From a virus, in IMG/VR virus record IMGVR_UViG_3300037225_000856, positions 48,404-112,403 of that record: a DNA stretch of 64,000 nt. The stretch is one strand, 5' to 3'. How positions within the stretch are numbered: the first letter of the stretch is position 1; each line of letters starts with the position of its first letter. Of the stretch, positions 1-64,000 are shown piece by piece. The translations under genes were made by a program, and so were the position numbers. The notes beneath the pieces are model-generated. The model was not told where the DNA came from. It did not search any database and was given only the letters and a program-made list of their open reading frames with translations.

Positions 1-1
1 A

Positions 2-733
2 TTAACAGGTAAAACTTCAAATGAAATACTTAAAGAAATTTTAGTAATGTATTTATTACCTTCTTTCAGTAGTTTTTGTAATAATGTTAGTACTCCTCTT
101 GAAGTTGGTACTACAATAAGTGGTTCAAAATCATTTAGTTTTGGTTTTGCTAATGCAGGTAATGTTTGTGCAAATACTTTATCTATCAGAGACGTTAGTA
201 TAGGCAGTAATATTGCAACTGCTTGTCCAATATCATCACCTCAATCTGCAACTATTAATGCAAAAACATTTGCTTCTTGTGGTAATACTCAAGTTTGGTG
301 TGGCTGTGCTACAAATACATGTGGTGCTCAAATAGGTTCAAGTAGTTATACAATAACAGGATTGTTACCTTATTATTGGGGTGTGTGCACATGCCCGGGT
401 GCTGCTGGTGCTGGTCGTCCAACAGCAACTTGCGCTATGGTAATTGGTGGAACTAAAATACTTGCAAGCAGTGAAGCAATAAGTATTAATTTTAATAGTG
501 GTGTTAATGATTATTTATGGTTTGCAATTCCTGCAACCGTTGCTGCTAAGACTTGTTGGTGTGTAAATGGTATTAATAATGGTGCAATTGGTGGCGGAGT
601 AAGTCCTGCATGTAATCTTTTCCCTGCTCCTAATTCAATTAGTGTTACTACTGCTTGTTGGAGTGGTTGTAATTATTGTGTTTATATTAGTAATAAACAA
701 ACATGTGCAACATCATCAATGTCATTAACATAA
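2..733 (+). CDS. Cysteine-rich phage structural/fibre protein, 5' end outside window
   Basis: The reading frame is open to the first base of the window, so the true start lies upstream; the ATG at 47 falls inside the conserved stretch and is not the start. The visible N-terminal motif (TGK-[TS]-xxEIL-x-EIL) followed by PSFSSF resembles the opening of a family of predicted beta-rich virion or tail-fibre proteins that I recall from Bacteroidota phages. The 243 visible residues hold about 19 cysteines (roughly 8%), many as C-x-C or C-x2-C pairs, in a Gly/Ser/Thr/Asn-rich background with no enzymatic motif. It precedes the even larger cysteine-rich fibre gene at 793 and is probably part of the same distal fibre. 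Function is inferred from family resemblance and context. Confidence 0.6.
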   Translation, partial: LTGKTSNEILKEILVMYLLPSFSSFCNNVSTPLEVGTTISGSKSFSFGFANAGNVCANTLSIRDVSIGSNIATACPISSPQSATINAKTFASCGNTQVWCGCATNTCGAQIGSSSYTITGLLPYYWGVCTCPGAAGAGRPTATCAMVIGGTKILASSEAISINFNSGVNDYLWFAIPATVAAKTCWCVNGINNGAIGGGVSPACNLFPAPNSISVTTACWSGCNYCVYISNKQTCATSSMSLT

Positions 734-740
734 TAAAAAT

Positions 741-780
741 TAAAAGATATTTATAAAAACAAAAAGATATTTATAAAAAC
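741..780 (+). promoter_or_regulatory. Tandem 20-nt repeat carrying GATATTTATA promoter-like motif
   Basis: Two adjacent 20-nt copies (741-760 and 761-780) differ only at the first base and each contains GATATTTATA, a variant of the (A/T)GTATTTATA motif found in front of many genes in this window. The fibre gene starts 13 nt after the second copy. The duplication may double a phage promoter for a highly expressed virion gene; this is inference. Confidence 0.45.
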
Positions 781-792
781 AAAATATAGAAA

Positions 793-3700
793 ATGGCAAT
801 AGTTTTAAACGATAACTTAAAAATTAATGTTGGTAATCCGATTGATTCTAAATATTTAAATTCTTTAAATCAACCATATACTGGTGTTACTGCTGTTAAT
901 ACGGCAATAGTATTGTCACAAAGATATGTTGGTTTAACAGTTAATGTAAATAAAATAGAATATTGGTATAAAACAGGTGTTACTGATACTGCTTTAGTTG
1001 TTAAAGATAGTGGTATTGCAAATACCGGACTTACTATAGCAATTAATGGTTTAACAAAGGTTGGTAATGTTGTTAAATTAGGTGGTACATTAACTGGAGA
1101 TACTACAATTAATTTAGCAACACATAATTTAAATTTAACTAATGGTAATTTAAATTTAACAAATGGCAATATACTATTAATAACAGGTAGTTCAATACAA
1201 TGGAGCGATGGTTCATATATTACAAATACTATTAATGGAATAAGTATAATTGATGATGATTTAATTGTTAGTGGTAATACAACAAGCGTTAAATTTATTG
1301 AAAATGGTGTTTGTCTTGCAAATAAATATCTTGCAACTGGAGCAACAAGTGTTAATTCTAAAGCATTATGTGGTTGTATACCAAGTTGTTTTTTAGGTGC
1401 AAATTCTTGTGCAGTAGACAGTGCTAAATTAGGTAATAAATTACCAGCTTATTATCTTAATACTGGCACTACTATTATTTGTGCTTGTGATAGTGCTAAA
1501 TTGAATAATAAATTACCTGCATATTATCTTAATACTGGTTCAACAGCTTTATGTGCTACTTGTGCAGGTAACGCTTCAACATTAGTCGGTTGTACACCAA
1601 ATTCATTTTTATTGTCTGGTGGTACAGCAGTAAATTCATCGAAATTAGGTAGTCATTTACCTGCATATTATCTTAATACAGGTAGTACAGCAATATGTGC
1701 AACAACAGCAATTAATTCAAAAGCATTATGTGGTTGTGTACCTGCAAGTTTTCTTCTTAGTGGTGGTACAGCTAAAAATTCATTATGTTTAGGCGGTAAT
1801 TTAGCTAATACTTATGCATCACTTGCTTCACCTAATTTTACAACATGTATATGTACTCCCGTAATGTGTTCAACAGGTGTAGTTAAAGGAACAATAATAA
1901 GTGGTTCAAGTTGTGTTGAATCACCAGTTATTCAATTAACAACAGGTGCTGGAGCAGGATGTGTTTTCACGTCAAATGCTACTGGTTGTGGTATTTGGTG
2001 TACTCCTGTTGCTGGTGGAATTCTATGGAGTGGTTCAACTGTTAATGGTGTTGGCACTTATTTGTCCGCATCAAAAATTTATTCAAATGTTAATATGACA
2101 TTTGATGGCACAAAATTGGGTGTAACTGGCAATATATGTGCAAGCACTTGCTTATGTTCTTCAATTACAATTGGTACATCATGTGTTTGCAGTCCTATTA
2201 TATTAGGTTCTAGTTGTGTATGTGGTTTTATTGTTTGTAGCAATACGTGTATTCTTGCAGGTACTTGTGTTACAGGTACAATTATGTGCGCATCTTCATG
2301 TGTGAGAAGCCCATTAATTTCTGGTGGAACTGTTTGTGGTTTAACTGCTGTATGTGGTGGAATACATTGCGCAACTACTTGTTTTGCTGGTTCAGGTGCT
2401 GGTTTAACAGGCACTGCAGCCAGTTTAACTGTTGGTTGTGCGACTTGTGCTGTTGGAGCAAAAAATCTTTGTGGCTGTGTACCTACATCATTTTTACTTA
2501 GTGGTGGTACTGCTGTATGTTCAACCTGTGCTGGCAATGCAAGTACCGTGGCTGGTTGTACTCCTTCATGTTTCTTGGGAGTAACCGCATGTGCTTGTGA
2601 TTCGAAATGTTTAGGTGGTCATTTACCTGCATATTATCTCAATACTGGTAGTACTGCAATATGTGCAACTTGTGCAATAGGTGCTAAAAACCTTTGTGGT
2701 TGTGTTCCAGCATCGTTTTTACTTAGTGGTGGTACTGCAAAAAATAGTACTTGTTTAAACGGACAATTAGCAAGTTATTATGCACCAATAGCAAGTCCTA
2801 ATTTTACAACTTGTATTTGCGCACCTATTGTTTGTGCAACTACTTGTTTTGTTGGTAGTGGTGCAGGTTTAACTGGCACTGCAGTTTCACTAAAAAGTAA
2901 TGATTCTTGTTGTTTAAATGGAGTATTAGCTGCAGGTTATCTTTTATCTGGTGGTACAGCTAAAAATTCATTATGTTTAGGTGGTAAATTACCTGCATAT
3001 TACCTTAATACAGGTACTACAATTACTTGTGCAAATGATTCAGCAAAATTAAATAATAGATTACCAGCATATTATCTTAATACTGGCAGTACTGCATTAT
3101 GTGCAACTTGCGCTGGTAATGCATCAACATTAGTAGCTTGCACACCATCATGTTTTTTAGGTGCTACTGCTTGTGCAGTTGATAGTGCAAAATTGGGTAA
3201 TAAATTACCTGCTTATTATCTTAATACTGGTAGTACAGCAATATGTGCAACAACTGCAGGAAATGCATTATGTTTAGGTGGTTCACTTGCTGCTTGTTAT
3301 GCTACAAAAGCATTAGCAATTACTGGTGCTACAAGTTTAGGTAGTGGATGTGTTGTTTATTCAACAGTTGCTAATAATAACTTAAAATTTAAGTCATTAA
3401 GTGGTGGAAGTGGTATTTCAATGAGCAGTACTGCAAATGTAATTAATATTTGTGGTATTGGTTGGTCAAATTTAACTAATGGTTCAACTGTTGTTGGTTG
3501 TGGAACAGTTGCAAGTGGCAACACATCTTTATGTAATACATTTATTGGTGTTTGTGCAGGTAAGAATATTAATATTGCTGGTTGTGATAATACTGGTATT
3601 GGTTTTCAAGCACTTTACAGTAATACTTGTGGTTTTGGCAATGTTGCAATTGGTTTTCAAGCACTTCAAAGTAATATTAGTGGTCTTGGCAATGTTGCAA

Positions 3701-4893
3701 ATGGTTATAAAGCACTTCAAAGTAATATTTGTGGTTATAGTAATATTGCAATTGGTACTAATGCACTTCAAGGTAATATTTGTGGTAGTTGTAATATTGC
3801 AATTGGTCCTGATGCACTTTCTTGTAATAGTTGTGGTTCATATAATGTTGCAATAGGTACTGGTGCACTTGAAGCTAATTGTTGTGGTGGTTGTAATGTT
3901 GCAATTGGTAATAGTGCACTTGAATTTAATATTAGTGGTGTTGGCAATGTTGCAAATGGTTTTCAAGCACTTTTGTATAATATAATTGGTTCTAATAATA
4001 TTGCAATAGGTTTTAATACACTTCGATGTAATGGAGAGTCTTGTAATAATATTGGAATAGGTTCTAATGCACTTTTTAATAATACTTGTGGTTATTGCCT
4101 TATTGCAATAGGTCATCAAGCATTATGCGGTAATATTTGTGGTTGTGATAATGTTGCTGTGGGATATCAGGCACTTTATTTTAATACTGGTGGTACTAAT
4201 AATATTGCAATTGGTTCTCAAACACTTTATTGTAATATAATTGGTTGTGATAATATAGCAAATGGTGTTCAAGCACTTTATTTTAATACTGGTGGTAATG
4301 ATAATATAGCAAATGGTGTTCAAGCACTTTATAATAATATTTGTGGTTGTGATAATATAGCAAATGGTGTTCAAGCACTTTATAATAATACTTGTGGTAA
4401 TGCTAATATTGCAAATGGTGTTCAAGCACTTTATAATAATACTTGTGGTAATGCTAATATTGCAAACGGTACTGCTGCACTTCTGAATAATACTTGTGGT
4501 AATGCTAATGTTGTTAATGGTCATTATGCACTTTATTGCAATACTCATGGTTCATATAATGTTGCAATAGGTTATCAAGCAGGGTATTCACAAGTTACTG
4601 GTAGTACAAGTATATATATAGGTAATTGTGCTGGTTATAACGAAACCGATGGATGTAGACTTTATATTGCAAATTCAGGTACTGTTAATCCATTAATTTA
4701 TGGTGAATTTGATACTAAAAGATTAGTAATAAGTGGTACTACTGAAATTGTAAATGGTACTTGTAATTATTTATATTTAGGCAATAAAGACACTGATGGC
4801 AGTTGGAGATTTGCAATAAGTGGAGGAACAGACTTCATTATTCAAAAAAGAATAGCAACGGTATGGACAACAAAATTATATGTGTTAGGATAA
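793..4893 (+). CDS. Cysteine-rich tail fibre with YadA-head-like 17-residue repeats
   Basis: This 1366-residue protein looks like a trimeric tail-fibre or adhesin. An N-terminal region (1-170) of ordinary beta-rich fibre sequence is followed by a middle part (about 180-850) built from repeats containing LPAYYLNTG (seven copies) alternating with a CGC-x-P-x-SFLLSGGTA motif. The C-terminal third holds twenty exactly registered 17-residue units of the form GxQALxxNTCGxxNIAI (from 3601), and then an ending (LYIANSG...PLIYGEFDT) typical of Bacteroidota tail fibres. I count about 102 cysteines (7.5%), far above normal; many sit where the family normally has Thr or Ser. There is no S74 chaperone domain at the C terminus and no signal peptide. 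It follows the partial fibre gene at 2-733 and a doubled promoter-like motif. Receptor binding is inferred. Confidence 0.8.
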   Translation: MAIVLNDNLKINVGNPIDSKYLNSLNQPYTGVTAVNTAIVLSQRYVGLTVNVNKIEYWYKTGVTDTALVVKDSGIANTGLTIAINGLTKVGNVVKLGGTLTGDTTINLATHNLNLTNGNLNLTNGNILLITGSSIQWSDGSYITNTINGISIIDDDLIVSGNTTSVKFIENGVCLANKYLATGATSVNSKALCGCIPSCFLGANSCAVDSAKLGNKLPAYYLNTGTTIICACDSAKLNNKLPAYYLNTGSTALCATCAGNASTLVGCTPNSFLLSGGTAVNSSKLGSHLPAYYLNTGSTAICATTAINSKALCGCVPASFLLSGGTAKNSLCLGGNLANTYASLASPNFTTCICTPVMCSTGVVKGTIISGSSCVESPVIQLTTGAGAGCVFTSNATGCGIWCTPVAGGILWSGSTVNGVGTYLSASKIYSNVNMTFDGTKLGVTGNICASTCLCSSITIGTSCVCSPIILGSSCVCGFIVCSNTCILAGTCVTGTIMCASSCVRSPLISGGTVCGLTAVCGGIHCATTCFAGSGAGLTGTAASLTVGCATCAVGAKNLCGCVPTSFLLSGGTAVCSTCAGNASTVAGCTPSCFLGVTACACDSKCLGGHLPAYYLNTGSTAICATCAIGAKNLCGCVPASFLLSGGTAKNSTCLNGQLASYYAPIASPNFTTCICAPIVCATTCFVGSGAGLTGTAVSLKSNDSCCLNGVLAAGYLLSGGTAKNSLCLGGKLPAYYLNTGTTITCANDSAKLNNRLPAYYLNTGSTALCATCAGNASTLVACTPSCFLGATACAVDSAKLGNKLPAYYLNTGSTAICATTAGNALCLGGSLAACYATKALAITGATSLGSGCVVYSTVANNNLKFKSLSGGSGISMSSTANVINICGIGWSNLTNGSTVVGCGTVASGNTSLCNTFIGVCAGKNINIAGCDNTGIGFQALYSNTCGFGNVAIGFQALQSNISGLGNVANGYKALQSNICGYSNIAIGTNALQGNICGSCNIAIGPDALSCNSCGSYNVAIGTGALEANCCGGCNVAIGNSALEFNISGVGNVANGFQALLYNIIGSNNIAIGFNTLRCNGESCNNIGIGSNALFNNTCGYCLIAIGHQALCGNICGCDNVAVGYQALYFNTGGTNNIAIGSQTLYCNIIGCDNIANGVQALYFNTGGNDNIANGVQALYNNICGCDNIANGVQALYNNTCGNANIANGVQALYNNTCGNANIANGTAALLNNTCGNANVVNGHYALYCNTHGSYNVAIGYQAGYSQVTGSTSIYIGNCAGYNETDGCRLYIANSGTVNPLIYGEFDTKRLVISGTTEIVNGTCNYLYLGNKDTDGSWRFAISGGTDFIIQKRIATVWTTKLYVLG
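3601..4620 (+). repeat. Twenty tandem 51-bp repeats (17 residues each)
   Basis: Starting at 3601, GGT codons recur every 51 bp for twenty units without any register slip, encoding G-x-x-AL-x-x-N-x-x-G-x-x-N-[IV]-A-[IN]. Units 16 and 17 (4366-4416 and 4417-4467) differ at only the last base, so the array has duplicated recently. The pattern equals the YadA-head-like repeat (canonical GYQALYSNTTGSYNTAV) known from phage fibres and trimeric adhesins. Confidence 0.92.
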
Positions 4894-4920
4894 TATTATA
4901 AATAAAAAAATAAAAATTTA

Positions 4921-4951
4921 TTTGTTTATTCAATTTCTTTTTATATATTTG
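4921..4951 (+). promoter_or_regulatory. Host-type (Bacteroidota) promoter
   Basis: TTTG at 4921-4924, a 19-nt spacer, and TATATTTG at 4944-4951 match the Bacteroidota housekeeping consensus TTTG-N19-TAnnTTTG exactly. It lies 106 nt upstream of the first gene of the secreted-protein block, implying transcription by unmodified host RNA polymerase. Confidence 0.75.
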
Positions 4952-5057
4952 CATGAAATTAATTAAAAATAATTGAGATTTTTTGTAACCTTTTATAAAA
5001 ATTTTTTGTATGAATATAAAACACTAGAATAAAAATTTTAAATAAACTTATAATAAA

Positions 5058-6116
5058 ATGAAAAAAAAATTAATTGCGTTTTTGGTTTTAATAATGTTTA
5101 CAACAATAAGTTATGGACAACTTATTGCACCAAATGGAATAGAGATTGGTAAGAAAACAAGTCATACTATTTTAAAAACCGATTCTATTGCATTATCTGG
5201 AACACATACAGCTATTTCATATAAAGGTTCAGACACTCTTATGTATTATATTCCTTTTAATGATAGAGCTTATGATAATAATTCTTCTTCGAATTTAATA
5301 CCTGTACTTTCGTCTGATCCTGCAACAGGTAATGCTTACATAAATTCTGTTGATAATAAACTACATTATCTCTCTGGTGGTTATTGGCATCGTGTAGCTA
5401 TTATTGATAGTACGGCAGCTTCAGCATCACCCTCTACTCTTTTAAATGAATTGGTTGGCTATTGGAAGTTTGATGAAACATCAGGAACAAATCTGGCAGA
5501 TGCTACGGCAGGAGCACATAATGCTACCCTTGGAGCAGGTACAGTCAATCAGACAGGAAAAATTGGCAAAGCAGTCACATATAATAATACAGGCTATGCC
5601 ACAGTACCCTATGCAGCATTTTCTGCAATAACAGATAAAGAGACTATTTCTTTTTGGTTTTATCCAACTTCATTACCATCCACTGTTACAAGAAATGAAT
5701 GGCTATTCACTCATGAAATTGCAGGGACAAGCGAAACATCAAGAGTTCTATGGAATAAAGATGATAATAAAATCTATGCGATATTTGATAACACATCAGA
5801 CGTGACTTATCAGGTTAATAGTGCAGCAATAACAGGGCTCAGTCAATGGTACCACATAGTCGCTGTTTGTCCCGGTAATGGTCAGGCACTTAAACTTTAT
5901 ATCAATGATGTTGATGTTTCAACTTCACCCGGTACATTTTCCGGCACACTGAAAGTCTCAACTGCTCAGGCTATTATTGCCAATGATGATGCTAGTGACA
6001 ATTATGGGTTAGTAGGAACTTTGGACGAATTGGGGATATGGAGAAGGGCTTTGTCCGCTTCAGGGGTTGATTCAGTATATGTTAAAGAAAATACAGGAAC
6101 AAGTTATCCATTTTAA
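5058..6116 (+). CDS. Secreted LamG/concanavalin-like domain protein
   Basis: The 352-residue product begins with a clear Sec signal peptide (MKKK, a hydrophobic core, then SYGQ as a probable signal peptidase I site near residue 20). Residues about 130-350 form a laminin-G/concanavalin A-like jelly-roll domain: LVGYWKFDE near the start, ETISFWFYP, WYHIVAVC, LYINDVDV and LDELGIWRRALS near the end are hallmark strands of LamG_3-type domains, which bind glycans or proteins. Residues 25-130 resemble the N-terminal part of Bacteroidota fibre-associated proteins. It is the first gene behind a host-type promoter and only 11 nt ahead of another secreted protein. A signal peptide is unusual for a virion protein, so it may be exported from the infected cell. 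The role is unknown. Confidence 0.75.
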   Translation: MKKKLIAFLVLIMFTTISYGQLIAPNGIEIGKKTSHTILKTDSIALSGTHTAISYKGSDTLMYYIPFNDRAYDNNSSSNLIPVLSSDPATGNAYINSVDNKLHYLSGGYWHRVAIIDSTAASASPSTLLNELVGYWKFDETSGTNLADATAGAHNATLGAGTVNQTGKIGKAVTYNNTGYATVPYAAFSAITDKETISFWFYPTSLPSTVTRNEWLFTHEIAGTSETSRVLWNKDDNKIYAIFDNTSDVTYQVNSAAITGLSQWYHIVAVCPGNGQALKLYINDVDVSTSPGTFSGTLKVSTAQAIIANDDASDNYGLVGTLDELGIWRRALSASGVDSVYVKENTGTSYPF

Positions 6117-6127
6117 AATATATAGTC

Positions 6128-7969
6128 ATGAAAAAAATATTAATGTTATTTTGTTTTTTAGTTTTCACTTCTTCGCTATTCAGTCAGGCTTGGACATTTC
6201 CGGGATGGCAACCATATAAGGTAAAGCAGTATTTTGGAGATAGTGTTTATGTTGCAAAGGATATTAGGACACCTTCTGGTTATGTGCAGACACAGTTAAA
6301 TACTTTGCAAGATAGCATAGCAGCACTTAGGACATCTATTATATCATTACAAGCAGCTTCATCACCCTCTTATCCTACATATTACATAGCTAATGCAGGT
6401 TCGGATGGGGCAGATGGGTTAACACCTGCAACACCTTGGCAGACAATAGCAAAAATAAATAGTGCAATGGCATCATTAGTTCCCGGATCAAAAGTTTATT
6501 TTAATCGTGGGGATCAGTGGAGAGAACAACTTACTATAACACAAAATGGTTCAGCAACGAATCCGATTACCTTTACAGCTTACGGAACAGGGGCAAAGCC
6601 CAAGATTAACGCCGCCGATATTAAGACAGGATGGGGTCATAAATATCATCAATATTCAAATATCTGGGGAATAGTCTGTCCTAATGTTACTCCTGCAAGG
6701 TGTATGGTAGTTATTAATGGGATACTTTTCACGCAGACTACTTCGGTGGCGGCATTGAGTTCAGGTAAATATTTCATCAAGGTAGGTACTCCTGATAGTG
6801 TCTATGTTTGTTCAGCTACCGATCCTTCTACGGTGACATCTGAAGTATCGGCAAGGGATTATGGTATTTATTCAACAAAAAAATATCTTACTATTTCTTA
6901 TCTGGATGTAAGAATGGCGGGAAGTAAGGGGATATTACTTGAAGGCTCAGGTGTAGAAGTGGATGGATATTCGCTCATTGATAGTTGCAATGTTTATCGT
7001 AACAGACTTGCCGGAATTGGTCTTTATGACGGATATAGTTATTCTACAATACAGAGATGTACAGGTACGTATAATGGTAATACGTTTATCTCATGGGGTA
7101 ATCAAATTGGTGGTGAAGGAACAGGAGGGGTAGGTAGTGATTATAATACAATTAAGAATTGTTATTCTGCTTATTCTATACACGATTATGCTATAGCGGG
7201 ACAATATTCAGATGGAACTGCTTATCAGACATTTAATTCTAATGGTGATGTTATTCAAAACAATGAAAGTGGTCATGATGCAGAGGGTATATTTCTTGAT
7301 CCCCATACAAAAGGTAGTACAACGGTGACTTGTAGATACAATTACGTTCATGATTGTAATACCACAACAGCCAGTCAAGCTATTGGAATTGGTACTTCTG
7401 GGACGGGTGATGTTTTCAATATTTATTATAATCTAGTTGTTAACTGTGGTAACTCAGGAGGAGCCTACGCACCGATTATGTTTGCGAATACAATTGGAGG
7501 CCATGTATATTTTTATAATAACACTGTTTATAATAATGGGGTTGCAGTTATACTTACACAACTTTTTGCAGTACATGGCACGAATATAACAATGAAGAAT
7601 AATATATTCTATTTTTCGACAGCTTCAGATAGCTATTATTTCAACTGGGAAATCAGTAGTACTGGATTCTGGACAAGTGATTATAATCAAGTATATAAAT
7701 CTACAGGAGGTACTGCTGTATATGCTTATGCTCAATACAACGGAGGAGCACCTTATACTACTTTTGCAGCATGGAAATCAGCAAGCAGTCAGGATGCTCA
7801 TAGTGGCTATGTCGACCCATTATTTACTACGACTGGATCAGATTTTACCCTACAGACAGGTTCACCTTGTAAGAATACAGGAACAGTTATTGCAACTATC
7901 CCACAAGTAGATATTTTAGGCAATCCAATAGTCGGGTTGCCGGACATGGGATGTTATGAACATCAATAA
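6128..7969 (+). CDS. Secreted right-handed parallel beta-helix protein (pectate-lyase-like fold)
   Basis: The 613-residue product has a signal peptide (MKKI, hydrophobic stretch, SLFSQA) and a short coiled stretch around 45-75. From about residue 85 it shows the typical opening of Bacteroidota beta-helix proteins: YYIANAGSDGADG, TPWQTIAKINSA, VYFNRGDQWRE and ITFTAYGTGAKPKI. The remainder consists of short N/G-rich beta-helix coils and ends in a D-x-x-GNPIVG...DMGCYE motif common at the end of such domains. This fold occurs in polysaccharide lyases, hydrolases and phage depolymerases; I cannot assign catalytic residues. It sits between two other signal-peptide genes (11 nt and 8 nt gaps), so the three are almost certainly co-transcribed. 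Capsule or matrix degradation is inference. Confidence 0.75.
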   Translation: MKKILMLFCFLVFTSSLFSQAWTFPGWQPYKVKQYFGDSVYVAKDIRTPSGYVQTQLNTLQDSIAALRTSIISLQAASSPSYPTYYIANAGSDGADGLTPATPWQTIAKINSAMASLVPGSKVYFNRGDQWREQLTITQNGSATNPITFTAYGTGAKPKINAADIKTGWGHKYHQYSNIWGIVCPNVTPARCMVVINGILFTQTTSVAALSSGKYFIKVGTPDSVYVCSATDPSTVTSEVSARDYGIYSTKKYLTISYLDVRMAGSKGILLEGSGVEVDGYSLIDSCNVYRNRLAGIGLYDGYSYSTIQRCTGTYNGNTFISWGNQIGGEGTGGVGSDYNTIKNCYSAYSIHDYAIAGQYSDGTAYQTFNSNGDVIQNNESGHDAEGIFLDPHTKGSTTVTCRYNYVHDCNTTTASQAIGIGTSGTGDVFNIYYNLVVNCGNSGGAYAPIMFANTIGGHVYFYNNTVYNNGVAVILTQLFAVHGTNITMKNNIFYFSTASDSYYFNWEISSTGFWTSDYNQVYKSTGGTAVYAYAQYNGGAPYTTFAAWKSASSQDAHSGYVDPLFTTTGSDFTLQTGSPCKNTGTVIATIPQVDILGNPIVGLPDMGCYEHQ

Positions 7970-7977
7970 AAATTAGT

Positions 7978-10710
7978 ATGAAAAGACTACTTATTTTATT
8001 AACATTTTTGATAGTCACCCTGACACTTCAGGCAACAACATATTATGTCAAAGCAGGGGGTAATGATAATGCCAATGGCACATCAACAGGCACTGCATGG
8101 GGGCATTGCCCGGGGCTGACAGGGTGGACGGGTACTGTAACACTTGCAGCAGGAGATAATATACTATTCAATCGTGGTGACTCGTGGTATGGCACTCTGA
8201 CAATTTCACAATCTGGAACATCAGGAAGTCGTATTACCTTTGGTGCTTATGGCTCAGGTGCAAAACCGATAATAACAGGATTCACGACTATATCAGGTTG
8301 GTCGAATAATGGAGGTGGTATATATTCCAAAGCAGTTACTTGCACATCTGTACCGACTAACATGGTTACTGTGAATGGTGTTAATACAGGGAAAGGCAGA
8401 TACCCGAAAGAAGGAAACTGGTTGACTAATACTACTGTAGGCATGGGTTATATTACAGATAATAGTTTACCCGCTTCTCCTAACTGGACAGGTGCAAATA
8501 TATTTCTGAAAACAGAAGGTTATAGATGGAATCATGGTACAATTACCAGTCAGCCAACACACCAAATTAATTATACTCAACAGGGTGGAGATGATAGTTG
8601 GTGTGGAGGAAATAGTTATGCTGGGTGGGGATATTTCATAGATAATTCACTTTTGACACTTGGCACAGTTAATGGTGTTGCTCCGCAATTAGGAGAATGG
8701 TTTCATGACGGCACTACTTTTTATATGTATTTTGGTGCGGTTGATCCCACGACAAAAATTGTTAATGTAGCGACATTGGATAATGCAGTAGTTTGCGCAC
8801 AATCTTATATTACTATTGATAATATAAGTTTCTTAGGATATAATGGAGATCATACATATTATAATAAATCAGCCGTACAACTGGGAGGATCAAGTTATGT
8901 TTCTGTTACTAACTGTGAGATAGGATTTATAGGAGCTGGTGGAACATTTCCGGGTGATTATGCAACTTATGATAATTGTTGGATTCATGATATTAATGGT
9001 ACTGCAATTCTTGGTCAGGCTTATAATTATCTTACTTTAACAAATAGTATCATTGAAAATATAGGTTTGATTTATAGTATGACAGGTGGATGGTATTCAC
9101 GTGGGATGGCATCTAATATTACCACTGGTACACACGCTTTGATTCAATATAATATTTTCAGACATATTGGCAGTGTTGGTGCATATATACAGGGAGGTGC
9201 TTATAATGTAGTTGATAAAAATTTATTTGATGATTGTGTCAGTAGGGCTTTTGATTCTGGTTGTATTTATGTGAATGGGAATAGTACGGGACGAGTCATA
9301 TCAAATAATATCTGCATAAATACGCAAGGCAGCATGGAAGGCATATCCGGAACATGGGCAACGTCATTCTGGACAACGGCTGAAGCTATTTATTGTGATT
9401 ATCCAAATACAGGGATAACACTCACAGGGAATACATGCGTGAATACAGTACATGGGTCTGGTATTAAGCTGCATAATTCACATGACATGTCAGTATCAAA
9501 TAATCTACTATATAGTAACTATATGGATGTTCAATATCTGGAAGATCAGTCCGATAATCCAATAAGAAATCTTAGTTTAAGTAATAATAAGATTATTGCT
9601 CAACGTGCCGGACAGATGTTAATAGCTGCTTATAGTAACACTGATGATATTCCTTCATTTGGACTTACAACGGCTTCCGGTAATATATACGGGAGACCTG
9701 TTGATGATGGGGTGGATCAGGATTTTTATACTTCCGAACCAACAGCAGGACATAATTACAGGACTTATGCCTATTGGCTTTCAAGATCAGGAGAGACAGG
9801 TTCTACATTCTCATCCGTTTCAACATCAAGTATGAATAATATTCACTTCATTTATAATGCAACAAAATCAGGTGTCAATTATACTTTATCTGCTGAAATG
9901 GTTGATATTGCAAATACAGCATATTCTGGAACAATAACACTGCCATCTTATTCTTCATTGGTTCTTGTTGGGGCAGGGACGGTTACTCCAGCAGGAAGTC
10001 CTACTTTTCCAACAGTTACAACTACAGTTATTACAAATATAACAAATACAAATGCTCAGAGTGGAGGCACAATAATTAATGATGGCGGGGCAACAGTAAC
10101 TTATGCTGGAATTATATGGAGTAATGTTATTGGATCAACAATTGATGATTTGCCCGATGCACCTTATGGTGGAATTTCCAATGTATATACTTATCCGTAT
10201 GAAGTTACTAATCCATTTGTGGCAACTACAGGCATTGTTTTAGCTCCTAATACCACATATTATTTGAAGGCTTATGCTACAAACAGCGCAGGTACTGCTT
10301 ACGGGGCAGATGTGCAATTTACAACACTGACTAATTCTGCTATACCAACAATAACAACTACTGCAATTTTTAATATTACTCAAACTACAGCGTCTAGCGG
10401 AGGTAATCTGACCTCTGATGGAGGCGCAAGCGTGACCTCAAGAGGAGTATGTTGGAACACCTCTGCAAATCCGACAATAGCAAATAATAATACATCCGAT
10501 GGCACGGGCACAGGTTCATTCACAAGTTCAATAACTGGATTAACAACAAATACTACTTATCATGTAAGAGCTTATGCAACAAATAGTATTGGCACGGCTT
10601 ATGGGAATGAATTACAATTTACCACTGCTACTGTCACCTCAATTCATGTAATATTTTCAGGCGGTAAACCAGTGTATTCTGGCACAAAAATAATAGTTAT
10701 AGTTCAGTAA
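7978..10710 (+). CDS. Secreted beta-helix protein with two C-terminal FN3-like repeats
   Basis: The 910-residue product starts with a signal peptide (MKRLLILLTFLIVTLTLQA) and a beta-helix opening (TTYYVKAGGNDNANGTS...ILFNRGDSWYGTL...ITFGAYGSGAKPII) closely parallel to its neighbour at 6128. Residues about 20-670 are beta-helix. Residues about 680-895 hold two repeats of a Bacteroidota fibronectin-III-like module (ITNIT or IFNIT, SGG, DGGA-x-VT, G-[IV]-x-W, NTTY-[YH]-[LV]-[KR]-AYATNS, AYG, QFTT). The same module recurs in the baseplate protein at 48232. The DNA is clearly GC-richer than the polymerase region: one 60-base line (8101-8160) counts 35 G/C, versus 15 in 18001-18060. Probable glycan-active or glycan-binding secreted protein; its activity is not shown. 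Confidence 0.75.
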   Translation: MKRLLILLTFLIVTLTLQATTYYVKAGGNDNANGTSTGTAWGHCPGLTGWTGTVTLAAGDNILFNRGDSWYGTLTISQSGTSGSRITFGAYGSGAKPIITGFTTISGWSNNGGGIYSKAVTCTSVPTNMVTVNGVNTGKGRYPKEGNWLTNTTVGMGYITDNSLPASPNWTGANIFLKTEGYRWNHGTITSQPTHQINYTQQGGDDSWCGGNSYAGWGYFIDNSLLTLGTVNGVAPQLGEWFHDGTTFYMYFGAVDPTTKIVNVATLDNAVVCAQSYITIDNISFLGYNGDHTYYNKSAVQLGGSSYVSVTNCEIGFIGAGGTFPGDYATYDNCWIHDINGTAILGQAYNYLTLTNSIIENIGLIYSMTGGWYSRGMASNITTGTHALIQYNIFRHIGSVGAYIQGGAYNVVDKNLFDDCVSRAFDSGCIYVNGNSTGRVISNNICINTQGSMEGISGTWATSFWTTAEAIYCDYPNTGITLTGNTCVNTVHGSGIKLHNSHDMSVSNNLLYSNYMDVQYLEDQSDNPIRNLSLSNNKIIAQRAGQMLIAAYSNTDDIPSFGLTTASGNIYGRPVDDGVDQDFYTSEPTAGHNYRTYAYWLSRSGETGSTFSSVSTSSMNNIHFIYNATKSGVNYTLSAEMVDIANTAYSGTITLPSYSSLVLVGAGTVTPAGSPTFPTVTTTVITNITNTNAQSGGTIINDGGATVTYAGIIWSNVIGSTIDDLPDAPYGGISNVYTYPYEVTNPFVATTGIVLAPNTTYYLKAYATNSAGTAYGADVQFTTLTNSAIPTITTTAIFNITQTTASSGGNLTSDGGASVTSRGVCWNTSANPTIANNNTSDGTGTGSFTSSITGLTTNTTYHVRAYATNSIGTAYGNELQFTTATVTSIHVIFSGGKPVYSGTKIIVIVQ

Positions 10711-10750
10711 TAATAATTATAGTTCACTAATAATATTATAATTCAGTGAA
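10691..10750 (+). repeat. Three tandem 20-nt repeats across a gene junction
   Basis: Three consecutive 20-nt units (10691, 10711, 10731) share TAATA-x-TTATA-[GA]-TTCA-[GC]-T. The first encodes the last residues and stop of the 910-residue protein and the third contains the GTG start of the next gene. Local slippage or duplication is the simplest origin; a regulatory role is possible. Confidence 0.7.
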
Positions 10751-11015
10751 AAAAATATTAATAATATTATTTTTTGTTTTTATTAGTATTTCAATGCAAA
10801 GAAATACTTCTAATGGTATAAAAATTTATCCTAATCCCATGCATGATCACTTTACAGCTTCTGTTGAAGAAGGTGCATTACCTCCAGTAATAAGAATGTA
10901 TGATATCTCTGGCAAAATTGTTTTAATGAAAAATATAGGAAAATATCTTTCAATTGTAGAAATTTCTTTTAATTTAAAACCGGGTACATATATCGTTGCT
11001 TTTGATGATAATTAA
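10746..11015 (+). CDS. Stand-alone T9SS C-terminal sorting domain with its own signal peptide
   Basis: From the GTG at 10746 the 89-residue product begins MKKILIILFFVFISISMQ, a signal peptide, which is why I prefer this start to the ATG at 10794. Almost all the rest matches the type A sorting signal of the type IX secretion system: IKIYPNP at about 25-31, then MYDISGKIV and finally KPGTYIVAF near the C terminus. In cellular Bacteroidota this domain of about 80 residues sits at the end of large cargo proteins, is recognised at the outer membrane, and is cleaved by the PorU sortase. Here there is no cargo domain at all. It follows three other signal-peptide proteins in the same block. It may be a remnant of a cargo gene or an active decoy; neither is shown. 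Confidence 0.7.
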   Translation: MKKILIILFFVFISISMQRNTSNGIKIYPNPMHDHFTASVEEGALPPVIRMYDISGKIVLMKNIGKYLSIVEISFNLKPGTYIVAFDDN

Positions 11016-11045
11016 TTTTTGAAAGTAAAATTTTCATAAAATATA

Positions 11046-11055
11046 AGTATTTATA
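11046..11055 (+). promoter_or_regulatory. AGTATTTATA motif (candidate phage promoter)
   Basis: Exact AGTATTTATA, 14 nt upstream of the small membrane protein gene at 11070; one of about sixteen such sites placed in gaps ahead of genes. Confidence 0.55.
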
Positions 11056-11069
11056 TAAAATATAATATT

Positions 11070-11366
11070 ATGGATAATAGTTTTTTACAAGACGGGCAAG
11101 GCAATCAATCTAACAGTAGATTGATCGCTGATATAATGATAGTTTGCGGGCTTCTGATGGCGTTAATATTCATTGTTATAGGAGTTTTTAAACCTGAGAT
11201 TGATCTTATGAAGATAGCTACTGCAATAGGTGTTCTTTATGGTTCGGTAGCAGGAACAGCAATGACATTTTTATTCTTTCAGAAAAAGACAGAAGTACAA
11301 GAGGAAAAGAATAAACCAGATGAAAATAATAATGAAAACAAGTTAGAGTCTAAACAGGAAAAATAA
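11070..11366 (+). CDS. Small two-helix membrane protein, holin candidate
   Basis: The 98-residue product has two predicted transmembrane segments (about residues 18-41, IADIMIVCGLLMALIFIVIG, and about 50-70, IATAIGVLYGSVAGTAMTFL) separated by a short charged loop, and a highly charged Lys/Glu/Asn-rich tail of about 28 residues. Size, two helices and a charged C terminus fit phage holins, but many small phage membrane proteins share this layout and no endolysin gene is adjacent. It has its own promoter-like motif just upstream and a strong terminator about 120 nt downstream, so it may be a single-gene unit. Function unproven. Confidence 0.5.
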   Translation: MDNSFLQDGQGNQSNSRLIADIMIVCGLLMALIFIVIGVFKPEIDLMKIATAIGVLYGSVAGTAMTFLFFQKKTEVQEEKNKPDENNNENKLESKQEK

Positions 11367-11486
11367 TTTTTCTTGGTAAACATTATATAAAAATTTAATA
11401 TTCTTAATTGATTAATCAATTATATATGATTATGATGAAAATTTTATAATTATGTCTATTAATTAAATTTAAATATGTAATAATTT

Positions 11487-11514
11487 AAAAGACGAATTTA
11501 TTTTCGTCTTTTTT
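11487..11514 (+). terminator. Rho-independent terminator
   Basis: A 10-bp perfect stem (AAAAGACGAA 11487-11496 with TTCGTCTTTT 11503-11512), a six-base loop and a T-run. It closes the unit containing the small membrane protein. The rest of 11367-11603 shows only AT-rich sequence plus the promoter-like motif at 11562. Confidence 0.85.
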
Positions 11515-11561
11515 ATAACATATCGATAATAATATTAATATTTGTTTCTAATAAACATGTA

Positions 11562-11570
11562 AGTATTTAT
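11562..11570 (+). promoter_or_regulatory. AGTATTTAT motif (candidate phage promoter)
   Basis: AGTATTTAT followed by G, 33 nt upstream of the leucine-rich-repeat protein gene and downstream of a terminator, as expected for a new transcription start. Confidence 0.5.
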
Positions 11571-11603
11571 GTTAGCATCATTTAATAAATATTAAAAATT
11601 AAT

Positions 11604-13766
11604 ATGAAAATAAAATCTATAAAAATATCAGGTCTTTTTATTTCGAGTCATTCTCCATCATTTATTTTGCAATTGACAACAACAACTGCTAATCAATCTA
11701 TAACATTACCACATTTACATGATGATGGTGCTGGTTATAATTATGTTCATAACTATACTGTTGATTATGGCGATAATTCAGGATTAAAAAAAGTAGTTTC
11801 ATATAATGACACTAACTGTACTCATATTTATTCTACAATAGGGACCTATTTAGTTAAAATATTTGGGACGTGTGAAACATTTTATACTAATTATACTTCT
11901 ATCAGATTACTTATTACCAAGGTATTATCTTGGGGTATGATTGGAATTAAAGTTGTTAGTTTTTGGGGATGTCAATTTATGACATCAATACCCCCTGATA
12001 TATTAGGTAGTTTTTCTTTAGTACAAACTTTTGGCGGAGGCGATACGTGGGGTTCATTTCAGGGATGTAATTCTTTAACGTCACTTCCGTTGGGATTATT
12101 TGATCATTGTGTGTGGGCGTGGGATTTTGAAAGGACGTTTTACTCGTGTGGTAATTTAATATCAATTCCTGCAGGATTATTTGATCATTGTGTTATGGCT
12201 GCTAACTTTCACTATACCTTTGAAGGATGCAATTCTTTAACTTCAATCCCTGCAGGATTATTTGATCATTGCCCCGATGTTTTCACATTCAGACATCTGT
12301 TTGAGGCAACTGCAATATCATCAATACCTGCGGGTTTATTTGATCATTGCCCCATAGTAACAGATATGTCATATGTTTTTCGAGAATGTATGAACCTAAC
12401 CTCGATACCGACTGGATTATTTGATCATTGCCCTCTCGTAGATGATTTTTCCTACGTATTTGAGGGTTGTATTAATATAAGTACTATTCCAGTTGATTTA
12501 TTTAAATATAATCTTAATGTATATAATTTTTACGATGCTTTTCTATCCTGCAGGTCTTTAACTTCAATCCCTGCAGGATTATTTGATCATTGCCAAAGCG
12601 TAACAACATTTTATGAATGTTTTTCACAGTGTTATGCTTTAACTGGTCTAGCTCCAGATTTATGGAATACGCACTCAGGTGCAACAGGAACTTTTTGTTT
12701 TTCTTACGATACTAGCTTATCTAATTATTATGATATACCTATAAACTGGGGAGGTCCTCCTGCAATGAGTGGTGATCCAGCATCATTAATTATATCTGTA
12801 ATTTCGCCAACAGAAATAGATCTTTCATGGACGGATAATGTAACTAATGAACAAGGATATAAAATAGAAAGAAGTGTTAATGATGATTCTCACTATTCAG
12901 TTATAGATTCAATTCCAGCAAATTCTAATACATATACGGGTACATCATTAAATCCTTCTACTCTCTATTATTATCGTGTTAGGGCATATAAAGGCAGTAG
13001 TACATATTCTAATTATACTAATAGTGTGTCTGGAACAACGTATGTAATACCAATTGCTCCATCAGGGTTGACTGGTATTCCTTCAACTACAGAAGCAACG
13101 GTAGATAATTTTACTTTTACTAATAATTCACCTAATTGTGAAGGAATAAGAGTATATATTTCACCTGATGGTGAAGAATGGTTTGAATTTATAGATATTT
13201 CTCCATTATCTGGAGATGCTACGGGATTTTCTTTGACAAATCTATTTCCTCCCGATTTTTCATTAGGATATAGATATGTTAAAATTTCTGCTTTTAGTGG
13301 AACTCTTGAGTCTGGGTATTCAAATATTGTTGAGGGATCACAGTATGATGCTATAAATACAATTGGTACAGACACCGGTGATTTCACTACATTATATGAC
13401 GCTATTGATTTCATAAATGAAGGAAATGCTATTGGGAATATTCTATATAAGGTCATCGAAAATACTATTGAAACAGAATCAGTAATTCTTTACGAATCAG
13501 GATATGAAGGTCTAAGCAGTTATGCATCAGTAATTATTTATCCTACAATATCAGGACTAACAATTTCTGGTAATATTGCAGGGGATTTAATAAGATTTGA
13601 TCATACTGATAATGTTAATATAGACGGAAGGGTTAATCAGGCAGGGGCAGCGGATTTACATATTACCAATTCTCATTCAGGGTCTCCCGTTGCTGTACAT
13701 ATTATCGGAGCCACAAACTCAGATGTTATTAATTGTATTTTAACTGGGTCAAAAATAATTGAATAA
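11604..13766 (+). CDS. BspA-like leucine-rich-repeat / FN3 surface or fibre protein
   Basis: The 720-residue product has no signal peptide. Residues 1-105 form a PKD-like beta domain (VDYGDNSGLKK, then CTHIYSTIGTYLVKI). Residues about 125-370 contain repeats of about 25 residues with the core SLTSIPAGLFDHCPxVxxFxxxFxxC, resembling BspA-type or DUF285 leucine-rich repeats of bacterial surface proteins. Residues about 390-475 are a fibronectin III domain (SPTEIDLSWTDN...YYRVRAYKGSSTYS); a second beta domain and a short beta-helix-like segment follow, ending abruptly after VINCILTGSKIIE. The abrupt end suggests truncation of a longer beta-helix. BspA repeats mediate protein or surface binding, so a receptor-binding role is plausible but inferred. 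Confidence 0.65.
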   Translation: MKIKSIKISGLFISSHSPSFILQLTTTTANQSITLPHLHDDGAGYNYVHNYTVDYGDNSGLKKVVSYNDTNCTHIYSTIGTYLVKIFGTCETFYTNYTSIRLLITKVLSWGMIGIKVVSFWGCQFMTSIPPDILGSFSLVQTFGGGDTWGSFQGCNSLTSLPLGLFDHCVWAWDFERTFYSCGNLISIPAGLFDHCVMAANFHYTFEGCNSLTSIPAGLFDHCPDVFTFRHLFEATAISSIPAGLFDHCPIVTDMSYVFRECMNLTSIPTGLFDHCPLVDDFSYVFEGCINISTIPVDLFKYNLNVYNFYDAFLSCRSLTSIPAGLFDHCQSVTTFYECFSQCYALTGLAPDLWNTHSGATGTFCFSYDTSLSNYYDIPINWGGPPAMSGDPASLIISVISPTEIDLSWTDNVTNEQGYKIERSVNDDSHYSVIDSIPANSNTYTGTSLNPSTLYYYRVRAYKGSSTYSNYTNSVSGTTYVIPIAPSGLTGIPSTTEATVDNFTFTNNSPNCEGIRVYISPDGEEWFEFIDISPLSGDATGFSLTNLFPPDFSLGYRYVKISAFSGTLESGYSNIVEGSQYDAINTIGTDTGDFTTLYDAIDFINEGNAIGNILYKVIENTIETESVILYESGYEGLSSYASVIIYPTISGLTISGNIAGDLIRFDHTDNVNIDGRVNQAGAADLHITNSHSGSPVAVHIIGATNSDVINCILTGSKIIE

Positions 13767-13816
13767 GAAAAATTTGACTATTATATTATAAGAATTGATG
13801 AAAAGGAATTTTTATT

Positions 13817-13825
13817 AGTATTTAT
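13817..13825 (+). promoter_or_regulatory. AGTATTTAT motif (candidate phage promoter)
   Basis: AGTATTTAT within TTATTAGTATTTATT, 17 nt upstream of the short membrane protein gene at 13843. Confidence 0.5.
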
Positions 13826-13842
13826 TAACAAACTACATAATT

Positions 13843-14010
13843 ATGAAAAATTTATTTGATAATTTTGAGATTAAATATCTTCCACTATATATTGGTATGA
13901 TAATTCTTATCGGTTGTATGCTTTATTTTAGTCAAAAACATATTCGTGAAGCAATTAAAGAAGTAAAAGCAAAAGAAAAAAAATCAATAACATTAAAAAA
14001 AAGTAAATAG
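13843..14010 (+). CDS. 55-residue single-span membrane protein
   Basis: ATG at 13843 to TAG at 14010 encodes 55 residues: a short polar N terminus, one transmembrane helix (about residues 13-30, LPLYIGMIILIGCMLYFS), then a strongly basic tail of repeated Lys/Glu residues. It sits 17 nt after a promoter-like motif and 24 nt before the next gene. Many phages carry such proteins, including spanin or holin partners and envelope effectors; nothing here decides which. Confidence 0.55.
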   Translation: MKNLFDNFEIKYLPLYIGMIILIGCMLYFSQKHIREAIKEVKAKEKKSITLKKSK

Positions 14011-14034
14011 TAAAGAAAAATAAACCATATAATT

Positions 14035-14454
14035 ATGAATTACTCAACATTTGATATTAACAATTTCTTTATAAAAAAAGACAGTACGTTACCTGAATTA
14101 AAATATCCCTTAATTCAACAGGTGAGAGAAAAATATAACATTACAGATGATATGCTTGAAAATTGTGCAATCACAGCATCTATGATAGATGCAGAAACAG
14201 GTTTATATCGCATTGCAAATGTGCCAGCCAGTCTTGTTATTAATTATGACAGACTTGGCAAGCCATATGACGAAAAATATACTTTAGTTTATAAGTTCAA
14301 ATTAAGAGATACAAAAAAAGCAGGAAGATATAAAATGGAGCTGGTTATAGACTTTTTAGGTGAGCAAATCGGTTGTGGTAAAATTAAATTACCAGTTGAA
14401 GGACAGATTAATGTTATTATATCAGACTCAATTACTAAAACAGATGTAATTTAA
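14035..14454 (+). CDS. Hypothetical beta-rich phage protein
   Basis: The 139-residue product has no domain I can name. It starts with a helical, charged stretch (to about residue 45) and continues as alternating beta strands (LVINYDRLGKPYDEKYTLVYKF, GRYKMELVIDFLGEQIGCGKIKLPVEGQINVIIS), which looks like an immunoglobulin-like or baseplate-upper-protein-like fold. It lies at the end of the fibre region and ahead of the helicase promoter, so it is more likely structural than enzymatic. This is inference from composition and position only. Confidence 0.5.
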   Translation: MNYSTFDINNFFIKKDSTLPELKYPLIQQVREKYNITDDMLENCAITASMIDAETGLYRIANVPASLVINYDRLGKPYDEKYTLVYKFKLRDTKKAGRYKMELVIDFLGEQIGCGKIKLPVEGQINVIISDSITKTDVI

Positions 14455-14456
14455 AC

Positions 14457-14487
14457 CTTGACAATCAAAAAAATTTAACTATCTTTG
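14457..14487 (+). promoter_or_regulatory. Host-type (Bacteroidota) promoter
   Basis: CTTG at 14457-14460, 19-nt spacer, TATCTTTG at 14480-14487; matches TTTG-N19-TAnnTTTG except for one base of the upstream element. It lies 23 nt ahead of the SNF2 helicase, consistent with early replication genes being read by host polymerase. Confidence 0.7.
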
Positions 14488-14510
14488 CAATAATTTAATT
14501 AAGATATTTA

Positions 14511-16316
14511 ATGGAATTGCCTGTTTTTATAGTATATGTAGAAAGAATTCCCAGAAGACTGGCATATTATTTAAGGTTTTCAATAAACGACCAATTAATT
14601 CAGCGCATAAAAGAATTACCTCAAGAGACTCGTAAATGGAATTCAGTTATGATGGTATGGGAAGTTACAACGCCTTCATTATTGTCTCTTATTAAGAAAT
14701 ATAGAGGTTCGAATAAAATTCATTTTGATTTTGGCAATGAAGACAGTAGAAAAGTATTTATTCAACAAATTAAAAAAATTGAAATTGCTGAAGAAGAAAA
14801 ACGTAAGTTCATTGCCGATCTTAATATTAAAAAAGAGCAGTGGGTACAATATAAACTGGAGTTAGAGGAAACTTATGAGAAATATAGCGAGCAATGCCAT
14901 GCTTTATTAAACAAAGACATAAAACTTTATCCACATCAAATTACTGCAGCATTATTTATGAATGCCACTCGTAATACGTTAATTTCTCACGATATGGGAC
15001 TTGGTAAAACACTTTCGAGTATCCTTTATGTTGAAATGAATAATTTTGAAAAGGTTATTGTCGTTACTCCTAAATCATTAATGTTCAACTTCTTTTATGA
15101 GATTCAAAAATTCACCAGAAGTAATGCGCATATTATAAATTGGAAAAAAAATACTTGTTCTGTTGAGAATGCAAAATATGTTGTCATTAATTATGATTTT
15201 TTTAATTCGGGCAGTAAAGAAAAATTTCAAGCAAAATGGAACAAACTAAAATTTGATAAAATTGACTGCGTTATTTGTGATGAATCCGTAAAAATTAAAA
15301 ATACAAAAAGCAACACTTATAAAAATTTTAAATCGGTATTTAAAAAAAATATATTTAAAAACGAAAAAATCAGTAAAATTTTTCTTTCTGGAATTCCATG
15401 TCCCAATTCTTCACAGGAACTTTATAGTGTTATGAATCAGATATCTCCAACAGATTTTGCAACTAAGAAATATTTTCTGGAATATTTTTGTGGATTAGTC
15501 TACGATTATAATAGTGGTTGGGGTTATATAAAAGATAGTGGTGAAGCCAAACTTGAAGAACTTTATCATAAAATAGAACCGTTTGCGCATCGAAAAAGGA
15601 AATTTGAAGTATTAAATCTTCCAGAAATAACATATCAAAGACTAATATTGGATATGGACGATAAAGAATATGAAACATATGAAAAAATAGAATTGGGTGT
15701 AGTTAACGAATTTATAGAACATCCCACGCATAATCCGCTTACTACTATGATTCGTCTTCGTCAGTTTTTATCATCATTAAAAATTAAACATGTGTTGGAA
15801 TTGGTTGATACAATATTAGAAACAGGAGAAAAAGTTGTGATAGTAGATTTTTTTAAAGATAGTTTATATAAATTAAAAGAAAAACTTGGTAATGTTGGTG
15901 GTCTTCACACTGGCGACCAAACTCCTGAAGAACGTGCTGAAATCGTAAAACAATTTCAAGACCCTAATAGTGAAATGAAAGTTTTTATTGGCAGCATACA
16001 AACTGCTAATTTCGGATTAACCCTTACAGCAGCGTCAAAAATGTTTATTATGACATTACCCTATTCTGTTGGCGACTATGAACAACTTGCGAGTCGTATA
16101 CATCGAATCTCGCAACGAAATCCGGTAAGTATTTATCCCTTAATATATGATGATAATACAATAGATGGTCATGTATTTTCCGCCATTGAAAAAAAGCGAA
16201 AAGAAATAGTTAAAGTACTTGATAATGAAGACTATAAATCAAATGTTGAAGAATCTGTATTAGGTGAAGTAATTGAAAAAATAAAAGAAAAATATAAAAA
16301 TAAATTACATAAATGA
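14511..16316 (+). CDS. SNF2-family DNA translocase/helicase
   Basis: The 601-residue product carries superfamily 2 motifs in order: Walker A DMGLGKT at 161-167, motif Ia VVTPKSLM, motif II as DES (257-259, in place of the usual DEAH), motif III SGIP, motif V GLTLTAAS, and motif VI SRIHRISQ with arginines near 529 and 532. The first 90 residues (wFS-like strand, RKWNSVMMVWEV) resemble the HARP-like annealing domain of SMARCAL1-type remodelers. In phages such proteins assist replication-fork restart or recombination, as T4 UvsW does. A host-type promoter precedes it, and its stop overlaps the next gene's ATG by 4 nt. It stands two genes ahead of the DNA polymerase. Confidence 0.85.
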   Translation: MELPVFIVYVERIPRRLAYYLRFSINDQLIQRIKELPQETRKWNSVMMVWEVTTPSLLSLIKKYRGSNKIHFDFGNEDSRKVFIQQIKKIEIAEEEKRKFIADLNIKKEQWVQYKLELEETYEKYSEQCHALLNKDIKLYPHQITAALFMNATRNTLISHDMGLGKTLSSILYVEMNNFEKVIVVTPKSLMFNFFYEIQKFTRSNAHIINWKKNTCSVENAKYVVINYDFFNSGSKEKFQAKWNKLKFDKIDCVICDESVKIKNTKSNTYKNFKSVFKKNIFKNEKISKIFLSGIPCPNSSQELYSVMNQISPTDFATKKYFLEYFCGLVYDYNSGWGYIKDSGEAKLEELYHKIEPFAHRKRKFEVLNLPEITYQRLILDMDDKEYETYEKIELGVVNEFIEHPTHNPLTTMIRLRQFLSSLKIKHVLELVDTILETGEKVVIVDFFKDSLYKLKEKLGNVGGLHTGDQTPEERAEIVKQFQDPNSEMKVFIGSIQTANFGLTLTAASKMFIMTLPYSVGDYEQLASRIHRISQRNPVSIYPLIYDDNTIDGHVFSAIEKKRKEIVKVLDNEDYKSNVEESVLGEVIEKIKEKYKNKLHK

Positions 16317-17524
16317 TATTAGATGAATTTGTTAAAATACGTTGGAATGGTAATAATATAAAGCATTTATCTGAAAAGGGATATTTATTTACAAAAAATA
16401 ATGATTTTATATTTGTTAAAATTTCAGATTTAAAAAGGGGCAGTAATATTAAAATCCATGTGAAGTGTGATATTTGTGGTACTGAAAGATATGTTAAATA
16501 TCAAAGTTATGTTAAAAATATTAGTGGTTGGAATTTTTATGGTTGTTCACGCAAGTGTTCAATATATAAATATCAGGAAAATAATTTAAAAAAATATGGT
16601 GTTGAACATCCCACTCAAAATAATGAGATTAAAAAAAGAACTAAGGAAACCAACATAAGAAAATATGGTGTTGACTGTCCATTACAAAATGAAATTATTA
16701 AAAAAAGAGTTAAAGAAATTAATATTGAGAGGTATGGCGTTGAAAATGTAATCCAAAATGAAAAAATTAAAGAAAAAATTAAAAAAACCAATATTGAAAG
16801 ATATGGTGTTGAAAATGCGAGTCAAAGCAAAGAAATTAAAGAAAGGGTTCGACAAAAAAATTTAATAATATTTGGTACAGAGTATGCTTCACAAAATGCG
16901 GAAATTAAAAAGAAAACAGTTAAAACTAATTTAAATAAATATGGTACTGAAAGTCCGCAACAAAATGAAAAAGTTAGAAAAAAAACAAAAGAAACGACTA
17001 TGCTGAGATACGGTTGTGAAAATCCCTCCCAATTTAAAGAATTTAAAGATAAAAGAAAAAATACTGTAATGTTAAGATACGGTGTTGAATATATTAGTCA
17101 AAATGAAAATATTAAAGAAAAAATTCAAGAAAGCATGATTGAAAAATATGGGGAAGTGTGGGTTAACCAAATACCTAAATATAATATCAATTCAATTATT
17201 TATTTAGATATGCTTTCAGAAAAACTCAACCTCCCTATTCAGCATGCGCTAAACGGTGGTGAAAAAAAATTTGTTAGATATTATGTAGATGGTTATATTT
17301 CAGAATATAATATATGTATCGAATGGGACGAAAAACAACATGAAAATAATAAACAAAAAGAAAGTGATGTAAAACGTGAATCTTTCCTCAAAGAAAATTT
17401 TAATTGTCAGATTATAAGAATTAATCAAAAAGAATTTTTGAAAGATGTTGATAATCAAATAAATCTGGTTTGTAATAAGATTAATAATTTTATAAAAAAT
17501 AATTATAATGGCAAACCTATATAG
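16313..17524 (+). CDS. Homing endonuclease, YGVE-repeat plus Vsr-like nuclease
   Basis: The 403-residue product has an N-terminal zinc-binding-looking segment (CDICG at about 51-55 and a second cysteine pair near 80), then eight or so tandem repeats of about 24 residues with the core K-K-T-N-x-x-[KR]-YG-[VT]-E-x-x-x-QN-x-x-I-K, known from phage mobile endonucleases and probably DNA-binding. The C terminus (about 300-400) has D-G-x-I-x-E...C-I-E-W-D-E-x-x-H, the signature of Vsr-like (EDxHD) nucleases. It overlaps the helicase by 4 nt (ATGA) and the next gene by 17 nt, a geometry repeated exactly by the endonuclease at 29514. It is a selfish insert between helicase and polymerase genes. Confidence 0.75.
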   Translation: MILDEFVKIRWNGNNIKHLSEKGYLFTKNNDFIFVKISDLKRGSNIKIHVKCDICGTERYVKYQSYVKNISGWNFYGCSRKCSIYKYQENNLKKYGVEHPTQNNEIKKRTKETNIRKYGVDCPLQNEIIKKRVKEINIERYGVENVIQNEKIKEKIKKTNIERYGVENASQSKEIKERVRQKNLIIFGTEYASQNAEIKKKTVKTNLNKYGTESPQQNEKVRKKTKETTMLRYGCENPSQFKEFKDKRKNTVMLRYGVEYISQNENIKEKIQESMIEKYGEVWVNQIPKYNINSIIYLDMLSEKLNLPIQHALNGGEKKFVRYYVDGYISEYNICIEWDEKQHENNKQKESDVKRESFLKENFNCQIIRINQKEFLKDVDNQINLVCNKINNFIKNNYNGKPI

Positions 17525-17870
17525 TTGGGGTGGTAATCCGTTTCGTGACTATTTGCTTAATTCAATGTTATTGGACATTGATATTTCGAATAAACAAACA
17601 AAAAGAGATATTAATAGTGCATTTAAATATTTTTTACAAAACATTTTGAATAATCCTAATGAAGTGGTATATTTGGATTTTGAAATAATAAAAAATGAAG
17701 GTTATTATAAACTCATTGGAAAAAATGCAATAAGTGCCTTATGGTTATGCGGTTATTTTCCAGTTGATGCCACAAACATAATGAAAAGTTGTATGTTTAT
17801 TATTGGAAATAGAAAATATGAATACAACAAAAAAACGAAAGAGTTAACGTATACAATAATTCAGAATTAA
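17508..17870 (+). CDS. Hypothetical protein upstream of DNA polymerase
   Basis: The 120-residue product is not recognised. It begins MANLYSWGGNPFRDYLLNSM, is mixed alpha/beta, and contains a hydrophobic core (AISALWLCGYFP) without a clear membrane span. Its first 17 nt also encode the end of the upstream homing endonuclease, and its stop shares one base with the polymerase start, so it is translationally coupled to both. Before the endonuclease arrived it presumably followed the helicase directly. A replication accessory role is only a guess from position. Confidence 0.55.
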   Translation: MANLYSWGGNPFRDYLLNSMLLDIDISNKQTKRDINSAFKYFLQNILNNPNEVVYLDFEIIKNEGYYKLIGKNAISALWLCGYFPVDATNIMKSCMFIIGNRKYEYNKKTKELTYTIIQN

Positions 17871-20800
17871 TGGATAAAGTAAAAGTTTTAGGTGAAATTA
17901 AAAGTTTTTTAGAAGGTTATAATAGTGATTTAAAGTATCTTGTAAATGTTGAAACAAATGTTGATAATAATTTTGCTGAATGTATTATACATGAACCAAA
18001 TCAAGAGCCAAGAATTGAACATATAAAATATGAAAATTTCATGTATATGAAAGACTTATCAAAATTTGATCGTGAATTATATAAAGGTAAAGATAAAGAA
18101 TATATTAATAGTCAAAAAATAAAACATGGAATTACAATTACCAAATTAAAAACTGGTAATGAAAAGAGATTAGTGGATGGGTATTGTTATAAGGTGACAA
18201 GTTCCAGATCATATAATGATATTTTAAATTATTTTACAGAAGGTGGTACTAATCCTTTCGAAAAAGAAAAAGATAAAAATGGTAATTTTGTTAGAAATAA
18301 AAAAGGTGATTTAGTTTATCCACAACGTAGTCTTTTTTATTCTGTAAAAACAACTGAACAATTCTTTATTTCAAGACAAGCAAGATTATATAAGGGATTT
18401 GAAGAATATAAAAATGTTCATAGACTTACATTTGATATTGAAACTTTCGGTTTAAGATATCAAATTGCAAGAATGTTTGCTATTGGTGTTAGAGATAATA
18501 GAGGTTTTGAAACTATACTTGAAGTTGAAAAATTGAATGATGATGAATCAGAAATAAAGTTAATACAGAAATTTTTTAATTTAATTATTCAATTAAAACC
18601 TGCAATTGTATCGGGATTTAACTCTGAAATGTTTGACTTTGAATTCATTTTAGGTAGAGCTAAAATACTAAAAATGGATATGTCTAAAATTCCAACAGGA
18701 TTCAAAGAAGGTATTCAATTAAAAAGAAAACCAAATACACCTGTTAAATATGGGAATACCCCTGATAAATATACCGCTACTGAAATGTGGGGAATTTCAA
18801 TTATTGATATAATACATGCTGTAAAAAGAACTGCAGCAGTTAATAGTGAAATAAAAGCAAATGGTTTAAAATATATTGCAAAATTTGAAAAAATAGCAAA
18901 ACCAAACAGAACATATATTAAAGGAGAAGACAATTCTATTGGTAAATTTTATTCAGATAATAAAATATTTGTTATTGATGAAAATAATAATTATTTGCAA
19001 ATACCTGAAATGTATCAGGAAATTACAAAAAAACTTTATAATTTACAAATAGAAAAAGTAATATTATCTAAAGAAGAACATAATATAAAAAAAACTAATA
19101 TTCTTAAAGAAGCTCCAGACTTTGTTAAATGGTTCAGAAAAGAAGCACTTCCAAAAAAATTAACAACATTTATTGAGGGGAAAAATCTTGTAAAACAATA
19201 TCTTCTTGATGACTTATGGGAAACCGAACAGGTTGATGAATTATACAATCAATCATCATTTATGTTGGCTAAAATTGTTCCTACAACATATCATAGAATT
19301 TGTACAATGGGTACAGCAGGAATTTGGAACTTACTTATGACAGCATGGAGTTATGAGAATAACTTAGCAATTCCATATCCAGATAAATATGAAAGGTATT
19401 CAGGTGGATTGGCAAGATGTTATAAATCAGGATTTTCAAAAAGAATTGTAAAAATTGATTATGCAGGTCTTTATCCTGCAATACAATTAACTGAAGATGT
19501 ATTTCCAATATTTGATATTACTGGTGCTATGAAAATGATGTTGTTGTATCTTACAACAACTCGTAATATTTATAAAAAATTAGCAAACAGTACTGAATTA
19601 AATTCTGAAGAAATTGAATTATTTAAACAAATCGACCCTGAAATGCATCATAAATTCATTAATAAAGAATTTACTCCTGCAGATATTGCAATGTTCAAAA
19701 TTAAACAATTACCTATTAAAATTTTAAATAACTCACAATATGGCGCATTTGGTTCGAACGTTTCATTTAACTGGTCAGATAATATTTGTGCAGCACGTAT
19801 CACATGTACAGCCAGATTACATTTAAGACATGCAATTTATTGGTTTAGCAAATTTAATTGTATTGCATTACTTGCAGTAACTGATGGTATAAATTTTCAA
19901 TATCCTGAAAAAACAAACATTAGAATAACCGATGAGGGAACAATTGAGGGAACAATTGAGGGATTAATTGAAGAAATGTGGCAATATGGTGGTAAAACTG
20001 GTATTAATGCTTTAATTGAGAAATACAATAAGGAGGAAATGACTGATAAAAATGAATCAGTTGGTAAGGGAAATTATATGTCGGTCGATAATGATGGAGA
20101 GGCACTTGCATGTTTTAATCTTTCAAGAATCAATTATGCAACATTATCACTGGTTAAAGATAAGAAAACTGATGAAATGAAAGAAAAAATCAAATTAACT
20201 GGTAATACAATTAAATCTAAAATAATACCAGAATACATTGAAGATTTCATTGATACAGGATTAAATTTAATTCTTCATGGTAAAGGTAATGAGTTTCTTA
20301 CCTACTATAATGAATATGCAAAAAATCTTTATCATCAACGAATTCCACTGAAGAAAATTGCAAGTAAGAGTAAAATAAAAAATAGTATAGATACTTATAA
20401 AAAAAGAGGAAAAGATAAAAATGGTAGAGAAAAAGGAATGCAAGCACATATGGAATTATTGATTGAAAAAAGAAATAAGATTGCTGAAGAATTATTTGAA
20501 AAATATAAAACAACATTAGGACATGGCAAATCTAAAGAAAATTTATCAATTGATGAAAAAATGAAATTGGTTACTAATTATATGCCATCAGAACCTGAAT
20601 TGGATAGCGTTGTTTATTATGTGAATACAGGTACTAAAAAATCGGAAGGTAATTCAAGAAAAATTGTTGTTAATAAAGAAACAGGCGAAGAAAGGTTTTG
20701 TGCAACATTAATCAGTACTGAAGATTTACAAGAAAATCCAAATATGACAGGTCAATATAATGTGGAAAGATATTTAGATGCTTTTAATAAAAGAGTTAAA

Positions 20801-21637
20801 GTACTTTTAGTTGGATTTGAACCAGAAACCGCTAAAAATTTTCTCTCTAAAATAGTAACTGCTAAAACTAAAGTAAATGTTGATGAACCAGTTGTTGATG
20901 AATTAGTTAAAACTAAAAAGGTTAAAACTAAAACTAAAACTGTTAAAGAAATAAAATTTGAACAAGCAGATTCTACATTATTAAATTTGGAATTAAAAAA
21001 TTTTGATCTTAATGACTTTGATGAATCAATGTATTTGGAAGAATTGGAAGTTAATTTTTGGAATAAAACAGGATATGACCCAAGAAAAATATGGAATGGA
21101 TTTAAAATGTTTGATGATAATAAAATTTATTATGAAATATATGATAATGCTTTAAAATATTTAAACGGATTAATGACTGCAAGTAATAAATCAAAAATTA
21201 AATCAATAAATGATGAACATGAAAAGGGCGATCTAATTTTAATTAAAAATGGTGGTGAATATAATGTTGGCGCATTTAATGGTGTTTTTATTGAAATAAT
21301 CAAAGAAAATGTTGTTATTCCTAAAGGCGAACTCGAATTAGAATTTGATAAGAAAGAAGAGGAAAAAGCAAAAAAACTTAAAGAAACTGAGTTGGAACAA
21401 GTAGAAAAAAACGAAGAAAAGAAAAATTTAGAAATTTTAAAAAATAAAAGAACAAAATATTTTAAACGATTTAAAAAACGCTTTAAGATTGCTGAAAATA
21501 TTACAATGGAGAAATTTTTAAAAACCGATGATGTAGCTCTTGATGATCTTGATTTGTATATTAGGCAAATGGAAGGTATAGAGGAAGAAGAAGCTAATGA
21601 ATATTTAGGTTTTGATATTGATAGCGAAACTTTTTGA
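17870..21637 (+). CDS. Family B DNA polymerase with variant motif C
   Basis: The 1255-residue product has the 3'-5' exonuclease motifs Exo I (FDIETFG, D189/E191) and Exo II (SGFNSEMFDFEF), and polymerase motifs A (DYAGLYPAI, D530), B (KILNNSQYG, K617-G625) and C (AVTDGINF, D672). Motif C normally reads DTD; here the first aspartate is valine while the second, catalytic one is kept. Exo III is not obvious. The protein is longer than T4 gp43 (898 residues) because of insertions between exonuclease and palm and a Lys/Glu-rich tail of about 200 residues ending in an acidic stretch, perhaps a clamp-binding or coiled-coil extension. It begins 1 nt inside the upstream gene's stop and is the replicative polymerase of this phage. 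Confidence 0.9.
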   Translation: MDKVKVLGEIKSFLEGYNSDLKYLVNVETNVDNNFAECIIHEPNQEPRIEHIKYENFMYMKDLSKFDRELYKGKDKEYINSQKIKHGITITKLKTGNEKRLVDGYCYKVTSSRSYNDILNYFTEGGTNPFEKEKDKNGNFVRNKKGDLVYPQRSLFYSVKTTEQFFISRQARLYKGFEEYKNVHRLTFDIETFGLRYQIARMFAIGVRDNRGFETILEVEKLNDDESEIKLIQKFFNLIIQLKPAIVSGFNSEMFDFEFILGRAKILKMDMSKIPTGFKEGIQLKRKPNTPVKYGNTPDKYTATEMWGISIIDIIHAVKRTAAVNSEIKANGLKYIAKFEKIAKPNRTYIKGEDNSIGKFYSDNKIFVIDENNNYLQIPEMYQEITKKLYNLQIEKVILSKEEHNIKKTNILKEAPDFVKWFRKEALPKKLTTFIEGKNLVKQYLLDDLWETEQVDELYNQSSFMLAKIVPTTYHRICTMGTAGIWNLLMTAWSYENNLAIPYPDKYERYSGGLARCYKSGFSKRIVKIDYAGLYPAIQLTEDVFPIFDITGAMKMMLLYLTTTRNIYKKLANSTELNSEEIELFKQIDPEMHHKFINKEFTPADIAMFKIKQLPIKILNNSQYGAFGSNVSFNWSDNICAARITCTARLHLRHAIYWFSKFNCIALLAVTDGINFQYPEKTNIRITDEGTIEGTIEGLIEEMWQYGGKTGINALIEKYNKEEMTDKNESVGKGNYMSVDNDGEALACFNLSRINYATLSLVKDKKTDEMKEKIKLTGNTIKSKIIPEYIEDFIDTGLNLILHGKGNEFLTYYNEYAKNLYHQRIPLKKIASKSKIKNSIDTYKKRGKDKNGREKGMQAHMELLIEKRNKIAEELFEKYKTTLGHGKSKENLSIDEKMKLVTNYMPSEPELDSVVYYVNTGTKKSEGNSRKIVVNKETGEERFCATLISTEDLQENPNMTGQYNVERYLDAFNKRVKVLLVGFEPETAKNFLSKIVTAKTKVNVDEPVVDELVKTKKVKTKTKTVKEIKFEQADSTLLNLELKNFDLNDFDESMYLEELEVNFWNKTGYDPRKIWNGFKMFDDNKIYYEIYDNALKYLNGLMTASNKSKIKSINDEHEKGDLILIKNGGEYNVGAFNGVFIEIIKENVVIPKGELELEFDKKEEEKAKKLKETELEQVEKNEEKKNLEILKNKRTKYFKRFKKRFKIAENITMEKFLKTDDVALDDLDLYIRQMEGIEEEEANEYLGFDIDSETF

Positions 21638-21674
21638 TATTGACAGCGATGATGGTACATTATAAACTTTTAAT

Positions 21675-21684
21675 AGTATTTATA
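21675..21684 (+). promoter_or_regulatory. AGTATTTATA motif (candidate phage promoter)
   Basis: Exact AGTATTTATA, 16 nt upstream of the gene at 21701. Confidence 0.55.
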
Positions 21685-21700
21685 AGAAAAATATGTACTC

Positions 21701-22351
21701 ATGAAAATAAAAAAAATACAATTATTTGAAATTATCGATTCAAATGGTGAACTGATTGGAAAGAATGACGTACCTTCAACCGGTGCTGATTTAGAATCAG
21801 GAGCAAACAATACTACAGACTATAACTCAAAAATTGGTCAACAACCATTCAGATACGACATGTTAGGAAGATTTGGGTTCACTTTACTTCCTTTCTTCGA
21901 AGGTAAAGAAGATCAGAGTCAAAAAGAATTATTAAAAGATTTAGCACAACTCATGCACGATAAGCACATAGATACTTTACAATATTATTATAAAAATCCT
22001 AATCTCCTAAAGTCTGATTATAGAAAACATTCAGCAGGCGAAGAACATTCAGAACAGTGTGAAAAAGAAGATATTGCATGGGCAAGAAAAATCATCAAAG
22101 CCGTTGAACCACATTTTGAAAAAGCATTTAAAGAACCAATTGATGAAGTTGATTCTATAAATGAAGAAAAAATTGCCGAAGATAATGTAGCCGAAGATAA
22201 ACTTGTAGACAAAAGGGATGAAGATGAAATATCTCAAAAAGCTGAAGATAATGATATAAAAGACAAAAAACTTGAAAAGATTGCTGGTCTTATAAGTAAA
22301 TTAGATCAACAGGATAAAGATAAGCTCGCAAACTTGTTAGAAAGAAAATAA
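21701..22351 (+). CDS. Hypothetical protein with acidic, coiled C terminus
   Basis: The 216-residue product is not recognised. The first 110 residues (MKIKKIQLFEIIDSNGELIG..., FRYDMLGRFGFTLLPFFEGKEDQSQKELL) look like a folded domain. Residues 110-215 are very rich in Glu, Asp and Lys and end in a predicted helix (LEKIAGLISKLDQQDKDKLANLLERK). An acidic coiled tail is common in scaffold or core proteins of phage heads, but there are no head genes nearby to support that. It carries its own promoter-like motif and is followed by a homing endonuclease unit. Confidence 0.55.
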   Translation: MKIKKIQLFEIIDSNGELIGKNDVPSTGADLESGANNTTDYNSKIGQQPFRYDMLGRFGFTLLPFFEGKEDQSQKELLKDLAQLMHDKHIDTLQYYYKNPNLLKSDYRKHSAGEEHSEQCEKEDIAWARKIIKAVEPHFEKAFKEPIDEVDSINEEKIAEDNVAEDKLVDKRDEDEISQKAEDNDIKDKKLEKIAGLISKLDQQDKDKLANLLERK

Positions 22352-22366
22352 AAATTTAAAAAGTTT

Positions 22367-22397
22367 ATTGCAAATCTACATAAAATTTATATCTTTG
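22367..22397 (+). promoter_or_regulatory. Host-type (Bacteroidota) promoter
   Basis: ATTG at 22367-22370, 19-nt spacer, TATCTTTG at 22390-22397. The gene's ATG follows only 7 nt later, so its transcript would have almost no leader. The homing endonuclease would be read by host polymerase independently of phage timing. Confidence 0.65.
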
Positions 22398-22404
22398 TAT
22401 AAAA

Positions 22405-24108
22405 ATGAAAAGTGATTTTTCAAAATTTCTTAATGGTGGCTATAAAGGAATATCTCAAATAAGAAATAAATTTCCTAATGAATATAATAACATTATAAAA
22501 TTCAATCAAAATTTTGGAGATATTCATTGGGGGCAAAAACTATATAATTATGTTAATAATTTAATTTTATTGCCCACATGTAAATGTGGAAATAGTGTTA
22601 AATTTTATAAATTTAACAAGGGATATGCCATATATTGTTCGAGTAAATGCAGATATGAAGATACTGAATTAAAATTAAAAATAAAACAATCGTTTTTAGC
22701 AAAATATGGCGTTGAAAATCCTTTACAATCTCCAGAAGTGCAAAAAAAACGAAAAGCATTGTTTTTTGAAAAACACGGAGTTGAACATCAATCACAATTA
22801 GCAGAGGTAAAAGAAAAAAGGAAACAAACAAATCTTGAAAGATTTGGCACGACAACAAATTTATTGTGCGAAGATACTAAAAAGAAAATAAAGATTACAA
22901 ATTTAAAGAAATTTGGTGTTGAACATAATTCACAATGTGAAGAAATTAAAGAAAAAAAGAAACAAACAAGTTTAAAAAATTGTGGTTTTGAATATAATTT
23001 TCAATCATCTGAATTTAGAAAACTTTCTAAAGTGTCAAACAATGAAAAATATTTAAAAAAAATATCGGAATTATTAAAATGTAATGTAAATGATATAAGC
23101 GTCAATGACAATATAATTACAGTTAAAAAATATTGTGAAAAACACGATTCATTTGAAATTACAAAACAAAATTTATATAGTCGATTTATCACATATAAAC
23201 AAATAAATTTTTGTACTAAATGTTATCCCATAAATGATAATATTTCAATAAAAGAAAAAGAATTAAAAAATTTTATTGACGAATTAATAATTAATAACAT
23301 AAAAAATTCTAAAAAAATAATTAATCCACAAGAAATCGACATCTATATACCTGAATATAAATTAGGTATTGAACTTGATGGTTTATATTGGCATAACGAT
23401 ATTGCAAAAGATAAAAATTATCATTTAAATAAAACTGAAGAATGTGAAAAACAGGGAATTCAACTATTACATATTTTTGAAGATGAATGGATTTATAAAA
23501 AAGAAATTGTAAAAAGTATTATTAAGTCTAAGTTAAATCTAATTGAAAATAAAATATTTGGAAGAAAATGCATCATTAAAGAAATTGATAACATATTAAG
23601 TTCTGATTTTTTAAAAACTAATCATATACAAGGATTTGTTGGAAGTAAAATTAAACTGGGTTTATTTTATAATAACGAACTAGTTTCAATAATGACTTTC
23701 GGTAAAAAAAGAATTAGTATGGGCAATAAACAACCAACAGATGAAGAATATGAAATGTTAAGATTTTGTAATAAGCTCAATACAAGCGTTATTGGTGGAG
23801 CAAGTAAATTATTGAGTTATTTTATAAAGAACTATCAACCAAAATTTATTTTAACTTTCGCAGATCGTAGATATTCAAATGGTAACCTGTATGAAAAATT
23901 AGGATTTAAGTTTATTGGTAACAGCAGACCTAATTATTGGTATTTTAAACAAAATGAATTAATCAGATATCATCGCTTTAACTTTAGAAAAGATAAATTA
24001 GTTAAAGAAGGTTATGATTTAAATAAAACTGAACATCAAATTATGGCAGAAAGAGAGTATTTATCTATACATGATTGTGGTAACATGAAATTTGAAATGA
24101 AATTTTAG
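22405..24108 (+). CDS. Homing endonuclease with Vsr-like nuclease and GNAT-like C-terminal domain
   Basis: The 567-residue product has an N-terminal cysteine cluster (CKCGN, then CSSKC), five or so YGVE-type repeats (about 85-215: KYGVENPLQSPEVQKKR, KHGVEHQSQLAEVKEKR and so on), and a Vsr-like nuclease around 300-380 (EIDIYIPEYKLGIELDGLYWH...HIFEDEW). The last 180 residues (KLGLFYNNELVSIMTFGK, YEMLRFCNKLNTSVIGGASKLLSYF, GFKFIGNSRPNYWYF) resemble the acetyltransferase (GNAT) fold found at the end of several phage endonucleases. It has its own host-type promoter and sits between unrelated genes. Site-specific DNA cleavage for self-spread is the expected role; the GNAT-like part may help recognise DNA. 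Confidence 0.75.
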   Translation: MKSDFSKFLNGGYKGISQIRNKFPNEYNNIIKFNQNFGDIHWGQKLYNYVNNLILLPTCKCGNSVKFYKFNKGYAIYCSSKCRYEDTELKLKIKQSFLAKYGVENPLQSPEVQKKRKALFFEKHGVEHQSQLAEVKEKRKQTNLERFGTTTNLLCEDTKKKIKITNLKKFGVEHNSQCEEIKEKKKQTSLKNCGFEYNFQSSEFRKLSKVSNNEKYLKKISELLKCNVNDISVNDNIITVKKYCEKHDSFEITKQNLYSRFITYKQINFCTKCYPINDNISIKEKELKNFIDELIINNIKNSKKIINPQEIDIYIPEYKLGIELDGLYWHNDIAKDKNYHLNKTEECEKQGIQLLHIFEDEWIYKKEIVKSIIKSKLNLIENKIFGRKCIIKEIDNILSSDFLKTNHIQGFVGSKIKLGLFYNNELVSIMTFGKKRISMGNKQPTDEEYEMLRFCNKLNTSVIGGASKLLSYFIKNYQPKFILTFADRRYSNGNLYEKLGFKFIGNSRPNYWYFKQNELIRYHRFNFRKDKLVKEGYDLNKTEHQIMAEREYLSIHDCGNMKFEMKF

Positions 24109-24130
24109 ATTAAAGAAAATAAAAGAAGTA

Positions 24131-24901
24131 ATGGCAAACCAAGAATTATATGATAAGACGTATTCTGTGCCCCCAGATGTGTTAAATAGTATTCAAGCAG
24201 CACTTATATCCAATCCGAACAATAGTGGTACAAAACGAGCTAAATTCATAATTAGAAATGGCGCATTAACTTATCAAGCAATGAAAAGATTGAAGAATTT
24301 TTTTGATTATTTTAATTCGCAGACTGGAGATAAAATGCAATATGTTCTTGCTGGCGGAAATGCAATGAAACAATTTATTGAAAGAACTTTAGCAAGCGAC
24401 AGGGTAGGTGTTGAACAATCGAAAAAAGTAAAACAAATGTATAATGTTGACCCGATGTTAGGAACAAAGCCAGCACAGACACCACAATTAAATGAAGATA
24501 AAAAAGAATTGAAAAAGAATGCAGTTGCTGTTATTGTTGACAATGATAATAAAATATTGTTACTTAAAAGAGGGAATAAAGTACTTTGGATGCCTTCAAA
24601 ATGGGGATTGGTTGGTGGTGGGATTGAGAAAAATGAAACACCTAAACAAGCAATTGAAAGAGAAATAACAGAAGAAACAGGATTGGAAATAAAAAAATTT
24701 ATTAAATCATTTAGTATTCAAAGAAATCCAGATAGTATTGAACATATATTTGTTTGTCGATATGATGGTGACCCAACCGATATAAAACTAAATGAAGAAA
24801 ATACAAATTATGGTTGGTATGATGTTGATGAAATGAATTTCTTGGATATTGTGCCAAACCTGATTGAATATATAAATTTAGTTTTCACAAAATATGATTA
24901 A
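24131..24901 (+). CDS. Nudix hydrolase with extra N-terminal domain
   Basis: The 256-residue product has two parts. Residues 1-130 (YSVPPDVLNSIQAAL, LTYQAMKRLKNFFDYF, YVLAGGNAMKQFIERTL) form a mostly helical domain I cannot name. Residues about 135-256 are a Nudix domain with a full Nudix box, G-x5-E-x7-REITEETGL, which binds metal and hydrolyses nucleoside diphosphates linked to another group. It is preceded by the homing endonuclease at 22405. Possible substrates include oxidised nucleotides, NAD-type dinucleotides, or 5'-capped RNA; the ART-like proteins encoded downstream make NAD/ADP-ribose-type substrates worth considering, but the sequence does not decide. Confidence 0.8.
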   Translation: MANQELYDKTYSVPPDVLNSIQAALISNPNNSGTKRAKFIIRNGALTYQAMKRLKNFFDYFNSQTGDKMQYVLAGGNAMKQFIERTLASDRVGVEQSKKVKQMYNVDPMLGTKPAQTPQLNEDKKELKKNAVAVIVDNDNKILLLKRGNKVLWMPSKWGLVGGGIEKNETPKQAIEREITEETGLEIKKFIKSFSIQRNPDSIEHIFVCRYDGDPTDIKLNEENTNYGWYDVDEMNFLDIVPNLIEYINLVFTKYD

Positions 24902-24904
24902 ATT

Positions 24905-24913
24905 GTATTTATA
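24905..24913 (+). promoter_or_regulatory. TTGTATTTATA motif (candidate phage promoter)
   Basis: GTATTTATA preceded by TT instead of A, 31 nt upstream of the small gene at 24945. Confidence 0.5.
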
Positions 24914-24944
24914 GTAAATAATTGAATAAATAAAAAATAAAAAA

Positions 24945-25184
24945 ATGAGCAAATTAGAAGGAGTTAGTTTACAATTTGAAACTTGTAGCATTGCAAAAAA
25001 TCGTTACACATGTAATGATCAATATAATACTGGCAACCCAGATGCATTATCTGATGGTGACGTACAAGGCAAAGGTGAATTGAACGGTAGTATTGGTAGT
25101 TGTGATGATATTAAGGACAGAACTTGTGAACTTACAAAAAATATATATCAGCAGGGTACTCAATATACTGCAACTACAGCATAA
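24945..25184 (+). CDS. Small cysteine-containing hypothetical protein
   Basis: The 79-residue product is polar, with five cysteines (FETCSIA, YTCNDQ, GSCDD, RTCEL) spread over 60 residues and no membrane segment or basic DNA-binding region. The cysteine content is reminiscent of the fibre proteins at 2-4893, but I see no sequence match. It has a promoter-like motif upstream and shares one base with the start of the WYL-domain gene. A virion decoration or small structural role is possible; unknown. Confidence 0.5.
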   Translation: MSKLEGVSLQFETCSIAKNRYTCNDQYNTGNPDALSDGDVQGKGELNGSIGSCDDIKDRTCELTKNIYQQGTQYTATTA

Positions 25185-26086
25185 TGATTAATGAGTTAGA
25201 AATACTATTTAATAACGTCAAGCATTTCCGTCAATTATTAACAGAAGGCGTTAGTGATAAGGTTATTGTCGATGCCATTAATCAACATAAATTTCTTTAT
25301 ATTTATTATAAAGGGGAAAATACGATTGAAACTGGCTATCGAACAATAAGACCTTTTGTATTAGGCGTAAACACAAGCGGTAATTTAGCACTTAGAGCAT
25401 GGCAGGACAAAGGTAGAAGTGATAGCCTTAGATCAGATTCTCCAAGAAATAGATTACATCATGAACATGAAGTAGATACGGATGGATTGACAAAACCGGG
25501 TTGGCGATTGTTTCTTGTTAACAATATAACTTCTGCAATACCAACAGGTAAAAGATTTATTGATGCTCAAGGAAATGTTGAAATACCAACAGGATATAAA
25601 GAAAATGATAAAGATATGACAGGTGGTATAATTGCATCTGTTACATCTGGCGGTAAAATACCTGTGGGCGGTATACCAACAACAAGACAAAAATTGCCGA
25701 GATGGGACAAATATAAAAACGCAGATAAAAATAACCGACAAATTACAAAAGCAGATGTTCTTGGATTAAATGATATTGCCAAAAGAGTTATGAAAAAACC
25801 CATCACGGATTTTTTTGTTGCAATTGATAATAAAAACAATTTTAATTTACAGGATGTAAGAACTAAACTTAATTTTCCACAAAATGCATATGTGGATGAT
25901 TTAAGTAATTTATATAATAGGCTTGTTATGAAAACACCTGTGAATAAAACAGCACAAGATCAGTTTGCAAAAAACCAAAAAGATAAAATGGTAAAAGGTC
26001 TTGCCGAAAAGCAAACTCCACAAAATCCGTCAATATTTAAAGAAAATGAAAATAATCCTATTGTTAAGAAGACTTTTTTCAAATAA
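25184..26086 (+). CDS. WYL-domain protein
   Basis: Of 300 residues, about 20-125 resemble a WYL domain: a helix, then INQHKFLYIYYKG, RTIRPFVLGVNTSGNLALRAWQDKG, and GWRLFLVNNITSAIPTGKRF, matching the strand pattern 'v-x-I-x-Y ... R-x-[IV]-x-P-x-x-L ... L-R-A-W ... [RK]-x-F-x-[LV]-x-x-I'. WYL domains bind nucleic acid or nucleotide ligands and usually regulate transcription or defence proteins, typically next to a helix-turn-helix; none is visible here. The rest is a Gly/Pro/Lys-rich linker and a helical C terminus. It is translationally coupled to the small gene upstream. A regulatory role is inferred. Confidence 0.6.
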   Translation: MINELEILFNNVKHFRQLLTEGVSDKVIVDAINQHKFLYIYYKGENTIETGYRTIRPFVLGVNTSGNLALRAWQDKGRSDSLRSDSPRNRLHHEHEVDTDGLTKPGWRLFLVNNITSAIPTGKRFIDAQGNVEIPTGYKENDKDMTGGIIASVTSGGKIPVGGIPTTRQKLPRWDKYKNADKNNRQITKADVLGLNDIAKRVMKKPITDFFVAIDNKNNFNLQDVRTKLNFPQNAYVDDLSNLYNRLVMKTPVNKTAQDQFAKNQKDKMVKGLAEKQTPQNPSIFKENENNPIVKKTFFK

Positions 26087-26089
26087 TAG

Positions 26090-26099
26090 AGTATTTATA
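26090..26099 (+). promoter_or_regulatory. AGTATTTATA motif (candidate phage promoter)
   Basis: Exact AGTATTTATA, 22 nt upstream of the gene at 26122. Confidence 0.55.
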
Positions 26100-26121
26100 A
26101 AAAAATATAAAATTTTATAAA

Positions 26122-26808
26122 ATGGCAAAACCAGATTTAAATAAACTTAGAACCGAGATAGATAATCGCAAAAGAGAAAGAAACATATCATCATCACCAT
26201 TAGGTGAAAGTACAGGTGCTAATATTGCACCAAGGGATGCTTTTTTATATGAATTGATTAGGTCACACGATACTGGCGTTGAAACACCTGCAACTGATTT
26301 AATTAAATTAGTTGAAAATCAAGTCGCAATTAAAAATAAAGAAACGGTACGACACAATATTAATGAAACTGCTGTTGTTGACAGAGTACCAGCACGTCTT
26401 CCTGTTCAAAACAATAAGCCAGTTGAAATGTCACCTGAAAGAGACGAGCAATTATTCACTGATCTTCAAAATAAAAACAAACAAACATTAGCTGACTCAA
26501 TTGCACCGTATATTGCTGGTGGTCAGAAAAAGAATCTTAATCCAACTGGTGGTGCAGTATCACCAATGAATTTAAATGAAGGTTATTTGGTTGAAAACGT
26601 AAAAAAGATTGTTAATAACTACTTGATTGATATTGATAATTTCGGTCCCGTTGTCGAAGAAGCAATTAAGGGTACAATTATTGAAATGTATGCTGCTGAA
26701 CGAATAAAAGAAGTGCTTACTGAGAACAAAGAAATGATTAGGGGACTTATAATTGATGTCATTAAAGAGATTTCAGACAGAAATAAAGCAAAAAAAGCGC
26801 AATTGTAA
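26122..26808 (+). CDS. Hypothetical protein, helical C terminus
   Basis: The 228-residue product is not recognised. The first 150 residues are polar and partly disordered (many Asn, Pro, Lys and Glu). The last 80 (GYLVENVKKIVNNYLIDIDNFGPVVEEAIKGTIIEMYAAERIKEVL...) are predicted helical and may oligomerise. Its last four codons and stop form the left arm and loop of a strong terminator, so it ends the transcription unit that begins at 26090. Position after small and regulatory genes gives no clear function. Confidence 0.5.
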   Translation: MAKPDLNKLRTEIDNRKRERNISSSPLGESTGANIAPRDAFLYELIRSHDTGVETPATDLIKLVENQVAIKNKETVRHNINETAVVDRVPARLPVQNNKPVEMSPERDEQLFTDLQNKNKQTLADSIAPYIAGGQKKNLNPTGGAVSPMNLNEGYLVENVKKIVNNYLIDIDNFGPVVEEAIKGTIIEMYAAERIKEVLTENKEMIRGLIIDVIKEISDRNKAKKAQL

Positions 26809-26820
26809 TTGCGCTTTTTT
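26791..26820 (+). terminator. Rho-independent terminator overlapping a stop codon
   Basis: AAAAAAGCGCAATT (26791-26804) pairs with AATTGCGCTTTTTT (26807-26820). The stop codon TAA (26806-26808) lies in the loop region. The symmetrical A-run and T-run would let it work in both directions. Confidence 0.9.
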
Positions 26821-26845
26821 TCGCAATTTTTTTACAGCTAAGTTT

Positions 26846-26854
26846 GTATTTATA
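26846..26854 (+). promoter_or_regulatory. TTGTATTTATA motif (candidate phage promoter)
   Basis: GTATTTATA directly downstream of the terminator and 23 nt upstream of the gene at 26878. Confidence 0.5.
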
Positions 26855-26877
26855 AATATACTACAAATAGTTACAGC

Positions 26878-29517
26878 ATGACTTACGATAACTTCTTAAA
26901 ATTATTGGATGAATTTGAAGAAATACAATCATTTGCAAAGAAAATTGAATTCGCTAATCGATATTTTCAAAGAATAGGTAGTGGGTCAGGTAGAATAGTT
27001 TATGATATTGACGGCACTAAAGTTTTTAAATTGGCAAAGAATGCCAAAGGCGTTGCTCAAAATGAAGCTGAAATAAATATTGGTTCATATCATGACACTC
27101 ATAGTATAGTTACAAAAGTTTTAGAAAGTGATAATAATGGTAGTTGGATTATTTCCGAAAAAGCAAAAAAGGTTAACGAAAACAGAATTAAACAATTAAC
27201 TGGCATTCCAAGTCTAAATGATTTATTTTATTTTCTTAGAAATCATGAAGACAACATTAAAGGTGGCAAGGGTATATTTGGTCAGGATGCAGATATTAAA
27301 GAGTTATTAAATGATAATGAATTTGCTATTGAATTAGAAGACATAATGGCAAATTATTCTGTATCTGCTGGCGACTTAGGCAGACCAAGCACATACGGTG
27401 AAGTTCTTCGTGACGGTCAGCCAACAATTGTTTTAACTGATTATGGATTAACAGGTGAAGTGTATAATACTCATTACAGTCCAAATAGAAAGAAAAATTA
27501 TCGCCTTTTTGAATTGTATGATAATTATGATGGTAATGATGATATACTTGGAGATATGCCACCACAAGATGCAATTGATACACGTAGAGGCATGTGGGCG
27601 CAAATACCTTACAGCGTAGGCGATGGTAGCGGTGTGATAAATGAAGGTTTTATATCATTTATACTTGACAGAGATAAGTATCCGACAAGAGTGTTGCCGA
27701 GCGCACCATATATAGTCGATGAATTTCATAATTGTGTAAATAATATTGACGAAACTTTGAATCATGTTAAAAATAAAAAGAAATTTTATGAAAATTTATT
27801 GAAACTTCAAGAATATCTTATTGAACAAAAATTTTATGACAGAGAACCTTTAGGTGAAATTGTATATTTAAAAGAAGACGGTAGTGCTTTATATTCTACT
27901 GATAATGCAATGGGACAAGATAATTTTCCTGTACATAATAATATCGATACTTCACCTTCAATTAGAAATGATCTTGATGCAAATAGAGATAAAATTAATG
28001 AAGAAAAATGGACAGGTAAAGCGTATAGAGTAGAATCTGGTTTTAGTAATTTACGTGATACAACTGCCGGGGATGTTGTAAGATTTGAAAGAGATGAATT
28101 GGGAAATGTAGGTGATTTTGCGCACATTACTGATGAAAAATTAAAAGAATTAAATAATTATTCTGCTCATGATATTGCTTGGTATACAAAAAATTTTGAA
28201 GATGCTAAAAGATATTCAGAAACAGACGATTTTTCAGATATTGAAGAATATGAATTATCTGGCGAAATTATTGCTACCGATGGTGATGGTGGATATTTAG
28301 TTTTAAATAATCAATTGAAAGAAGATTTAGAATATCATAATGTGGTGGGAGATGCCACAAAAGATCAATACATGTTGGATGAAAGACAATTATCTTCAAT
28401 GGCTGGCAGCAGTACTGTTGAAATAAAAAAGAAATGTAGATTAGGTGGTTTAGGAAATACAAGTGCGCAGTGCAATTGGGGTGATATTAATGCTGTAGAT
28501 ATTAAACCGCTTAAAGAAGAGGTTAATGAAGAAGTTAATGCAAAAGAAATGCGCAGCGATATTGCTGCAATTAAATCAATTCTAAATGGAAAGAGAGGGG
28601 TTGCTTTTACTGAAATAAACAAATCCATTGCTCAAAAACTTGAAAAAAAGAAAATTGGTGTTATTCCTACAAGAATGACTTCAAATAACACAATGTTTGC
28701 AATTATATATACCGATAAGGTTAATGCATATTTACTTTATGAATTTGCAAAGAAAAATAATGGATATCTTTTAGATAAAACTTCAGAAGAAGCACGTGAG
28801 ATTGGAAAATTATTGAATTATTCACCAAGCGATATAGAGCAACACATTCGTAATAAATATAATAAAAAACCACCATTAATGCCCGACAAGTCACCGGATG
28901 ATTTTAATGACTTGGCTGAAAATGCTTCACTGGACTTTTGGGATTTGAATGAAGAAAAATTTCCTGAATTCGAAAAAGATATTCAGCAAGACCTTACAAC
29001 ACATCAATTGGATAAAAAATATATAAGAAGTTATCAGGACGGAGAACATACATACAATGTTTATGCTGTTAATGGTGATGAAGTTCGTGATAGTGGTTTT
29101 ATTGAATGGGTAGATGGTGGTAACCATTGGGTTGATGCCGATTTACCGAAAATCGAACAAAAATATGCAAAACATATTGGAGAAAATGATTATTGGATTG
29201 ATGATGTGTTTATGGTTAAACCAGCAGACTTTGAAGCAATATTATTACATGAGAGAACAGAAAGTTTTATCATAAGACATTATGGTTATGAATATAATGA
29301 TGCTCATAATATTGCGAACAAAGTTGAAATGATGTTTAGAAAAAAAATACCTGATGGAGCAAATCGTGCTCTTGCTGAGAAAATTTATGATATATTTGTA
29401 GCTAATTTCAAACCAGAAAAGAGTAAACAGAAACATAAACCAGTAAATGAAATGTTAAATGAAGCACAAATAATTTTAATTAATATCAATGAAGCAAAAT
29501 CAATGATGAAAATATGA
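26878..29517 (+). CDS. Multidomain protein: kinase-like N terminus, ART-like middle
   Basis: The 879-residue product begins with a segment like a protein-kinase N-lobe: a Gly-rich loop GSGSGRIVYDIDGTKVFKLA with an expected lysine, then QNEAEINIG, followed later (about 185-190) by VLTDYGLT, similar to a DFG motif. Residues about 375-500 (GKAYRVESG, GDVVRFERDELG, DIAWYTKNFEDAKRYSE, IIATDGDGGYLVLN) match a module common in phage polyvalent proteins that resembles ADP-ribosyltransferases. The C-terminal 250 residues include LLHERTESFIIRHYG, which could be a metal-binding or protease-like helix. Such proteins are often injected or expressed early to modify host targets. Catalysis is not shown, and the domain names are moderate-confidence readings. 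Confidence 0.5.
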   Translation: MTYDNFLKLLDEFEEIQSFAKKIEFANRYFQRIGSGSGRIVYDIDGTKVFKLAKNAKGVAQNEAEINIGSYHDTHSIVTKVLESDNNGSWIISEKAKKVNENRIKQLTGIPSLNDLFYFLRNHEDNIKGGKGIFGQDADIKELLNDNEFAIELEDIMANYSVSAGDLGRPSTYGEVLRDGQPTIVLTDYGLTGEVYNTHYSPNRKKNYRLFELYDNYDGNDDILGDMPPQDAIDTRRGMWAQIPYSVGDGSGVINEGFISFILDRDKYPTRVLPSAPYIVDEFHNCVNNIDETLNHVKNKKKFYENLLKLQEYLIEQKFYDREPLGEIVYLKEDGSALYSTDNAMGQDNFPVHNNIDTSPSIRNDLDANRDKINEEKWTGKAYRVESGFSNLRDTTAGDVVRFERDELGNVGDFAHITDEKLKELNNYSAHDIAWYTKNFEDAKRYSETDDFSDIEEYELSGEIIATDGDGGYLVLNNQLKEDLEYHNVVGDATKDQYMLDERQLSSMAGSSTVEIKKKCRLGGLGNTSAQCNWGDINAVDIKPLKEEVNEEVNAKEMRSDIAAIKSILNGKRGVAFTEINKSIAQKLEKKKIGVIPTRMTSNNTMFAIIYTDKVNAYLLYEFAKKNNGYLLDKTSEEAREIGKLLNYSPSDIEQHIRNKYNKKPPLMPDKSPDDFNDLAENASLDFWDLNEEKFPEFEKDIQQDLTTHQLDKKYIRSYQDGEHTYNVYAVNGDEVRDSGFIEWVDGGNHWVDADLPKIEQKYAKHIGENDYWIDDVFMVKPADFEAILLHERTESFIIRHYGYEYNDAHNIANKVEMMFRKKIPDGANRALAEKIYDIFVANFKPEKSKQKHKPVNEMLNEAQIILININEAKSMMKI

Positions 29518-30368
29518 ATAAAAATACTTGGACTAATAATGAAATAATATTATTAAAAAATAATTTTGCAATAAAAACAAATGAGGAATTAATTAGTTTA
29601 TTTTCAAATAGAACAATTATGTCAATTAAAGTTAAAGCAAAACGACTTAAATTAAGAAAAAATAAAGAAACTGAATTTAGAAATAGAAGTATTGCTCATC
29701 TGGGAGAAAAAAATTCAATGTGGGGTAAAATATCTAAAATACATGGAAAAAATTATGATGATTATTATGGTAGTGAAAAATCAAAAGAAATAAAAACTAA
29801 ATTATCAAAAGATAAGATTGAAAAACATAAAAATGGTGTATTAAATACTTCTGGTATTAATAATGGTATGTTTGGTAAAATATCACCAAATAGAGGAATA
29901 ACAATGGTAATTGAACAAAGAAAAAAAATATCTGATGCAAAAAAAGTATATTGGAATAATTTATCGGATAAAAGAAAAAATGAATTAAATTTAATTAGAA
30001 TTAATAATATTTATAAAAACAAAATAATTGATACTAAACCTGAAATTATTATTGAAAATTATCTTAAAGAAATTAATGTTTATTATAGAAAAAAAGAAAT
30101 TGTCGGATATTATAATTGTGATTTTATGATTAATGATAAATTAATTATTGAAGTGCAAGGAGATTATTGGCATGCAAATCCAATTAAATATTTAAATAAA
30201 AAATTAACATTAGCACAACAAAATAACATACATAGAGATAAAAGAAAGTTTACTTATTTAAGTAATCGTAATTATAAAATATTATATTTGTGGGAAAATG
30301 ATATATATCGAAATTTGAACATTTGTAAAAATCAAATAAATAATTTAATATATGGGAAAACTGAATGA
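29514..30368 (+). CDS. Homing endonuclease with NUMOD3-like and Vsr-like (EDxHD) domains
   Basis: The 284-residue product starts with a SANT/HTH-like segment (WTNNEIILLKNNF, SIKVKAKRLKL), then two NUMOD3-type motifs (GEKNSMWGKISKIHGK and NNGMFGKISPNRG) that bind DNA in phage endonucleases. The C-terminal nuclease reads YYNCDFMINDKLIIEVQGDYWH...RDKRKFTYLSNRNYKILYLWENDI, the EDxHD layout of I-Bth0305I-like enzymes. Its ATG overlaps the upstream stop by 4 nt and its last 17 nt are also the first 17 nt of the CCA-enzyme gene, exactly as for the endonuclease at 16313. It is a selfish element using neighbouring translation signals. Confidence 0.75.
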   Translation: MNKNTWTNNEIILLKNNFAIKTNEELISLFSNRTIMSIKVKAKRLKLRKNKETEFRNRSIAHLGEKNSMWGKISKIHGKNYDDYYGSEKSKEIKTKLSKDKIEKHKNGVLNTSGINNGMFGKISPNRGITMVIEQRKKISDAKKVYWNNLSDKRKNELNLIRINNIYKNKIIDTKPEIIIENYLKEINVYYRKKEIVGYYNCDFMINDKLIIEVQGDYWHANPIKYLNKKLTLAQQNNIHRDKRKFTYLSNRNYKILYLWENDIYRNLNICKNQINNLIYGKTE

Positions 30369-33300
30369 TTTTATATTAATATTAAAGCAAAAACCTTTTA
30401 TTAAATCACTAATAAATGATTTAAAATCAGATGTTTATGTAGTTGGTGGAGTTGTGCGTGATCTTATACTTAATAAACCCAATAAAGATATTGATTTGGT
30501 GGTTGGAAAAGTACCAATAGACAAATTAGTTGCACATTTACAAAAATTTGGTAAGGTAGATGTTGTGGGTAAATCATTTGGAGTCATTAAATTCATTGAT
30601 AATGAGGGTATTGATTATGATATTGCTTTACCGAGACGAGAAACTAAAAACAGTGAGGGTGGATATCGTGGATTTGATGTACAAAGTGATGAAAATCTTC
30701 CAATTGAAGACGAATTAATTAGAAGGGACGCTAAGATGAATGCTATGGCTATTAATATTAATACAAATAAATTTATTGACCCATTGGGAGGATTAGAAGA
30801 TATAAAAAATAAACAAATATCTGCAGCAAATCCAGAGGCGTTTTCAGATGACCCATTAAGAGCTATAAGATTCTGTTCATTTGCTTCACGTTTTGGATTT
30901 ACTATTGACCCAGACACAATGAAAATGATTCAAAAAAATGCTGGGAGAGTAAAAGAAATAGCACCAGAGAGAATTTTGACAGAATTTGATAAAATTGTCA
31001 AAAAGGGAAACAAACTATTGGCTGCAACACTACTTGATGAAACTGGTTTGCTTAAAGAAATATTTGGTAGAGGACTATATTATGATTTCAGAAATACAAA
31101 AGAACCCTTTGATAAAGTAAAAACAATGAGTGAATTTATTTATTTGTTAAGTAAAAATCTTGTTAATGACCCTGCAGAGTTTTACAAAAATAATCTTAAA
31201 GGTGATGAAAATACATACAGAGAAATAAAAGCACTTCAAATAGCATATGATAGCGGTGAAGCAACCAATTTAATTGAAGCAAGATCAATTGCACATAATA
31301 TGTACGTGATATCTCCAATATCATTACAAAGTCAGATATTGCCAAATGTAATTAAAACTGCTGCACAAGAATTATTTGAAGGCAAGTATCCCAAAACTGT
31401 TAATGAATTGGCAGTAAATGGTAATGATTTAATGGAACTTGGTTTACAAGGTAAAGTAATTGGTGATATGCAAAAATCATTATTATTAAAGATTTATTCA
31501 AATAAAATTAGGAATAATAAAGAAGAATTGCTAAATTTGGCGGGTCAAAATAAACCAATGATTAAAGAAGAAGTTAGCGAAAGAATTGAATATGGAGCAT
31601 TGTTATTATTTCTCGATATTCCAATTTGGAATAAAATTACATCAATAATCAATAAAGAAGATTTATATGATGAAGAAGGTTATGGTATTGAATCTGACCC
31701 ACATGTTACAATATTATATGGTTTCCATGATGAAGTTACTGCTGAAGAAGTGTTTGATTTATATAAATTAAATATACCATTAAAACCAATTGAAATACGT
31801 ATTAAAGGTATTAATATTTTTGAAACTTTTAAATTTGACGTAGTAAAATTTGATGTCGAATCCGATATACTTAAAAAAGCACATGAGATAATGAAAGATT
31901 TGCCAAATACTGAAGATTTCCCTGATTATCATCCGCATATAACAATTGCATGTGTAAAAAAAGGTGAGGGCAAAAAATATACTAAACCATTTGAAAAAGA
32001 AATAATATTAAAAGGTAATAAATTAATATATTCTACTAAAGGTCAAAGAGGTGATGCTGGCGAAAAACTAATGCTTGAAGGTGTTGCTGATAGATATGCG
32101 GAGAAAACATTCAACATACCCGACCCAAATACTCAGAATGATGTACAGGCAATGGGAGATATACAAAAAAGTGTTGAAGAACCTATTGGTTATGTTACAC
32201 CTTACTCCTCAAATGATTCAGCTAAAGAAGTACCAATATATTTAAATCCAAAGTCATTAACTAATTTTGCTGATAATGTCAGGGTAATTGTAAATGATAA
32301 AGGAGATTTATATATTGCACAGGAAGATGGCAGATTTAATCATGGCATGATGGCAAAGGCATTAGGTTTATTTGCTTCTGATAATGGAATATATAATGAT
32401 ATGGATGAATATCAATTATTGCATAGAGTAGACAACACTAATGCATTTGGGTTAGGCGATACTGCTGAAGATTATATTGAAAGAAAATATGAAAATAGAG
32501 TATATTTATTAAACATATTACGTCAGGCAAAAAGAAAAAATCCACAATATGATTTTTATAATGAATATTATGCGAATATAAAAGGTGAACCAGTAAGTCT
32601 TAATGAATTTGCTTATCCTGAAATAAGACCAGAAGAAAAAAATACTTGGAATATAAATGGAGAAAATGTTGATATTAAGTTTTTTGTTGAAAAATATGAC
32701 ATATGGAATCAGGGTGGATATGCAGACCCTTCAGAAGCATCTGTGTTAGAATTTCTTCAAAATAATTATGAAGATTTCATTCATGACGAGAAACTTAAAA
32801 AAGAATTACTTGTGGCTTTAACTGATAGAAATGTATTAGATGAAACGGTTTTAAATGAAATGTCAATTCAGACAATAGATTATACCGATATTATTACTCC
32901 AGAATATATTAAAGAAGTAGAAATGAGTGATAATTATGAAAGATATATTGAATATTATCAGTATGAAGAAAATATGGTTCATGTTGACAAAGAAGAAATT
33001 GAAAAAACTGAAAATTTTAAAAAATGGTTCAGATATGAATTAAGTGTCAGATATGAGGATGTTGTTGATAATATAACAAATAAAATAAAACCTGATGGTA
33101 CTATTGATATTTGGAGAAGAATAAAAGTTGATGATATTTGGGTTAATCATCTTTTACAAGCGGGAAAACATTTGGGTATTTATTGGTCATGGGATGAACG
33201 TGCTGCAGAAGCACATTGGGGTGATACAGCAAAAAACAGTAATGCATTAATAAAATCTTCAATAAATGAAAAATATATTGATTGGAAAAATACAATATAT

Positions 33301-33462
33301 GCAAACATGGATTTAAGTCTTGGTGAAGATGAAAAAGAAATAAGATTGTTTAAAAATACATCATTAAAAATTGAAGAATTAAATATTGATGGTCAAAATG
33401 TTGAAGATATTATGGGAAGCGATTATGAATTACAATTAAGAAATAAAACATTTTATGCGTAA
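30352..33462 (+). CDS. tRNA nucleotidyltransferase (CCA-adding type) fused to 2H phosphoesterase
   Basis: The 1036-residue product has three parts. Residues 1-400 are a class II CCA-adding enzyme/poly(A) polymerase: GGVVRD (32-37), catalytic D46-x-D48 (DIDLVV), RRD (124-126) with NAMA, and a typical helical body (DPLRAIRFCSFASRFGF). Residues about 410-570 are a 2H phosphoesterase with H451-V-T453 and H529-I-T531, the two HxT motifs. Residues about 590-1036 are unassigned; the end (IDIWRRIKVDD...LGIYWSWDERAAEAHWG) resembles ART-like polyvalent modules. Bacterial CCA enzymes often carry an HD phosphohydrolase; here a 2H domain takes its place, suggesting that 2',3'-cyclic phosphate ends of cleaved tRNA are healed before CCA addition. 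This role is inferred. Confidence 0.8.
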   Translation: MGKLNDFILILKQKPFIKSLINDLKSDVYVVGGVVRDLILNKPNKDIDLVVGKVPIDKLVAHLQKFGKVDVVGKSFGVIKFIDNEGIDYDIALPRRETKNSEGGYRGFDVQSDENLPIEDELIRRDAKMNAMAININTNKFIDPLGGLEDIKNKQISAANPEAFSDDPLRAIRFCSFASRFGFTIDPDTMKMIQKNAGRVKEIAPERILTEFDKIVKKGNKLLAATLLDETGLLKEIFGRGLYYDFRNTKEPFDKVKTMSEFIYLLSKNLVNDPAEFYKNNLKGDENTYREIKALQIAYDSGEATNLIEARSIAHNMYVISPISLQSQILPNVIKTAAQELFEGKYPKTVNELAVNGNDLMELGLQGKVIGDMQKSLLLKIYSNKIRNNKEELLNLAGQNKPMIKEEVSERIEYGALLLFLDIPIWNKITSIINKEDLYDEEGYGIESDPHVTILYGFHDEVTAEEVFDLYKLNIPLKPIEIRIKGINIFETFKFDVVKFDVESDILKKAHEIMKDLPNTEDFPDYHPHITIACVKKGEGKKYTKPFEKEIILKGNKLIYSTKGQRGDAGEKLMLEGVADRYAEKTFNIPDPNTQNDVQAMGDIQKSVEEPIGYVTPYSSNDSAKEVPIYLNPKSLTNFADNVRVIVNDKGDLYIAQEDGRFNHGMMAKALGLFASDNGIYNDMDEYQLLHRVDNTNAFGLGDTAEDYIERKYENRVYLLNILRQAKRKNPQYDFYNEYYANIKGEPVSLNEFAYPEIRPEEKNTWNINGENVDIKFFVEKYDIWNQGGYADPSEASVLEFLQNNYEDFIHDEKLKKELLVALTDRNVLDETVLNEMSIQTIDYTDIITPEYIKEVEMSDNYERYIEYYQYEENMVHVDKEEIEKTENFKKWFRYELSVRYEDVVDNITNKIKPDGTIDIWRRIKVDDIWVNHLLQAGKHLGIYWSWDERAAEAHWGDTAKNSNALIKSSINEKYIDWKNTIYANMDLSLGEDEKEIRLFKNTSLKIEELNIDGQNVEDIMGSDYELQLRNKTFYA

Positions 33463-34111
33463 AGAAAAATTACTTAAAGAGCAACAGCGAAATAAATTAC
33501 TTGAAGATTCTGGTGTCAATCTGGTTCAGGGTGCAAATTTAATATCAGTTGATATACAGCCAGAATATGAAAGTTATATTACGTTTAATTTGGATTCATT
33601 CATAATGTTTTTAAATAAAAATATTAATGTTATAAATTCATTAACTTTCTTGTACAATGGTCAGGATACTTTGGGAATGGTAAATGAAGCAGGATATAGA
33701 GATTGGTTATATGAAAATGGATTACAAGAAGAAGTTTTGGATTCAGCCAGATTTTATGATAAAGGATATGCGTTTTTCAGATATTGCATGGATGAAGGTA
33801 TTGAAGAAGAAGAAACTGTAAATTTGGTAAAATACATGATTCAAAACAACATTAATGACAGTAGGGACATTGATGAAGAAATGTGGAATGGTTTTATGCA
33901 AGAATATGGATATGATTCAAGTGCTGTTAGAGATTTACTTGAATCAGCAGCAGATATGATAAATATTCCAGATTTAATGGATTATTTAAGAAGATTTGGT
34001 GGAAAATTAGTAATATGCGGTGGTGGTATTAATGAATGTTTTAAAGAAGTTGAAATTGCATTAACAGCATTGGGAAAAAATTATAATGTCTTAACAAAAT
34101 TTACTTATTAA
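33455..34111 (+). CDS. Hypothetical protein with conserved glycine-rich C terminus
   Basis: The 218-residue product overlaps the CCA-2H gene by 8 nt. It is acidic and mostly helical in the middle (EEEETVNLVKYMIQNNIND, DSSAVRDLLESAADMI), and ends in a striking LVICGGGINECFKEVEIALTALGKNY segment that looks like a conserved motif (a glycine turn followed by CFKEVE). I recall similar tails in other large phages but cannot name a function. Close coupling suggests it works with the preceding enzyme. Confidence 0.5.
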   Translation: MRKEKLLKEQQRNKLLEDSGVNLVQGANLISVDIQPEYESYITFNLDSFIMFLNKNINVINSLTFLYNGQDTLGMVNEAGYRDWLYENGLQEEVLDSARFYDKGYAFFRYCMDEGIEEEETVNLVKYMIQNNINDSRDIDEEMWNGFMQEYGYDSSAVRDLLESAADMINIPDLMDYLRRFGGKLVICGGGINECFKEVEIALTALGKNYNVLTKFTY

Positions 34112-34150
34112 TTTTATTATTATATAAGTGTGAGTTACTAAATCCTATAA

Positions 34151-34159
34151 AGTATTTAT
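34151..34159 (+). promoter_or_regulatory. AGTATTTAT motif (candidate phage promoter)
   Basis: AGTATTTAT ending 2 nt before the ATG at 34161. If it is a -10 element, that gene would be leaderless or use a later start; otherwise the site serves the ArdC-like gene at 34334. Confidence 0.4.
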
Positions 34160-34160
34160 T

Positions 34161-34337
34161 ATGAAAAGCAAAGACAAAACAAGAACAGTTACACCAATGG
34201 ATGTAGCCAAATTTTTAGGTGTTGAAAAAGAATATAAAGAAGTTCTTTTTGAACAAGAACTGAAAGAAAATCATGATATTATTATGAGTAATAATATCGA
34301 AGAAAATAATACTATTAGAAAAGATAACAATAAATGA
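34161..34337 (+). CDS. 58-residue protein repeating the ArdC-like protein's C-terminal motif
   Basis: ATG 34161 to TGA 34337 encodes 58 residues. Residues 8-29 (RTVTPMDVAKFLGVEKEYKE...) are nearly identical to the C-terminal part of the next gene's product (RTVTPMDVARFIGVEKEYQD...). The rest is charged and helical. The stop overlaps the next ATG by 4 nt (ATGA), so translation of the two is coupled. It may be a duplicated tail acting as a tag, an oligomerisation helix, or an interaction partner of the ArdC-like protein; no function is known. Confidence 0.6.
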   Translation: MKSKDKTRTVTPMDVAKFLGVEKEYKEVLFEQELKENHDIIMSNNIEENNTIRKDNNK

Positions 34338-35893
34338 AAGCATTAAATGAAGCATTTGTTATAAGCAAAAGAACAGATCAGAAGGGTAATTATATTGCAT
34401 ATATTGACCCGAATAAGCCAGAAAACAAAGAAACTTTTAAATACAAAGACATATTTAAGAATCATGGTGCTAAATGGAATAATGATTATAAATTTTGGTT
34501 TTGGTATATAGGCAAAACAAAAGATCAATGGCAAAACGTTTACAGTCATTTCATTGAACCAGCATTAAAAGAAGTACATGCATTAGAAGGTGCTCCAGAA
34601 GAAGAAAGTGCTGCAGCATTAATATCATCACTGGATGCTCTTTTGTCAGAAATTAGTGCAACACCAACCACTACAAATCCAGAAAATGACGCTGAACTTA
34701 CGCCTGACGAAAAAAGAGCACTTATTGATAAATTAGGAAAGTTTAAAGAAACTTTGGTCAATATTGATAGCGATGAAGAATTTAAAAAAACAATGCAAAT
34801 TATTTTATCTTTTAAAAATTCTCAAGGACATTCATATAGTTTCATGAATAGCATATTGATTATGATTCAAAATCCTAATGCAAGTTTAGTAAAAAGCGAA
34901 ATCAACTGGAATAGATTTAATAGAAGTGTTGTTGATAAGAAAAATAGAATGATTATACGTTCTCCGAGTAAGAGAGCAATGAGACCATATTCTAAAATTG
35001 AAAAAGAAAAAATTACTGGAGAATTTTTAAAGTCAGTTGGTAAAAATACCTATAATGAATTGGGTCCGGGTGAACGTGAACGTCTTGGCGTTCAACTTCG
35101 TGGAGCGTTTAGTGGTCATGATTTTGACTATACGTTTGTATATGATGTTTCGAATACTCAACAAATGGAAGGCAAAGAAAATTTCTTGGGTGATTATGAA
35201 AAACGTAAAGAGATTAAATGGTTTGAAGAAAACATGATAAGTGAAGAAATCAGACCAATATATAAATCATTGCTTGATTTTGCTCAAGAAAACGGAGTTA
35301 AAATAGAATTGGTTGATGAATTGGATGGTGCAAGAGGTGTTAGTCATAATGGTATGATTCAAATTTTAAAAAACGAAGGCAATGATGTTGGTTTAACAAA
35401 AACATTGGCACATGAAATTGCACATGAATTATTACATCAAAGTTATATGAAAAATAAGAATTCAAAATATTCACAATATTTTGTAGGTAAAGCTGAAGGC
35501 AGAGATGCTGTTGAACAACAAGCTGAATTGACAGCATGGATGGTATTAGGCTCATTTAATTTTGACTTGAAAACAACTTCCTTAAATTATGCAGCAATGT
35601 GGGGTGCTGATAAAGATGCTATGATTCGTGTATTTGATACAGTATCTGGTGTTGTCAGTATGTTGGTGGATTATATTAGCAGGAAAATTAAAAATAATGC
35701 AAACAATGCTGTACCACAAAATAACACAAATGCAGCTACACCACAAAATGAAACGCTTGACAATACATCAAGAACAGTTACTCCAATGGACGTAGCAAGA
35801 TTTATTGGTGTTGAAAAAGAGTACCAAGATGTTTTAAATAAAAATAAAAGCGAACTGGTAGAAAATTTCTACAGTTTATTAAAAAAATTATGA
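34334..35893 (+). CDS. ArdC-like antirestriction / zincin protein
   Basis: The 519-residue product has an N-terminal segment (TFKYKDIFKNHGAKWNNDYKFWFW) typical of polyvalent phage proteins, then an ArdC-N-like ssDNA-binding domain (about 140-215: SFMNSILIMIQNPNASLV...WNRFNR...IIRSPSKR) and a zincin metallopeptidase domain with HEIAHE at 360-365 and a downstream glutamate near 398 (EQQAELTAWMVL). ArdC proteins protect incoming plasmid DNA from type I restriction and can bind ssDNA; phages often carry relatives. A Pro/Asn-rich linker leads to the C-terminal motif shared with the 58-residue protein upstream. It is coupled to the 2H protein downstream by a 4-nt overlap. Confidence 0.75.
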   Translation: MKALNEAFVISKRTDQKGNYIAYIDPNKPENKETFKYKDIFKNHGAKWNNDYKFWFWYIGKTKDQWQNVYSHFIEPALKEVHALEGAPEEESAAALISSLDALLSEISATPTTTNPENDAELTPDEKRALIDKLGKFKETLVNIDSDEEFKKTMQIILSFKNSQGHSYSFMNSILIMIQNPNASLVKSEINWNRFNRSVVDKKNRMIIRSPSKRAMRPYSKIEKEKITGEFLKSVGKNTYNELGPGERERLGVQLRGAFSGHDFDYTFVYDVSNTQQMEGKENFLGDYEKRKEIKWFEENMISEEIRPIYKSLLDFAQENGVKIELVDELDGARGVSHNGMIQILKNEGNDVGLTKTLAHEIAHELLHQSYMKNKNSKYSQYFVGKAEGRDAVEQQAELTAWMVLGSFNFDLKTTSLNYAAMWGADKDAMIRVFDTVSGVVSMLVDYISRKIKNNANNAVPQNNTNAATPQNETLDNTSRTVTPMDVARFIGVEKEYQDVLNKNKSELVENFYSLLKKL

Positions 35894-36276
35894 GTAATAT
35901 ATCATATAGTGCAGTTGTACTTGACGAACAATCAAGAGAAAGATTAATCAACAGGTTTAAATCAATAATTCCAGAAGGATTTGAAATTATTGCGCATCAT
36001 ATGACTGTTAATTTGGGTGAAATTGACCCTGAATATGAAAAGTATCTTGGCTTAGCTGTACGTTTAACTGTTAATGATATTGCTATGGATGATAAAGTAA
36101 TTGCAGTTGGCGTATCATCAGGAATTAATAGTCATAATACCAAAGCACATATAACATTGGCAGTAAATAAGGCAAATGGTGGCAAACCAGTGATGTCAAA
36201 TTATCTAACTAATTGGGAGAAATTACGCAGACCATTATTATTAAGAGGAAAAATAACTCAAGTAGAATTTAAATAA
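35890..36276 (+). CDS. Small 2H phosphoesterase-like protein (tRNA ligase CPD-like)
   Basis: The 128-residue product shows two HxT motifs, H37-M-T39 (in AHHMTVNLGE) and H87-I-T89 (in KAHITLAVNK), at the spacing of 2H-superfamily phosphoesterases. The opening (SYSAVVLDEQSRERL) and ending (LLLRGKITQVEF) recall the cyclic phosphodiesterase domain of fungal/plant tRNA ligases. That activity opens 2',3'-cyclic phosphates at RNA breaks. It lies two genes after a CCA-2H fusion and directly before a HAD RNA-repair-like protein, which supports an RNA-repair role. It starts inside the upstream stop codon (4-nt overlap). Confidence 0.65.
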   Translation: MSNISYSAVVLDEQSRERLINRFKSIIPEGFEIIAHHMTVNLGEIDPEYEKYLGLAVRLTVNDIAMDDKVIAVGVSSGINSHNTKAHITLAVNKANGGKPVMSNYLTNWEKLRRPLLLRGKITQVEFK

Positions 36277-36277
36277 A

Positions 36278-37189
36278 ATGATAACAAGACTATGTGCATT
36301 TGATTTTGATAGTACTCTTATAGATTCTCCCCAAAAAGAAAGTGGAAAAATTCAATGGTCAGAGAAAATGGGAAAGCCACATCCATATCAAGGCTGGTGG
36401 GGTAGACCAGAAAGTCTTGATTTAAATGTTTTTAATATTAAACCATTTCCTAAAATATTGAATCTTTTAAATAAAGATGTTTCAACACCAGCTACATATA
36501 CAATTATATTGACTTCAAGACAGGAAAAATTACGTCCTTTAGTTCAGGAAGTATTGGATGTTAATAATATTCATATTGATAAACTCGATATGCAATGTGA
36601 TCAAAGAACTAAAGGTCAAAAAATTCTTGATTATACAAAGAAATTTCCAGACCTGAGAGAAATTAATGTTTACGATGACAAAGATAGTGATATTATATCA
36701 TACGAAGGAATAAGAAATTCATTACCTGAAGATATAAAATTTAATATTTATCTTGCTAATCAAGGTAGTTTAACTTTAGTTGAAGCAGAAAGTAAACTTA
36801 TATCAATTATTAAAGAAGAAGTTCAAAATTTTGTTCCTGATAATAACTATGTATATCATGGTACATATGATGGTGCTGGTTACTACATACAGCGTACAGG
36901 TAGTATGAAGATTAATGCAGCAAATAATAATGAACCTTTTATTTCATTTACCAGCAAACCAAATGTTGCAAAATATTATGCAGATATGAAAGGCGGGTCA
37001 GCCAGAGGTATTGTACTTAGAACAAAAAAGACTGCAGACTTTACACCATCACTTAAATATAAAAAAAATGAAGGATATGAATGGGTAACAACCAGAGAAA
37101 TACCAGTAGATGAATTAGAAATTAACACAAAATACGGTTGGATTCCATTGAATAATTGGGATTTTATCGATAAAGAAATAAAAAAATAA
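36278..37189 (+). CDS. HAD 'Swiss-army-knife'-like RNA-repair protein with ART-like C terminus
   Basis: Of 303 residues, the first 180 form a HAD phosphatase-type domain: FDFDSTLID (D9, D11), GWWGRPESLD, TIILTSRQEKLRPLVQEVL, KGQKILDY and INVYDDKDSDI. This is the pattern of the HAD domain in Swiss-army-knife RNA-repair proteins (HAD_SAK family). Residues about 185-303 (YVYHGTYDGAGYYIQRTGSMKINAANN, ISFTSKPNVAKYYADMKGG) look like a minimal ADP-ribosyltransferase fold (HGT, ISFT). It follows the small 2H protein by 1 nt. Removal of phosphate at RNA ends combined with NAD-dependent modification is a testable idea, not a demonstrated one. Confidence 0.65.
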   Translation: MITRLCAFDFDSTLIDSPQKESGKIQWSEKMGKPHPYQGWWGRPESLDLNVFNIKPFPKILNLLNKDVSTPATYTIILTSRQEKLRPLVQEVLDVNNIHIDKLDMQCDQRTKGQKILDYTKKFPDLREINVYDDKDSDIISYEGIRNSLPEDIKFNIYLANQGSLTLVEAESKLISIIKEEVQNFVPDNNYVYHGTYDGAGYYIQRTGSMKINAANNNEPFISFTSKPNVAKYYADMKGGSARGIVLRTKKTADFTPSLKYKKNEGYEWVTTREIPVDELEINTKYGWIPLNNWDFIDKEIKK

Positions 37190-37196
37190 GATTACT

Positions 37197-37205
37197 GTAT
37201 TTATA
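37197..37205 (+). promoter_or_regulatory. CTGTATTTATA motif (candidate phage promoter)
   Basis: GTATTTATA 14 nt upstream of the ParB-like gene at 37220. Confidence 0.5.
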
Positions 37206-37219
37206 GTAAAATTATTCTA

Positions 37220-38041
37220 ATGATTGATATGCGTTATAAGCCAAGATTTCTTCCACAAATGAGTGCACCATTTGAAATTGTGTTAAAACAACTCGATGAA
37301 GAAGGTGTGGATTATGAACTAATCGAAGCAGACCCAAATGATTTGGAGGCATCACAAGGAGTTACATTTTCTGATGAAGTTGAAAAATGTGAACTCAATG
37401 ATAATAATCCTATTTGGATAGCTGGTGAAAATAAAGTTTGTGACGGTCATCACAGAATGGTAAAAGCCTTACTTGATGGTGTATCGATTAAAGCAGTAAA
37501 ACTTGGTTTAAACGAAAAAGATGCTTGCAGAGTTTTAAATAAAATAGAGGATATTTATGAATATCAGCAAAAACGTGGATTAGAAGAAGTTGAAATGCAA
37601 GATACAATTAATTATTATGGTGGTGATGAAAATCAATTTTTAAATACTCTGGAAGAAGATAATTTTAATATTGAAACTCCATCAGGAGAAACAAAAACAA
37701 ATCAAAAGACAATTACTGCATATCGAAAAGAACCTATAAAAGAAAATTCGGCTGTAGGAAATTTCTTTTCATTAAAACCTATTGAGGGATTTAGTAAATA
37801 TGAAATTGATTTTGACAATCTTTTGGACTTACATTCTTTGGGTGTCACATATAAAGACGGACAAGAACCTGCCGATATTCTGGCAAAAATTTGGTTTCCA
37901 CACATAAATTTTGAAAAATTAAGTGAACAATATGGCATGCCTTCAGTTAATCTTAAGAATAAAGCAATTACAGAAAAAGCAATGAGTTTAGGCTATGATG
38001 GCATTAAACTTGATGATAAATTAATACAAGGATTAAAATAA
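37220..38041 (+). CDS. ParB-like nuclease/NTPase-fold protein with ART-like tail
   Basis: The 273-residue product carries a ParB/sulfiredoxin-like core at about 30-100: IEADPNDLEASQG, then NPIWIAGENKVCDGHHRMVKALLDG, where DGHHRM corresponds to the GxxRxxA motif of ParB-like nucleases and CTP-binding proteins. The C-terminal 100 residues (ITAYRKEPIKENSAVGNFFS..., ITEKAMSLGYDGIKLDD) resemble modules in ART-like polyvalent proteins (the A-x-S-x-GYDGI ending is typical). It continues a run of ART-like tails in this block. Function unknown; nucleic-acid targeting by the ParB-like part is an inference. Confidence 0.6.
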   Translation: MIDMRYKPRFLPQMSAPFEIVLKQLDEEGVDYELIEADPNDLEASQGVTFSDEVEKCELNDNNPIWIAGENKVCDGHHRMVKALLDGVSIKAVKLGLNEKDACRVLNKIEDIYEYQQKRGLEEVEMQDTINYYGGDENQFLNTLEEDNFNIETPSGETKTNQKTITAYRKEPIKENSAVGNFFSLKPIEGFSKYEIDFDNLLDLHSLGVTYKDGQEPADILAKIWFPHINFEKLSEQYGMPSVNLKNKAITEKAMSLGYDGIKLDDKLIQGLK

Positions 38042-38050
38042 AATAAAGCT

Positions 38051-38395
38051 ATGAATACATACAGAATTACAAACCTAACAAATACCGCAGGAAAGCGTGA
38101 TTTTAAATTCAATTCTTCATTAGATATTGAATACGTTGATAATATGATCAAGAAAACGGTTAGCGTAAAACCCGGGGCAAGTCTCTATTTGACAGTACCT
38201 TCTTTACCCATGTCAGTACATAAATTAAGAGCAAAAAACTTAATTAGTGTTGTTGAGGTAAGTGCAAAAGAATTGGCAGATTCTATAAATAATGCTAAAC
38301 CAAAACCAGCACCTGTGGCAGTAAAAGAAGTTGTAACTGAAGAGGTTACCAGTGAAGAAACTGCAAAAAAATCAAATAAAAGGAAAAAAGAATAA
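38051..38395 (+). CDS. Hypothetical small protein with Lys/Glu-rich tail
   Basis: The 114-residue product has an N-terminal folded beta-rich half (YRITNLTNTAGKRDFKFNSSLDIEYVDNMIKKTVSVKPGASLYLTV) and a Pro/Val/Lys/Glu tail. This layout is frequent in small virion or structural proteins of large phages. It is followed by a terminator and ends the accessory-enzyme block. No specific function. Confidence 0.5.
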   Translation: MNTYRITNLTNTAGKRDFKFNSSLDIEYVDNMIKKTVSVKPGASLYLTVPSLPMSVHKLRAKNLISVVEVSAKELADSINNAKPKPAPVAVKEVVTEEVTSEETAKKSNKRKKE

Positions 38396-38431
38396 CAAAT
38401 AGTTTCTCTGATTATTTAATTAAAATTTAAT

Positions 38432-38460
38432 AATGCCAGCATTTTGTTGGCATTTATTTT
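38432..38460 (+). terminator. Rho-independent terminator
   Basis: AATGCCAGCA (38432-38441) pairs with TGTTGGCATT (38445-38454; one G-T pair), three-base loop, then TATTTTT. It separates the accessory block from the glycosyltransferase unit. Confidence 0.8.
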
Positions 38461-38501
38461 TAAAATCTCTTTCATCTTTGATGATTTTCAGTTATTTTTA
38501 C

Positions 38502-38510
38502 GTATTTATA
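38502..38510 (+). promoter_or_regulatory. ACGTATTTATA motif (candidate phage promoter)
   Basis: GTATTTATA 37 nt upstream of the glycosyltransferase gene and downstream of a terminator. Confidence 0.5.
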
Positions 38511-38547
38511 ATAAATTACATTATTTTATAATAATTTATAAACAAGT

Positions 38548-39930
38548 ATGGACGGAAAAATTAGAATATTATTTTATAATTTGGATTCGGCTGGCGTTTG
38601 CTATTTTCGCACTCTTACACCAGCACAAGAACTTCAGAGAAATCACTCAGACGAATTTTTCGTTGAAATTAATCCACAAATAGATTTTAATGACCCTAAG
38701 TATATTGATTACTTAAAAACATTTCATATAATACATTATCATCGTCAATTCTTAGGCGATACAAAAGAAATGTTAAAGTTGGCAACTGAGCTAAGAAAAT
38801 CTGGTACAATATTAATGGTTGATATTGATGACTATTGGCAATTACATAAAAAGCATCCATTCTATTCTTTGAATCTTGAAAAGAAAATGCATATTCCAAT
38901 ATTGGAAAATTTAAAGATTGCTGATTATGTTACAACCACAACAGATTTATTTGCAAGCGAAGTTCGTAAAATAACTGGCAGGGATAATGTTGGTGTATTT
39001 TACAATTCAATTGACCCTACATGGATGAAACAATTTCAGAATAATAGAAAACCAGACCCAGATGGTTTTGTAAGAATTATGTACGCTGCAGGAAGTTCCC
39101 ATCTAGGTGATGTTGAACAACTTGAAGGCGTATTTAATGTGTTATATAATGACCCACAATTAAAAGATAAATTTAAAGTTATTCTTGCTGGTTGGGATAC
39201 TGAAGGCAATACTACTGATATTACTTTTAATCAGGATTTTGGTGACATATTACAGAAAAAAGGTTTATGGACACATGAAGTTGTTAAAGCAATTAATAAA
39301 TCAAGGGGTGACGTGGATAAAATACCTAAATTACCTGTAGACTTAAAAGAAAAATACAGGGGCAAAATTTTCAATCAACAACAAAGAGATATTAAATCAA
39401 CTGAAAGTGTTTATTTAATATATGAGAACATATTAACTGATAATCATAAAAACATTGAAAACCCTGATTATTTACAATGGCTTTCAAATTTTGAAAGAAA
39501 CGTTAAATATGAAAATGAAGGTAATTATGCCAGACGTTGGACTGAAAAAGCAAATACGTATGCCAAAGTATTGGATGAAGCAGATATAGTAATTGCACCG
39601 CTTGCAGATAATTCATTTAATTGGATGAAATCAGAACTTAAGCAAACGGAATGCTGGACAAGAAAACTTCCGATAGTATGTTCAGATATACCCCCTTATA
39701 ATATACATGGTAGACACATGGAAAACTGTGTTCTTATACCTGCAGAAAAGAATGCAAGAAAATACTGGCAGAAGTATTTAAAACGACTTATCATGGATGA
39801 ATCATTAAGAAAACAACTTGGCGAACAACTATATGAGGACTTTAAAGATGAATATAATTTGGCAACGGTTACAAAAAAACGTGCTGATTTTTATAAAGCA
39901 GCAGTTGCAAAAACATTAGCAGTAGTTTAA
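38548..39930 (+). CDS. GT-B (GT4-like) glycosyltransferase
   Basis: The 460-residue product has an N-terminal Rossmann-like half (IRILFYNLDSAGVCYFRTLTPAQEL, IHYHRQFL, ILMVDIDDYW) and a C-terminal half with YAAGSSHLGDVEQLEG, VILAGWD, and NWMKSELKQTECWTRKLPIVCSDIPPY, the sugar-nucleotide-binding E-x-x-x-x-x-x-E type region of GT4 enzymes. The most likely acceptors are virion proteins, host surface glycans, or modified phage DNA; the sequence does not decide, and no base-hydroxymethylation gene is visible in the window. It leads a run of small coiled-coil genes before the baseplate operon, which slightly favours a structural substrate. Confidence 0.75.
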   Translation: MDGKIRILFYNLDSAGVCYFRTLTPAQELQRNHSDEFFVEINPQIDFNDPKYIDYLKTFHIIHYHRQFLGDTKEMLKLATELRKSGTILMVDIDDYWQLHKKHPFYSLNLEKKMHIPILENLKIADYVTTTTDLFASEVRKITGRDNVGVFYNSIDPTWMKQFQNNRKPDPDGFVRIMYAAGSSHLGDVEQLEGVFNVLYNDPQLKDKFKVILAGWDTEGNTTDITFNQDFGDILQKKGLWTHEVVKAINKSRGDVDKIPKLPVDLKEKYRGKIFNQQQRDIKSTESVYLIYENILTDNHKNIENPDYLQWLSNFERNVKYENEGNYARRWTEKANTYAKVLDEADIVIAPLADNSFNWMKSELKQTECWTRKLPIVCSDIPPYNIHGRHMENCVLIPAEKNARKYWQKYLKRLIMDESLRKQLGEQLYEDFKDEYNLATVTKKRADFYKAAVAKTLAVV

Positions 39931-39941
39931 ATTTTAAAAAC

Positions 39942-40388
39942 ATGAAAACAAAATTAGTAAAATCAAAAGCGATTAAAAAACTTGAAAAGAAACAAGCAAA
40001 AAAAGAGAAAAAAATACACTCTAAAGTAAAAAAGGTATTTGGCACAAGAATTGGAAAAACACCAAAAAGTAGTCTATACTTTAATGAGAATGATAATAAG
40101 AAAGACAAAAGAAAAAATAACGAACTTGTTGATGCAATTACCAAATCAGTTATTCTTAATAAAAGAATGTTGGGTAGAGATAATTATCAACTAAAGAGAA
40201 GGCAGGAATCATATTTTCAAGAATTATATTCTGAGTTTAGAAAATTGGTGGAAAAATATAATAATGGACTTCAGGTTAAAGCAGAAAAATTAACAGATAA
40301 AATTTCTGATCTAAAAATTGAAAAGAGTAATCTTCAATATGACGTGAAAGAACTTGAAGAAAGAAAGAAAGTATTAATGCATGATTAA
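39942..40388 (+). CDS. Basic coiled-coil hypothetical protein
   Basis: The 148-residue product has a very basic first 60 residues (KAIKKLEKKQAKKEKKIHSKVKK) and a coiled coil from about 95 to 145 (FRKLVEKYNNGLQVKAEKLTDKISDLKIEKSNLQYDVKELEERKKVL). Nucleic-acid contact plus oligomerisation is likely, but no family is recognised. It follows the glycosyltransferase closely and overlaps the next gene by 8 nt. Confidence 0.5.
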   Translation: MKTKLVKSKAIKKLEKKQAKKEKKIHSKVKKVFGTRIGKTPKSSLYFNENDNKKDKRKNNELVDAITKSVILNKRMLGRDNYQLKRRQESYFQELYSEFRKLVEKYNNGLQVKAEKLTDKISDLKIEKSNLQYDVKELEERKKVLMHD

Positions 40389-41289
40389 TTTTTTTAAAAA
40401 TATAATTATTTGGTGTTATATTAAAGTTCATATAATGTTGATTAATATTGGCATTATGCTCTATAGAGCAGAAGTGGATGCACAAGCAGACCCAAATAAT
40501 TTAACTGAAAGGGACAAAAAAAATCAGAGAATGATGTATCGAAATCCATTCATTGAAATGTTGGTAAGTGGTGTACGACAAGAAAAGCTAATTAATGATT
40601 ACTACGAGGTCCTGAGGAAGGCAGATAAGTTCATTCGTACAGCAACTCCATATCAAATGGCACTTGCAGCAGACAAACATGGTAGTTCATATGCTCAAAA
40701 AGACCCAAATGGTAAAAGATACGAACATTTTGGTTTTTATGACGAGAAGCACAGGCATGCTGGTAAAACAATTGGTGAAGTTTTAATTGCGGAGTATGAA
40801 GAAAGAAGACTCAAAGATGATGACTATGAATTACTTGGTATTTACAATAACGAACCTGTTGAAGTAGGATTAGCAAAAGTTATGAATGTAATTAAAAAAA
40901 TTGATGAAAATGATTTGGATTCTCAATATGAAGTAAAAGACATGACTGAAAAATCCAAGACTTTTGAATTTCCAATCAAAGTTATTCGTGAAAATGAAAA
41001 TGCTATAAATAAAATTGAACAGCTTACTGAATTCTTACATATTAAAAAAATTGGTTTTGATTATCGTCAGTTAGAATTTTTAATACCGTTGAAATTCAGA
41101 ACAAATGACTGTGCAGACGACAGTGATATCTTTAAAGAACTGATCAACATTAAAGAAGTTTTTCTCCGTAATGATTATGGTGAACTAACTGGTTATGGAA
41201 TTATTAAATTTATAAAAAGAATACAACTAAATGATACTCATGATGTATTGAAATTTGAAGCAATTGAAATGCAAAACATGAGAACTTAA
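40381..41289 (+). CDS. Hypothetical phage protein with N-terminal hydrophobic segment
   Basis: The 302-residue product starts with a hydrophobic stretch (MINFFKNIIIWCYIKVHIMLINIGIML) that may be a membrane anchor or, if an internal start such as the ATG near 40435 is used, partly absent. The remainder is alpha/beta (KTIGEVLIAEYEERRL, YDEKHRHAGK, IRENENAINKIEQLTEFLHIKKIGFDYRQLEFLIPLKFRT) without motifs I can name. It starts 8 nt inside the upstream gene. It lies in the run of genes just ahead of the baseplate operon, so a virion or assembly role is plausible. Confidence 0.5.
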   Translation: MINFFKNIIIWCYIKVHIMLINIGIMLYRAEVDAQADPNNLTERDKKNQRMMYRNPFIEMLVSGVRQEKLINDYYEVLRKADKFIRTATPYQMALAADKHGSSYAQKDPNGKRYEHFGFYDEKHRHAGKTIGEVLIAEYEERRLKDDDYELLGIYNNEPVEVGLAKVMNVIKKIDENDLDSQYEVKDMTEKSKTFEFPIKVIRENENAINKIEQLTEFLHIKKIGFDYRQLEFLIPLKFRTNDCADDSDIFKELINIKEVFLRNDYGELTGYGIIKFIKRIQLNDTHDVLKFEAIEMQNMRT

Positions 41290-41301
41290 TACTTAAAGAC
41301 T

Positions 41302-41754
41302 ATGAATCCATTTTTAGAAAATTTGAAAAAGTCTGTAGAAACTGGAGAGTTTAATTCAGAAGCAGCAAAAAAAATAATCGAAATCGATAAAAATGCAGAT
41401 AATGCAAAAGGATTAATTTTAACAGAAGAAGAAAAAAATGAATTAGCCAAGAAACGTTTAGGTACTGTTTTGGAAGGTGCTGTTGTTACTGAAGAAGAAG
41501 TTTTAAAACTTAATTCAGAATACGATAAAAAAATGGCAGAGGTTAAAAAGCAGGATGCTGTTAATAAACAATTAGCAACATTAATTGAAATTGAAGACAT
41601 GGTAAAACTAAGTGTTGATGATATGGTATCCTTTATCAAAGAACTTGAAGATAAATTTAAAAAAGAATTTGATGAAAATGACCCAATTTTTGAAAAATTG
41701 AAAACAAAAATAATAGAAACAAAACTTAAATATATATCTTTTATTAATTATTAA
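41302..41754 (+). CDS. Helical hypothetical protein
   Basis: The 150-residue product is almost entirely helical and charged (LTEEEKNELAKKRLG, TEEEVLKLNSEYDKKMAEVKKQDAVNKQLATL, MVSFIKELEDKFKKEFDENDPIFEKLKTKIIETK). Sequence-level recognition fails. It sits 12 nt after the previous gene and 15 nt before the next, in the pre-baseplate group, and could be a tail-assembly or chaperone-like protein. Confidence 0.45.
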   Translation: MNPFLENLKKSVETGEFNSEAAKKIIEIDKNADNAKGLILTEEEKNELAKKRLGTVLEGAVVTEEEVLKLNSEYDKKMAEVKKQDAVNKQLATLIEIEDMVKLSVDDMVSFIKELEDKFKKEFDENDPIFEKLKTKIIETKLKYISFINY

Positions 41755-41769
41755 TTAAAAACAATTATT

Positions 41770-42243
41770 ATGGCAAAATTTGTAGAAGCATCTGAGGATG
41801 TAGTAAAACTTTTTGATGAAGTTAGAGAAAACACAACAATCCCACAGTGGGTTGAATTCAAGGTTCTTTGTAATAATAAACAAAAAAATGACCCTTGTAA
41901 ACTTGTCAAATCAAATGATCTTGTAGAAACACTCACTGAAGGATTAAACTTTGCAGTGGTAGTTAATGAAGAAATTTTTAACGGTTTACCTGATGACATG
42001 AAAAAGATGGCATTTGATGAATGTCTTGCTGGTGTTGGCGTTAGTGAAACTGATGCACTTTCGCTTGAAAAACCAAATTTTAATACGCATACAGGTGTAT
42101 TACAAAAGTACGGACATGACCCAATTATTGTTCTTCACGAATCGATCAAAAGTCTTTATGATACTAAAAAACAAAAAGAAGACGAAGAAAAAGCAGCAAA
42201 AAAAGAAAAGAAAAGTAAGAAGGGTTTTAAAAAAGCATTTTAA
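41770..42243 (+). CDS. Conserved hypothetical phage protein
   Basis: The 157-residue product (MAKFVEASEDVVKLFDEVRENTTIPQWVEFKVLCNNKQK, then IFNGLPDDMKKMAFDECLAGVGVSETDALSLEKPNFNTHTGVLQKYG) ends in a Lys/Glu-rich tail. I recall close relatives in other large tailed phages, at times compared with metallopeptidase-like domains, but no HExxH motif is present here. It is the last gene before a strong terminator and the baseplate operon. Confidence 0.5.
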   Translation: MAKFVEASEDVVKLFDEVRENTTIPQWVEFKVLCNNKQKNDPCKLVKSNDLVETLTEGLNFAVVVNEEIFNGLPDDMKKMAFDECLAGVGVSETDALSLEKPNFNTHTGVLQKYGHDPIIVLHESIKSLYDTKKQKEDEEKAAKKEKKSKKGFKKAF

Positions 42244-42268
42244 TTAAAAATCAGACTTAAATTTTACG

Positions 42269-42298
42269 AATCCCGATAATCAAATGTCGGGATTTTTT
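42269..42298 (+). terminator. Rho-independent terminator
   Basis: AATCCCGA (42269-42276) pairs with TCGGGATT (42287-42294), ten-base loop, followed by a T-run. It separates the pre-baseplate genes from the baseplate operon. Confidence 0.9.
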
Positions 42299-42304
42299 AT
42301 TTAT

Positions 42305-42314
42305 TAGTATTTAT
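42305..42314 (+). promoter_or_regulatory. AGTATTTATA motif (candidate late promoter)
   Basis: Exact AGTATTTATA immediately after a terminator and 16 nt upstream of the gp25-like baseplate gene. Its placement ahead of obvious late genes is the best argument that the motif is a late promoter. Confidence 0.65.
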
Positions 42315-42330
42315 AGAAAAATCTTTTATA

Positions 42331-42729
42331 ATGGCTTCATATAATATTACCTTTCCATTAAATGATGATGTCAGCACAAATACTTATTTTTTAATGAGTA
42401 AAGTGACCAAAGACGCATTCAGTTCTGACTTGTTATTACTCTTGCTTACGAATAAAGGTGAAAGATATTATGAACCAATGTTTGGAACAAACATGTTGAA
42501 ATACATATTCGAACCGAATGATAATTTAAATGCAAATGATATTGAACAAGAAATTAAAACAACAGTATCGACATATATTCCAGCACTTACAATTAATAGT
42601 GTAACATTTAATTGGCTTACAGATGATGAAGGAAATCCAATATCAGAAAATCAGATAAATGTTAATATTAAATTTACATTTAGCGAAGATGCTTTTAGTG
42701 AAAAAGGTGAATTAGATTTAAACTTTTAA
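42331..42729 (+). CDS. Baseplate wedge protein, gp25/GPW family
   Basis: The 132-residue product matches the GPW/gp25 family in length and pattern: a short N-terminal strand, an LLLLLTNKGERYYEPMFGTNMLKYIFEP segment (the conserved region with R and P-x-x-G-x-x-x at the family core), a helix (DIEQEIKTTVSTYIP) and terminal strands (INVNIKFTF). T4 gp25 is a core part of the baseplate wedge and shows that the tail is contractile. It is the first gene of the baseplate operon and is followed 10 nt later by the gp6-like gene, the order seen in T4-like and P2-like phages. Confidence 0.85.
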   Translation: MASYNITFPLNDDVSTNTYFLMSKVTKDAFSSDLLLLLLTNKGERYYEPMFGTNMLKYIFEPNDNLNANDIEQEIKTTVSTYIPALTINSVTFNWLTDDEGNPISENQINVNIKFTFSEDAFSEKGELDLNF

Positions 42730-42739
42730 AATATAAAAT

Positions 42740-44590
42740 ATGGCAAACGACACAACAACAAATATAATCCAATATGGTTCACGCACATTTGGTGACATAC
42801 GTACTGACTTAATCTCATATATCAGACAAGCATACCCTGAAGTTTTATCTGACTTTACTGATAGTTCAGTTGGTGCAATGACGATAGACCTCAATGCTGG
42901 TGTTACTAATAACTTAAGTATAAATTTAGATCGTAGTTTTCAGGAAACGCAATTAGAATATGCACAACAAAGAGCATCAATATTAAATGCTGCGAAAAAT
43001 ATGGGATTTAATATCCCAGCAAGAAGACCTTCAGTAACAGTAATTGATTTTACAGTAACAGTTCCTGTTCTTGGCGACAAACCAGACGCTTCATATTATC
43101 CTCAATTACAGGCAGGCGCACAAATACTTGGTGGTGGAAAAATATTTGAAACACAAACAATTATTGATTGGAGTTCACCAATAAGTAATTTAGGTGACCC
43201 TAATCGTTCTATTATTCCAAACACAGATTCAAATGGCATTATTATTAATTACAGTATAACAAAAAGAGAAGTGGTTATTAATGGTTCTACAAGCATTTTT
43301 AAAAGAGCAATTAGTGCAACAGATATTATACCATTTTTTTCAATAATATTGCCAGACCCAGACGTACTCGAAATAGATAATATTATTCTATTGGAAGGTA
43401 CTAATTATTCAAGTAATCCGACTGCTGCAGATTTTGCAACAGCAGCAAACAAATATTATGAAGTAGATTGGCTTGCACAACAAAGAGTATTCATTCAAGA
43501 TACAAGTAGTTCACAACCAAATACAAACACAAATGGACTTAAATCAGCAACATGGATTGATGTAACTAAAAAATTTATAAAAGAATTCACAACCAATGGT
43601 TATTGTAAAGTGATATTTGGTTCAGGTGATGCAGATGTTAATGCATTTAAATCAGGTTTTCTCAAAATGGGTGTAAGCAATCAGTATTTTCTTGAAAACT
43701 TTTTAAATAATACAGCATTGGGTGAAAAATTATTAGCAAATTATACATTATTTATTCAATATAGAACTGGTGGCGGTAGTAACTCAAACGTGGGAGCAGG
43801 TACTTTAACGCAACTTGGTAATTATAATTTAACAGTTATAGGTGGTTCTCGTCAGGATTATATTCAAACAGTACAAAGAAGTTTAAGTGTAAATAATCCA
43901 ATTCCAGCAATTGGCGGTAATGACGGATTAAGTATTGAACAAATAAGACAATTAATTAAATATAATTTTAGTAGCCAAAATAGAGATGTAAATTTAACAG
44001 ATTATTTATTGCAGCTTTATAAGATGCCGGGGCAGTTTGGTTCACCTTTTCGTGCTAATTCAATGAAATTAAATAACAAAGTTGTTATTTCAACATTAGG
44101 TATTGGGTCAGATGGTAAATTAGACAATACAAGTACCACATTAATGAATGAAAATATTGCAGAATATCTTAGTCAATTCAGAATGCTTAATGATTATGTT
44201 GAAGTAACTAATGGTAAGATATTTAATTTAGCTTTTGATGTTGATGTATATGTTGAAAATGTTGCTGATAATCAGGTTGCAAATAGTATTATTACACTTG
44301 TTAGAAACTATCTGAATATTAATAATTATGAAATGAATCAGGATTTGTTTTTAGGTCTGCTTCAACGTGAAATACTCTCAGCCAATGGAGTTATTAACGT
44401 TATTGACATTAAAGTATATAACAGAGTGGGTGGTTCATATTCGAATAATGTTATTTCACAAGACGTAAATCCAAGTACTGGTGAGATAACAATCATTAAC
44501 AATACCATTCATTCAACCGAAGATAGTATGTTTGAAATTCGCTTCCCGGAGAAAGACATTACAGTTTTCTTACGTAAATCAACAGGTTAA
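42740..44590 (+). CDS. Baseplate wedge protein, gp6/baseplate-J-like
   Basis: The 616-residue product has the baseplate J/gp6 layout: an N-terminal helix (FGDIRTDLISYIRQAYPEVLSDFTDSSVGAMTIDLNAG), a QLEYAQQRASILNAAKNMGFNIPARRPS region, a beta-rich middle, and a C-terminal domain (AEYLSQFRMLNDYVEVTNGKIFNLAFDVDVYVENVADNQVANSIITLVRNYLN) that forms the wedge dimer in T4 gp6. It lies directly after the gp25-like gene and shares one base with the next gene. Confidence 0.85.
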   Translation: MANDTTTNIIQYGSRTFGDIRTDLISYIRQAYPEVLSDFTDSSVGAMTIDLNAGVTNNLSINLDRSFQETQLEYAQQRASILNAAKNMGFNIPARRPSVTVIDFTVTVPVLGDKPDASYYPQLQAGAQILGGGKIFETQTIIDWSSPISNLGDPNRSIIPNTDSNGIIINYSITKREVVINGSTSIFKRAISATDIIPFFSIILPDPDVLEIDNIILLEGTNYSSNPTAADFATAANKYYEVDWLAQQRVFIQDTSSSQPNTNTNGLKSATWIDVTKKFIKEFTTNGYCKVIFGSGDADVNAFKSGFLKMGVSNQYFLENFLNNTALGEKLLANYTLFIQYRTGGGSNSNVGAGTLTQLGNYNLTVIGGSRQDYIQTVQRSLSVNNPIPAIGGNDGLSIEQIRQLIKYNFSSQNRDVNLTDYLLQLYKMPGQFGSPFRANSMKLNNKVVISTLGIGSDGKLDNTSTTLMNENIAEYLSQFRMLNDYVEVTNGKIFNLAFDVDVYVENVADNQVANSIITLVRNYLNINNYEMNQDLFLGLLQREILSANGVINVIDIKVYNRVGGSYSNNVISQDVNPSTGEITIINNTIHSTEDSMFEIRFPEKDITVFLRKSTG

Positions 44591-45240
44591 TGGAATTAAT
44601 AAAGAAAACCATATATAGAATAATGACAACTGGCACAACAACTGGTTGTACAGGCACGTGTCGTGTAATTATTCCAGATACTGGTGTTACATATAATTTT
44701 AAGATATTATTAAACCAAGAAGTAAAAGATGCAGGTTTTTTTGATGCATATATGCTTAGTGGTGTTACTGGCACAACAGGTATAACCAATACTTTATATA
44801 CGGTTACTGGTGAATGCACAAGCAGATTATTAGAACTGCAAAAATATACAGTAAGCAGTGCTTTTACAGCTCAATATTTTAGTGGTGGTAGTTATACTGT
44901 TGATGGTGTAGATTATCCGAATTCACATTCGGGTGTAAATATCACTTATTACCTTGGTAGAATTAAATATATTGATCTTTTTACTGGCACTACTTCAGGT
45001 TCAACATTCAGTTTCTCAACTCAGGGTTATCTTAATCCTAACTTTATCAACAAACCAATATATCAAGACCCAAATAAGGAAAATATTATTAGTAACCCAA
45101 AAATCAGTAATGATGTATTTATGATAAGACAAGAATTACCAGCATTTGATGGAAATTATAGATTAGAATATATAAGAAAATTGGTTGATTTGGAAACATA
45201 TGCAGCAGGTAAATTTTTTAATGTAATTAATAACACATAA
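44590..45240 (+). CDS. Baseplate/tail structural protein (inferred)
   Basis: The 216-residue product is Gly/Thr/Ser-rich and predicted beta-rich, with seven-residue TGTTTGCTGT-like stretches near the N terminus and the end (RLEYIRKLVDLETYAAGKFFNVINNT) resembling the helical tail of small baseplate proteins. It is translationally coupled to the gp6-like gene (the stop and start share an A). A homing endonuclease follows 2 nt later, interrupting the operon. Its function is inferred from position only. Confidence 0.55.
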   Translation: MELIKKTIYRIMTTGTTTGCTGTCRVIIPDTGVTYNFKILLNQEVKDAGFFDAYMLSGVTGTTGITNTLYTVTGECTSRLLELQKYTVSSAFTAQYFSGGSYTVDGVDYPNSHSGVNITYYLGRIKYIDLFTGTTSGSTFSFSTQGYLNPNFINKPIYQDPNKENIISNPKISNDVFMIRQELPAFDGNYRLEYIRKLVDLETYAAGKFFNVINNT

Positions 45241-45241
45241 A

Positions 45242-46231
45242 ATGAAAATTAGTAGAAGAACATATTCTGAAAATGAAATCAATGAAATGATATTGTTGTA
45301 TAAATCAGGAATGTCGCTTTTTAAAATTAGAGAAAATTTAAAGATGGATAAGAGTAACATAAAAAAAATTCTTATTCAAAATAATGTTTGGATTGAAGGA
45401 AGAGACAATAATAAAAAAATTGGTGAATATAGTAAGGATGAAATCAATAAAATTGTTTCATTATATCAATCAGGTGTGTCATTAACATCAATCAGCGATA
45501 AGTTAAATATTGTGAGACGTGTTGTAAAGAAAATACTTATTCAGAATAACGTTTGGATTGAAAATAGAGATAATGTGAAAATTCAATTTTCAAATGACGA
45601 TAAAAAGAATATATTTGATTTATACATTAATAAAAATTTAAGTACATGTGAAATCGCCAACATTTATGGTATTAGTAAGATACCAATAATAAGAATATTA
45701 AAAGAATTGGATATTTTAAGAAAAGGATATAGTAACGGTATTAAAATTATTTTAACGCAAAAGCAAAAAGAAAACATAAAAGATTTATATTTAAATGATA
45801 ATAAAAATGCTGAAGAAATCGGAAAAATTATTGGATGTTCGGGCAATTTTATTAGTGGTTATTTATCAATAAATAACTTAATGAGAAGCAGAAGCGAAGG
45901 GGCATCAGTGGGATTTTTTAAACGTACTGGTATTAATTATAATGAATATTTAAAAAGTCTGCCAGAGCGTGAAAAATATAGACGTGAAGTAATATCTTTA
46001 ACAAATAAACAACCAATTAACTTATTAAAAAATTATGAAAAGAGAGGTGTTTCGGGACTTGATGGTGTGTATCATTTAGATCATAAATACTCGATTTTTG
46101 AAGGATTTGAAAACAACATTAAGCCAGAAATAGTTGCAAGTTTAAAAAATCTTGTATTTATACCTTGGAGAGATAATGTTGTTAAGAGAACTAATTGTTC
46201 GATAACTAAAGAAGAATTGATAAATACTTAA
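45242..46231 (+). CDS. HNH homing endonuclease with tandem helix-turn-helix repeats
   Basis: The 329-residue product has four helix-turn-helix-like repeats (residues about 8-50, 58-105, 110-160, 170-215), the first two closely alike: [SG]-[EK]-[ND]-EIN-x-[IM]-[IV]-x-LY-[KQ]-SG-[MV]-S, then KKILIQNNVWIE. The C terminus (about 265-325) is an HNH domain: VYHLDHKYSIFEGFENNI...SLKNLVFIPWRDNVVKRTNCSIT. The neighbouring repeats suggest an extended recognition site. It is packed between two baseplate genes (gaps of 1 and 4 nt) without a separate promoter, so it is expressed with the late operon. Confidence 0.8.
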   Translation: MKISRRTYSENEINEMILLYKSGMSLFKIRENLKMDKSNIKKILIQNNVWIEGRDNNKKIGEYSKDEINKIVSLYQSGVSLTSISDKLNIVRRVVKKILIQNNVWIENRDNVKIQFSNDDKKNIFDLYINKNLSTCEIANIYGISKIPIIRILKELDILRKGYSNGIKIILTQKQKENIKDLYLNDNKNAEEIGKIIGCSGNFISGYLSINNLMRSRSEGASVGFFKRTGINYNEYLKSLPEREKYRREVISLTNKQPINLLKNYEKRGVSGLDGVYHLDHKYSIFEGFENNIKPEIVASLKNLVFIPWRDNVVKRTNCSITKEELINT

Positions 46232-46235
46232 TACT

Positions 46236-47168
46236 ATGGGAGTTGGATTATACGGAGTTACGAGGTCTGCAGACGTTAATATTGAAGATATTGACATGTA
46301 TTATAATTATGCTCCAGACAGACAAACAAACAATACAAATATAATTCCACTAACTGCAACAGAATTATTGTCTTATCTTTATTTACCAAGTACTGACCCA
46401 AATTTTATACCAGTAGTTAATCCAAGTTTAGTTGAAAACAGTAATGTATTAGAAGGACTATATAATTTAAGATTACCTGCATCAATTTTTAATCAATTAG
46501 GGATATATACAATTTACATTAAACCAAAACTTATAATGACAACAATTGTTGATTGTGGTGTTTTATCTTCATTACCAACAGTTAATGGCATTGTAATTGA
46601 TTTGAGCACAACTCCATTACCTGATAATTTAAAAGCAAATAACGCATTACAGGGATTTAAAATTGAATATCTTAATTCAGATAACACTAAATTAAGAAAT
46701 GTAGTACGATATGTCGTTACTTCAAATAAAGTAGTTCCTGTTAGTGAAAACGTTGGAAACACTTCTCAAAAAGCTGTCAGATATCGTTTCGATGATTCTG
46801 GAACTCTGATGTTTTTACAACTTTCCCCTAGTAGTTCTTCAGACGTTAAACCCAATATATTACCTTTTATTGGTAATGTTGGTGGAATAATTTTGATGAC
46901 AAATACCTATTTTTCACCGCTTGTATTAGAAGTAACTCTGGTTGAAAATACTATTGATACATTGGCGGATATTGTTGGGGGTGAGCAAATTAAAGATGTT
47001 CAAAATGGTATTTTAACAATTTATGATAAAAATAGAGTAATAACCGATCAGTTTAATCTTTTTGAAATTAAAGACGATGTGTCAAATGTGCCTTTATTCG
47101 AGGTCAAGGGAAAAAGAAATTCGATCGATGAGACCCAAAATTTTGACAATATAACTTCAGGTATTTAA
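46236..47168 (+). CDS. Baseplate/tail structural protein (inferred)
   Basis: The 310-residue product is beta-rich without recognised motifs; it starts MGVGLYGVTRSADVNIEDIDMYYNYAPD and ends in a polar tail (DDVSNVPLFEVKGKRNSIDETQNFDNITSGI). It lies between the gp6-like gene and the large tail-protein-I-like gene, so it is very probably part of the baseplate. Homing endonucleases flank it on both sides, which is a common sign of an essential, conserved gene. Confidence 0.6.
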   Translation: MGVGLYGVTRSADVNIEDIDMYYNYAPDRQTNNTNIIPLTATELLSYLYLPSTDPNFIPVVNPSLVENSNVLEGLYNLRLPASIFNQLGIYTIYIKPKLIMTTIVDCGVLSSLPTVNGIVIDLSTTPLPDNLKANNALQGFKIEYLNSDNTKLRNVVRYVVTSNKVVPVSENVGNTSQKAVRYRFDDSGTLMFLQLSPSSSSDVKPNILPFIGNVGGIILMTNTYFSPLVLEVTLVENTIDTLADIVGGEQIKDVQNGILTIYDKNRVITDQFNLFEIKDDVSNVPLFEVKGKRNSIDETQNFDNITSGI

Positions 47169-47178
47169 AAATTTTTTA

Positions 47179-47186
47179 TATATTTG
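47179..47186 (+). promoter_or_regulatory. Possible host-type -7 element
   Basis: TATATTTG matches TAnnTTTG and lies 3 nt upstream of the homing endonuclease ATG, but the sequence 19 nt upstream is TTCA, not TTTG. Weak candidate. Confidence 0.3.
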
Positions 47187-47189
47187 CAA

Positions 47190-48122
47190 ATGTCAAAAAA
47201 ATTAACAACCATAGAATTTATAGCAAAAGCAAAAAGTGTTCATGGCGATAAATATGATTATTCTTTAGTTGATTATAAATATAGTAAATTAAAAATAATT
47301 ATAATATGTAAAAAACACGGACAATTTTTTCAAAAACCAAATTGTCATTTAAATAATCAAGGATGTCCAATATGTGGTGCTAACAATAGAATTACTTCAA
47401 ATGTCAAAACAATTGATAAATTTTTATCAGAAGCAAAAAGTATACATGGTGACAAATATGATTATTCTTTAGCTGATTATGTAAATAATCATAAAAATAT
47501 TATAATTATATGTTCTAAACATGGAGAATTTTTACAAGCACCAAAGCCTCATTTAAACGGTCAGGGATGTCCTAAATGTGCTAAAATTAATTTAGGTGAT
47601 AAATTACATCTGACAACATTAAATTTTATTGAAAGAGCAAGAAAAATACACGGAGACAGATATGATTATTCATTGGTTGATTACCATAATGCCCATACCA
47701 TGATTAAAATAATATGTAAAGAACATGGTGTGTTCATGCAAAAATCCTCAAATCACACAAATGAAGGTGCTGGTTGTCCCATTTGTAAACAATCTAAAGG
47801 CGAAAGAGAAATAAGTAAATTTTTAAACGATAATAATATTGAATATATTGCCGAAAAAACATTTTGTAATTGTAAAGATAAAAGATGTTTACCCTTTGAT
47901 TTTTATTTACCAAAATATAATGTCTTAATTGAATATGATGGTATTCAACATTTTGAAGCAGCAAACTTTTATGGAGGGGAATGTGGCTTTCTTATAAGAC
48001 AAAAATCTGATAAAATTAAAACAGAATTTGCTAAAGCAAATGATATTAAGTTAATTAGAATTGCATATAATGAAAATGTTGAAGAAAAATTAAATAAAAT
48101 CTTTGAACTAACATTAGTATAA
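47190..48122 (+). CDS. Homing endonuclease with triple zinc-ribbon repeats and Vsr-like nuclease
   Basis: I use the ATG at 47190 (310 residues) instead of the TTG at 47184, which lies inside a promoter-like TATATTTG. Three repeats of about 65 residues follow, each with [FI]-x-x-[KR]-A-[KR]-x-[IV]-HGD-[KR]-YDYSL-x-DY...I-x-C-x-x-HG-x-F-x-[QA]...GCP-x-C, a zinc-binding DNA-contact module frequent in phage endonucleases. The C terminus (about 215-305) carries the nuclease: KGEREISKFL, LPFDFYLPKYNVLIEYDGIQHF. It separates two baseplate genes and is followed by a terminator, so it forms its own unit. Confidence 0.8.
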   Translation: MSKKLTTIEFIAKAKSVHGDKYDYSLVDYKYSKLKIIIICKKHGQFFQKPNCHLNNQGCPICGANNRITSNVKTIDKFLSEAKSIHGDKYDYSLADYVNNHKNIIIICSKHGEFLQAPKPHLNGQGCPKCAKINLGDKLHLTTLNFIERARKIHGDRYDYSLVDYHNAHTMIKIICKEHGVFMQKSSNHTNEGAGCPICKQSKGEREISKFLNDNNIEYIAEKTFCNCKDKRCLPFDFYLPKYNVLIEYDGIQHFEAANFYGGECGFLIRQKSDKIKTEFAKANDIKLIRIAYNENVEEKLNKIFELTLV

Positions 48123-48170
48123 CAAACATTAAAAAAACGAATATTTAATGTTTAGTAAAAATTTGACCTT

Positions 48171-48203
48171 AAAATCTCAATCATATGTATTGAGATTTTT
48201 TTT
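48171..48203 (+). terminator. Rho-independent terminator
   Basis: AAAATCTCAA (48171-48180) pairs with TTGAGATTTT (48190-48199), nine-base loop, then a T-run. It lies upstream of the promoter-like motif at 48208, showing that the following gene must start after this point. Confidence 0.9.
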
Positions 48204-48207
48204 TATT

Positions 48208-48216
48208 GTATTTATA
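48208..48216 (+). promoter_or_regulatory. TTGTATTTATA motif (candidate late promoter)
   Basis: GTATTTATA directly after a terminator and 15 nt upstream of the GTG start at 48232. Confidence 0.6.
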
Positions 48217-48231
48217 TTAAAATATAAATTT

Positions 48232-51200
48232 GTGGCAAAAGTAAAAGTAGTAGGTACAAGTCTTGACCAAAACTTAAACGGTGTTAGTTTTAAGAATACT
48301 ACATCCGAAACAATATTTTCATTCGGTAGTTTTGCTGTTACATCAAATTTTGAAGGTAGAGTATCTATTGATTATTCAAATACATTAAGTTCATTTGTAC
48401 GTCCAGTTACTCTTGAAACTATTGGTTTAACACAAACACAATCTGAAATCATACATCAGTATAATACTAACGCTGTTTTAAATTTAGACAGATCAGACTT
48501 AAATACCTTTGTTAGATTTGGTTCGGCATATGAATTTTTAAGAATATCGATACAAAACATCATTGTAGCATATCCCGGTAGTTTATTTATGAACTCCCAA
48601 CTTACACGCATTAATACAATTACATTTAGTAACTTTGTTTATAATTCAGTCACAAATATTTCAACTTTTAAAATACCAATTGCATCTACAGTTAACACAT
48701 TTGGTTTAGCGTTTAATTATGGCAATGTGAGCAATCCAGATGATAATCCATTAAAAAATCTGAATCTTTCATATAATCAATATGTTGTTTGGTCTACACT
48801 TAATCCTACTGGAAATTCATATACGATTATTGGCTTTACTGGATATACTTCAAATAATCCAAATTTAACAGTTCAAACAATTGGTAATCCATTTCCAACA
48901 ATTACTGGTGCAACTGGTGGTTATTCTGGTGCAATTGATTTTCATATTAAACCAAACAATATTGTTTTTGAAGAATTCAGAGCATTATTAAGTGATTATG
49001 AAAAATATATTCTTTCAGAAAGAATAACAGGAAATACAAGCGGATTTAAATTCGTATTAAGAGACCCTATTTTACTTGACAACGGAACTATTAGTTATTC
49101 TAATACGCAGATGCTATGGACAACAAGTGACAACTATAACATAGATGTCAGCACCTCAAAATATCGTACTTTTTTGAGTAGCATTTTAGCAATTGGTAAT
49201 AAGTATGATGCAATAAAGACAGATTTAATTGCCAGATTTTTAACACCCGATTCTATTAAAGCATATGATCTTACCGAAAATGGTAAAATGACTAAGCTCT
49301 TAAGAATATACGGTAGAGAATTTGACCAGATGAAACAATTCATAGATTCTTTGGTTAATATTAATCATGTTACATATGATAAGGTTAATAACACTCCAGA
49401 TCAATTAATTAAAAATCTTTCAAGGACATTTGGATGGAATTATTTTTCATTAGTAAATGAAGCAGAATTAGTTACCAGTCTTTTATCTATTAGTGATGCA
49501 GAAAGAAATTTACGTACTGATTTAATGCCAGCAGAAATCGATATTGAACTTTGGAGAAGAATATTAATTAATACAAATTATTTCTGGAAATCTAAAGGCA
49601 CGAGAGAAGCATTAAAATCAATATTTCTCTTAATTGGTATACCTGAACCGTTTATTAATATTACTGAATATGTTTACACTGTTGATGGCAAAATAAATCC
49701 TAATAGTGTACCACTTACTAAAGCAGATTTTCCTTCAAATTCATTACCGTATGATACTAATGGATATCCAGTTGCGCCATTAGAAACCAGCGATTTCTTT
49801 TTTCAGGTTTCCGGTGACACTGATGCTGGTCAACATTACATGGATGCATTTCGTATGGCAGGATTTAATTTAATGCAAAATGTTGACAACAGAAAATCAT
49901 GGATTCAAGCAGGTGCAACAACAAGAGTTGATAGTACAACACCACAGTATTATCAAGAAGATAGTAAGTTGGTATTAAACACAAAAGAAGTTGACGTTGC
50001 TCTTGATACGGCACGTGGTATTGAATATGATGTTTATGACTATATAAAAAATATTGATTTTCCTGCAAATTCAAGCGGTTATACGCTACCATTTTCTTAT
50101 GTTAATATATCTCTGGGAGTAAGTAGTGTTCAAAAAACATTTCATTTACCAGCACCATATAATAAGACAGAAGGTAATTTAGAGGTTCGTTACAACGGTA
50201 TTTTATTAAATGCACCAACAACTGGTAATACGGGTGGTACTGGAACTGAATTAACAAAAGCGGATTATAGTGTTTCGGGCAATACTTTTACATTATTAAC
50301 AGCAAGTGCATATTCAAATTCATATCGAAGGGATGTTATTCAAGCAACATTTATTTATTCAGGCAATACACGTCCAGTTACAGGAATTAGTGTTCAATAT
50401 ATTGTAACAAGAGTTGATGCAAAAATGGGTGGAACAATAATACCGTTACCAAGTTACCCACGTGGAGATGTACAAGTAACTGTAAATGGTATTGCACTTA
50501 CAAAAGGCACTCCACAATTTACTGCCGATTATATTCTTGACCCAGCAAATTCAACAGGTGGTACTCATAACATTATTATTCAAAATCCTGCTGTGATTTC
50601 ATATTTGGCTGTTACTCCCACAATACAAGTAGCATATGTTCAGGTGACTGGAAGTAGTCAAATTAATGCAAGAAGTGAAGTAGTAAGAGTTGATAGTTTT
50701 AATAGTGGTAAAGTATATTATAATGTTTCAGCAAATAAATATGTGTATAGACTTAACTATAAAGCAAATACTGCATCAGAAATTAAAGTATTAATAGATG
50801 GTATTGCATTAGAACCATATACAGATTATAACATTAATGTACAAAATCAATATGAAGTTTTCTTACCAAAAGGTATTAAATATGGTACAATTATAAGTGT
50901 ATATTATCTTGTTGCAGTTAGTTCATTCTTTAATCCAATTGTAAGTGATGTTTTTGGTGTTGGTGATATAAGTAAATTGTCATTTCTTGAATTTATCGAA
51001 TTAATTCAAAGAAAATTAATAAATGCAAGAAATAGAAAAACAATTACAGATTTTAAAGGTGGGTGGTATCCAACATTATTAAATGTTTATATTCAATATT
51101 TAAAACGTGCTGATCTTCCATTAAATGACCCGTTACGTTCAAATGGTTATACTTTTGAAAATTTATATTCATTTTTAAGTAAATATAATTCTTTCTTTCA

Positions 51201-53712
51201 AAGATTTGTTGATGAATTATTACCTGCAACAATCATATTAAAAAAGAGTGGATTATTAGTTAGAAATACAATATTTACAAAACAAAAATTCACTTATAAA
51301 AGAGGTGTTAACATACCTTTAACTGGTTCTACAGTATTAGACATAAGAAAAAATTATTATAATAATGTATTGCTCCCTTATGAGGTATTGCTTACTTATT
51401 TGGGAGATGATGGTAGTACTTTCTTAATTGCACAATCTACAGCAGCACCACCAGCAGCAGTAGTACCAACAGTTATTACTACTGCATTAACTAATATTAT
51501 ACAAACTGGTGCAACTGGTGGTGGAAATGTTACTTCTGATGGTGGTGCTGCAGTAACAACACGTGGAATAGTATGGAGTACATCACCAACTCCGACAACT
51601 GGTAATACTAAAACTATGAATGGTACTGGAAATGGAGTATTTGTGAGCTTATTAACTGGATTAATTCCAAATACCACTTATTATGTAAGAGCATATGCAA
51701 TTAATACTGTAGGCATTGGTTATGGCAATGAAATTAGTTTTGCTACACCAGCAGTAGTTCTTATACCATCTATTAAAACAACTGTTGCAACTGGCACAAC
51801 TCAAACAGCAATTAATAATACTGGTGGTTATGGTATTACTGGTTACACAGGTATTGATTATTATGCAATGCAATATAGAGTAAGTGGAAATACATCATGG
51901 TTATTATCGCCTACATTACCTTTAAGCGGACCGCTTGCTATAAATTATTTTACAACTAAAATTACTGGATTAACTTCAAGTATAACTGGCGGTACATATT
52001 ATCAATATCGTGCATATATGGTTATTGCAGGAACACCATACTATGGTGACATTAAATTAGCACTTACATTATCAATACCTTTGTCTGCAGCAACAATCAC
52101 AACAAATACAATATCAGTTATATCAATTACTGGTGCAACTGGTGGTGGTAATGTTACATTTATTGGTCTTCCTGCATTAACAGTACGTGGTATAGTATAT
52201 GGATTAGCACCAAATCCAACAACAGGAAATACCAGAATTATTAATGGCAGTACTGGAACAGGTTCATTTACAAGCTCAATTACTGAATTAACTCCAAATA
52301 CAACATATTTCGTAAGAGCATATGCCACAAATAGTGTTGGAATTTCTTATGGAAGTCAAGTTAATTTTACTACTGTAGCATTACCAAATATTAATCTTCC
52401 GATTATTCAAACTTTCCACACTGGAGTAGGTCCGGGTCAGCAAAGTAATGGCACTATTATTCCAAGTCCACCATTAGATGCAGGTCAATGCATTACAGTA
52501 AATCTTTTATCATGTCATGTAGTATTTGGTGTTGGTAGTGGTCAAAACTTAACAAGTATTTATTGTAGTACAAATAATGGAGCAACATGGAATTTTGTAA
52601 GTCCAACACCATTTATAACTAATTCTCCATCATCAGGTCCACCAAATAGATGTTTATGTAGTAATAGTTTGAGTGTTATATTATATCCAAACGAAAGATT
52701 ATGTTATGCTAATCAAGTGTCATCAACTGGTCTTGCTTGTACATGCAGTTGTTTAAGTATATCATCAGTAAGTAGTAGTCCAAACATCACAGTTACATCA
52801 AGTGGTTCTGATACTCTTTTAATAGCAGCTTTAGTTGCGCCAACAGTAACAACAGAAGTAATAACATCAATTGGTCAAAATAGTGCAACTGGTGGCGGTA
52901 ATGTAACATCTGAAGGTACACAACCAGTAATTGCACGTGGTGTTGTATATGATTTATCGTCAAACCCAACACTTGCAAATAGTTTTACAACAAATGGTAC
53001 TGGAGCAGGTTCATTTACAAGCATATTAACTGGATTATTGGCAAATACAACATATTTTGTAAGAGCATATGCCACAAATAGTGTAGATATTACTTATGGA
53101 AATCAAGTAACATTTACAACATTACCATTTGCACCACTTGTTTCAACTGATTCAGTTTATAGCATTACTTCGAATTCTGCACAAGGTTTGGGTCATATTG
53201 AAAATAATGGTGGTGCAACTGTTACTGCAGAAGGTTTTATGATAGGAAGTAATCCAAGTTATATTAACACTAATATCCCTGCAGTAGTTACAACTCCTTT
53301 CAATGCAAACTTAGGTACATTAGTAGGAAGCACAACTTATTATGTAAAAGCATATGCAACTAATAGTGTTGGTACTTCATATGGTGGTGTAATAAGTTTT
53401 ACTACTCCAGTACCTTCACCACCAGTTGTAACTACAGTATATGCTTTGAATATTGCAATGACAACCGCAACAATCAGAGCAGGTATAGCATATACAGGCA
53501 GTCATGTAATTAATGAACGTGGTGTTGTTTGGGCAACATATCAAAATCCTGATGAAACTTCCAATAAACAGACCAACGGAACTGGTGCTGGTAATTTCGA
53601 CACAGCTATAAGTGGATTAGTACCAAATCAATTGTATTATGTAAGAGCATATGGAAATACGATAGAAGATGGTCATATATATGGTAATCAAATATGCTTT
53701 ACAACCAGTTAA
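48232..53712 (+). CDS. Large baseplate protein (tail protein I-like) with FN3-like C-terminal repeats
   Basis: The open frame extends to an ATG at 48148, but a terminator (48171-48203) and promoter motif (48208) lie inside that extension, so I start at GTG 48232 (MAKVKVVGTSLDQ; 1826 residues). Residues about 330-480 (YGREFDQMKQFIDSLVNINHVTYDKV, RRILINTNYFWKSKGTREALKSIFLLIGIPEPFINITEYVY) match P2 gpI/phage tail protein I-like baseplate proteins. The last 700 residues hold about five FN3-like repeats (G-x-GNVTS-x-G, RG-[IV]-V, NTTY-[YF]-VRAYATNS, YG-x-x-[IV]-x-FTT) plus one divergent unit, and between repeats two and three a cysteine-rich insert (about 12 cysteines). The FN3-like modules match those in the secreted protein at 7978 and probably bind surface glycans. 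Confidence 0.75.
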   Translation: MAKVKVVGTSLDQNLNGVSFKNTTSETIFSFGSFAVTSNFEGRVSIDYSNTLSSFVRPVTLETIGLTQTQSEIIHQYNTNAVLNLDRSDLNTFVRFGSAYEFLRISIQNIIVAYPGSLFMNSQLTRINTITFSNFVYNSVTNISTFKIPIASTVNTFGLAFNYGNVSNPDDNPLKNLNLSYNQYVVWSTLNPTGNSYTIIGFTGYTSNNPNLTVQTIGNPFPTITGATGGYSGAIDFHIKPNNIVFEEFRALLSDYEKYILSERITGNTSGFKFVLRDPILLDNGTISYSNTQMLWTTSDNYNIDVSTSKYRTFLSSILAIGNKYDAIKTDLIARFLTPDSIKAYDLTENGKMTKLLRIYGREFDQMKQFIDSLVNINHVTYDKVNNTPDQLIKNLSRTFGWNYFSLVNEAELVTSLLSISDAERNLRTDLMPAEIDIELWRRILINTNYFWKSKGTREALKSIFLLIGIPEPFINITEYVYTVDGKINPNSVPLTKADFPSNSLPYDTNGYPVAPLETSDFFFQVSGDTDAGQHYMDAFRMAGFNLMQNVDNRKSWIQAGATTRVDSTTPQYYQEDSKLVLNTKEVDVALDTARGIEYDVYDYIKNIDFPANSSGYTLPFSYVNISLGVSSVQKTFHLPAPYNKTEGNLEVRYNGILLNAPTTGNTGGTGTELTKADYSVSGNTFTLLTASAYSNSYRRDVIQATFIYSGNTRPVTGISVQYIVTRVDAKMGGTIIPLPSYPRGDVQVTVNGIALTKGTPQFTADYILDPANSTGGTHNIIIQNPAVISYLAVTPTIQVAYVQVTGSSQINARSEVVRVDSFNSGKVYYNVSANKYVYRLNYKANTASEIKVLIDGIALEPYTDYNINVQNQYEVFLPKGIKYGTIISVYYLVAVSSFFNPIVSDVFGVGDISKLSFLEFIELIQRKLINARNRKTITDFKGGWYPTLLNVYIQYLKRADLPLNDPLRSNGYTFENLYSFLSKYNSFFQRFVDELLPATIILKKSGLLVRNTIFTKQKFTYKRGVNIPLTGSTVLDIRKNYYNNVLLPYEVLLTYLGDDGSTFLIAQSTAAPPAAVVPTVITTALTNIIQTGATGGGNVTSDGGAAVTTRGIVWSTSPTPTTGNTKTMNGTGNGVFVSLLTGLIPNTTYYVRAYAINTVGIGYGNEISFATPAVVLIPSIKTTVATGTTQTAINNTGGYGITGYTGIDYYAMQYRVSGNTSWLLSPTLPLSGPLAINYFTTKITGLTSSITGGTYYQYRAYMVIAGTPYYGDIKLALTLSIPLSAATITTNTISVISITGATGGGNVTFIGLPALTVRGIVYGLAPNPTTGNTRIINGSTGTGSFTSSITELTPNTTYFVRAYATNSVGISYGSQVNFTTVALPNINLPIIQTFHTGVGPGQQSNGTIIPSPPLDAGQCITVNLLSCHVVFGVGSGQNLTSIYCSTNNGATWNFVSPTPFITNSPSSGPPNRCLCSNSLSVILYPNERLCYANQVSSTGLACTCSCLSISSVSSSPNITVTSSGSDTLLIAALVAPTVTTEVITSIGQNSATGGGNVTSEGTQPVIARGVVYDLSSNPTLANSFTTNGTGAGSFTSILTGLLANTTYFVRAYATNSVDITYGNQVTFTTLPFAPLVSTDSVYSITSNSAQGLGHIENNGGATVTAEGFMIGSNPSYINTNIPAVVTTPFNANLGTLVGSTTYYVKAYATNSVGTSYGGVISFTTPVPSPPVVTTVYALNIAMTTATIRAGIAYTGSHVINERGVVWATYQNPDETSNKQTNGTGAGNFDTAISGLVPNQLYYVRAYGNTIEDGHIYGNQICFTTS

Positions 53713-53754
53713 TTTCCCTATATCAATGTATACACATGTAATTTTAAAATTATT

Positions 53755-53764
53755 AGTATTTATA
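53755..53764 (+). promoter_or_regulatory. AGTATTTATA motif (candidate late promoter)
   Basis: Exact AGTATTTATA, 16 nt upstream of the structural gene at 53781. Confidence 0.6.
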
Positions 53765-53780
53765 ATTAAATTGTTAGAAA

Positions 53781-55109
53781 ATGGCATTTATCGAAAAAAA
53801 AGACCCTGTAGTTATAAACATTAAAATAACTTCAAAAGGTAGAGAATTATTATCTACTGGTAATTTGTCATTTAAATATTTTGTCATCGGTGATAGTGAA
53901 ATGGATTATGCTTTTAATAAAGCAACAGGACTAAATCCATTTAATGCAAATATTTTGAGACCTGTAGATACTAATCCTAATATTATATCTTTTATTTTAA
54001 AAAATGTATCTGGAGCTACTGGCAATACACAATATAACACAATATCAAGCATACCTCCTTCAACATATTTGGTTACAAATTCTGCTGGCTCAATTGGATT
54101 TTTTACTAATCTTACTGGTGATACCACATTTATTGTTGATGGCAATCATGTTAAACAACCAGATGTCATGATATATATGAATGGAATTACTGGTGGTACA
54201 TCATTACAATTAAGAAAAGCACCAGCATATGGTACAAGTGGTGCAGAACCAGCAGTCGGTGATTTGATTTTAGTTAAATGGACTTTAACAGCAAATACAA
54301 CCGGATATACAACAGACGCATTACATCCAAGACCATTTTTAATTTATCAAATTACTGGTATAACATCAGGGACATTAGCAGGGAATGATTTAGTGATCGT
54401 GGTTGATAGAAATTTACCTAATTTTAGTGGTATGGGTGCTACTGGCAAAGCAGGTGCTTTAATTTTTTATAATTATATTAATTTTAGTGGTAGCACAATA
54501 TTTAATACTTATTCAACAGATTACCTTGACGAAAGTGTTTTAACTTTTTTACAAAACAGCCAATGTCCAACAGTAATATTTCCATTTTGGAATATGTCGA
54601 TTATATTTACTGAAGAAATTGCTGGTGTTCAGGCATCTGGCAGAACATTTGCTCAATTTAAAGATGTTGCATATGGTGGATTTGTTTCATATATTCAGAA
54701 CCAAGCACCTTTATATAAAAAATTGGGAGTAATTCATTATACAAATGATTCACCAGCAAATGTATATGCAGAAGGTTTTTATTTAACAACACCAAGACTG
54801 GATATTCCAACAATAATGTGGCATAAATCCACTACAAAAAAATTGGGATTAACTTTAGTAGCAAAAGGTAAAAATTTTATAAGTGGTGCAACAACAGGAG
54901 CAACATCACTTAATTTGGAATATTATAATTTATATGATATTAGTGATACTGGTTTTACATATTCTGTCGGTAAAGTATTTACCGATTTAAAGATATTTGT
55001 AATTGAAGATCAAGAATTATTATTTGCAATGTCATACAAATCAAATAGATCATGGACACTTCCAAATTATATAATTAGCAGTAGCAGTAATAGCGGATGT
55101 CTTCCATAA
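53781..55109 (+). CDS. Tail/baseplate structural protein (inferred)
   Basis: The 442-residue product begins MAFIEKKDPVVINIKITSKGRELLSTGNLSFKYFVIGDSEMDYAF, a start pattern I recall from baseplate-associated proteins of Bacteroidota T4-like phages (an N-terminal strand-helix-strand with KGR-x-LLS-x-G). The rest is beta-rich with GATG/TGATG-type loops and no catalytic motif. It has its own late-type promoter motif and is followed 23 nt later by another structural gene. The exact location in the virion is not known. Confidence 0.6.
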   Translation: MAFIEKKDPVVINIKITSKGRELLSTGNLSFKYFVIGDSEMDYAFNKATGLNPFNANILRPVDTNPNIISFILKNVSGATGNTQYNTISSIPPSTYLVTNSAGSIGFFTNLTGDTTFIVDGNHVKQPDVMIYMNGITGGTSLQLRKAPAYGTSGAEPAVGDLILVKWTLTANTTGYTTDALHPRPFLIYQITGITSGTLAGNDLVIVVDRNLPNFSGMGATGKAGALIFYNYINFSGSTIFNTYSTDYLDESVLTFLQNSQCPTVIFPFWNMSIIFTEEIAGVQASGRTFAQFKDVAYGGFVSYIQNQAPLYKKLGVIHYTNDSPANVYAEGFYLTTPRLDIPTIMWHKSTTKKLGLTLVAKGKNFISGATTGATSLNLEYYNLYDISDTGFTYSVGKVFTDLKIFVIEDQELLFAMSYKSNRSWTLPNYIISSSSNSGCLP

Positions 55110-55132
55110 TGATAAAATAAAATAAATAAACA

Positions 55133-55861
55133 ATGGCAAGCGGATATACAATATTTACAACATATGTTTTAGTTCCAATATCTGGAAACAGTGAGGCTAT
55201 TCATTGTAATTATATTAAATCATTACAATTGAATGGTGGTAATAATATTAACATTCAGGAAATAAACATAAGTTTTTCTAATCCTGATGATTTTAAATTT
55301 TTAAGTAATAATATTATTGGTGGTACTGGTTATACTGCTAACAAAATATATGCAATAATTCAATTAGTAAATAATAGTGGTTATACAAATATTAGTGATG
55401 TAAAACCAGATTCAACAAAATGGAAGATAGTTGATTTAATTTCTGGAAATACAGGACTGCTCACACCAGCTATTTTAACAAATCAAGTATTTAAAATTTC
55501 CTTATTGGGATATAATGGTTTTACTTCATATAGTTTATTTTATTTGAATTATCCAACAAAATTTCCAAGTGATGACAATAAATTATGTTTTGGAGATGAA
55601 ATATATTTTTTAGGTAATGTTTCCACAGATATACATGCAGACGTATATGTAACCGATTTAGCTATAATATTAGGACAAAATGAATTTAATTCATCAACAA
55701 ATCCAACATGGCTTCAAACATCACCACGACCAGCAGTTGCAATAACTGAAATTGGTATATATGACGCTAATAAAAATTTGGTTGCAATTGGTAAATTAAA
55801 CGACCCTCTTGTTAAAGATTCATCGATTTCAAGAACACTTGTATTCGATATTGATTTTTAA
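55133..55861 (+). CDS. Tail/baseplate structural protein (inferred)
   Basis: The 242-residue product is beta-rich (YTIFTTYVLVPISGN, NIQEINISFSNPDDFKFL) and ends AVAITEIGIYDANKNLVAIGKLNDPLVKDSSISRTLVFDIDF, where ITEIGIYDANKNLVAIGKLNDP resembles the phage tail-collar or tail-fibre N-terminal connector pattern found in baseplate-attached proteins. It is the last gene of the baseplate operon; after it the genes switch to DNA-metabolism functions. Confidence 0.6.
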   Translation: MASGYTIFTTYVLVPISGNSEAIHCNYIKSLQLNGGNNINIQEINISFSNPDDFKFLSNNIIGGTGYTANKIYAIIQLVNNSGYTNISDVKPDSTKWKIVDLISGNTGLLTPAILTNQVFKISLLGYNGFTSYSLFYLNYPTKFPSDDNKLCFGDEIYFLGNVSTDIHADVYVTDLAIILGQNEFNSSTNPTWLQTSPRPAVAITEIGIYDANKNLVAIGKLNDPLVKDSSISRTLVFDIDF

Positions 55862-55904
55862 TTCTTAAAATAATCATAAAAAATTATATTTTTTTATAAA
55901 TTCT

Positions 55905-55913
55905 TAGTATTTA
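55905..55913 (+). promoter_or_regulatory. AGTATTTAT motif (candidate phage promoter)
   Basis: AGTATTTAT followed by TATAAATAC, together forming an almost perfect inverted pair, 31 nt upstream of the RHH-type gene at 55945. Confidence 0.5.
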
Positions 55914-55944
55914 TTATAAATACGATTTAAAATTTATAATATAT

Positions 55945-56178
55945 ATGGGAATTAATGAAGAAACAAAGCCTAAGTCAATTATAATTGATGGCAAATTACA
56001 TAGTCAATTTAAAATGCTATGTAAGGGCAAAAGCATGAAAATTGGAGGTGTTATTGAAGATTTAATCAGGGTATATCTTAGAAATCCAAAAGATGTTCAA
56101 AAGATTATCGATGCAATGAAAGAAGATGAAGCACAAAAATTATTTCATGTTCAAGTTAGTGAAGCACTAAAAAGATAA
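55945..56178 (+). CDS. Ribbon-helix-helix-like small DNA-binding protein
   Basis: The 77-residue product has a ribbon-helix-helix pattern: a short strand (SIIIDGKLHSQFKMLC), then GGVIEDLIRVYLRN, the second helix, and a helical extension (VQKIIDAMKEDEAQKLFHVQVSEALKR). RHH proteins dimerise and bind operators as repressors. It lies 3 nt upstream of the RuvC-like resolvase gene, with which it is co-transcribed. An autoregulatory role is possible but not shown. Confidence 0.6.
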   Translation: MGINEETKPKSIIIDGKLHSQFKMLCKGKSMKIGGVIEDLIRVYLRNPKDVQKIIDAMKEDEAQKLFHVQVSEALKR

Positions 56179-56181
56179 TAT

Positions 56182-56793
56182 ATGGAAAAATATATTTGGT
56201 CATTGGACATAAGTACCACTAATATTGGTAGTACGTTAGTTAATATGAAAGGAAAACTTATTGAGTTAAAACATCTTGAATTAAAACTTGGTAAAGACAT
56301 ACCTATTGTAGAAAGATATATTCATAAAAGTGAGATATTTAGAAAGTATGTTGAAGATTTTAAAAAGAGAATATTAAATGAGTTTAATGGAGAAATTACA
56401 GAAATAATTTTAGAAGAACCTTTGGGCGGAAGCAACAATGCTAATACAGTATCATTATTATATTCTTTCAATGGAATATGTTCATATATTTTATATAAAG
56501 CATTCAATATTTATCCTAAAAAAATATCGGTCCACGAGTCACGCAAGCTGTTTTGTCCAGAGCTAGTACACCTTGAAAAGAAAAAAGGTGAAATGGTTGA
56601 AGTATTATCTTTTCCACCAGAATATATTAAAGAAAAAAAATTGTATATTTGGAAAAAAGTTTGTAAATTAGAACCACAGATCAAATGGTTCTTGAAAAAG
56701 GATTCAAATAAACCTAAAGACATGTGTTATGATATGGCTGATTCATATTGTTGCTGTTATAGTGGTATTATTAAATTTAATCTATTGAAATAA
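56182..56793 (+). CDS. RuvC-like Holliday junction resolvase
   Basis: The 203-residue product carries the RNase H-fold acidic residues of RuvC-type resolvases: D9 in WSLDISTTNIG, E78/E79 in IILEEPLGG, and a C-terminal KPKDMCYDMADSYC with two aspartates. Length and order match phage and poxvirus A22-like resolvases, which cut branched DNA before packaging (as T4 endonuclease VII does). It follows a small RHH-like gene and precedes a TnpB insertion, near genes for recombination (SbcD-SbcC at 61414). Confidence 0.8.
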   Translation: MEKYIWSLDISTTNIGSTLVNMKGKLIELKHLELKLGKDIPIVERYIHKSEIFRKYVEDFKKRILNEFNGEITEIILEEPLGGSNNANTVSLLYSFNGICSYILYKAFNIYPKKISVHESRKLFCPELVHLEKKKGEMVEVLSFPPEYIKEKKLYIWKKVCKLEPQIKWFLKKDSNKPKDMCYDMADSYCCCYSGIIKFNLLK

Positions 56794-56867
56794 TTAAAAA
56801 TAAAAAAATGGTAGGAAATAATGAATATATATTTTATATTTGCATAATTATTAATATTAATATTTAA

Positions 56868-56877
56868 AGTATTTATA
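56868..56877 (+). promoter_or_regulatory. AGTATTTATA motif (candidate phage promoter)
   Basis: Exact AGTATTTATA 20 nt upstream of the tnpB start. The 104-nt gap 56794-56897 shows nothing else clear. Confidence 0.5.
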
Positions 56878-56897
56878 ATTGTATATAGACACAATTA

Positions 56898-58181
56898 ATG
56901 CAAAAAGTCGAAAGTCATATAATTAAACATAATAACCCCTTATTTAAAGAAATTGATAAATTATCTTTTTTATCTAAAAATTTATATAATAAATGTTTAT
57001 ATGAATACCTTGAAGCATTAAAAAATAATGTTTATCACAACGAATCTACTTTACATTATTTATTAAAAAATCATGAGGACTATATTAAATTGCCCCGTAA
57101 AGTTAGTTCTTCAATTATTATTCAAACAATTAAAAATTGGAAATCATATTATAAAGCAGTTAAATCTTATAATAATAACCCTGAAAATTTTAAATTGAAA
57201 CCCAAACAACCCTTCTTTAAACATAAAACAAAGGGAAGAAATGTTCTAATTTATACTAATCAAGCATTTTCAAAAAAAATATTTAATAAGACAGGAAAAA
57301 TAAAATTATCACAATCAAATATTGAAATTAAAACCAAAATAACTGATTTTAAGATTATAAATCAAGTAAGAATTGTACCAAAATATGGTTACTATGTTAT
57401 TGAAATAGTATATACAATACTTGATATTCAGCCGTTAATAAATAACGATACTTATTTAAGTATTGATTTAGGTGTTAATAATTTATGTGCGGTTACATCT
57501 AATGTTATTAATCCGTTTTTAATAAATGGCAAACCCTTAAAATCCATTAATCAATATTATAATAAAAAGAAAAGTGGGTTAAAATCTAAATTATCATATA
57601 AAAAAGATTCTAACAATAACTTTATTATGAATAATTTAGGTAAAAAAATACAAAATAAAACTTCAAAAAGAATCGAAAATTTAAGTTTAAAACGTAAGAA
57701 TAAGATAGATAATTATCTATACAAATCAAGCAAGTTAATAATAAATAAAGCAATAGAACATAATATCAACACTATTATTGTAGGTAAAAATAAGCAACAG
57801 AAACAAAAAATAAATATAGGTAAAACTAATAATCAAAATTTCGTAGATATTCCTTTAAGTAGATTTATAAATATGTTAAATTATAAATGCGAAGAGAAAG
57901 GTCTCAATTTAATCCAACAAGAAGAAAGTTATACATCAAAGGCATCATTCTTGTCAATGGATAAAATTCCAATATATAATAAATCAGGTAATGAGAGCAT
58001 AATATTTAGCGGTTACAGAAAATATCGTGGTTTATATCATGATAAGAGGAGTAATTGTAATATCAATGCTGATATTAATGGTAGTTATAATATATTGAGA
58101 AAAGCAATCCCAAATGTATTTGTTGATGGGATAGAGGGTGTTAGAGTTCATCCCAACATAATTAACATTAAAAAATGTTAA
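56898..58181 (+). mobile_element. tnpB: Stand-alone TnpB (IS200/IS605 OrfB family), zinc-finger-less variant
   Basis: The 427-residue coding region has all three RuvC catalytic motifs of TnpB: D in LSIDLGVNNLCAV, E in QQEESYTSKASF, and D in NADINGSYNIL, with IVGKNKQQKQKINIGKTNNQNF between them. The usual zinc finger (C-x2-C...C-x2-C after SYTSK) is absent and is replaced by ASFLSMDKIPIY...FSGYRKYRGLY, a known TnpB subclass. No tnpA is present, so the element cannot transpose on its own by the usual route. TnpB is an RNA-guided nuclease whose guide (omega RNA) usually lies at or beyond the 3' end of the gene; 58182-58288 is the region to inspect. In this phage it may behave like a homing nuclease. 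Confidence 0.85.
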
Positions 58182-58196
58182 TTGGTAATGATAAAA

Positions 58197-58219
58197 GAAA
58201 TAATATTGAATATTATTTC
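58197..58219 (+). repeat. Near-perfect palindrome downstream of tnpB
   Basis: GAAATAATATT (58197-58207), one central G, AATATTATTTC (58209-58219): an 11-bp inverted repeat 16 nt after the tnpB stop. It may be the right-end hairpin of the element, part of an omega RNA, or a weak terminator. Confidence 0.6.
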
Positions 58220-58288
58220 GAACTCTTTATGACATTTTTGTTATAAATTTGACGAAAAATATAAATTATATTATTTAAAATACTTAAC

Positions 58289-59743
58289 ATGAGAAAAGAA
58301 CGAATTGAAAAAGCAGTAGAAATTATTAATTATGCAATCCTTGCAGATATATCAGTTAAAGAAGCATCGGTTATATGTGGATATTCTGATACTTATGTAA
58401 AAAACACTAAAGCTCTTGTATACGAACTTTATGACAGGAATCAACTTGGAGACGAACTTTTTGATTTATTTGATGAAGCATATAAACGTTATACTGAAGA
58501 CAGAAATTTTAGTGCAAAAGAAGAAGAATATGTTGTCGAATCGAAAAAACCAGATGGCATTCCAGCATCTACAGGTGGAGAAGACCTTAAATACAGTGAA
58601 AAGGGCAATGAAGCCACTATTGAATGGAAAAGTGGTTCAAACTATCCTGCAGATCATATAAAAACACTTGAAGAATTACTTAAAGCAACTAAAGTAGATA
58701 CCGATCTTTGGAATGTTGCACAATATTGGGAAAATAAATGGGATGTCACCGCAGTTATTCATGATATACCACGCACATTTCAAAATTTTCAAGTTAAAGC
58801 ACGTCTGGAAAAGAAACTCACTGTTGCCAGAGAAAGAGCAATTGGTGAGTTATTTAAAGAAATGATAAAGGATTATAGAGCACCAGTGCTTCAGTTTCTT
58901 CCAAAAATAACAACAGTCAATAAGGAAAAAAATTTTTTGGAAATATCGCTTTTTGATCTACATTTCGGGAAACTTTGTTGGGGGGAAGAGACTGGTGAAG
59001 ATTTTGACATTAAAATAGCACGTCAAAGATTTTTAAATACAATTAAAATATTAATTAAAAGAGCAAGTGGATTTAATTATGAAAGAATATTATTTCCCGT
59101 TGGGAATGATTTTTTTAACAGTGATACAATTTTTAACACAACAACCAAGGGGACTTTGGTAGATGAAGACGTTCGTTGGAAAAAATCGTATTCTTTAGGA
59201 AACAAATTATTGGTTGATTCAATAAATTTATTAAAACAAACAGGTGTGCCCATTGATGTAATTGTAATACCGGGAAATCATGATTTTGAAAAAAGTTATT
59301 ATATGGGGTCATATCTTGAAGCATGGTTCAATAATGACTCACAGGTTAATATTAATAATGGTGCTTCATTAAGAAAATATTACAGATTTGGTAAAGTATT
59401 ACTTGGTTTCACACACGGTAGTGAAGAAAAAGAAAATTCGTTACCATTATTAATGGCAAGTGATGTTGAATCAAAACCAATGTGGAGTGAAACCATTTAT
59501 CATGAATGGCACATTGGACACGAACATAGAAAAAAAGATATGAAATATACCGTTCTTGATAAATCAAAAATGATTGGCGAAGACTTAGGTGTTACGGTAA
59601 GATATCTTTCAAGTTTAACGGGAACCGATGCGTGGCATTTTTCCCACGGATTTGTAGGTGCTATTAAGAGCGGAGATGCGTTTATTTGGAATGATGAAGC
59701 AGGTATGATTGCTCATTTAAACGCAAATTTAATAATAGAATAA
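58289..59743 (+). CDS. Calcineurin-like metallophosphoesterase with N-terminal HTH
   Basis: The 484-residue product has an N-terminal helix-turn-helix-like segment (ILADISVKEASVICGYSDTYVKNT), a charged linker, and a metallophosphoesterase domain (about 220-450) with motifs DLHFGK, GNDFFNSD (usual GD), PGNHDFEK, THGSEE and HIGHEHRK. This arrangement is common in large phages, where the enzyme is annotated as a DNA repair exonuclease or phosphoesterase. It differs from the SbcD part of the gene at 61414, which has its own full set of motifs. Its last bases are duplicated 332 nt downstream, flanking the next gene. Confidence 0.75.
   Translation: MRKERIEKAVEIINYAILADISVKEASVICGYSDTYVKNTKALVYELYDRNQLGDELFDLFDEAYKRYTEDRNFSAKEEEYVVESKKPDGIPASTGGEDLKYSEKGNEATIEWKSGSNYPADHIKTLEELLKATKVDTDLWNVAQYWENKWDVTAVIHDIPRTFQNFQVKARLEKKLTVARERAIGELFKEMIKDYRAPVLQFLPKITTVNKEKNFLEISLFDLHFGKLCWGEETGEDFDIKIARQRFLNTIKILIKRASGFNYERILFPVGNDFFNSDTIFNTTTKGTLVDEDVRWKKSYSLGNKLLVDSINLLKQTGVPIDVIVIPGNHDFEKSYYMGSYLEAWFNNDSQVNINNGASLRKYYRFGKVLLGFTHGSEEKENSLPLLMASDVESKPMWSETIYHEWHIGHEHRKKDMKYTVLDKSKMIGEDLGVTVRYLSSLTGTDAWHFSHGFVGAIKSGDAFIWNDEAGMIAHLNANLIIE
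59723..59743 (+). repeat. 21-bp direct repeat, left copy
   Basis: Starts GCAAATTT, ends GAATAA, and encodes the last residues and stop of the phosphoesterase. An identical copy lies at 60055-60075. Confidence 0.95.
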
Positions 59744-59745
59744 AA

Positions 59746-60051
59746 ATGACAAAGTACAATCTTATTAATAAATTTATGTATTGGATATTACGTTGTTATG
59801 AAAAAAGAATGTTTTTTCCATATTATCAATCATTTAATGATAATGATACAAAAATTGATGTTAAGAGTATTTACCTTACTATTTATCCTATTAAAAAGGG
59901 ACATGGAATTATTGATGATTGGACTCCTGAAAAGAATATTAAAAGATTAATTAGTCTATTTCCAAAATGGGATAAAGCATCAACATGTGATGAATACCAA
60001 ATACCAATTATTAGAAAAATTCTCTTGTGGTATTTTAAGGATTTTAATTAA
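59746..60051 (+). CDS. Hypothetical protein, probably a recent insertion
   Basis: The 101-residue product (MTKYNLINKFMYWILRCYEKRMFFPYYQSF...DDWTPEKNIKRLISLFPKWDKASTCDEYQIPIIRKILLWYFKDFN) is rich in aromatic and basic residues and is not recognised. The whole gene is bracketed by identical 21-bp repeats (59723-59743 and 60055-60075), one of which is the 3' end of the upstream coding sequence. This is the signature of insertion with target duplication, or of recombination between short repeats. It could be lost cleanly by recombination between the repeats. Confidence 0.55.
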   Translation: MTKYNLINKFMYWILRCYEKRMFFPYYQSFNDNDTKIDVKSIYLTIYPIKKGHGIIDDWTPEKNIKRLISLFPKWDKASTCDEYQIPIIRKILLWYFKDFN

Positions 60052-60054
60052 AAT

Positions 60055-60075
60055 GCAAATTTAATAATAGAATAA
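60055..60075 (+). repeat. 21-bp direct repeat, right copy
   Basis: Identical to 59723-59743; it ends immediately before the ATG region of the gene at 60077. Confidence 0.95.
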
Positions 60076-60076
60076 T

Positions 60077-60625
60077 ATGGCAACAAAAAAGAACAACTTA
60101 ATGAAATTGGCAAAGGGCAAAAAGGAAACAACCGTAAAAGCACCTGCCGTTAAAAAAGAGGAAGTAAAAGTACCTGAAAAAGTACTTAGTCCAGAAGAAG
60201 AAAGAGACCTTAAAACAAAAGCAAAGGTCGAAGAGTTATTAGACGGTGTAGACATGACGCTAAAAACTGAAGAAAAGAAGGAAGAGATTCTTGAAGTAGA
60301 ACCAGAACCAGATTCAAAAGATGTTAATTGGCTTGAAGAACAAGTATCAAAATTATCTGAAGAAAACGAAAAACTGAAAAGCGAAGCAACACTTGCTAAA
60401 AATGATTATTCGAGAATTTTCGAAGCATTTCAGGAGCAAAAAAATGGTGTTACTTTAACTACCAGTAATTCTGATGGACAATTACAAGCAAAAGTTGTTG
60501 AATTATTTAATGAAATTCAGGCACAATATCTTTCATTAGGAAATAATTTAATTATTTATCCTGCAGCATTTTTAAACAGGTTAATTAAATTTTTTCCGTT
60601 TTTGGATGAACATAGAAGGTTTTAA
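60077..60625 (+). CDS. Hypothetical coiled-coil protein
   Basis: The 182-residue product has a Lys/Glu/Pro-rich first 90 residues (KKNNLMKLAKGKKETTVKAPAVKKEEVKVPEKV), a coiled coil (about 90-125: WLEEQVSKLSEENEKLKSEATLAKNDY), and a hydrophobic helical C terminus (ELFNEIQAQYLSLGNNLIIYPAAFLNRLIKFFPF). Nothing in it is diagnostic. Before the insertion of the 59746 gene it presumably followed the phosphoesterase directly. It is separated from the sigma-factor gene by a long hairpin. Confidence 0.5.
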   Translation: MATKKNNLMKLAKGKKETTVKAPAVKKEEVKVPEKVLSPEEERDLKTKAKVEELLDGVDMTLKTEEKKEEILEVEPEPDSKDVNWLEEQVSKLSEENEKLKSEATLAKNDYSRIFEAFQEQKNGVTLTTSNSDGQLQAKVVELFNEIQAQYLSLGNNLIIYPAAFLNRLIKFFPFLDEHRRF

Positions 60626-60640
60626 TTAAAAGAATAACAA

Positions 60641-60678
60641 GAAATTTGCATTAAAGCCTTTGTTTTGATGCAAATTTC
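60641..60678 (+). other. Long hairpin between coiled-coil gene and sigma-factor gene
   Basis: GAAATTTGCAT (60641-60651) pairs with ATGCAAATTTC (60668-60678), an 11-bp perfect stem with a 16-base loop that can partly pair further. No T-run follows, so it is a weak terminator at best. It lies 23 nt upstream of the sigma-factor start and could attenuate or bind a regulator. Confidence 0.6.
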
Positions 60679-60701
60679 ATATATAAATATTTGTATGATT
60701 T

Positions 60702-61337
60702 ATGATAGAAAAGGATATGGAAGACGTGATTTTAATTCAAAACATTTTGAATGGAAATCATCAGGCAGAGGAAATATTTTTTAAGAAATATCAAAAAATA
60801 GTTACAGATTACATACGAACTAATTTTCCCAAACAAAAACCAGAAGACATTGATGATTATACATCAGAGATATTAATTAAAGTTTTTGAGACATTAAAAT
60901 TAATTGACCCTGAAAAGGGCAGTGTGAAAACATGGGTATTGGTTATTGCAAGACATTTTATAACAGATGTATGGAGAAAAAATTTAACTTCATTTACATC
61001 AGCATTTAATAATTCTGGTATAAGCATCAGTAATAATGATGCTCAAAATTTAAGATTTAATGGAGAACCAACTGCTTGGGTGGTTGATAATGAAGTATCA
61101 AATAGTTGTTCGTTTACTGCTTGTAATAATATGGAATTTGAAAATTGTAATACAGTATCTTATTTATCATCACAAATATCTCCAGTTGATTATAGCTTAT
61201 TAAATATGAAATATATACAAGGATATAGTCATTGTGAAATTGGTAAAGAATTTAATCTTACCAGCAGCACTGTTAGTAATCGAATAAATTATATTAAAAC
61301 CAAACTAAAAAAACAAAACGCAGATATATTAGAATAA
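60702..61337 (+). CDS. ECF-like RNA polymerase sigma factor (gp55-like role proposed)
   Basis: The 211-residue product has region 2 (YQKIVTDYIRTNFPKQKPEDIDDYTSEILIKVFETL..., KGSVKTWVLVIARHFITDVWRK) and region 4 with a helix-turn-helix (SPVDYSLLNMKYIQGYSHCEIGKEFNLTSSTVSNRINYIKTKLKK), separated by an unusual linker with cysteines (SCSFTACNNMEFENC). Regions 1 and 3 are absent, as in ECF factors and T4 gp55. Genes 46, 47 and 55 lie close together in T4, and here the sigma gene immediately precedes the fused gp47-gp46 equivalent. It is the best candidate to recognise the (A/T)GTATTTATA motif. The cysteines could sense redox state or bind metal. Confidence 0.8.
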   Translation: MIEKDMEDVILIQNILNGNHQAEEIFFKKYQKIVTDYIRTNFPKQKPEDIDDYTSEILIKVFETLKLIDPEKGSVKTWVLVIARHFITDVWRKNLTSFTSAFNNSGISISNNDAQNLRFNGEPTAWVVDNEVSNSCSFTACNNMEFENCNTVSYLSSQISPVDYSLLNMKYIQGYSHCEIGKEFNLTSSTVSNRINYIKTKLKKQNADILE

Positions 61338-61367
61338 GACTCTCATTCCGACAATTTTAAAAAACCC

Positions 61368-61398
61368 TTGCTTTTGAAGGTGTATTTTGATATATTTG
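61368..61398 (+). promoter_or_regulatory. Host-type (Bacteroidota) promoter
   Basis: TTG at 61368-61370, 20-nt spacer, TATATTTG at 61391-61398, 15 nt upstream of the SbcD-SbcC start; near-consensus for TTTG-N19-TAnnTTTG. Confidence 0.55.
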
Positions 61399-61413
61399 TA
61401 AAAATTTTTTGTA

Positions 61414-64000
61414 ATGATTAGAACAATAGCTCAAATTGCTGATATACATATTCGCAAAACGCCTACCCGTAATGAAGAATATCAATTCATATTCGATAAT
61501 TTATTAAAATCATTAAGGCAAACAAAACCTGACAGAATTGTGATTATCGGTGATTTGGTTCATGATTATCTTGATTTACAAGGTGAGCAGTTAATTATGG
61601 CACACGAATTACTTAATGCGTTGAGTGAAATTGCACCAGTACGCATTACCAGAGGTAATCATGACTGCAGAAAGAAAAGTCTTAAGAGAGTCGATTCAGT
61701 AAAGGCAATTGTAAAAACTCTTCATAATCCAAATGTTAAGTATTATGACGAAACAGGATTCGAAGTTGATCAAAATGTTATGTGGGCAGTTTGGCATCAC
61801 GGTGACCCTAAAAATAATCCTTGGAAAACTAAAGTTGGTAAAGAAAATTTAAAGATTAAAGAAGCAGATAATCCTGATGGTACAATAATTGATTTATTTC
61901 ATGACCCTGTTACTGGTTGCAAATCCACCACAGGTTTTGAAATGAAAAGTAAACAATATTATAAACTTTCAGATTTTAAAGGTGACTATTCGTTCTTTGG
62001 TGATATACATAGAATGCAATATCTTGACAAAGCGCATACTAAAGCATATTGTGGGTCTCTTATTGCACAAGATGTAACAGAAGGTGATGATAATTTTCAT
62101 GGTTATTTACTTTGGGATATTGAAAAGAAAACAGTAGATGAAATTCCAATTGAAAGTGAATATTCATTTAAAAATATCCGAATTACACAGTACACAGATT
62201 TTAATGATCTGGATTTTGAAATCCCGAATCCAACAAAATATATGAAGGTCAGATTTGTCTGGGGTACTTTACCACAAACAAGAACTAAAGAAGCTGAAAG
62301 AAAACTGGCTGAATATATTAAAAGTAAATATAATAATGTTATTATTTCGCAGAAAAATGAATTTCTTGAAAATGAAAAAATTGATATAAATGAAAATATT
62401 ACTTTGCAAAATATTACAGATAAGAATGTTCAGCATGAAATATTCAGAGAATACCTTACAAAAATTGGTGCTGATTCACAACTAATTGAAGATATTATTA
62501 TACTTGATGAAGAAATTCTTACGTTAATTGATACCACAGAAGACCAAAGTATTGAATGGAATGTAATTAAGTTTGGTGGTAAGAATTTCATGTCATATGC
62601 TGAATTAGAAATTGATTGGAGAAACATGGATGGTTTATTTCAGATTACTGGAGAAAATACTGCTGGAAAAACAACCATAATGAAACTCATTTCATATATT
62701 CTTTTTGGCAAAACACTGGAAACTGAAAGTCGTAAGTTATATGGTGACTCACGTTTTGTTAATAACAGAAACAATGCCGATTATTGCGAAGGTTATCTTG
62801 TGTTGGAAGCTAATGGCGAATATTATGGCATTAAGAAAAAAACTGAAATTAAAAAATCTAAATCAGGTGATATTATCGGTGCTCCAACTACATTGAATTA
62901 TTATCTGCTTAGTAATCCTGATGAAGAAATGAATGACAATACTTCATTAGAAAAACTTGATGAAGATCGCAGAAAACTCACACAAAAGAAAATAGAAAGC
63001 ATTATAGGCACTTATGATAATTTTATGCGTATTGTTATGACTACATCAGATACATTAAATCGCATATTATCAAATGATATGGCAGTATTTATTGATTCAC
63101 TTTTATTTGATAGTGGATTGGATATTTTTGATAAAAAATTAACTGGATATAAAGTATATGAAAAGAGAGTTAATGAAAAAACAAGAGTATCTTGTGATAT
63201 TGATGGTGTCACTCTTCAAAACCAAGCATTAGGACAGGAAATTGAAACACTTGAAACTGAAATAAAAGAAATTGAAACGATTAAATTACCAGATGTTCAG
63301 GAAAGAATTACTAAAGGCAGAAAGTATGTTGAAGACCTTACCAAGAAATTATTCAAAATAGACCCCGAAATCTACACTCTGGACGTAGATAGTACTAAAG
63401 AGACTATTGGTACTCACAACACTGAGATAACTAAGCTAAACGCACGAAAAGCGGTTATAGAGCAAAGTATCGTTCCATTGAAGGAAACATATGATGCTGA
63501 GAAGTTAAAAACACTTCTTGAAAAGAAAGAAACACATAAAACTACTGAATATAATAAAAAATTAGAAATTAAAACCCATGAACAAACAAAAACAATCGAA
63601 GATCATGCAATTGAAATCATTAACGGTGATATTTTCAGATTAAAAGAAGAGGGTGCTAAATTAAAAAAAGAAATTGTTGCTTTAAAGAATAGTAAAATTT
63701 GTAGTCAGTGCGGACAGGTAATTAATAAGAAAGAACATCAAGATCATATTGCCAATACCGTTAAATTAAAAGAAAATGAAATGTTTCCTCTTGCTGAAAA
63801 GATTAATACAAAAGAACATGTTGATAAAGTGGTACATGAACTTAATATTATTGATGAAGACAAAGCAATAGTTAAAATTAATGAAGAAATTCGTGTTGCT
63901 TCTCTTGAAATGGAGAGTGTTTTAAATGAAATTGGTACACTCACCAATGAAAAAAATGATGTTGAAAAACGTAAAGAACTTCAGACAGAATTAGATCAGA
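61414..64000 (+). CDS. Fused SbcD-SbcC (Mre11-Rad50 / T4 gp47-gp46) protein, 3' end outside window
   Basis: From ATG 61414 the frame stays open to the window end (862 codons visible). Residues 1-330 are an Mre11/SbcD-type nuclease: D10-x-H12, GD at 46-47, GNHD at 81-84, HHGD at 129, GDIH at 196-199. Without a stop or restart the chain continues into a Rad50/SbcC ATPase: WNVIKFGGKNFMSYAELEID, Walker A GENTAGKT at 413-420, a long coiled coil, and the zinc hook CSQC at 763-766. Walker B and the signature motif would lie beyond the edge. In T4 and in cells these are two genes. A host-type promoter precedes it. Role: end resection in recombination-dependent replication. Confidence 0.9.
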   Translation, partial: MIRTIAQIADIHIRKTPTRNEEYQFIFDNLLKSLRQTKPDRIVIIGDLVHDYLDLQGEQLIMAHELLNALSEIAPVRITRGNHDCRKKSLKRVDSVKAIVKTLHNPNVKYYDETGFEVDQNVMWAVWHHGDPKNNPWKTKVGKENLKIKEADNPDGTIIDLFHDPVTGCKSTTGFEMKSKQYYKLSDFKGDYSFFGDIHRMQYLDKAHTKAYCGSLIAQDVTEGDDNFHGYLLWDIEKKTVDEIPIESEYSFKNIRITQYTDFNDLDFEIPNPTKYMKVRFVWGTLPQTRTKEAERKLAEYIKSKYNNVIISQKNEFLENEKIDINENITLQNITDKNVQHEIFREYLTKIGADSQLIEDIIILDEEILTLIDTTEDQSIEWNVIKFGGKNFMSYAELEIDWRNMDGLFQITGENTAGKTTIMKLISYILFGKTLETESRKLYGDSRFVNNRNNADYCEGYLVLEANGEYYGIKKKTEIKKSKSGDIIGAPTTLNYYLLSNPDEEMNDNTSLEKLDEDRRKLTQKKIESIIGTYDNFMRIVMTTSDTLNRILSNDMAVFIDSLLFDSGLDIFDKKLTGYKVYEKRVNEKTRVSCDIDGVTLQNQALGQEIETLETEIKEIETIKLPDVQERITKGRKYVEDLTKKLFKIDPEIYTLDVDSTKETIGTHNTEITKLNARKAVIEQSIVPLKETYDAEKLKTLLEKKETHKTTEYNKKLEIKTHEQTKTIEDHAIEIINGDIFRLKEEGAKLKKEIVALKNSKICSQCGQVINKKEHQDHIANTVKLKENEMFPLAEKINTKEHVDKVVHELNIIDEDKAIVKINEEIRVASLEMESVLNEIGTLTNEKNDVEKRKELQTELDQ

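What the first reader, a model, noticed from the sequence alone, without database searches (positions are those of the whole stretch)
61414..64000. SbcD and SbcC fused in one reading frame
All Mre11-type nuclease motifs, a Rad50 Walker A and a CSQC zinc hook lie in a single uninterrupted frame, unlike the separate genes 47 and 46 of T4 and the sbcD/sbcC pair of bacteria. A fusion fixes stoichiometry at 1:1 and may alter how the complex opens.
Basis: seen in the sequence. Interest (0 to 1): 0.6.

Follow-up and report, generated by a model that had tools for sequence, protein, structure and literature searches.

The report
Fused phage Mre11-Rad50 (SbcD-SbcC) gene
A large phage encodes its DNA-end-processing nuclease and the ATPase that drives it as one long protein instead of two; the fusion is real, but it belongs to a widespread family of fused viral proteins first described in 2011, so it is a new example of something known.

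Summary
Window 61414-63999 is one open frame (862 codons) that is cut only because the contig ends there (the window is bases 48404-112403 of a 112403-base virus record). It carries an Mre11/SbcD nuclease domain, a capping and helix-loop-helix region, a linker of about 10 residues, a Rad50/SbcC ATPase lobe and a CSQC zinc hook. Full-length relatives (94% identical and down to about 20%) supply the rest: signature, Walker B and C-terminal lobe, about 1,110 aa in all. A sequencing error is excluded: in nuclease-only surveys, every decidable locus (77 of 77 viral, 8 of 8 in genome contigs) reads nuclease into Walker A in one frame. The interpretation as something unusual does not hold. Mre11/Rad50 fusions were described in 2011 (Mimivirus R555 and twelve others, including a Bacillus phage), and cultivated phages PTm1, pT24, PAU, MA9V-1 and Mel-JY01 carry them. 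The protein most likely works as an SbcCD/gp46-gp47-type end-processing and recombination nuclease with the two subunits tied in cis. The most surprising thing found lies in relatives: in one sub-lineage the fused gene is broken inside Walker A by a split intein, with 4-6 kb of other genes between the halves.

The parts
61414..63999 (+). fused Mre11/SbcD-Rad50/SbcC ORF, 862 codons, truncated by the contig end (expected about 1,111 codons from L009)
61414..62118 (+). Mre11/SbcD-type calcineurin-like nuclease domain (aa 1-235), catalytic motifs DIH, GDLVH, GNHD, FHDPVTG, GDIH
   Evidence: Pfam Metallophos; motif positions; invariant residues D10, D47, N82, H83, H163, H199 across fused relatives
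62131..62520 (+). capping domain (about aa 240-315) and Rad50-binding helix-loop-helix (aa 337-350 and 355-369)
   Evidence: secondary structure of the AlphaFold2 model of the 94% identical L009 protein; Foldseek matches to Mre11 structures
62521..62550 (+). linker of about 10 residues between HLH and Rad50 N-terminal strand
   Evidence: model; variable in the alignment between conserved helix and EWNxxKFGG
62551..63183 (+). Rad50/SbcC ATPase N-terminal lobe (aa 380-590) with Walker A GENTAGKT at 62650-62673
   Evidence: Pfam AAA_23
63184..63999 (+). coiled coil with zinc hook CSQC at 63700-63711; the returning coil and C-terminal lobe (signature, Walker B) lie beyond the contig end
   Evidence: phrog_77 SbcC match to aa 861
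60702..61337 (+). sigma-70 family factor directly upstream; same place as the late sigma gene of T4-type phages but a different PHROG

Best explanation
It is a fused SbcD-SbcC (Mre11-Rad50) protein of a probable jumbo phage. Two copies are expected to dimerise as in SbcCD: the two ATPase heads (each made of the N- and C-terminal Rad50 lobes) engage on ATP, the coiled coils meet through the Cys-x-x-Cys zinc hook, and each nuclease domain sits on the base of the coiled coil through its helix-loop-helix, to which it is also covalently tied by a linker of about 10 residues. ATP hydrolysis then gives the Mn-dependent nuclease access to blocked or double-strand DNA ends, feeding recombination-dependent replication and possibly host DNA degradation, as T4 gp46/gp47 do. 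Shown: one frame, all catalytic and structural motifs (the C-terminal ones from relatives), purifying selection across the junction, fixed fusion in the family. Inferred: oligomer, biochemical activity, role.
For: Domain matches in one ORF. Motifs conserved across 31 aligned fused relatives, with D10, H12, D47, N82, H83, H163, H199, Walker A N415/G418/K419, Walker B D1053/E1054 and signature S1023/G1024/E1026 invariant (H12 is Gln in the PTm1/MA9V-1/pT24 branch). All 85 decidable loci found with the nuclease domain alone are fused. AlphaFold2 model with mean pLDDT 82 showing nuclease, cap, HLH, short linker, ATPase, coiled coil; best PDB fold matches are Mre11-Rad50 complexes, with E. coli SbcCD among them. 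The family profile matches SbcC 6s6v at 9.8e-31. It sits next to a sigma gene and, in relatives, a primase, as 47/46 sit by sigma gene 55 and replication genes in T4-type phages. The 9-12 residue linker expected from Mre11/Rad50 geometry is given in PMC3175470.
Against: The window's own copy lacks the last quarter of the protein, so its Walker B and signature are inferred from relatives. The H-loop residue is not conserved (His, Gln or Pro) and motif V has Asp for His, so activity could differ from E. coli SbcCD. No biochemical data for any fused phage member turned up in the papers found.
Confidence: 0.88

Rival explanations
1. Two separate genes (47 and 46 type) made to look fused by a sequencing or assembly error in one contig.
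For: The ORF is at a contig end; split genes are the rule in T4-type phages.
Against: 85 of 85 decidable loci are fused, as are isolate genomes PTm1, pT24, PAU, MA9V-1 and Mel-JY01; no ATG in the linker and synonymous bias across the junction.
Confidence: 0.01
2. The fusion is made in one frame but cleaved or used as separate halves, or the nuclease half has lost activity and the protein works mainly as an SMC-like DNA clamp.
For: Motif V is GDIH instead of GHIH; the PTm1-type branch also lacks the motif I His (DIQ).
Against: The remaining metal ligands are invariant and Asp can serve as a metal ligand (general knowledge).
Confidence: 0.08
3. A defence-related SMC nuclease (Lamassu or Wadjet/Jet-like) rather than a replication/recombination enzyme.
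For: Foldseek also lists Lamassu and JetABC chains.
Against: The best matches are Mre11-Rad50, with the Mre11 part matched on its own; the genomic place is with a sigma factor, primase and exonuclease.
Confidence: 0.03

Closest known systems
Mre11/Rad50 (SbcD/SbcC) fusion proteins, Mimivirus R555 type (Yoshida et al. 2011, PMC3175470)
   Same: Nuclease N-terminal, Rad50 C-terminal, one frame, cap and HLH retained, short linker, Asp in place of the motif V His.
   Different: Phage family about 1,050-1,330 aa; R555 is 1,351 aa from an amoeba virus. The paper reports one phage fusion only, with cap/HLH and one P-loop segment missing; here the full set is present (in relatives).
Fused 'metallo-phosphoesterase' / 'DNA repair' genes of Tenacibaculum phages PTm1 and pT24, phage PAU, Chryseobacterium phage MA9V-1, and Microcystis phage Mel-JY01
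   Same: Same architecture in single annotated CDSs; top viral fold matches include PTm1 and pT24.
   Different: About 20-28% identity; longer coiled coils in the PTm1-type branch.
T4 gp47/gp46
   Same: Same domains and likely role; neighbour of a sigma gene.
   Different: Two genes (separated by 46.1 and 46.2 in T4); nuclease domains lie on the other side of a 98/96-supported branch.
E. coli SbcD/SbcC
   Same: Domain set, zinc hook; SbcC is the best profile match in PDB.
   Different: Two overlapping genes, longer coiled coil (SbcC 1,048 aa), GHIH and LSGGE motifs intact.

Membership tests
Mre11/Rad50 fusion proteins (Yoshida 2011) | Mre11/SbcD-like nuclease and Rad50/SbcC-like ATPase in one uninterrupted frame, nuclease first | tested here: met
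Mre11/Rad50 fusion proteins (Yoshida 2011) | cap and HLH kept, with a short (about 9-12 residue) linker before Rad50 | tested here: met
   AlphaFold2 model of L009 (94% identical): HLH ends 369, Rad50 strand starts 380; criterion
SbcD/Mre11 nuclease | metal-ligand motifs I-V | tested here: met
   all present, motif V as GDIH
SbcC/Rad50 ATPase | Walker A and zinc hook CxxC | tested here: met
   window aa 413-420 and 763-766
SbcC/Rad50 ATPase | signature motif and Walker B | tested here: inconclusive
   outside the contig; present in the 94% identical L009 and in 31 aligned relatives
SbcC/Rad50 ATPase | H-loop histidine (usual in the family, not used here as a defining criterion) | tested here: not met
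   variable in the fused family: His, Gln or Pro; Pro in L009, the nearest relative. The window's own H-loop lies beyond the contig end
SbcCD complex | ATP-dependent, Mn-dependent exo/endonuclease on DNA ends; 2:2 assembly | not testable with these tools
   needs biochemistry
T4 gp55-47-46 gene cassette | upstream sigma gene orthologous to late sigma (phrog_234) | tested here: not met
   window sigma matches phrog_1740 and phrog_351, not phrog_234, which the T4, S-RIM2, Yut2 and EP75 sigmas match

The most novel reading that the evidence does not exclude
Fusion is an ancient, fixed trait of one large lineage of phage Mre11-Rad50 proteins, important enough that where mobile elements break the gene (split intein inside Walker A in L110-L112, intein in motif III in L035/L038, endonuclease gene after motif V in L018/L005), one chain or a complementing pair is kept; in the split-intein phages the protein is re-fused by trans-splicing, so that assembly of the P-loop, and thus nuclease activation, depends on splicing.
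Probability: 0.3. Interest if true: 0.5.

Novelty: new member of a known kind. Interest (0 to 1): 0.25.

Why it matters
The fusion shows that Mre11 and Rad50 can be encoded as a cis-tethered unit, a natural single-chain version that could simplify structural and single-molecule work on SbcCD. The survey shows the fused form is common in phages and passes under vague annotations ('metallo-phosphoesterase', 'AAA domain containing protein'), so counts of SbcC and SbcD in phage genomes are likely off. The split-intein break inside Walker A in relatives offers a testable case of a recombination ATPase that exists only after protein trans-splicing.

Tried and rejected
Circular contig continuing the ORF at the record start: no shared end sequence of 15 bases or more and no continuation. 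Rfam introns in L018 and L005: no match at E <= 0.1, so the inserts look like free-standing endonuclease genes rather than group I introns. Plasmid collection: no match. Genome contigs with the window protein: none; with the nuclease alignment: 8, all fused, at least one (L201) a phage-like stretch (RuvC-like, primase-like and structural-type ORFs) between runs of N in a bacterial MAG and cut by N, so not evidence of a cellular gene. Orthology of the upstream sigma to T4 gp55: not supported by PHROGs. A Bacteroidota-type promoter upstream of the fusion (TTG-N20-TANNTTTG at 61368): pattern no commoner than chance in the window and the longer motif occurs only once. Single origin of all fusions: the nuclease tree puts 24 fused and 6 split on two sides of one branch (98/96), but only six split sequences were used, the root is unknown, and the 2011 paper found no single clade across cellular and viral fusions.

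Full report
What is there. The window is bases 48404-112403 of a 112403-base virus record, and its last base is the last base of the contig. The ORF at 61414-63999 (+) has 862 codons with no stop. Pfam places a calcineurin-like phosphoesterase at aa 4-200 and AAA_23 at aa 390-621 of the same protein; PHROGs places SbcC (phrog_77, 1.9e-20) at aa 288-861 and a DNA repair exonuclease at 8-139.

Completing the protein. A scan of IMG/VR with the window protein gave ten relatives at 59-94% identity. Nine carry an uninterrupted ORF of about 1,110 aa (L016 the same length and ends as L009), and the tenth (L018) is interrupted by an insert. L009 (94% identical) provides the missing end, with signature ISASGKER, Walker B FLLDE, and the C-terminal strand region. 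No other AAA_23 protein was found in the 112-kb record, so this is the only SbcC-type gene seen there; a second phosphoesterase (58289-59743, phrog_704) is a separate, differently built exonuclease.

Not an error. The uninterrupted relatives all read through it. Between the window and L009, codons 350-400 differ at 14 synonymous and 4 non-synonymous codons, and there is no ATG in the linker.

How common. A scan with an alignment of thirteen fusions returned 78 loci; apart from the split-intein group (L048-L050, L059) and one frameshifted coil (L097), those long enough carry nuclease, Walker A and Walker B in one ORF. Because a full-length query favours full-length hits, I repeated the scan with the nuclease domain alone. 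Of 80 viral loci, 77 are fused and 3 are cut by a contig end too early to tell; of 8 genome-contig loci, 8 are fused. No split relative appeared among the best-scoring loci kept. Isolate phages with single annotated CDSs are PTm1 (1,318 aa), pT24 (1,310), PAU (1,301), MA9V-1 (1,326) and Mel-JY01 (1,066); a 735-kb metagenomic phage, LR756501, has a 1,202-aa ORF. Several close relatives lie on contigs of 320-365 kb, so the 112-kb record is probably a fragment of a jumbo phage (inference).

Structure. AlphaFold2 on the L009 protein with 31 aligned sequences gave mean pLDDT 82.3 and pTM 0.53. The order is nuclease sandwich (4-235), capping region (240-315), two helices (337-350, 355-369) as in the Mre11 helix-loop-helix, about ten residues of linker, Rad50 lobe I from 380, a long coiled coil, and lobe II from 968. 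Foldseek against PDB gives the Mre11-Rad50-Nbs1 complex first and SbcCD and Mre11 chains among the best, and also generic SMC chains, as expected for a Rad50. Against predicted viral proteins the best matches are whole-length proteins of giant viruses (Harvfovirus, Tupanvirus, Yasminevirus, Catovirus) and phages PTm1 and pT24, that is, the already known fused type. TM-scores are low, probably because long coils bend differently; the E-values and coverage carry the argument.

Mechanism. From the anatomy, the protein should act as an SbcCD/gp46-gp47-type complex with each nuclease tied to its own ATPase. Yoshida et al. [quoted passage not shown] the linker here is about ten. So the fusion can keep the normal contacts. 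The claim that fusion changes how the complex opens is untested. Role in recombination-dependent replication and end processing is inferred from T4.

Prior art. Yoshida, Claverie and Ogata (Virol J 2011, PMC3175470) described Mimivirus R555 and twelve further fusions, including Bacillus phage 0305phi8-36, plasmids, bacteria and eukaryotes, and suggested that many environmental R555 homologs come from phages. R555 also has Asp for the motif V His. The window's gene is therefore a new member of a known kind.

Evolution. A maximum-likelihood tree of the nuclease domain puts the 24 fused sequences and the 6 split ones on the two sides of one branch (98/96). One fusion event in this phage lineage is thus not ruled out, and is the simplest reading, but only six split sequences were used and the root is unknown. 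The 47-46 order and an upstream sigma gene are shared with T4-type phages, which fits fusion in place; however, the window's sigma is not of the late-sigma PHROG, so the neighbourhood is similar, not shown to be homologous.

Mobile elements in the relatives. Three loci from three metagenomes (L110, L111, L112) have the gene broken inside Walker A: the first ORF ends GENQVGK followed by a 29-residue stretch beginning CVHPETKINI and a stop; four to six kb further on, past other genes, some on the opposite strand, a second ORF begins with about 129 residues ending GEYYANNIAVHN followed by SNILNSITYGLYG and the rest of Rad50. The C-terminal piece matches intein-bearing terminase genes of Salmonella and Vibrio phages (E 5e-4 to 2e-3). 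This is the arrangement of a split intein with a short N-part; the joined product would be 1,144 aa with an intact P-loop. Their sister in the tree, L042, is unbroken, so the break is probably secondary. L035 and L038 carry a contiguous intein of about 325 residues with a LAGLIDADG-like match after GNHD of motif III. L018 and L005 have an endonuclease gene between motif V and the GSL motif, with no Rfam intron. I found no paper in the held library that joins split intein with SbcC and phage, and the single hit for intein with Rad50, Walker A and phage is a T4 Rad50 biochemistry paper seen only as a title and abstract start; the library is not all literature.

Verdict. Observation confirmed; known kind; interest 0.25, mainly for the fixed state of the fusion in phages and the split-intein break in relatives.

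Noticed in passing
L110, L111, L112 (reverse complement): first ORF ends at 1642 in L110, second starts about 5645: Fused Mre11-Rad50 gene broken inside Walker A by a split intein with a 29-aa N-part and about 129-aa C-part, with 4-6 kb of other genes between the halves, some on the opposite strand; three metagenomes.
   Followed up: partly
L035 4896-9287 and L038 4989-9299: Contiguous intein of about 325 aa with a LAGLIDADG-like domain inserted after GNHD of Mre11 motif III of the fusion.
   Followed up: partly
L018 6661-7584 and L005 4671-5588: Endonuclease gene inserted just after motif V of the fusion in two distant phages, leaving the gene in two pieces; no Rfam intron found. In L018 the second piece has its own ATG overlapping the endonuclease stop.
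   Followed up: partly
window 60692-60781: Last 30 codons of a DnaG-type primase gene (83% identical to L009) remain before the sigma gene; the rest, present at this place in relatives (L009, L017), is missing here and not found elsewhere in the 112-kb record.
   Followed up: partly
window 56898-58181: TnpB-like protein (OrfB_IS605 and Cas12f1-like TNB domains, 427 aa) next to the exonuclease gene.
   Followed up: no
window 58289-59743: Second calcineurin-like phosphoesterase (phrog_704, DNA repair exonuclease) with an N-terminal extension, found upstream of the fusion in most relatives.
   Followed up: no
L097 4935-8107: Fusion ORF broken by a frame change near the zinc hook (ORFs end 7205 / start 7118); may be a sequencing error.
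   Followed up: no
BFVD A0A068CB47, Listeria phage LMTA-57: A 1,009-aa 'recombination exonuclease' matches most of the model although a Staphylococcus phage of Herelleviridae (IME-SA2, L115) has separate genes; possibly an independent fusion.
   Followed up: no
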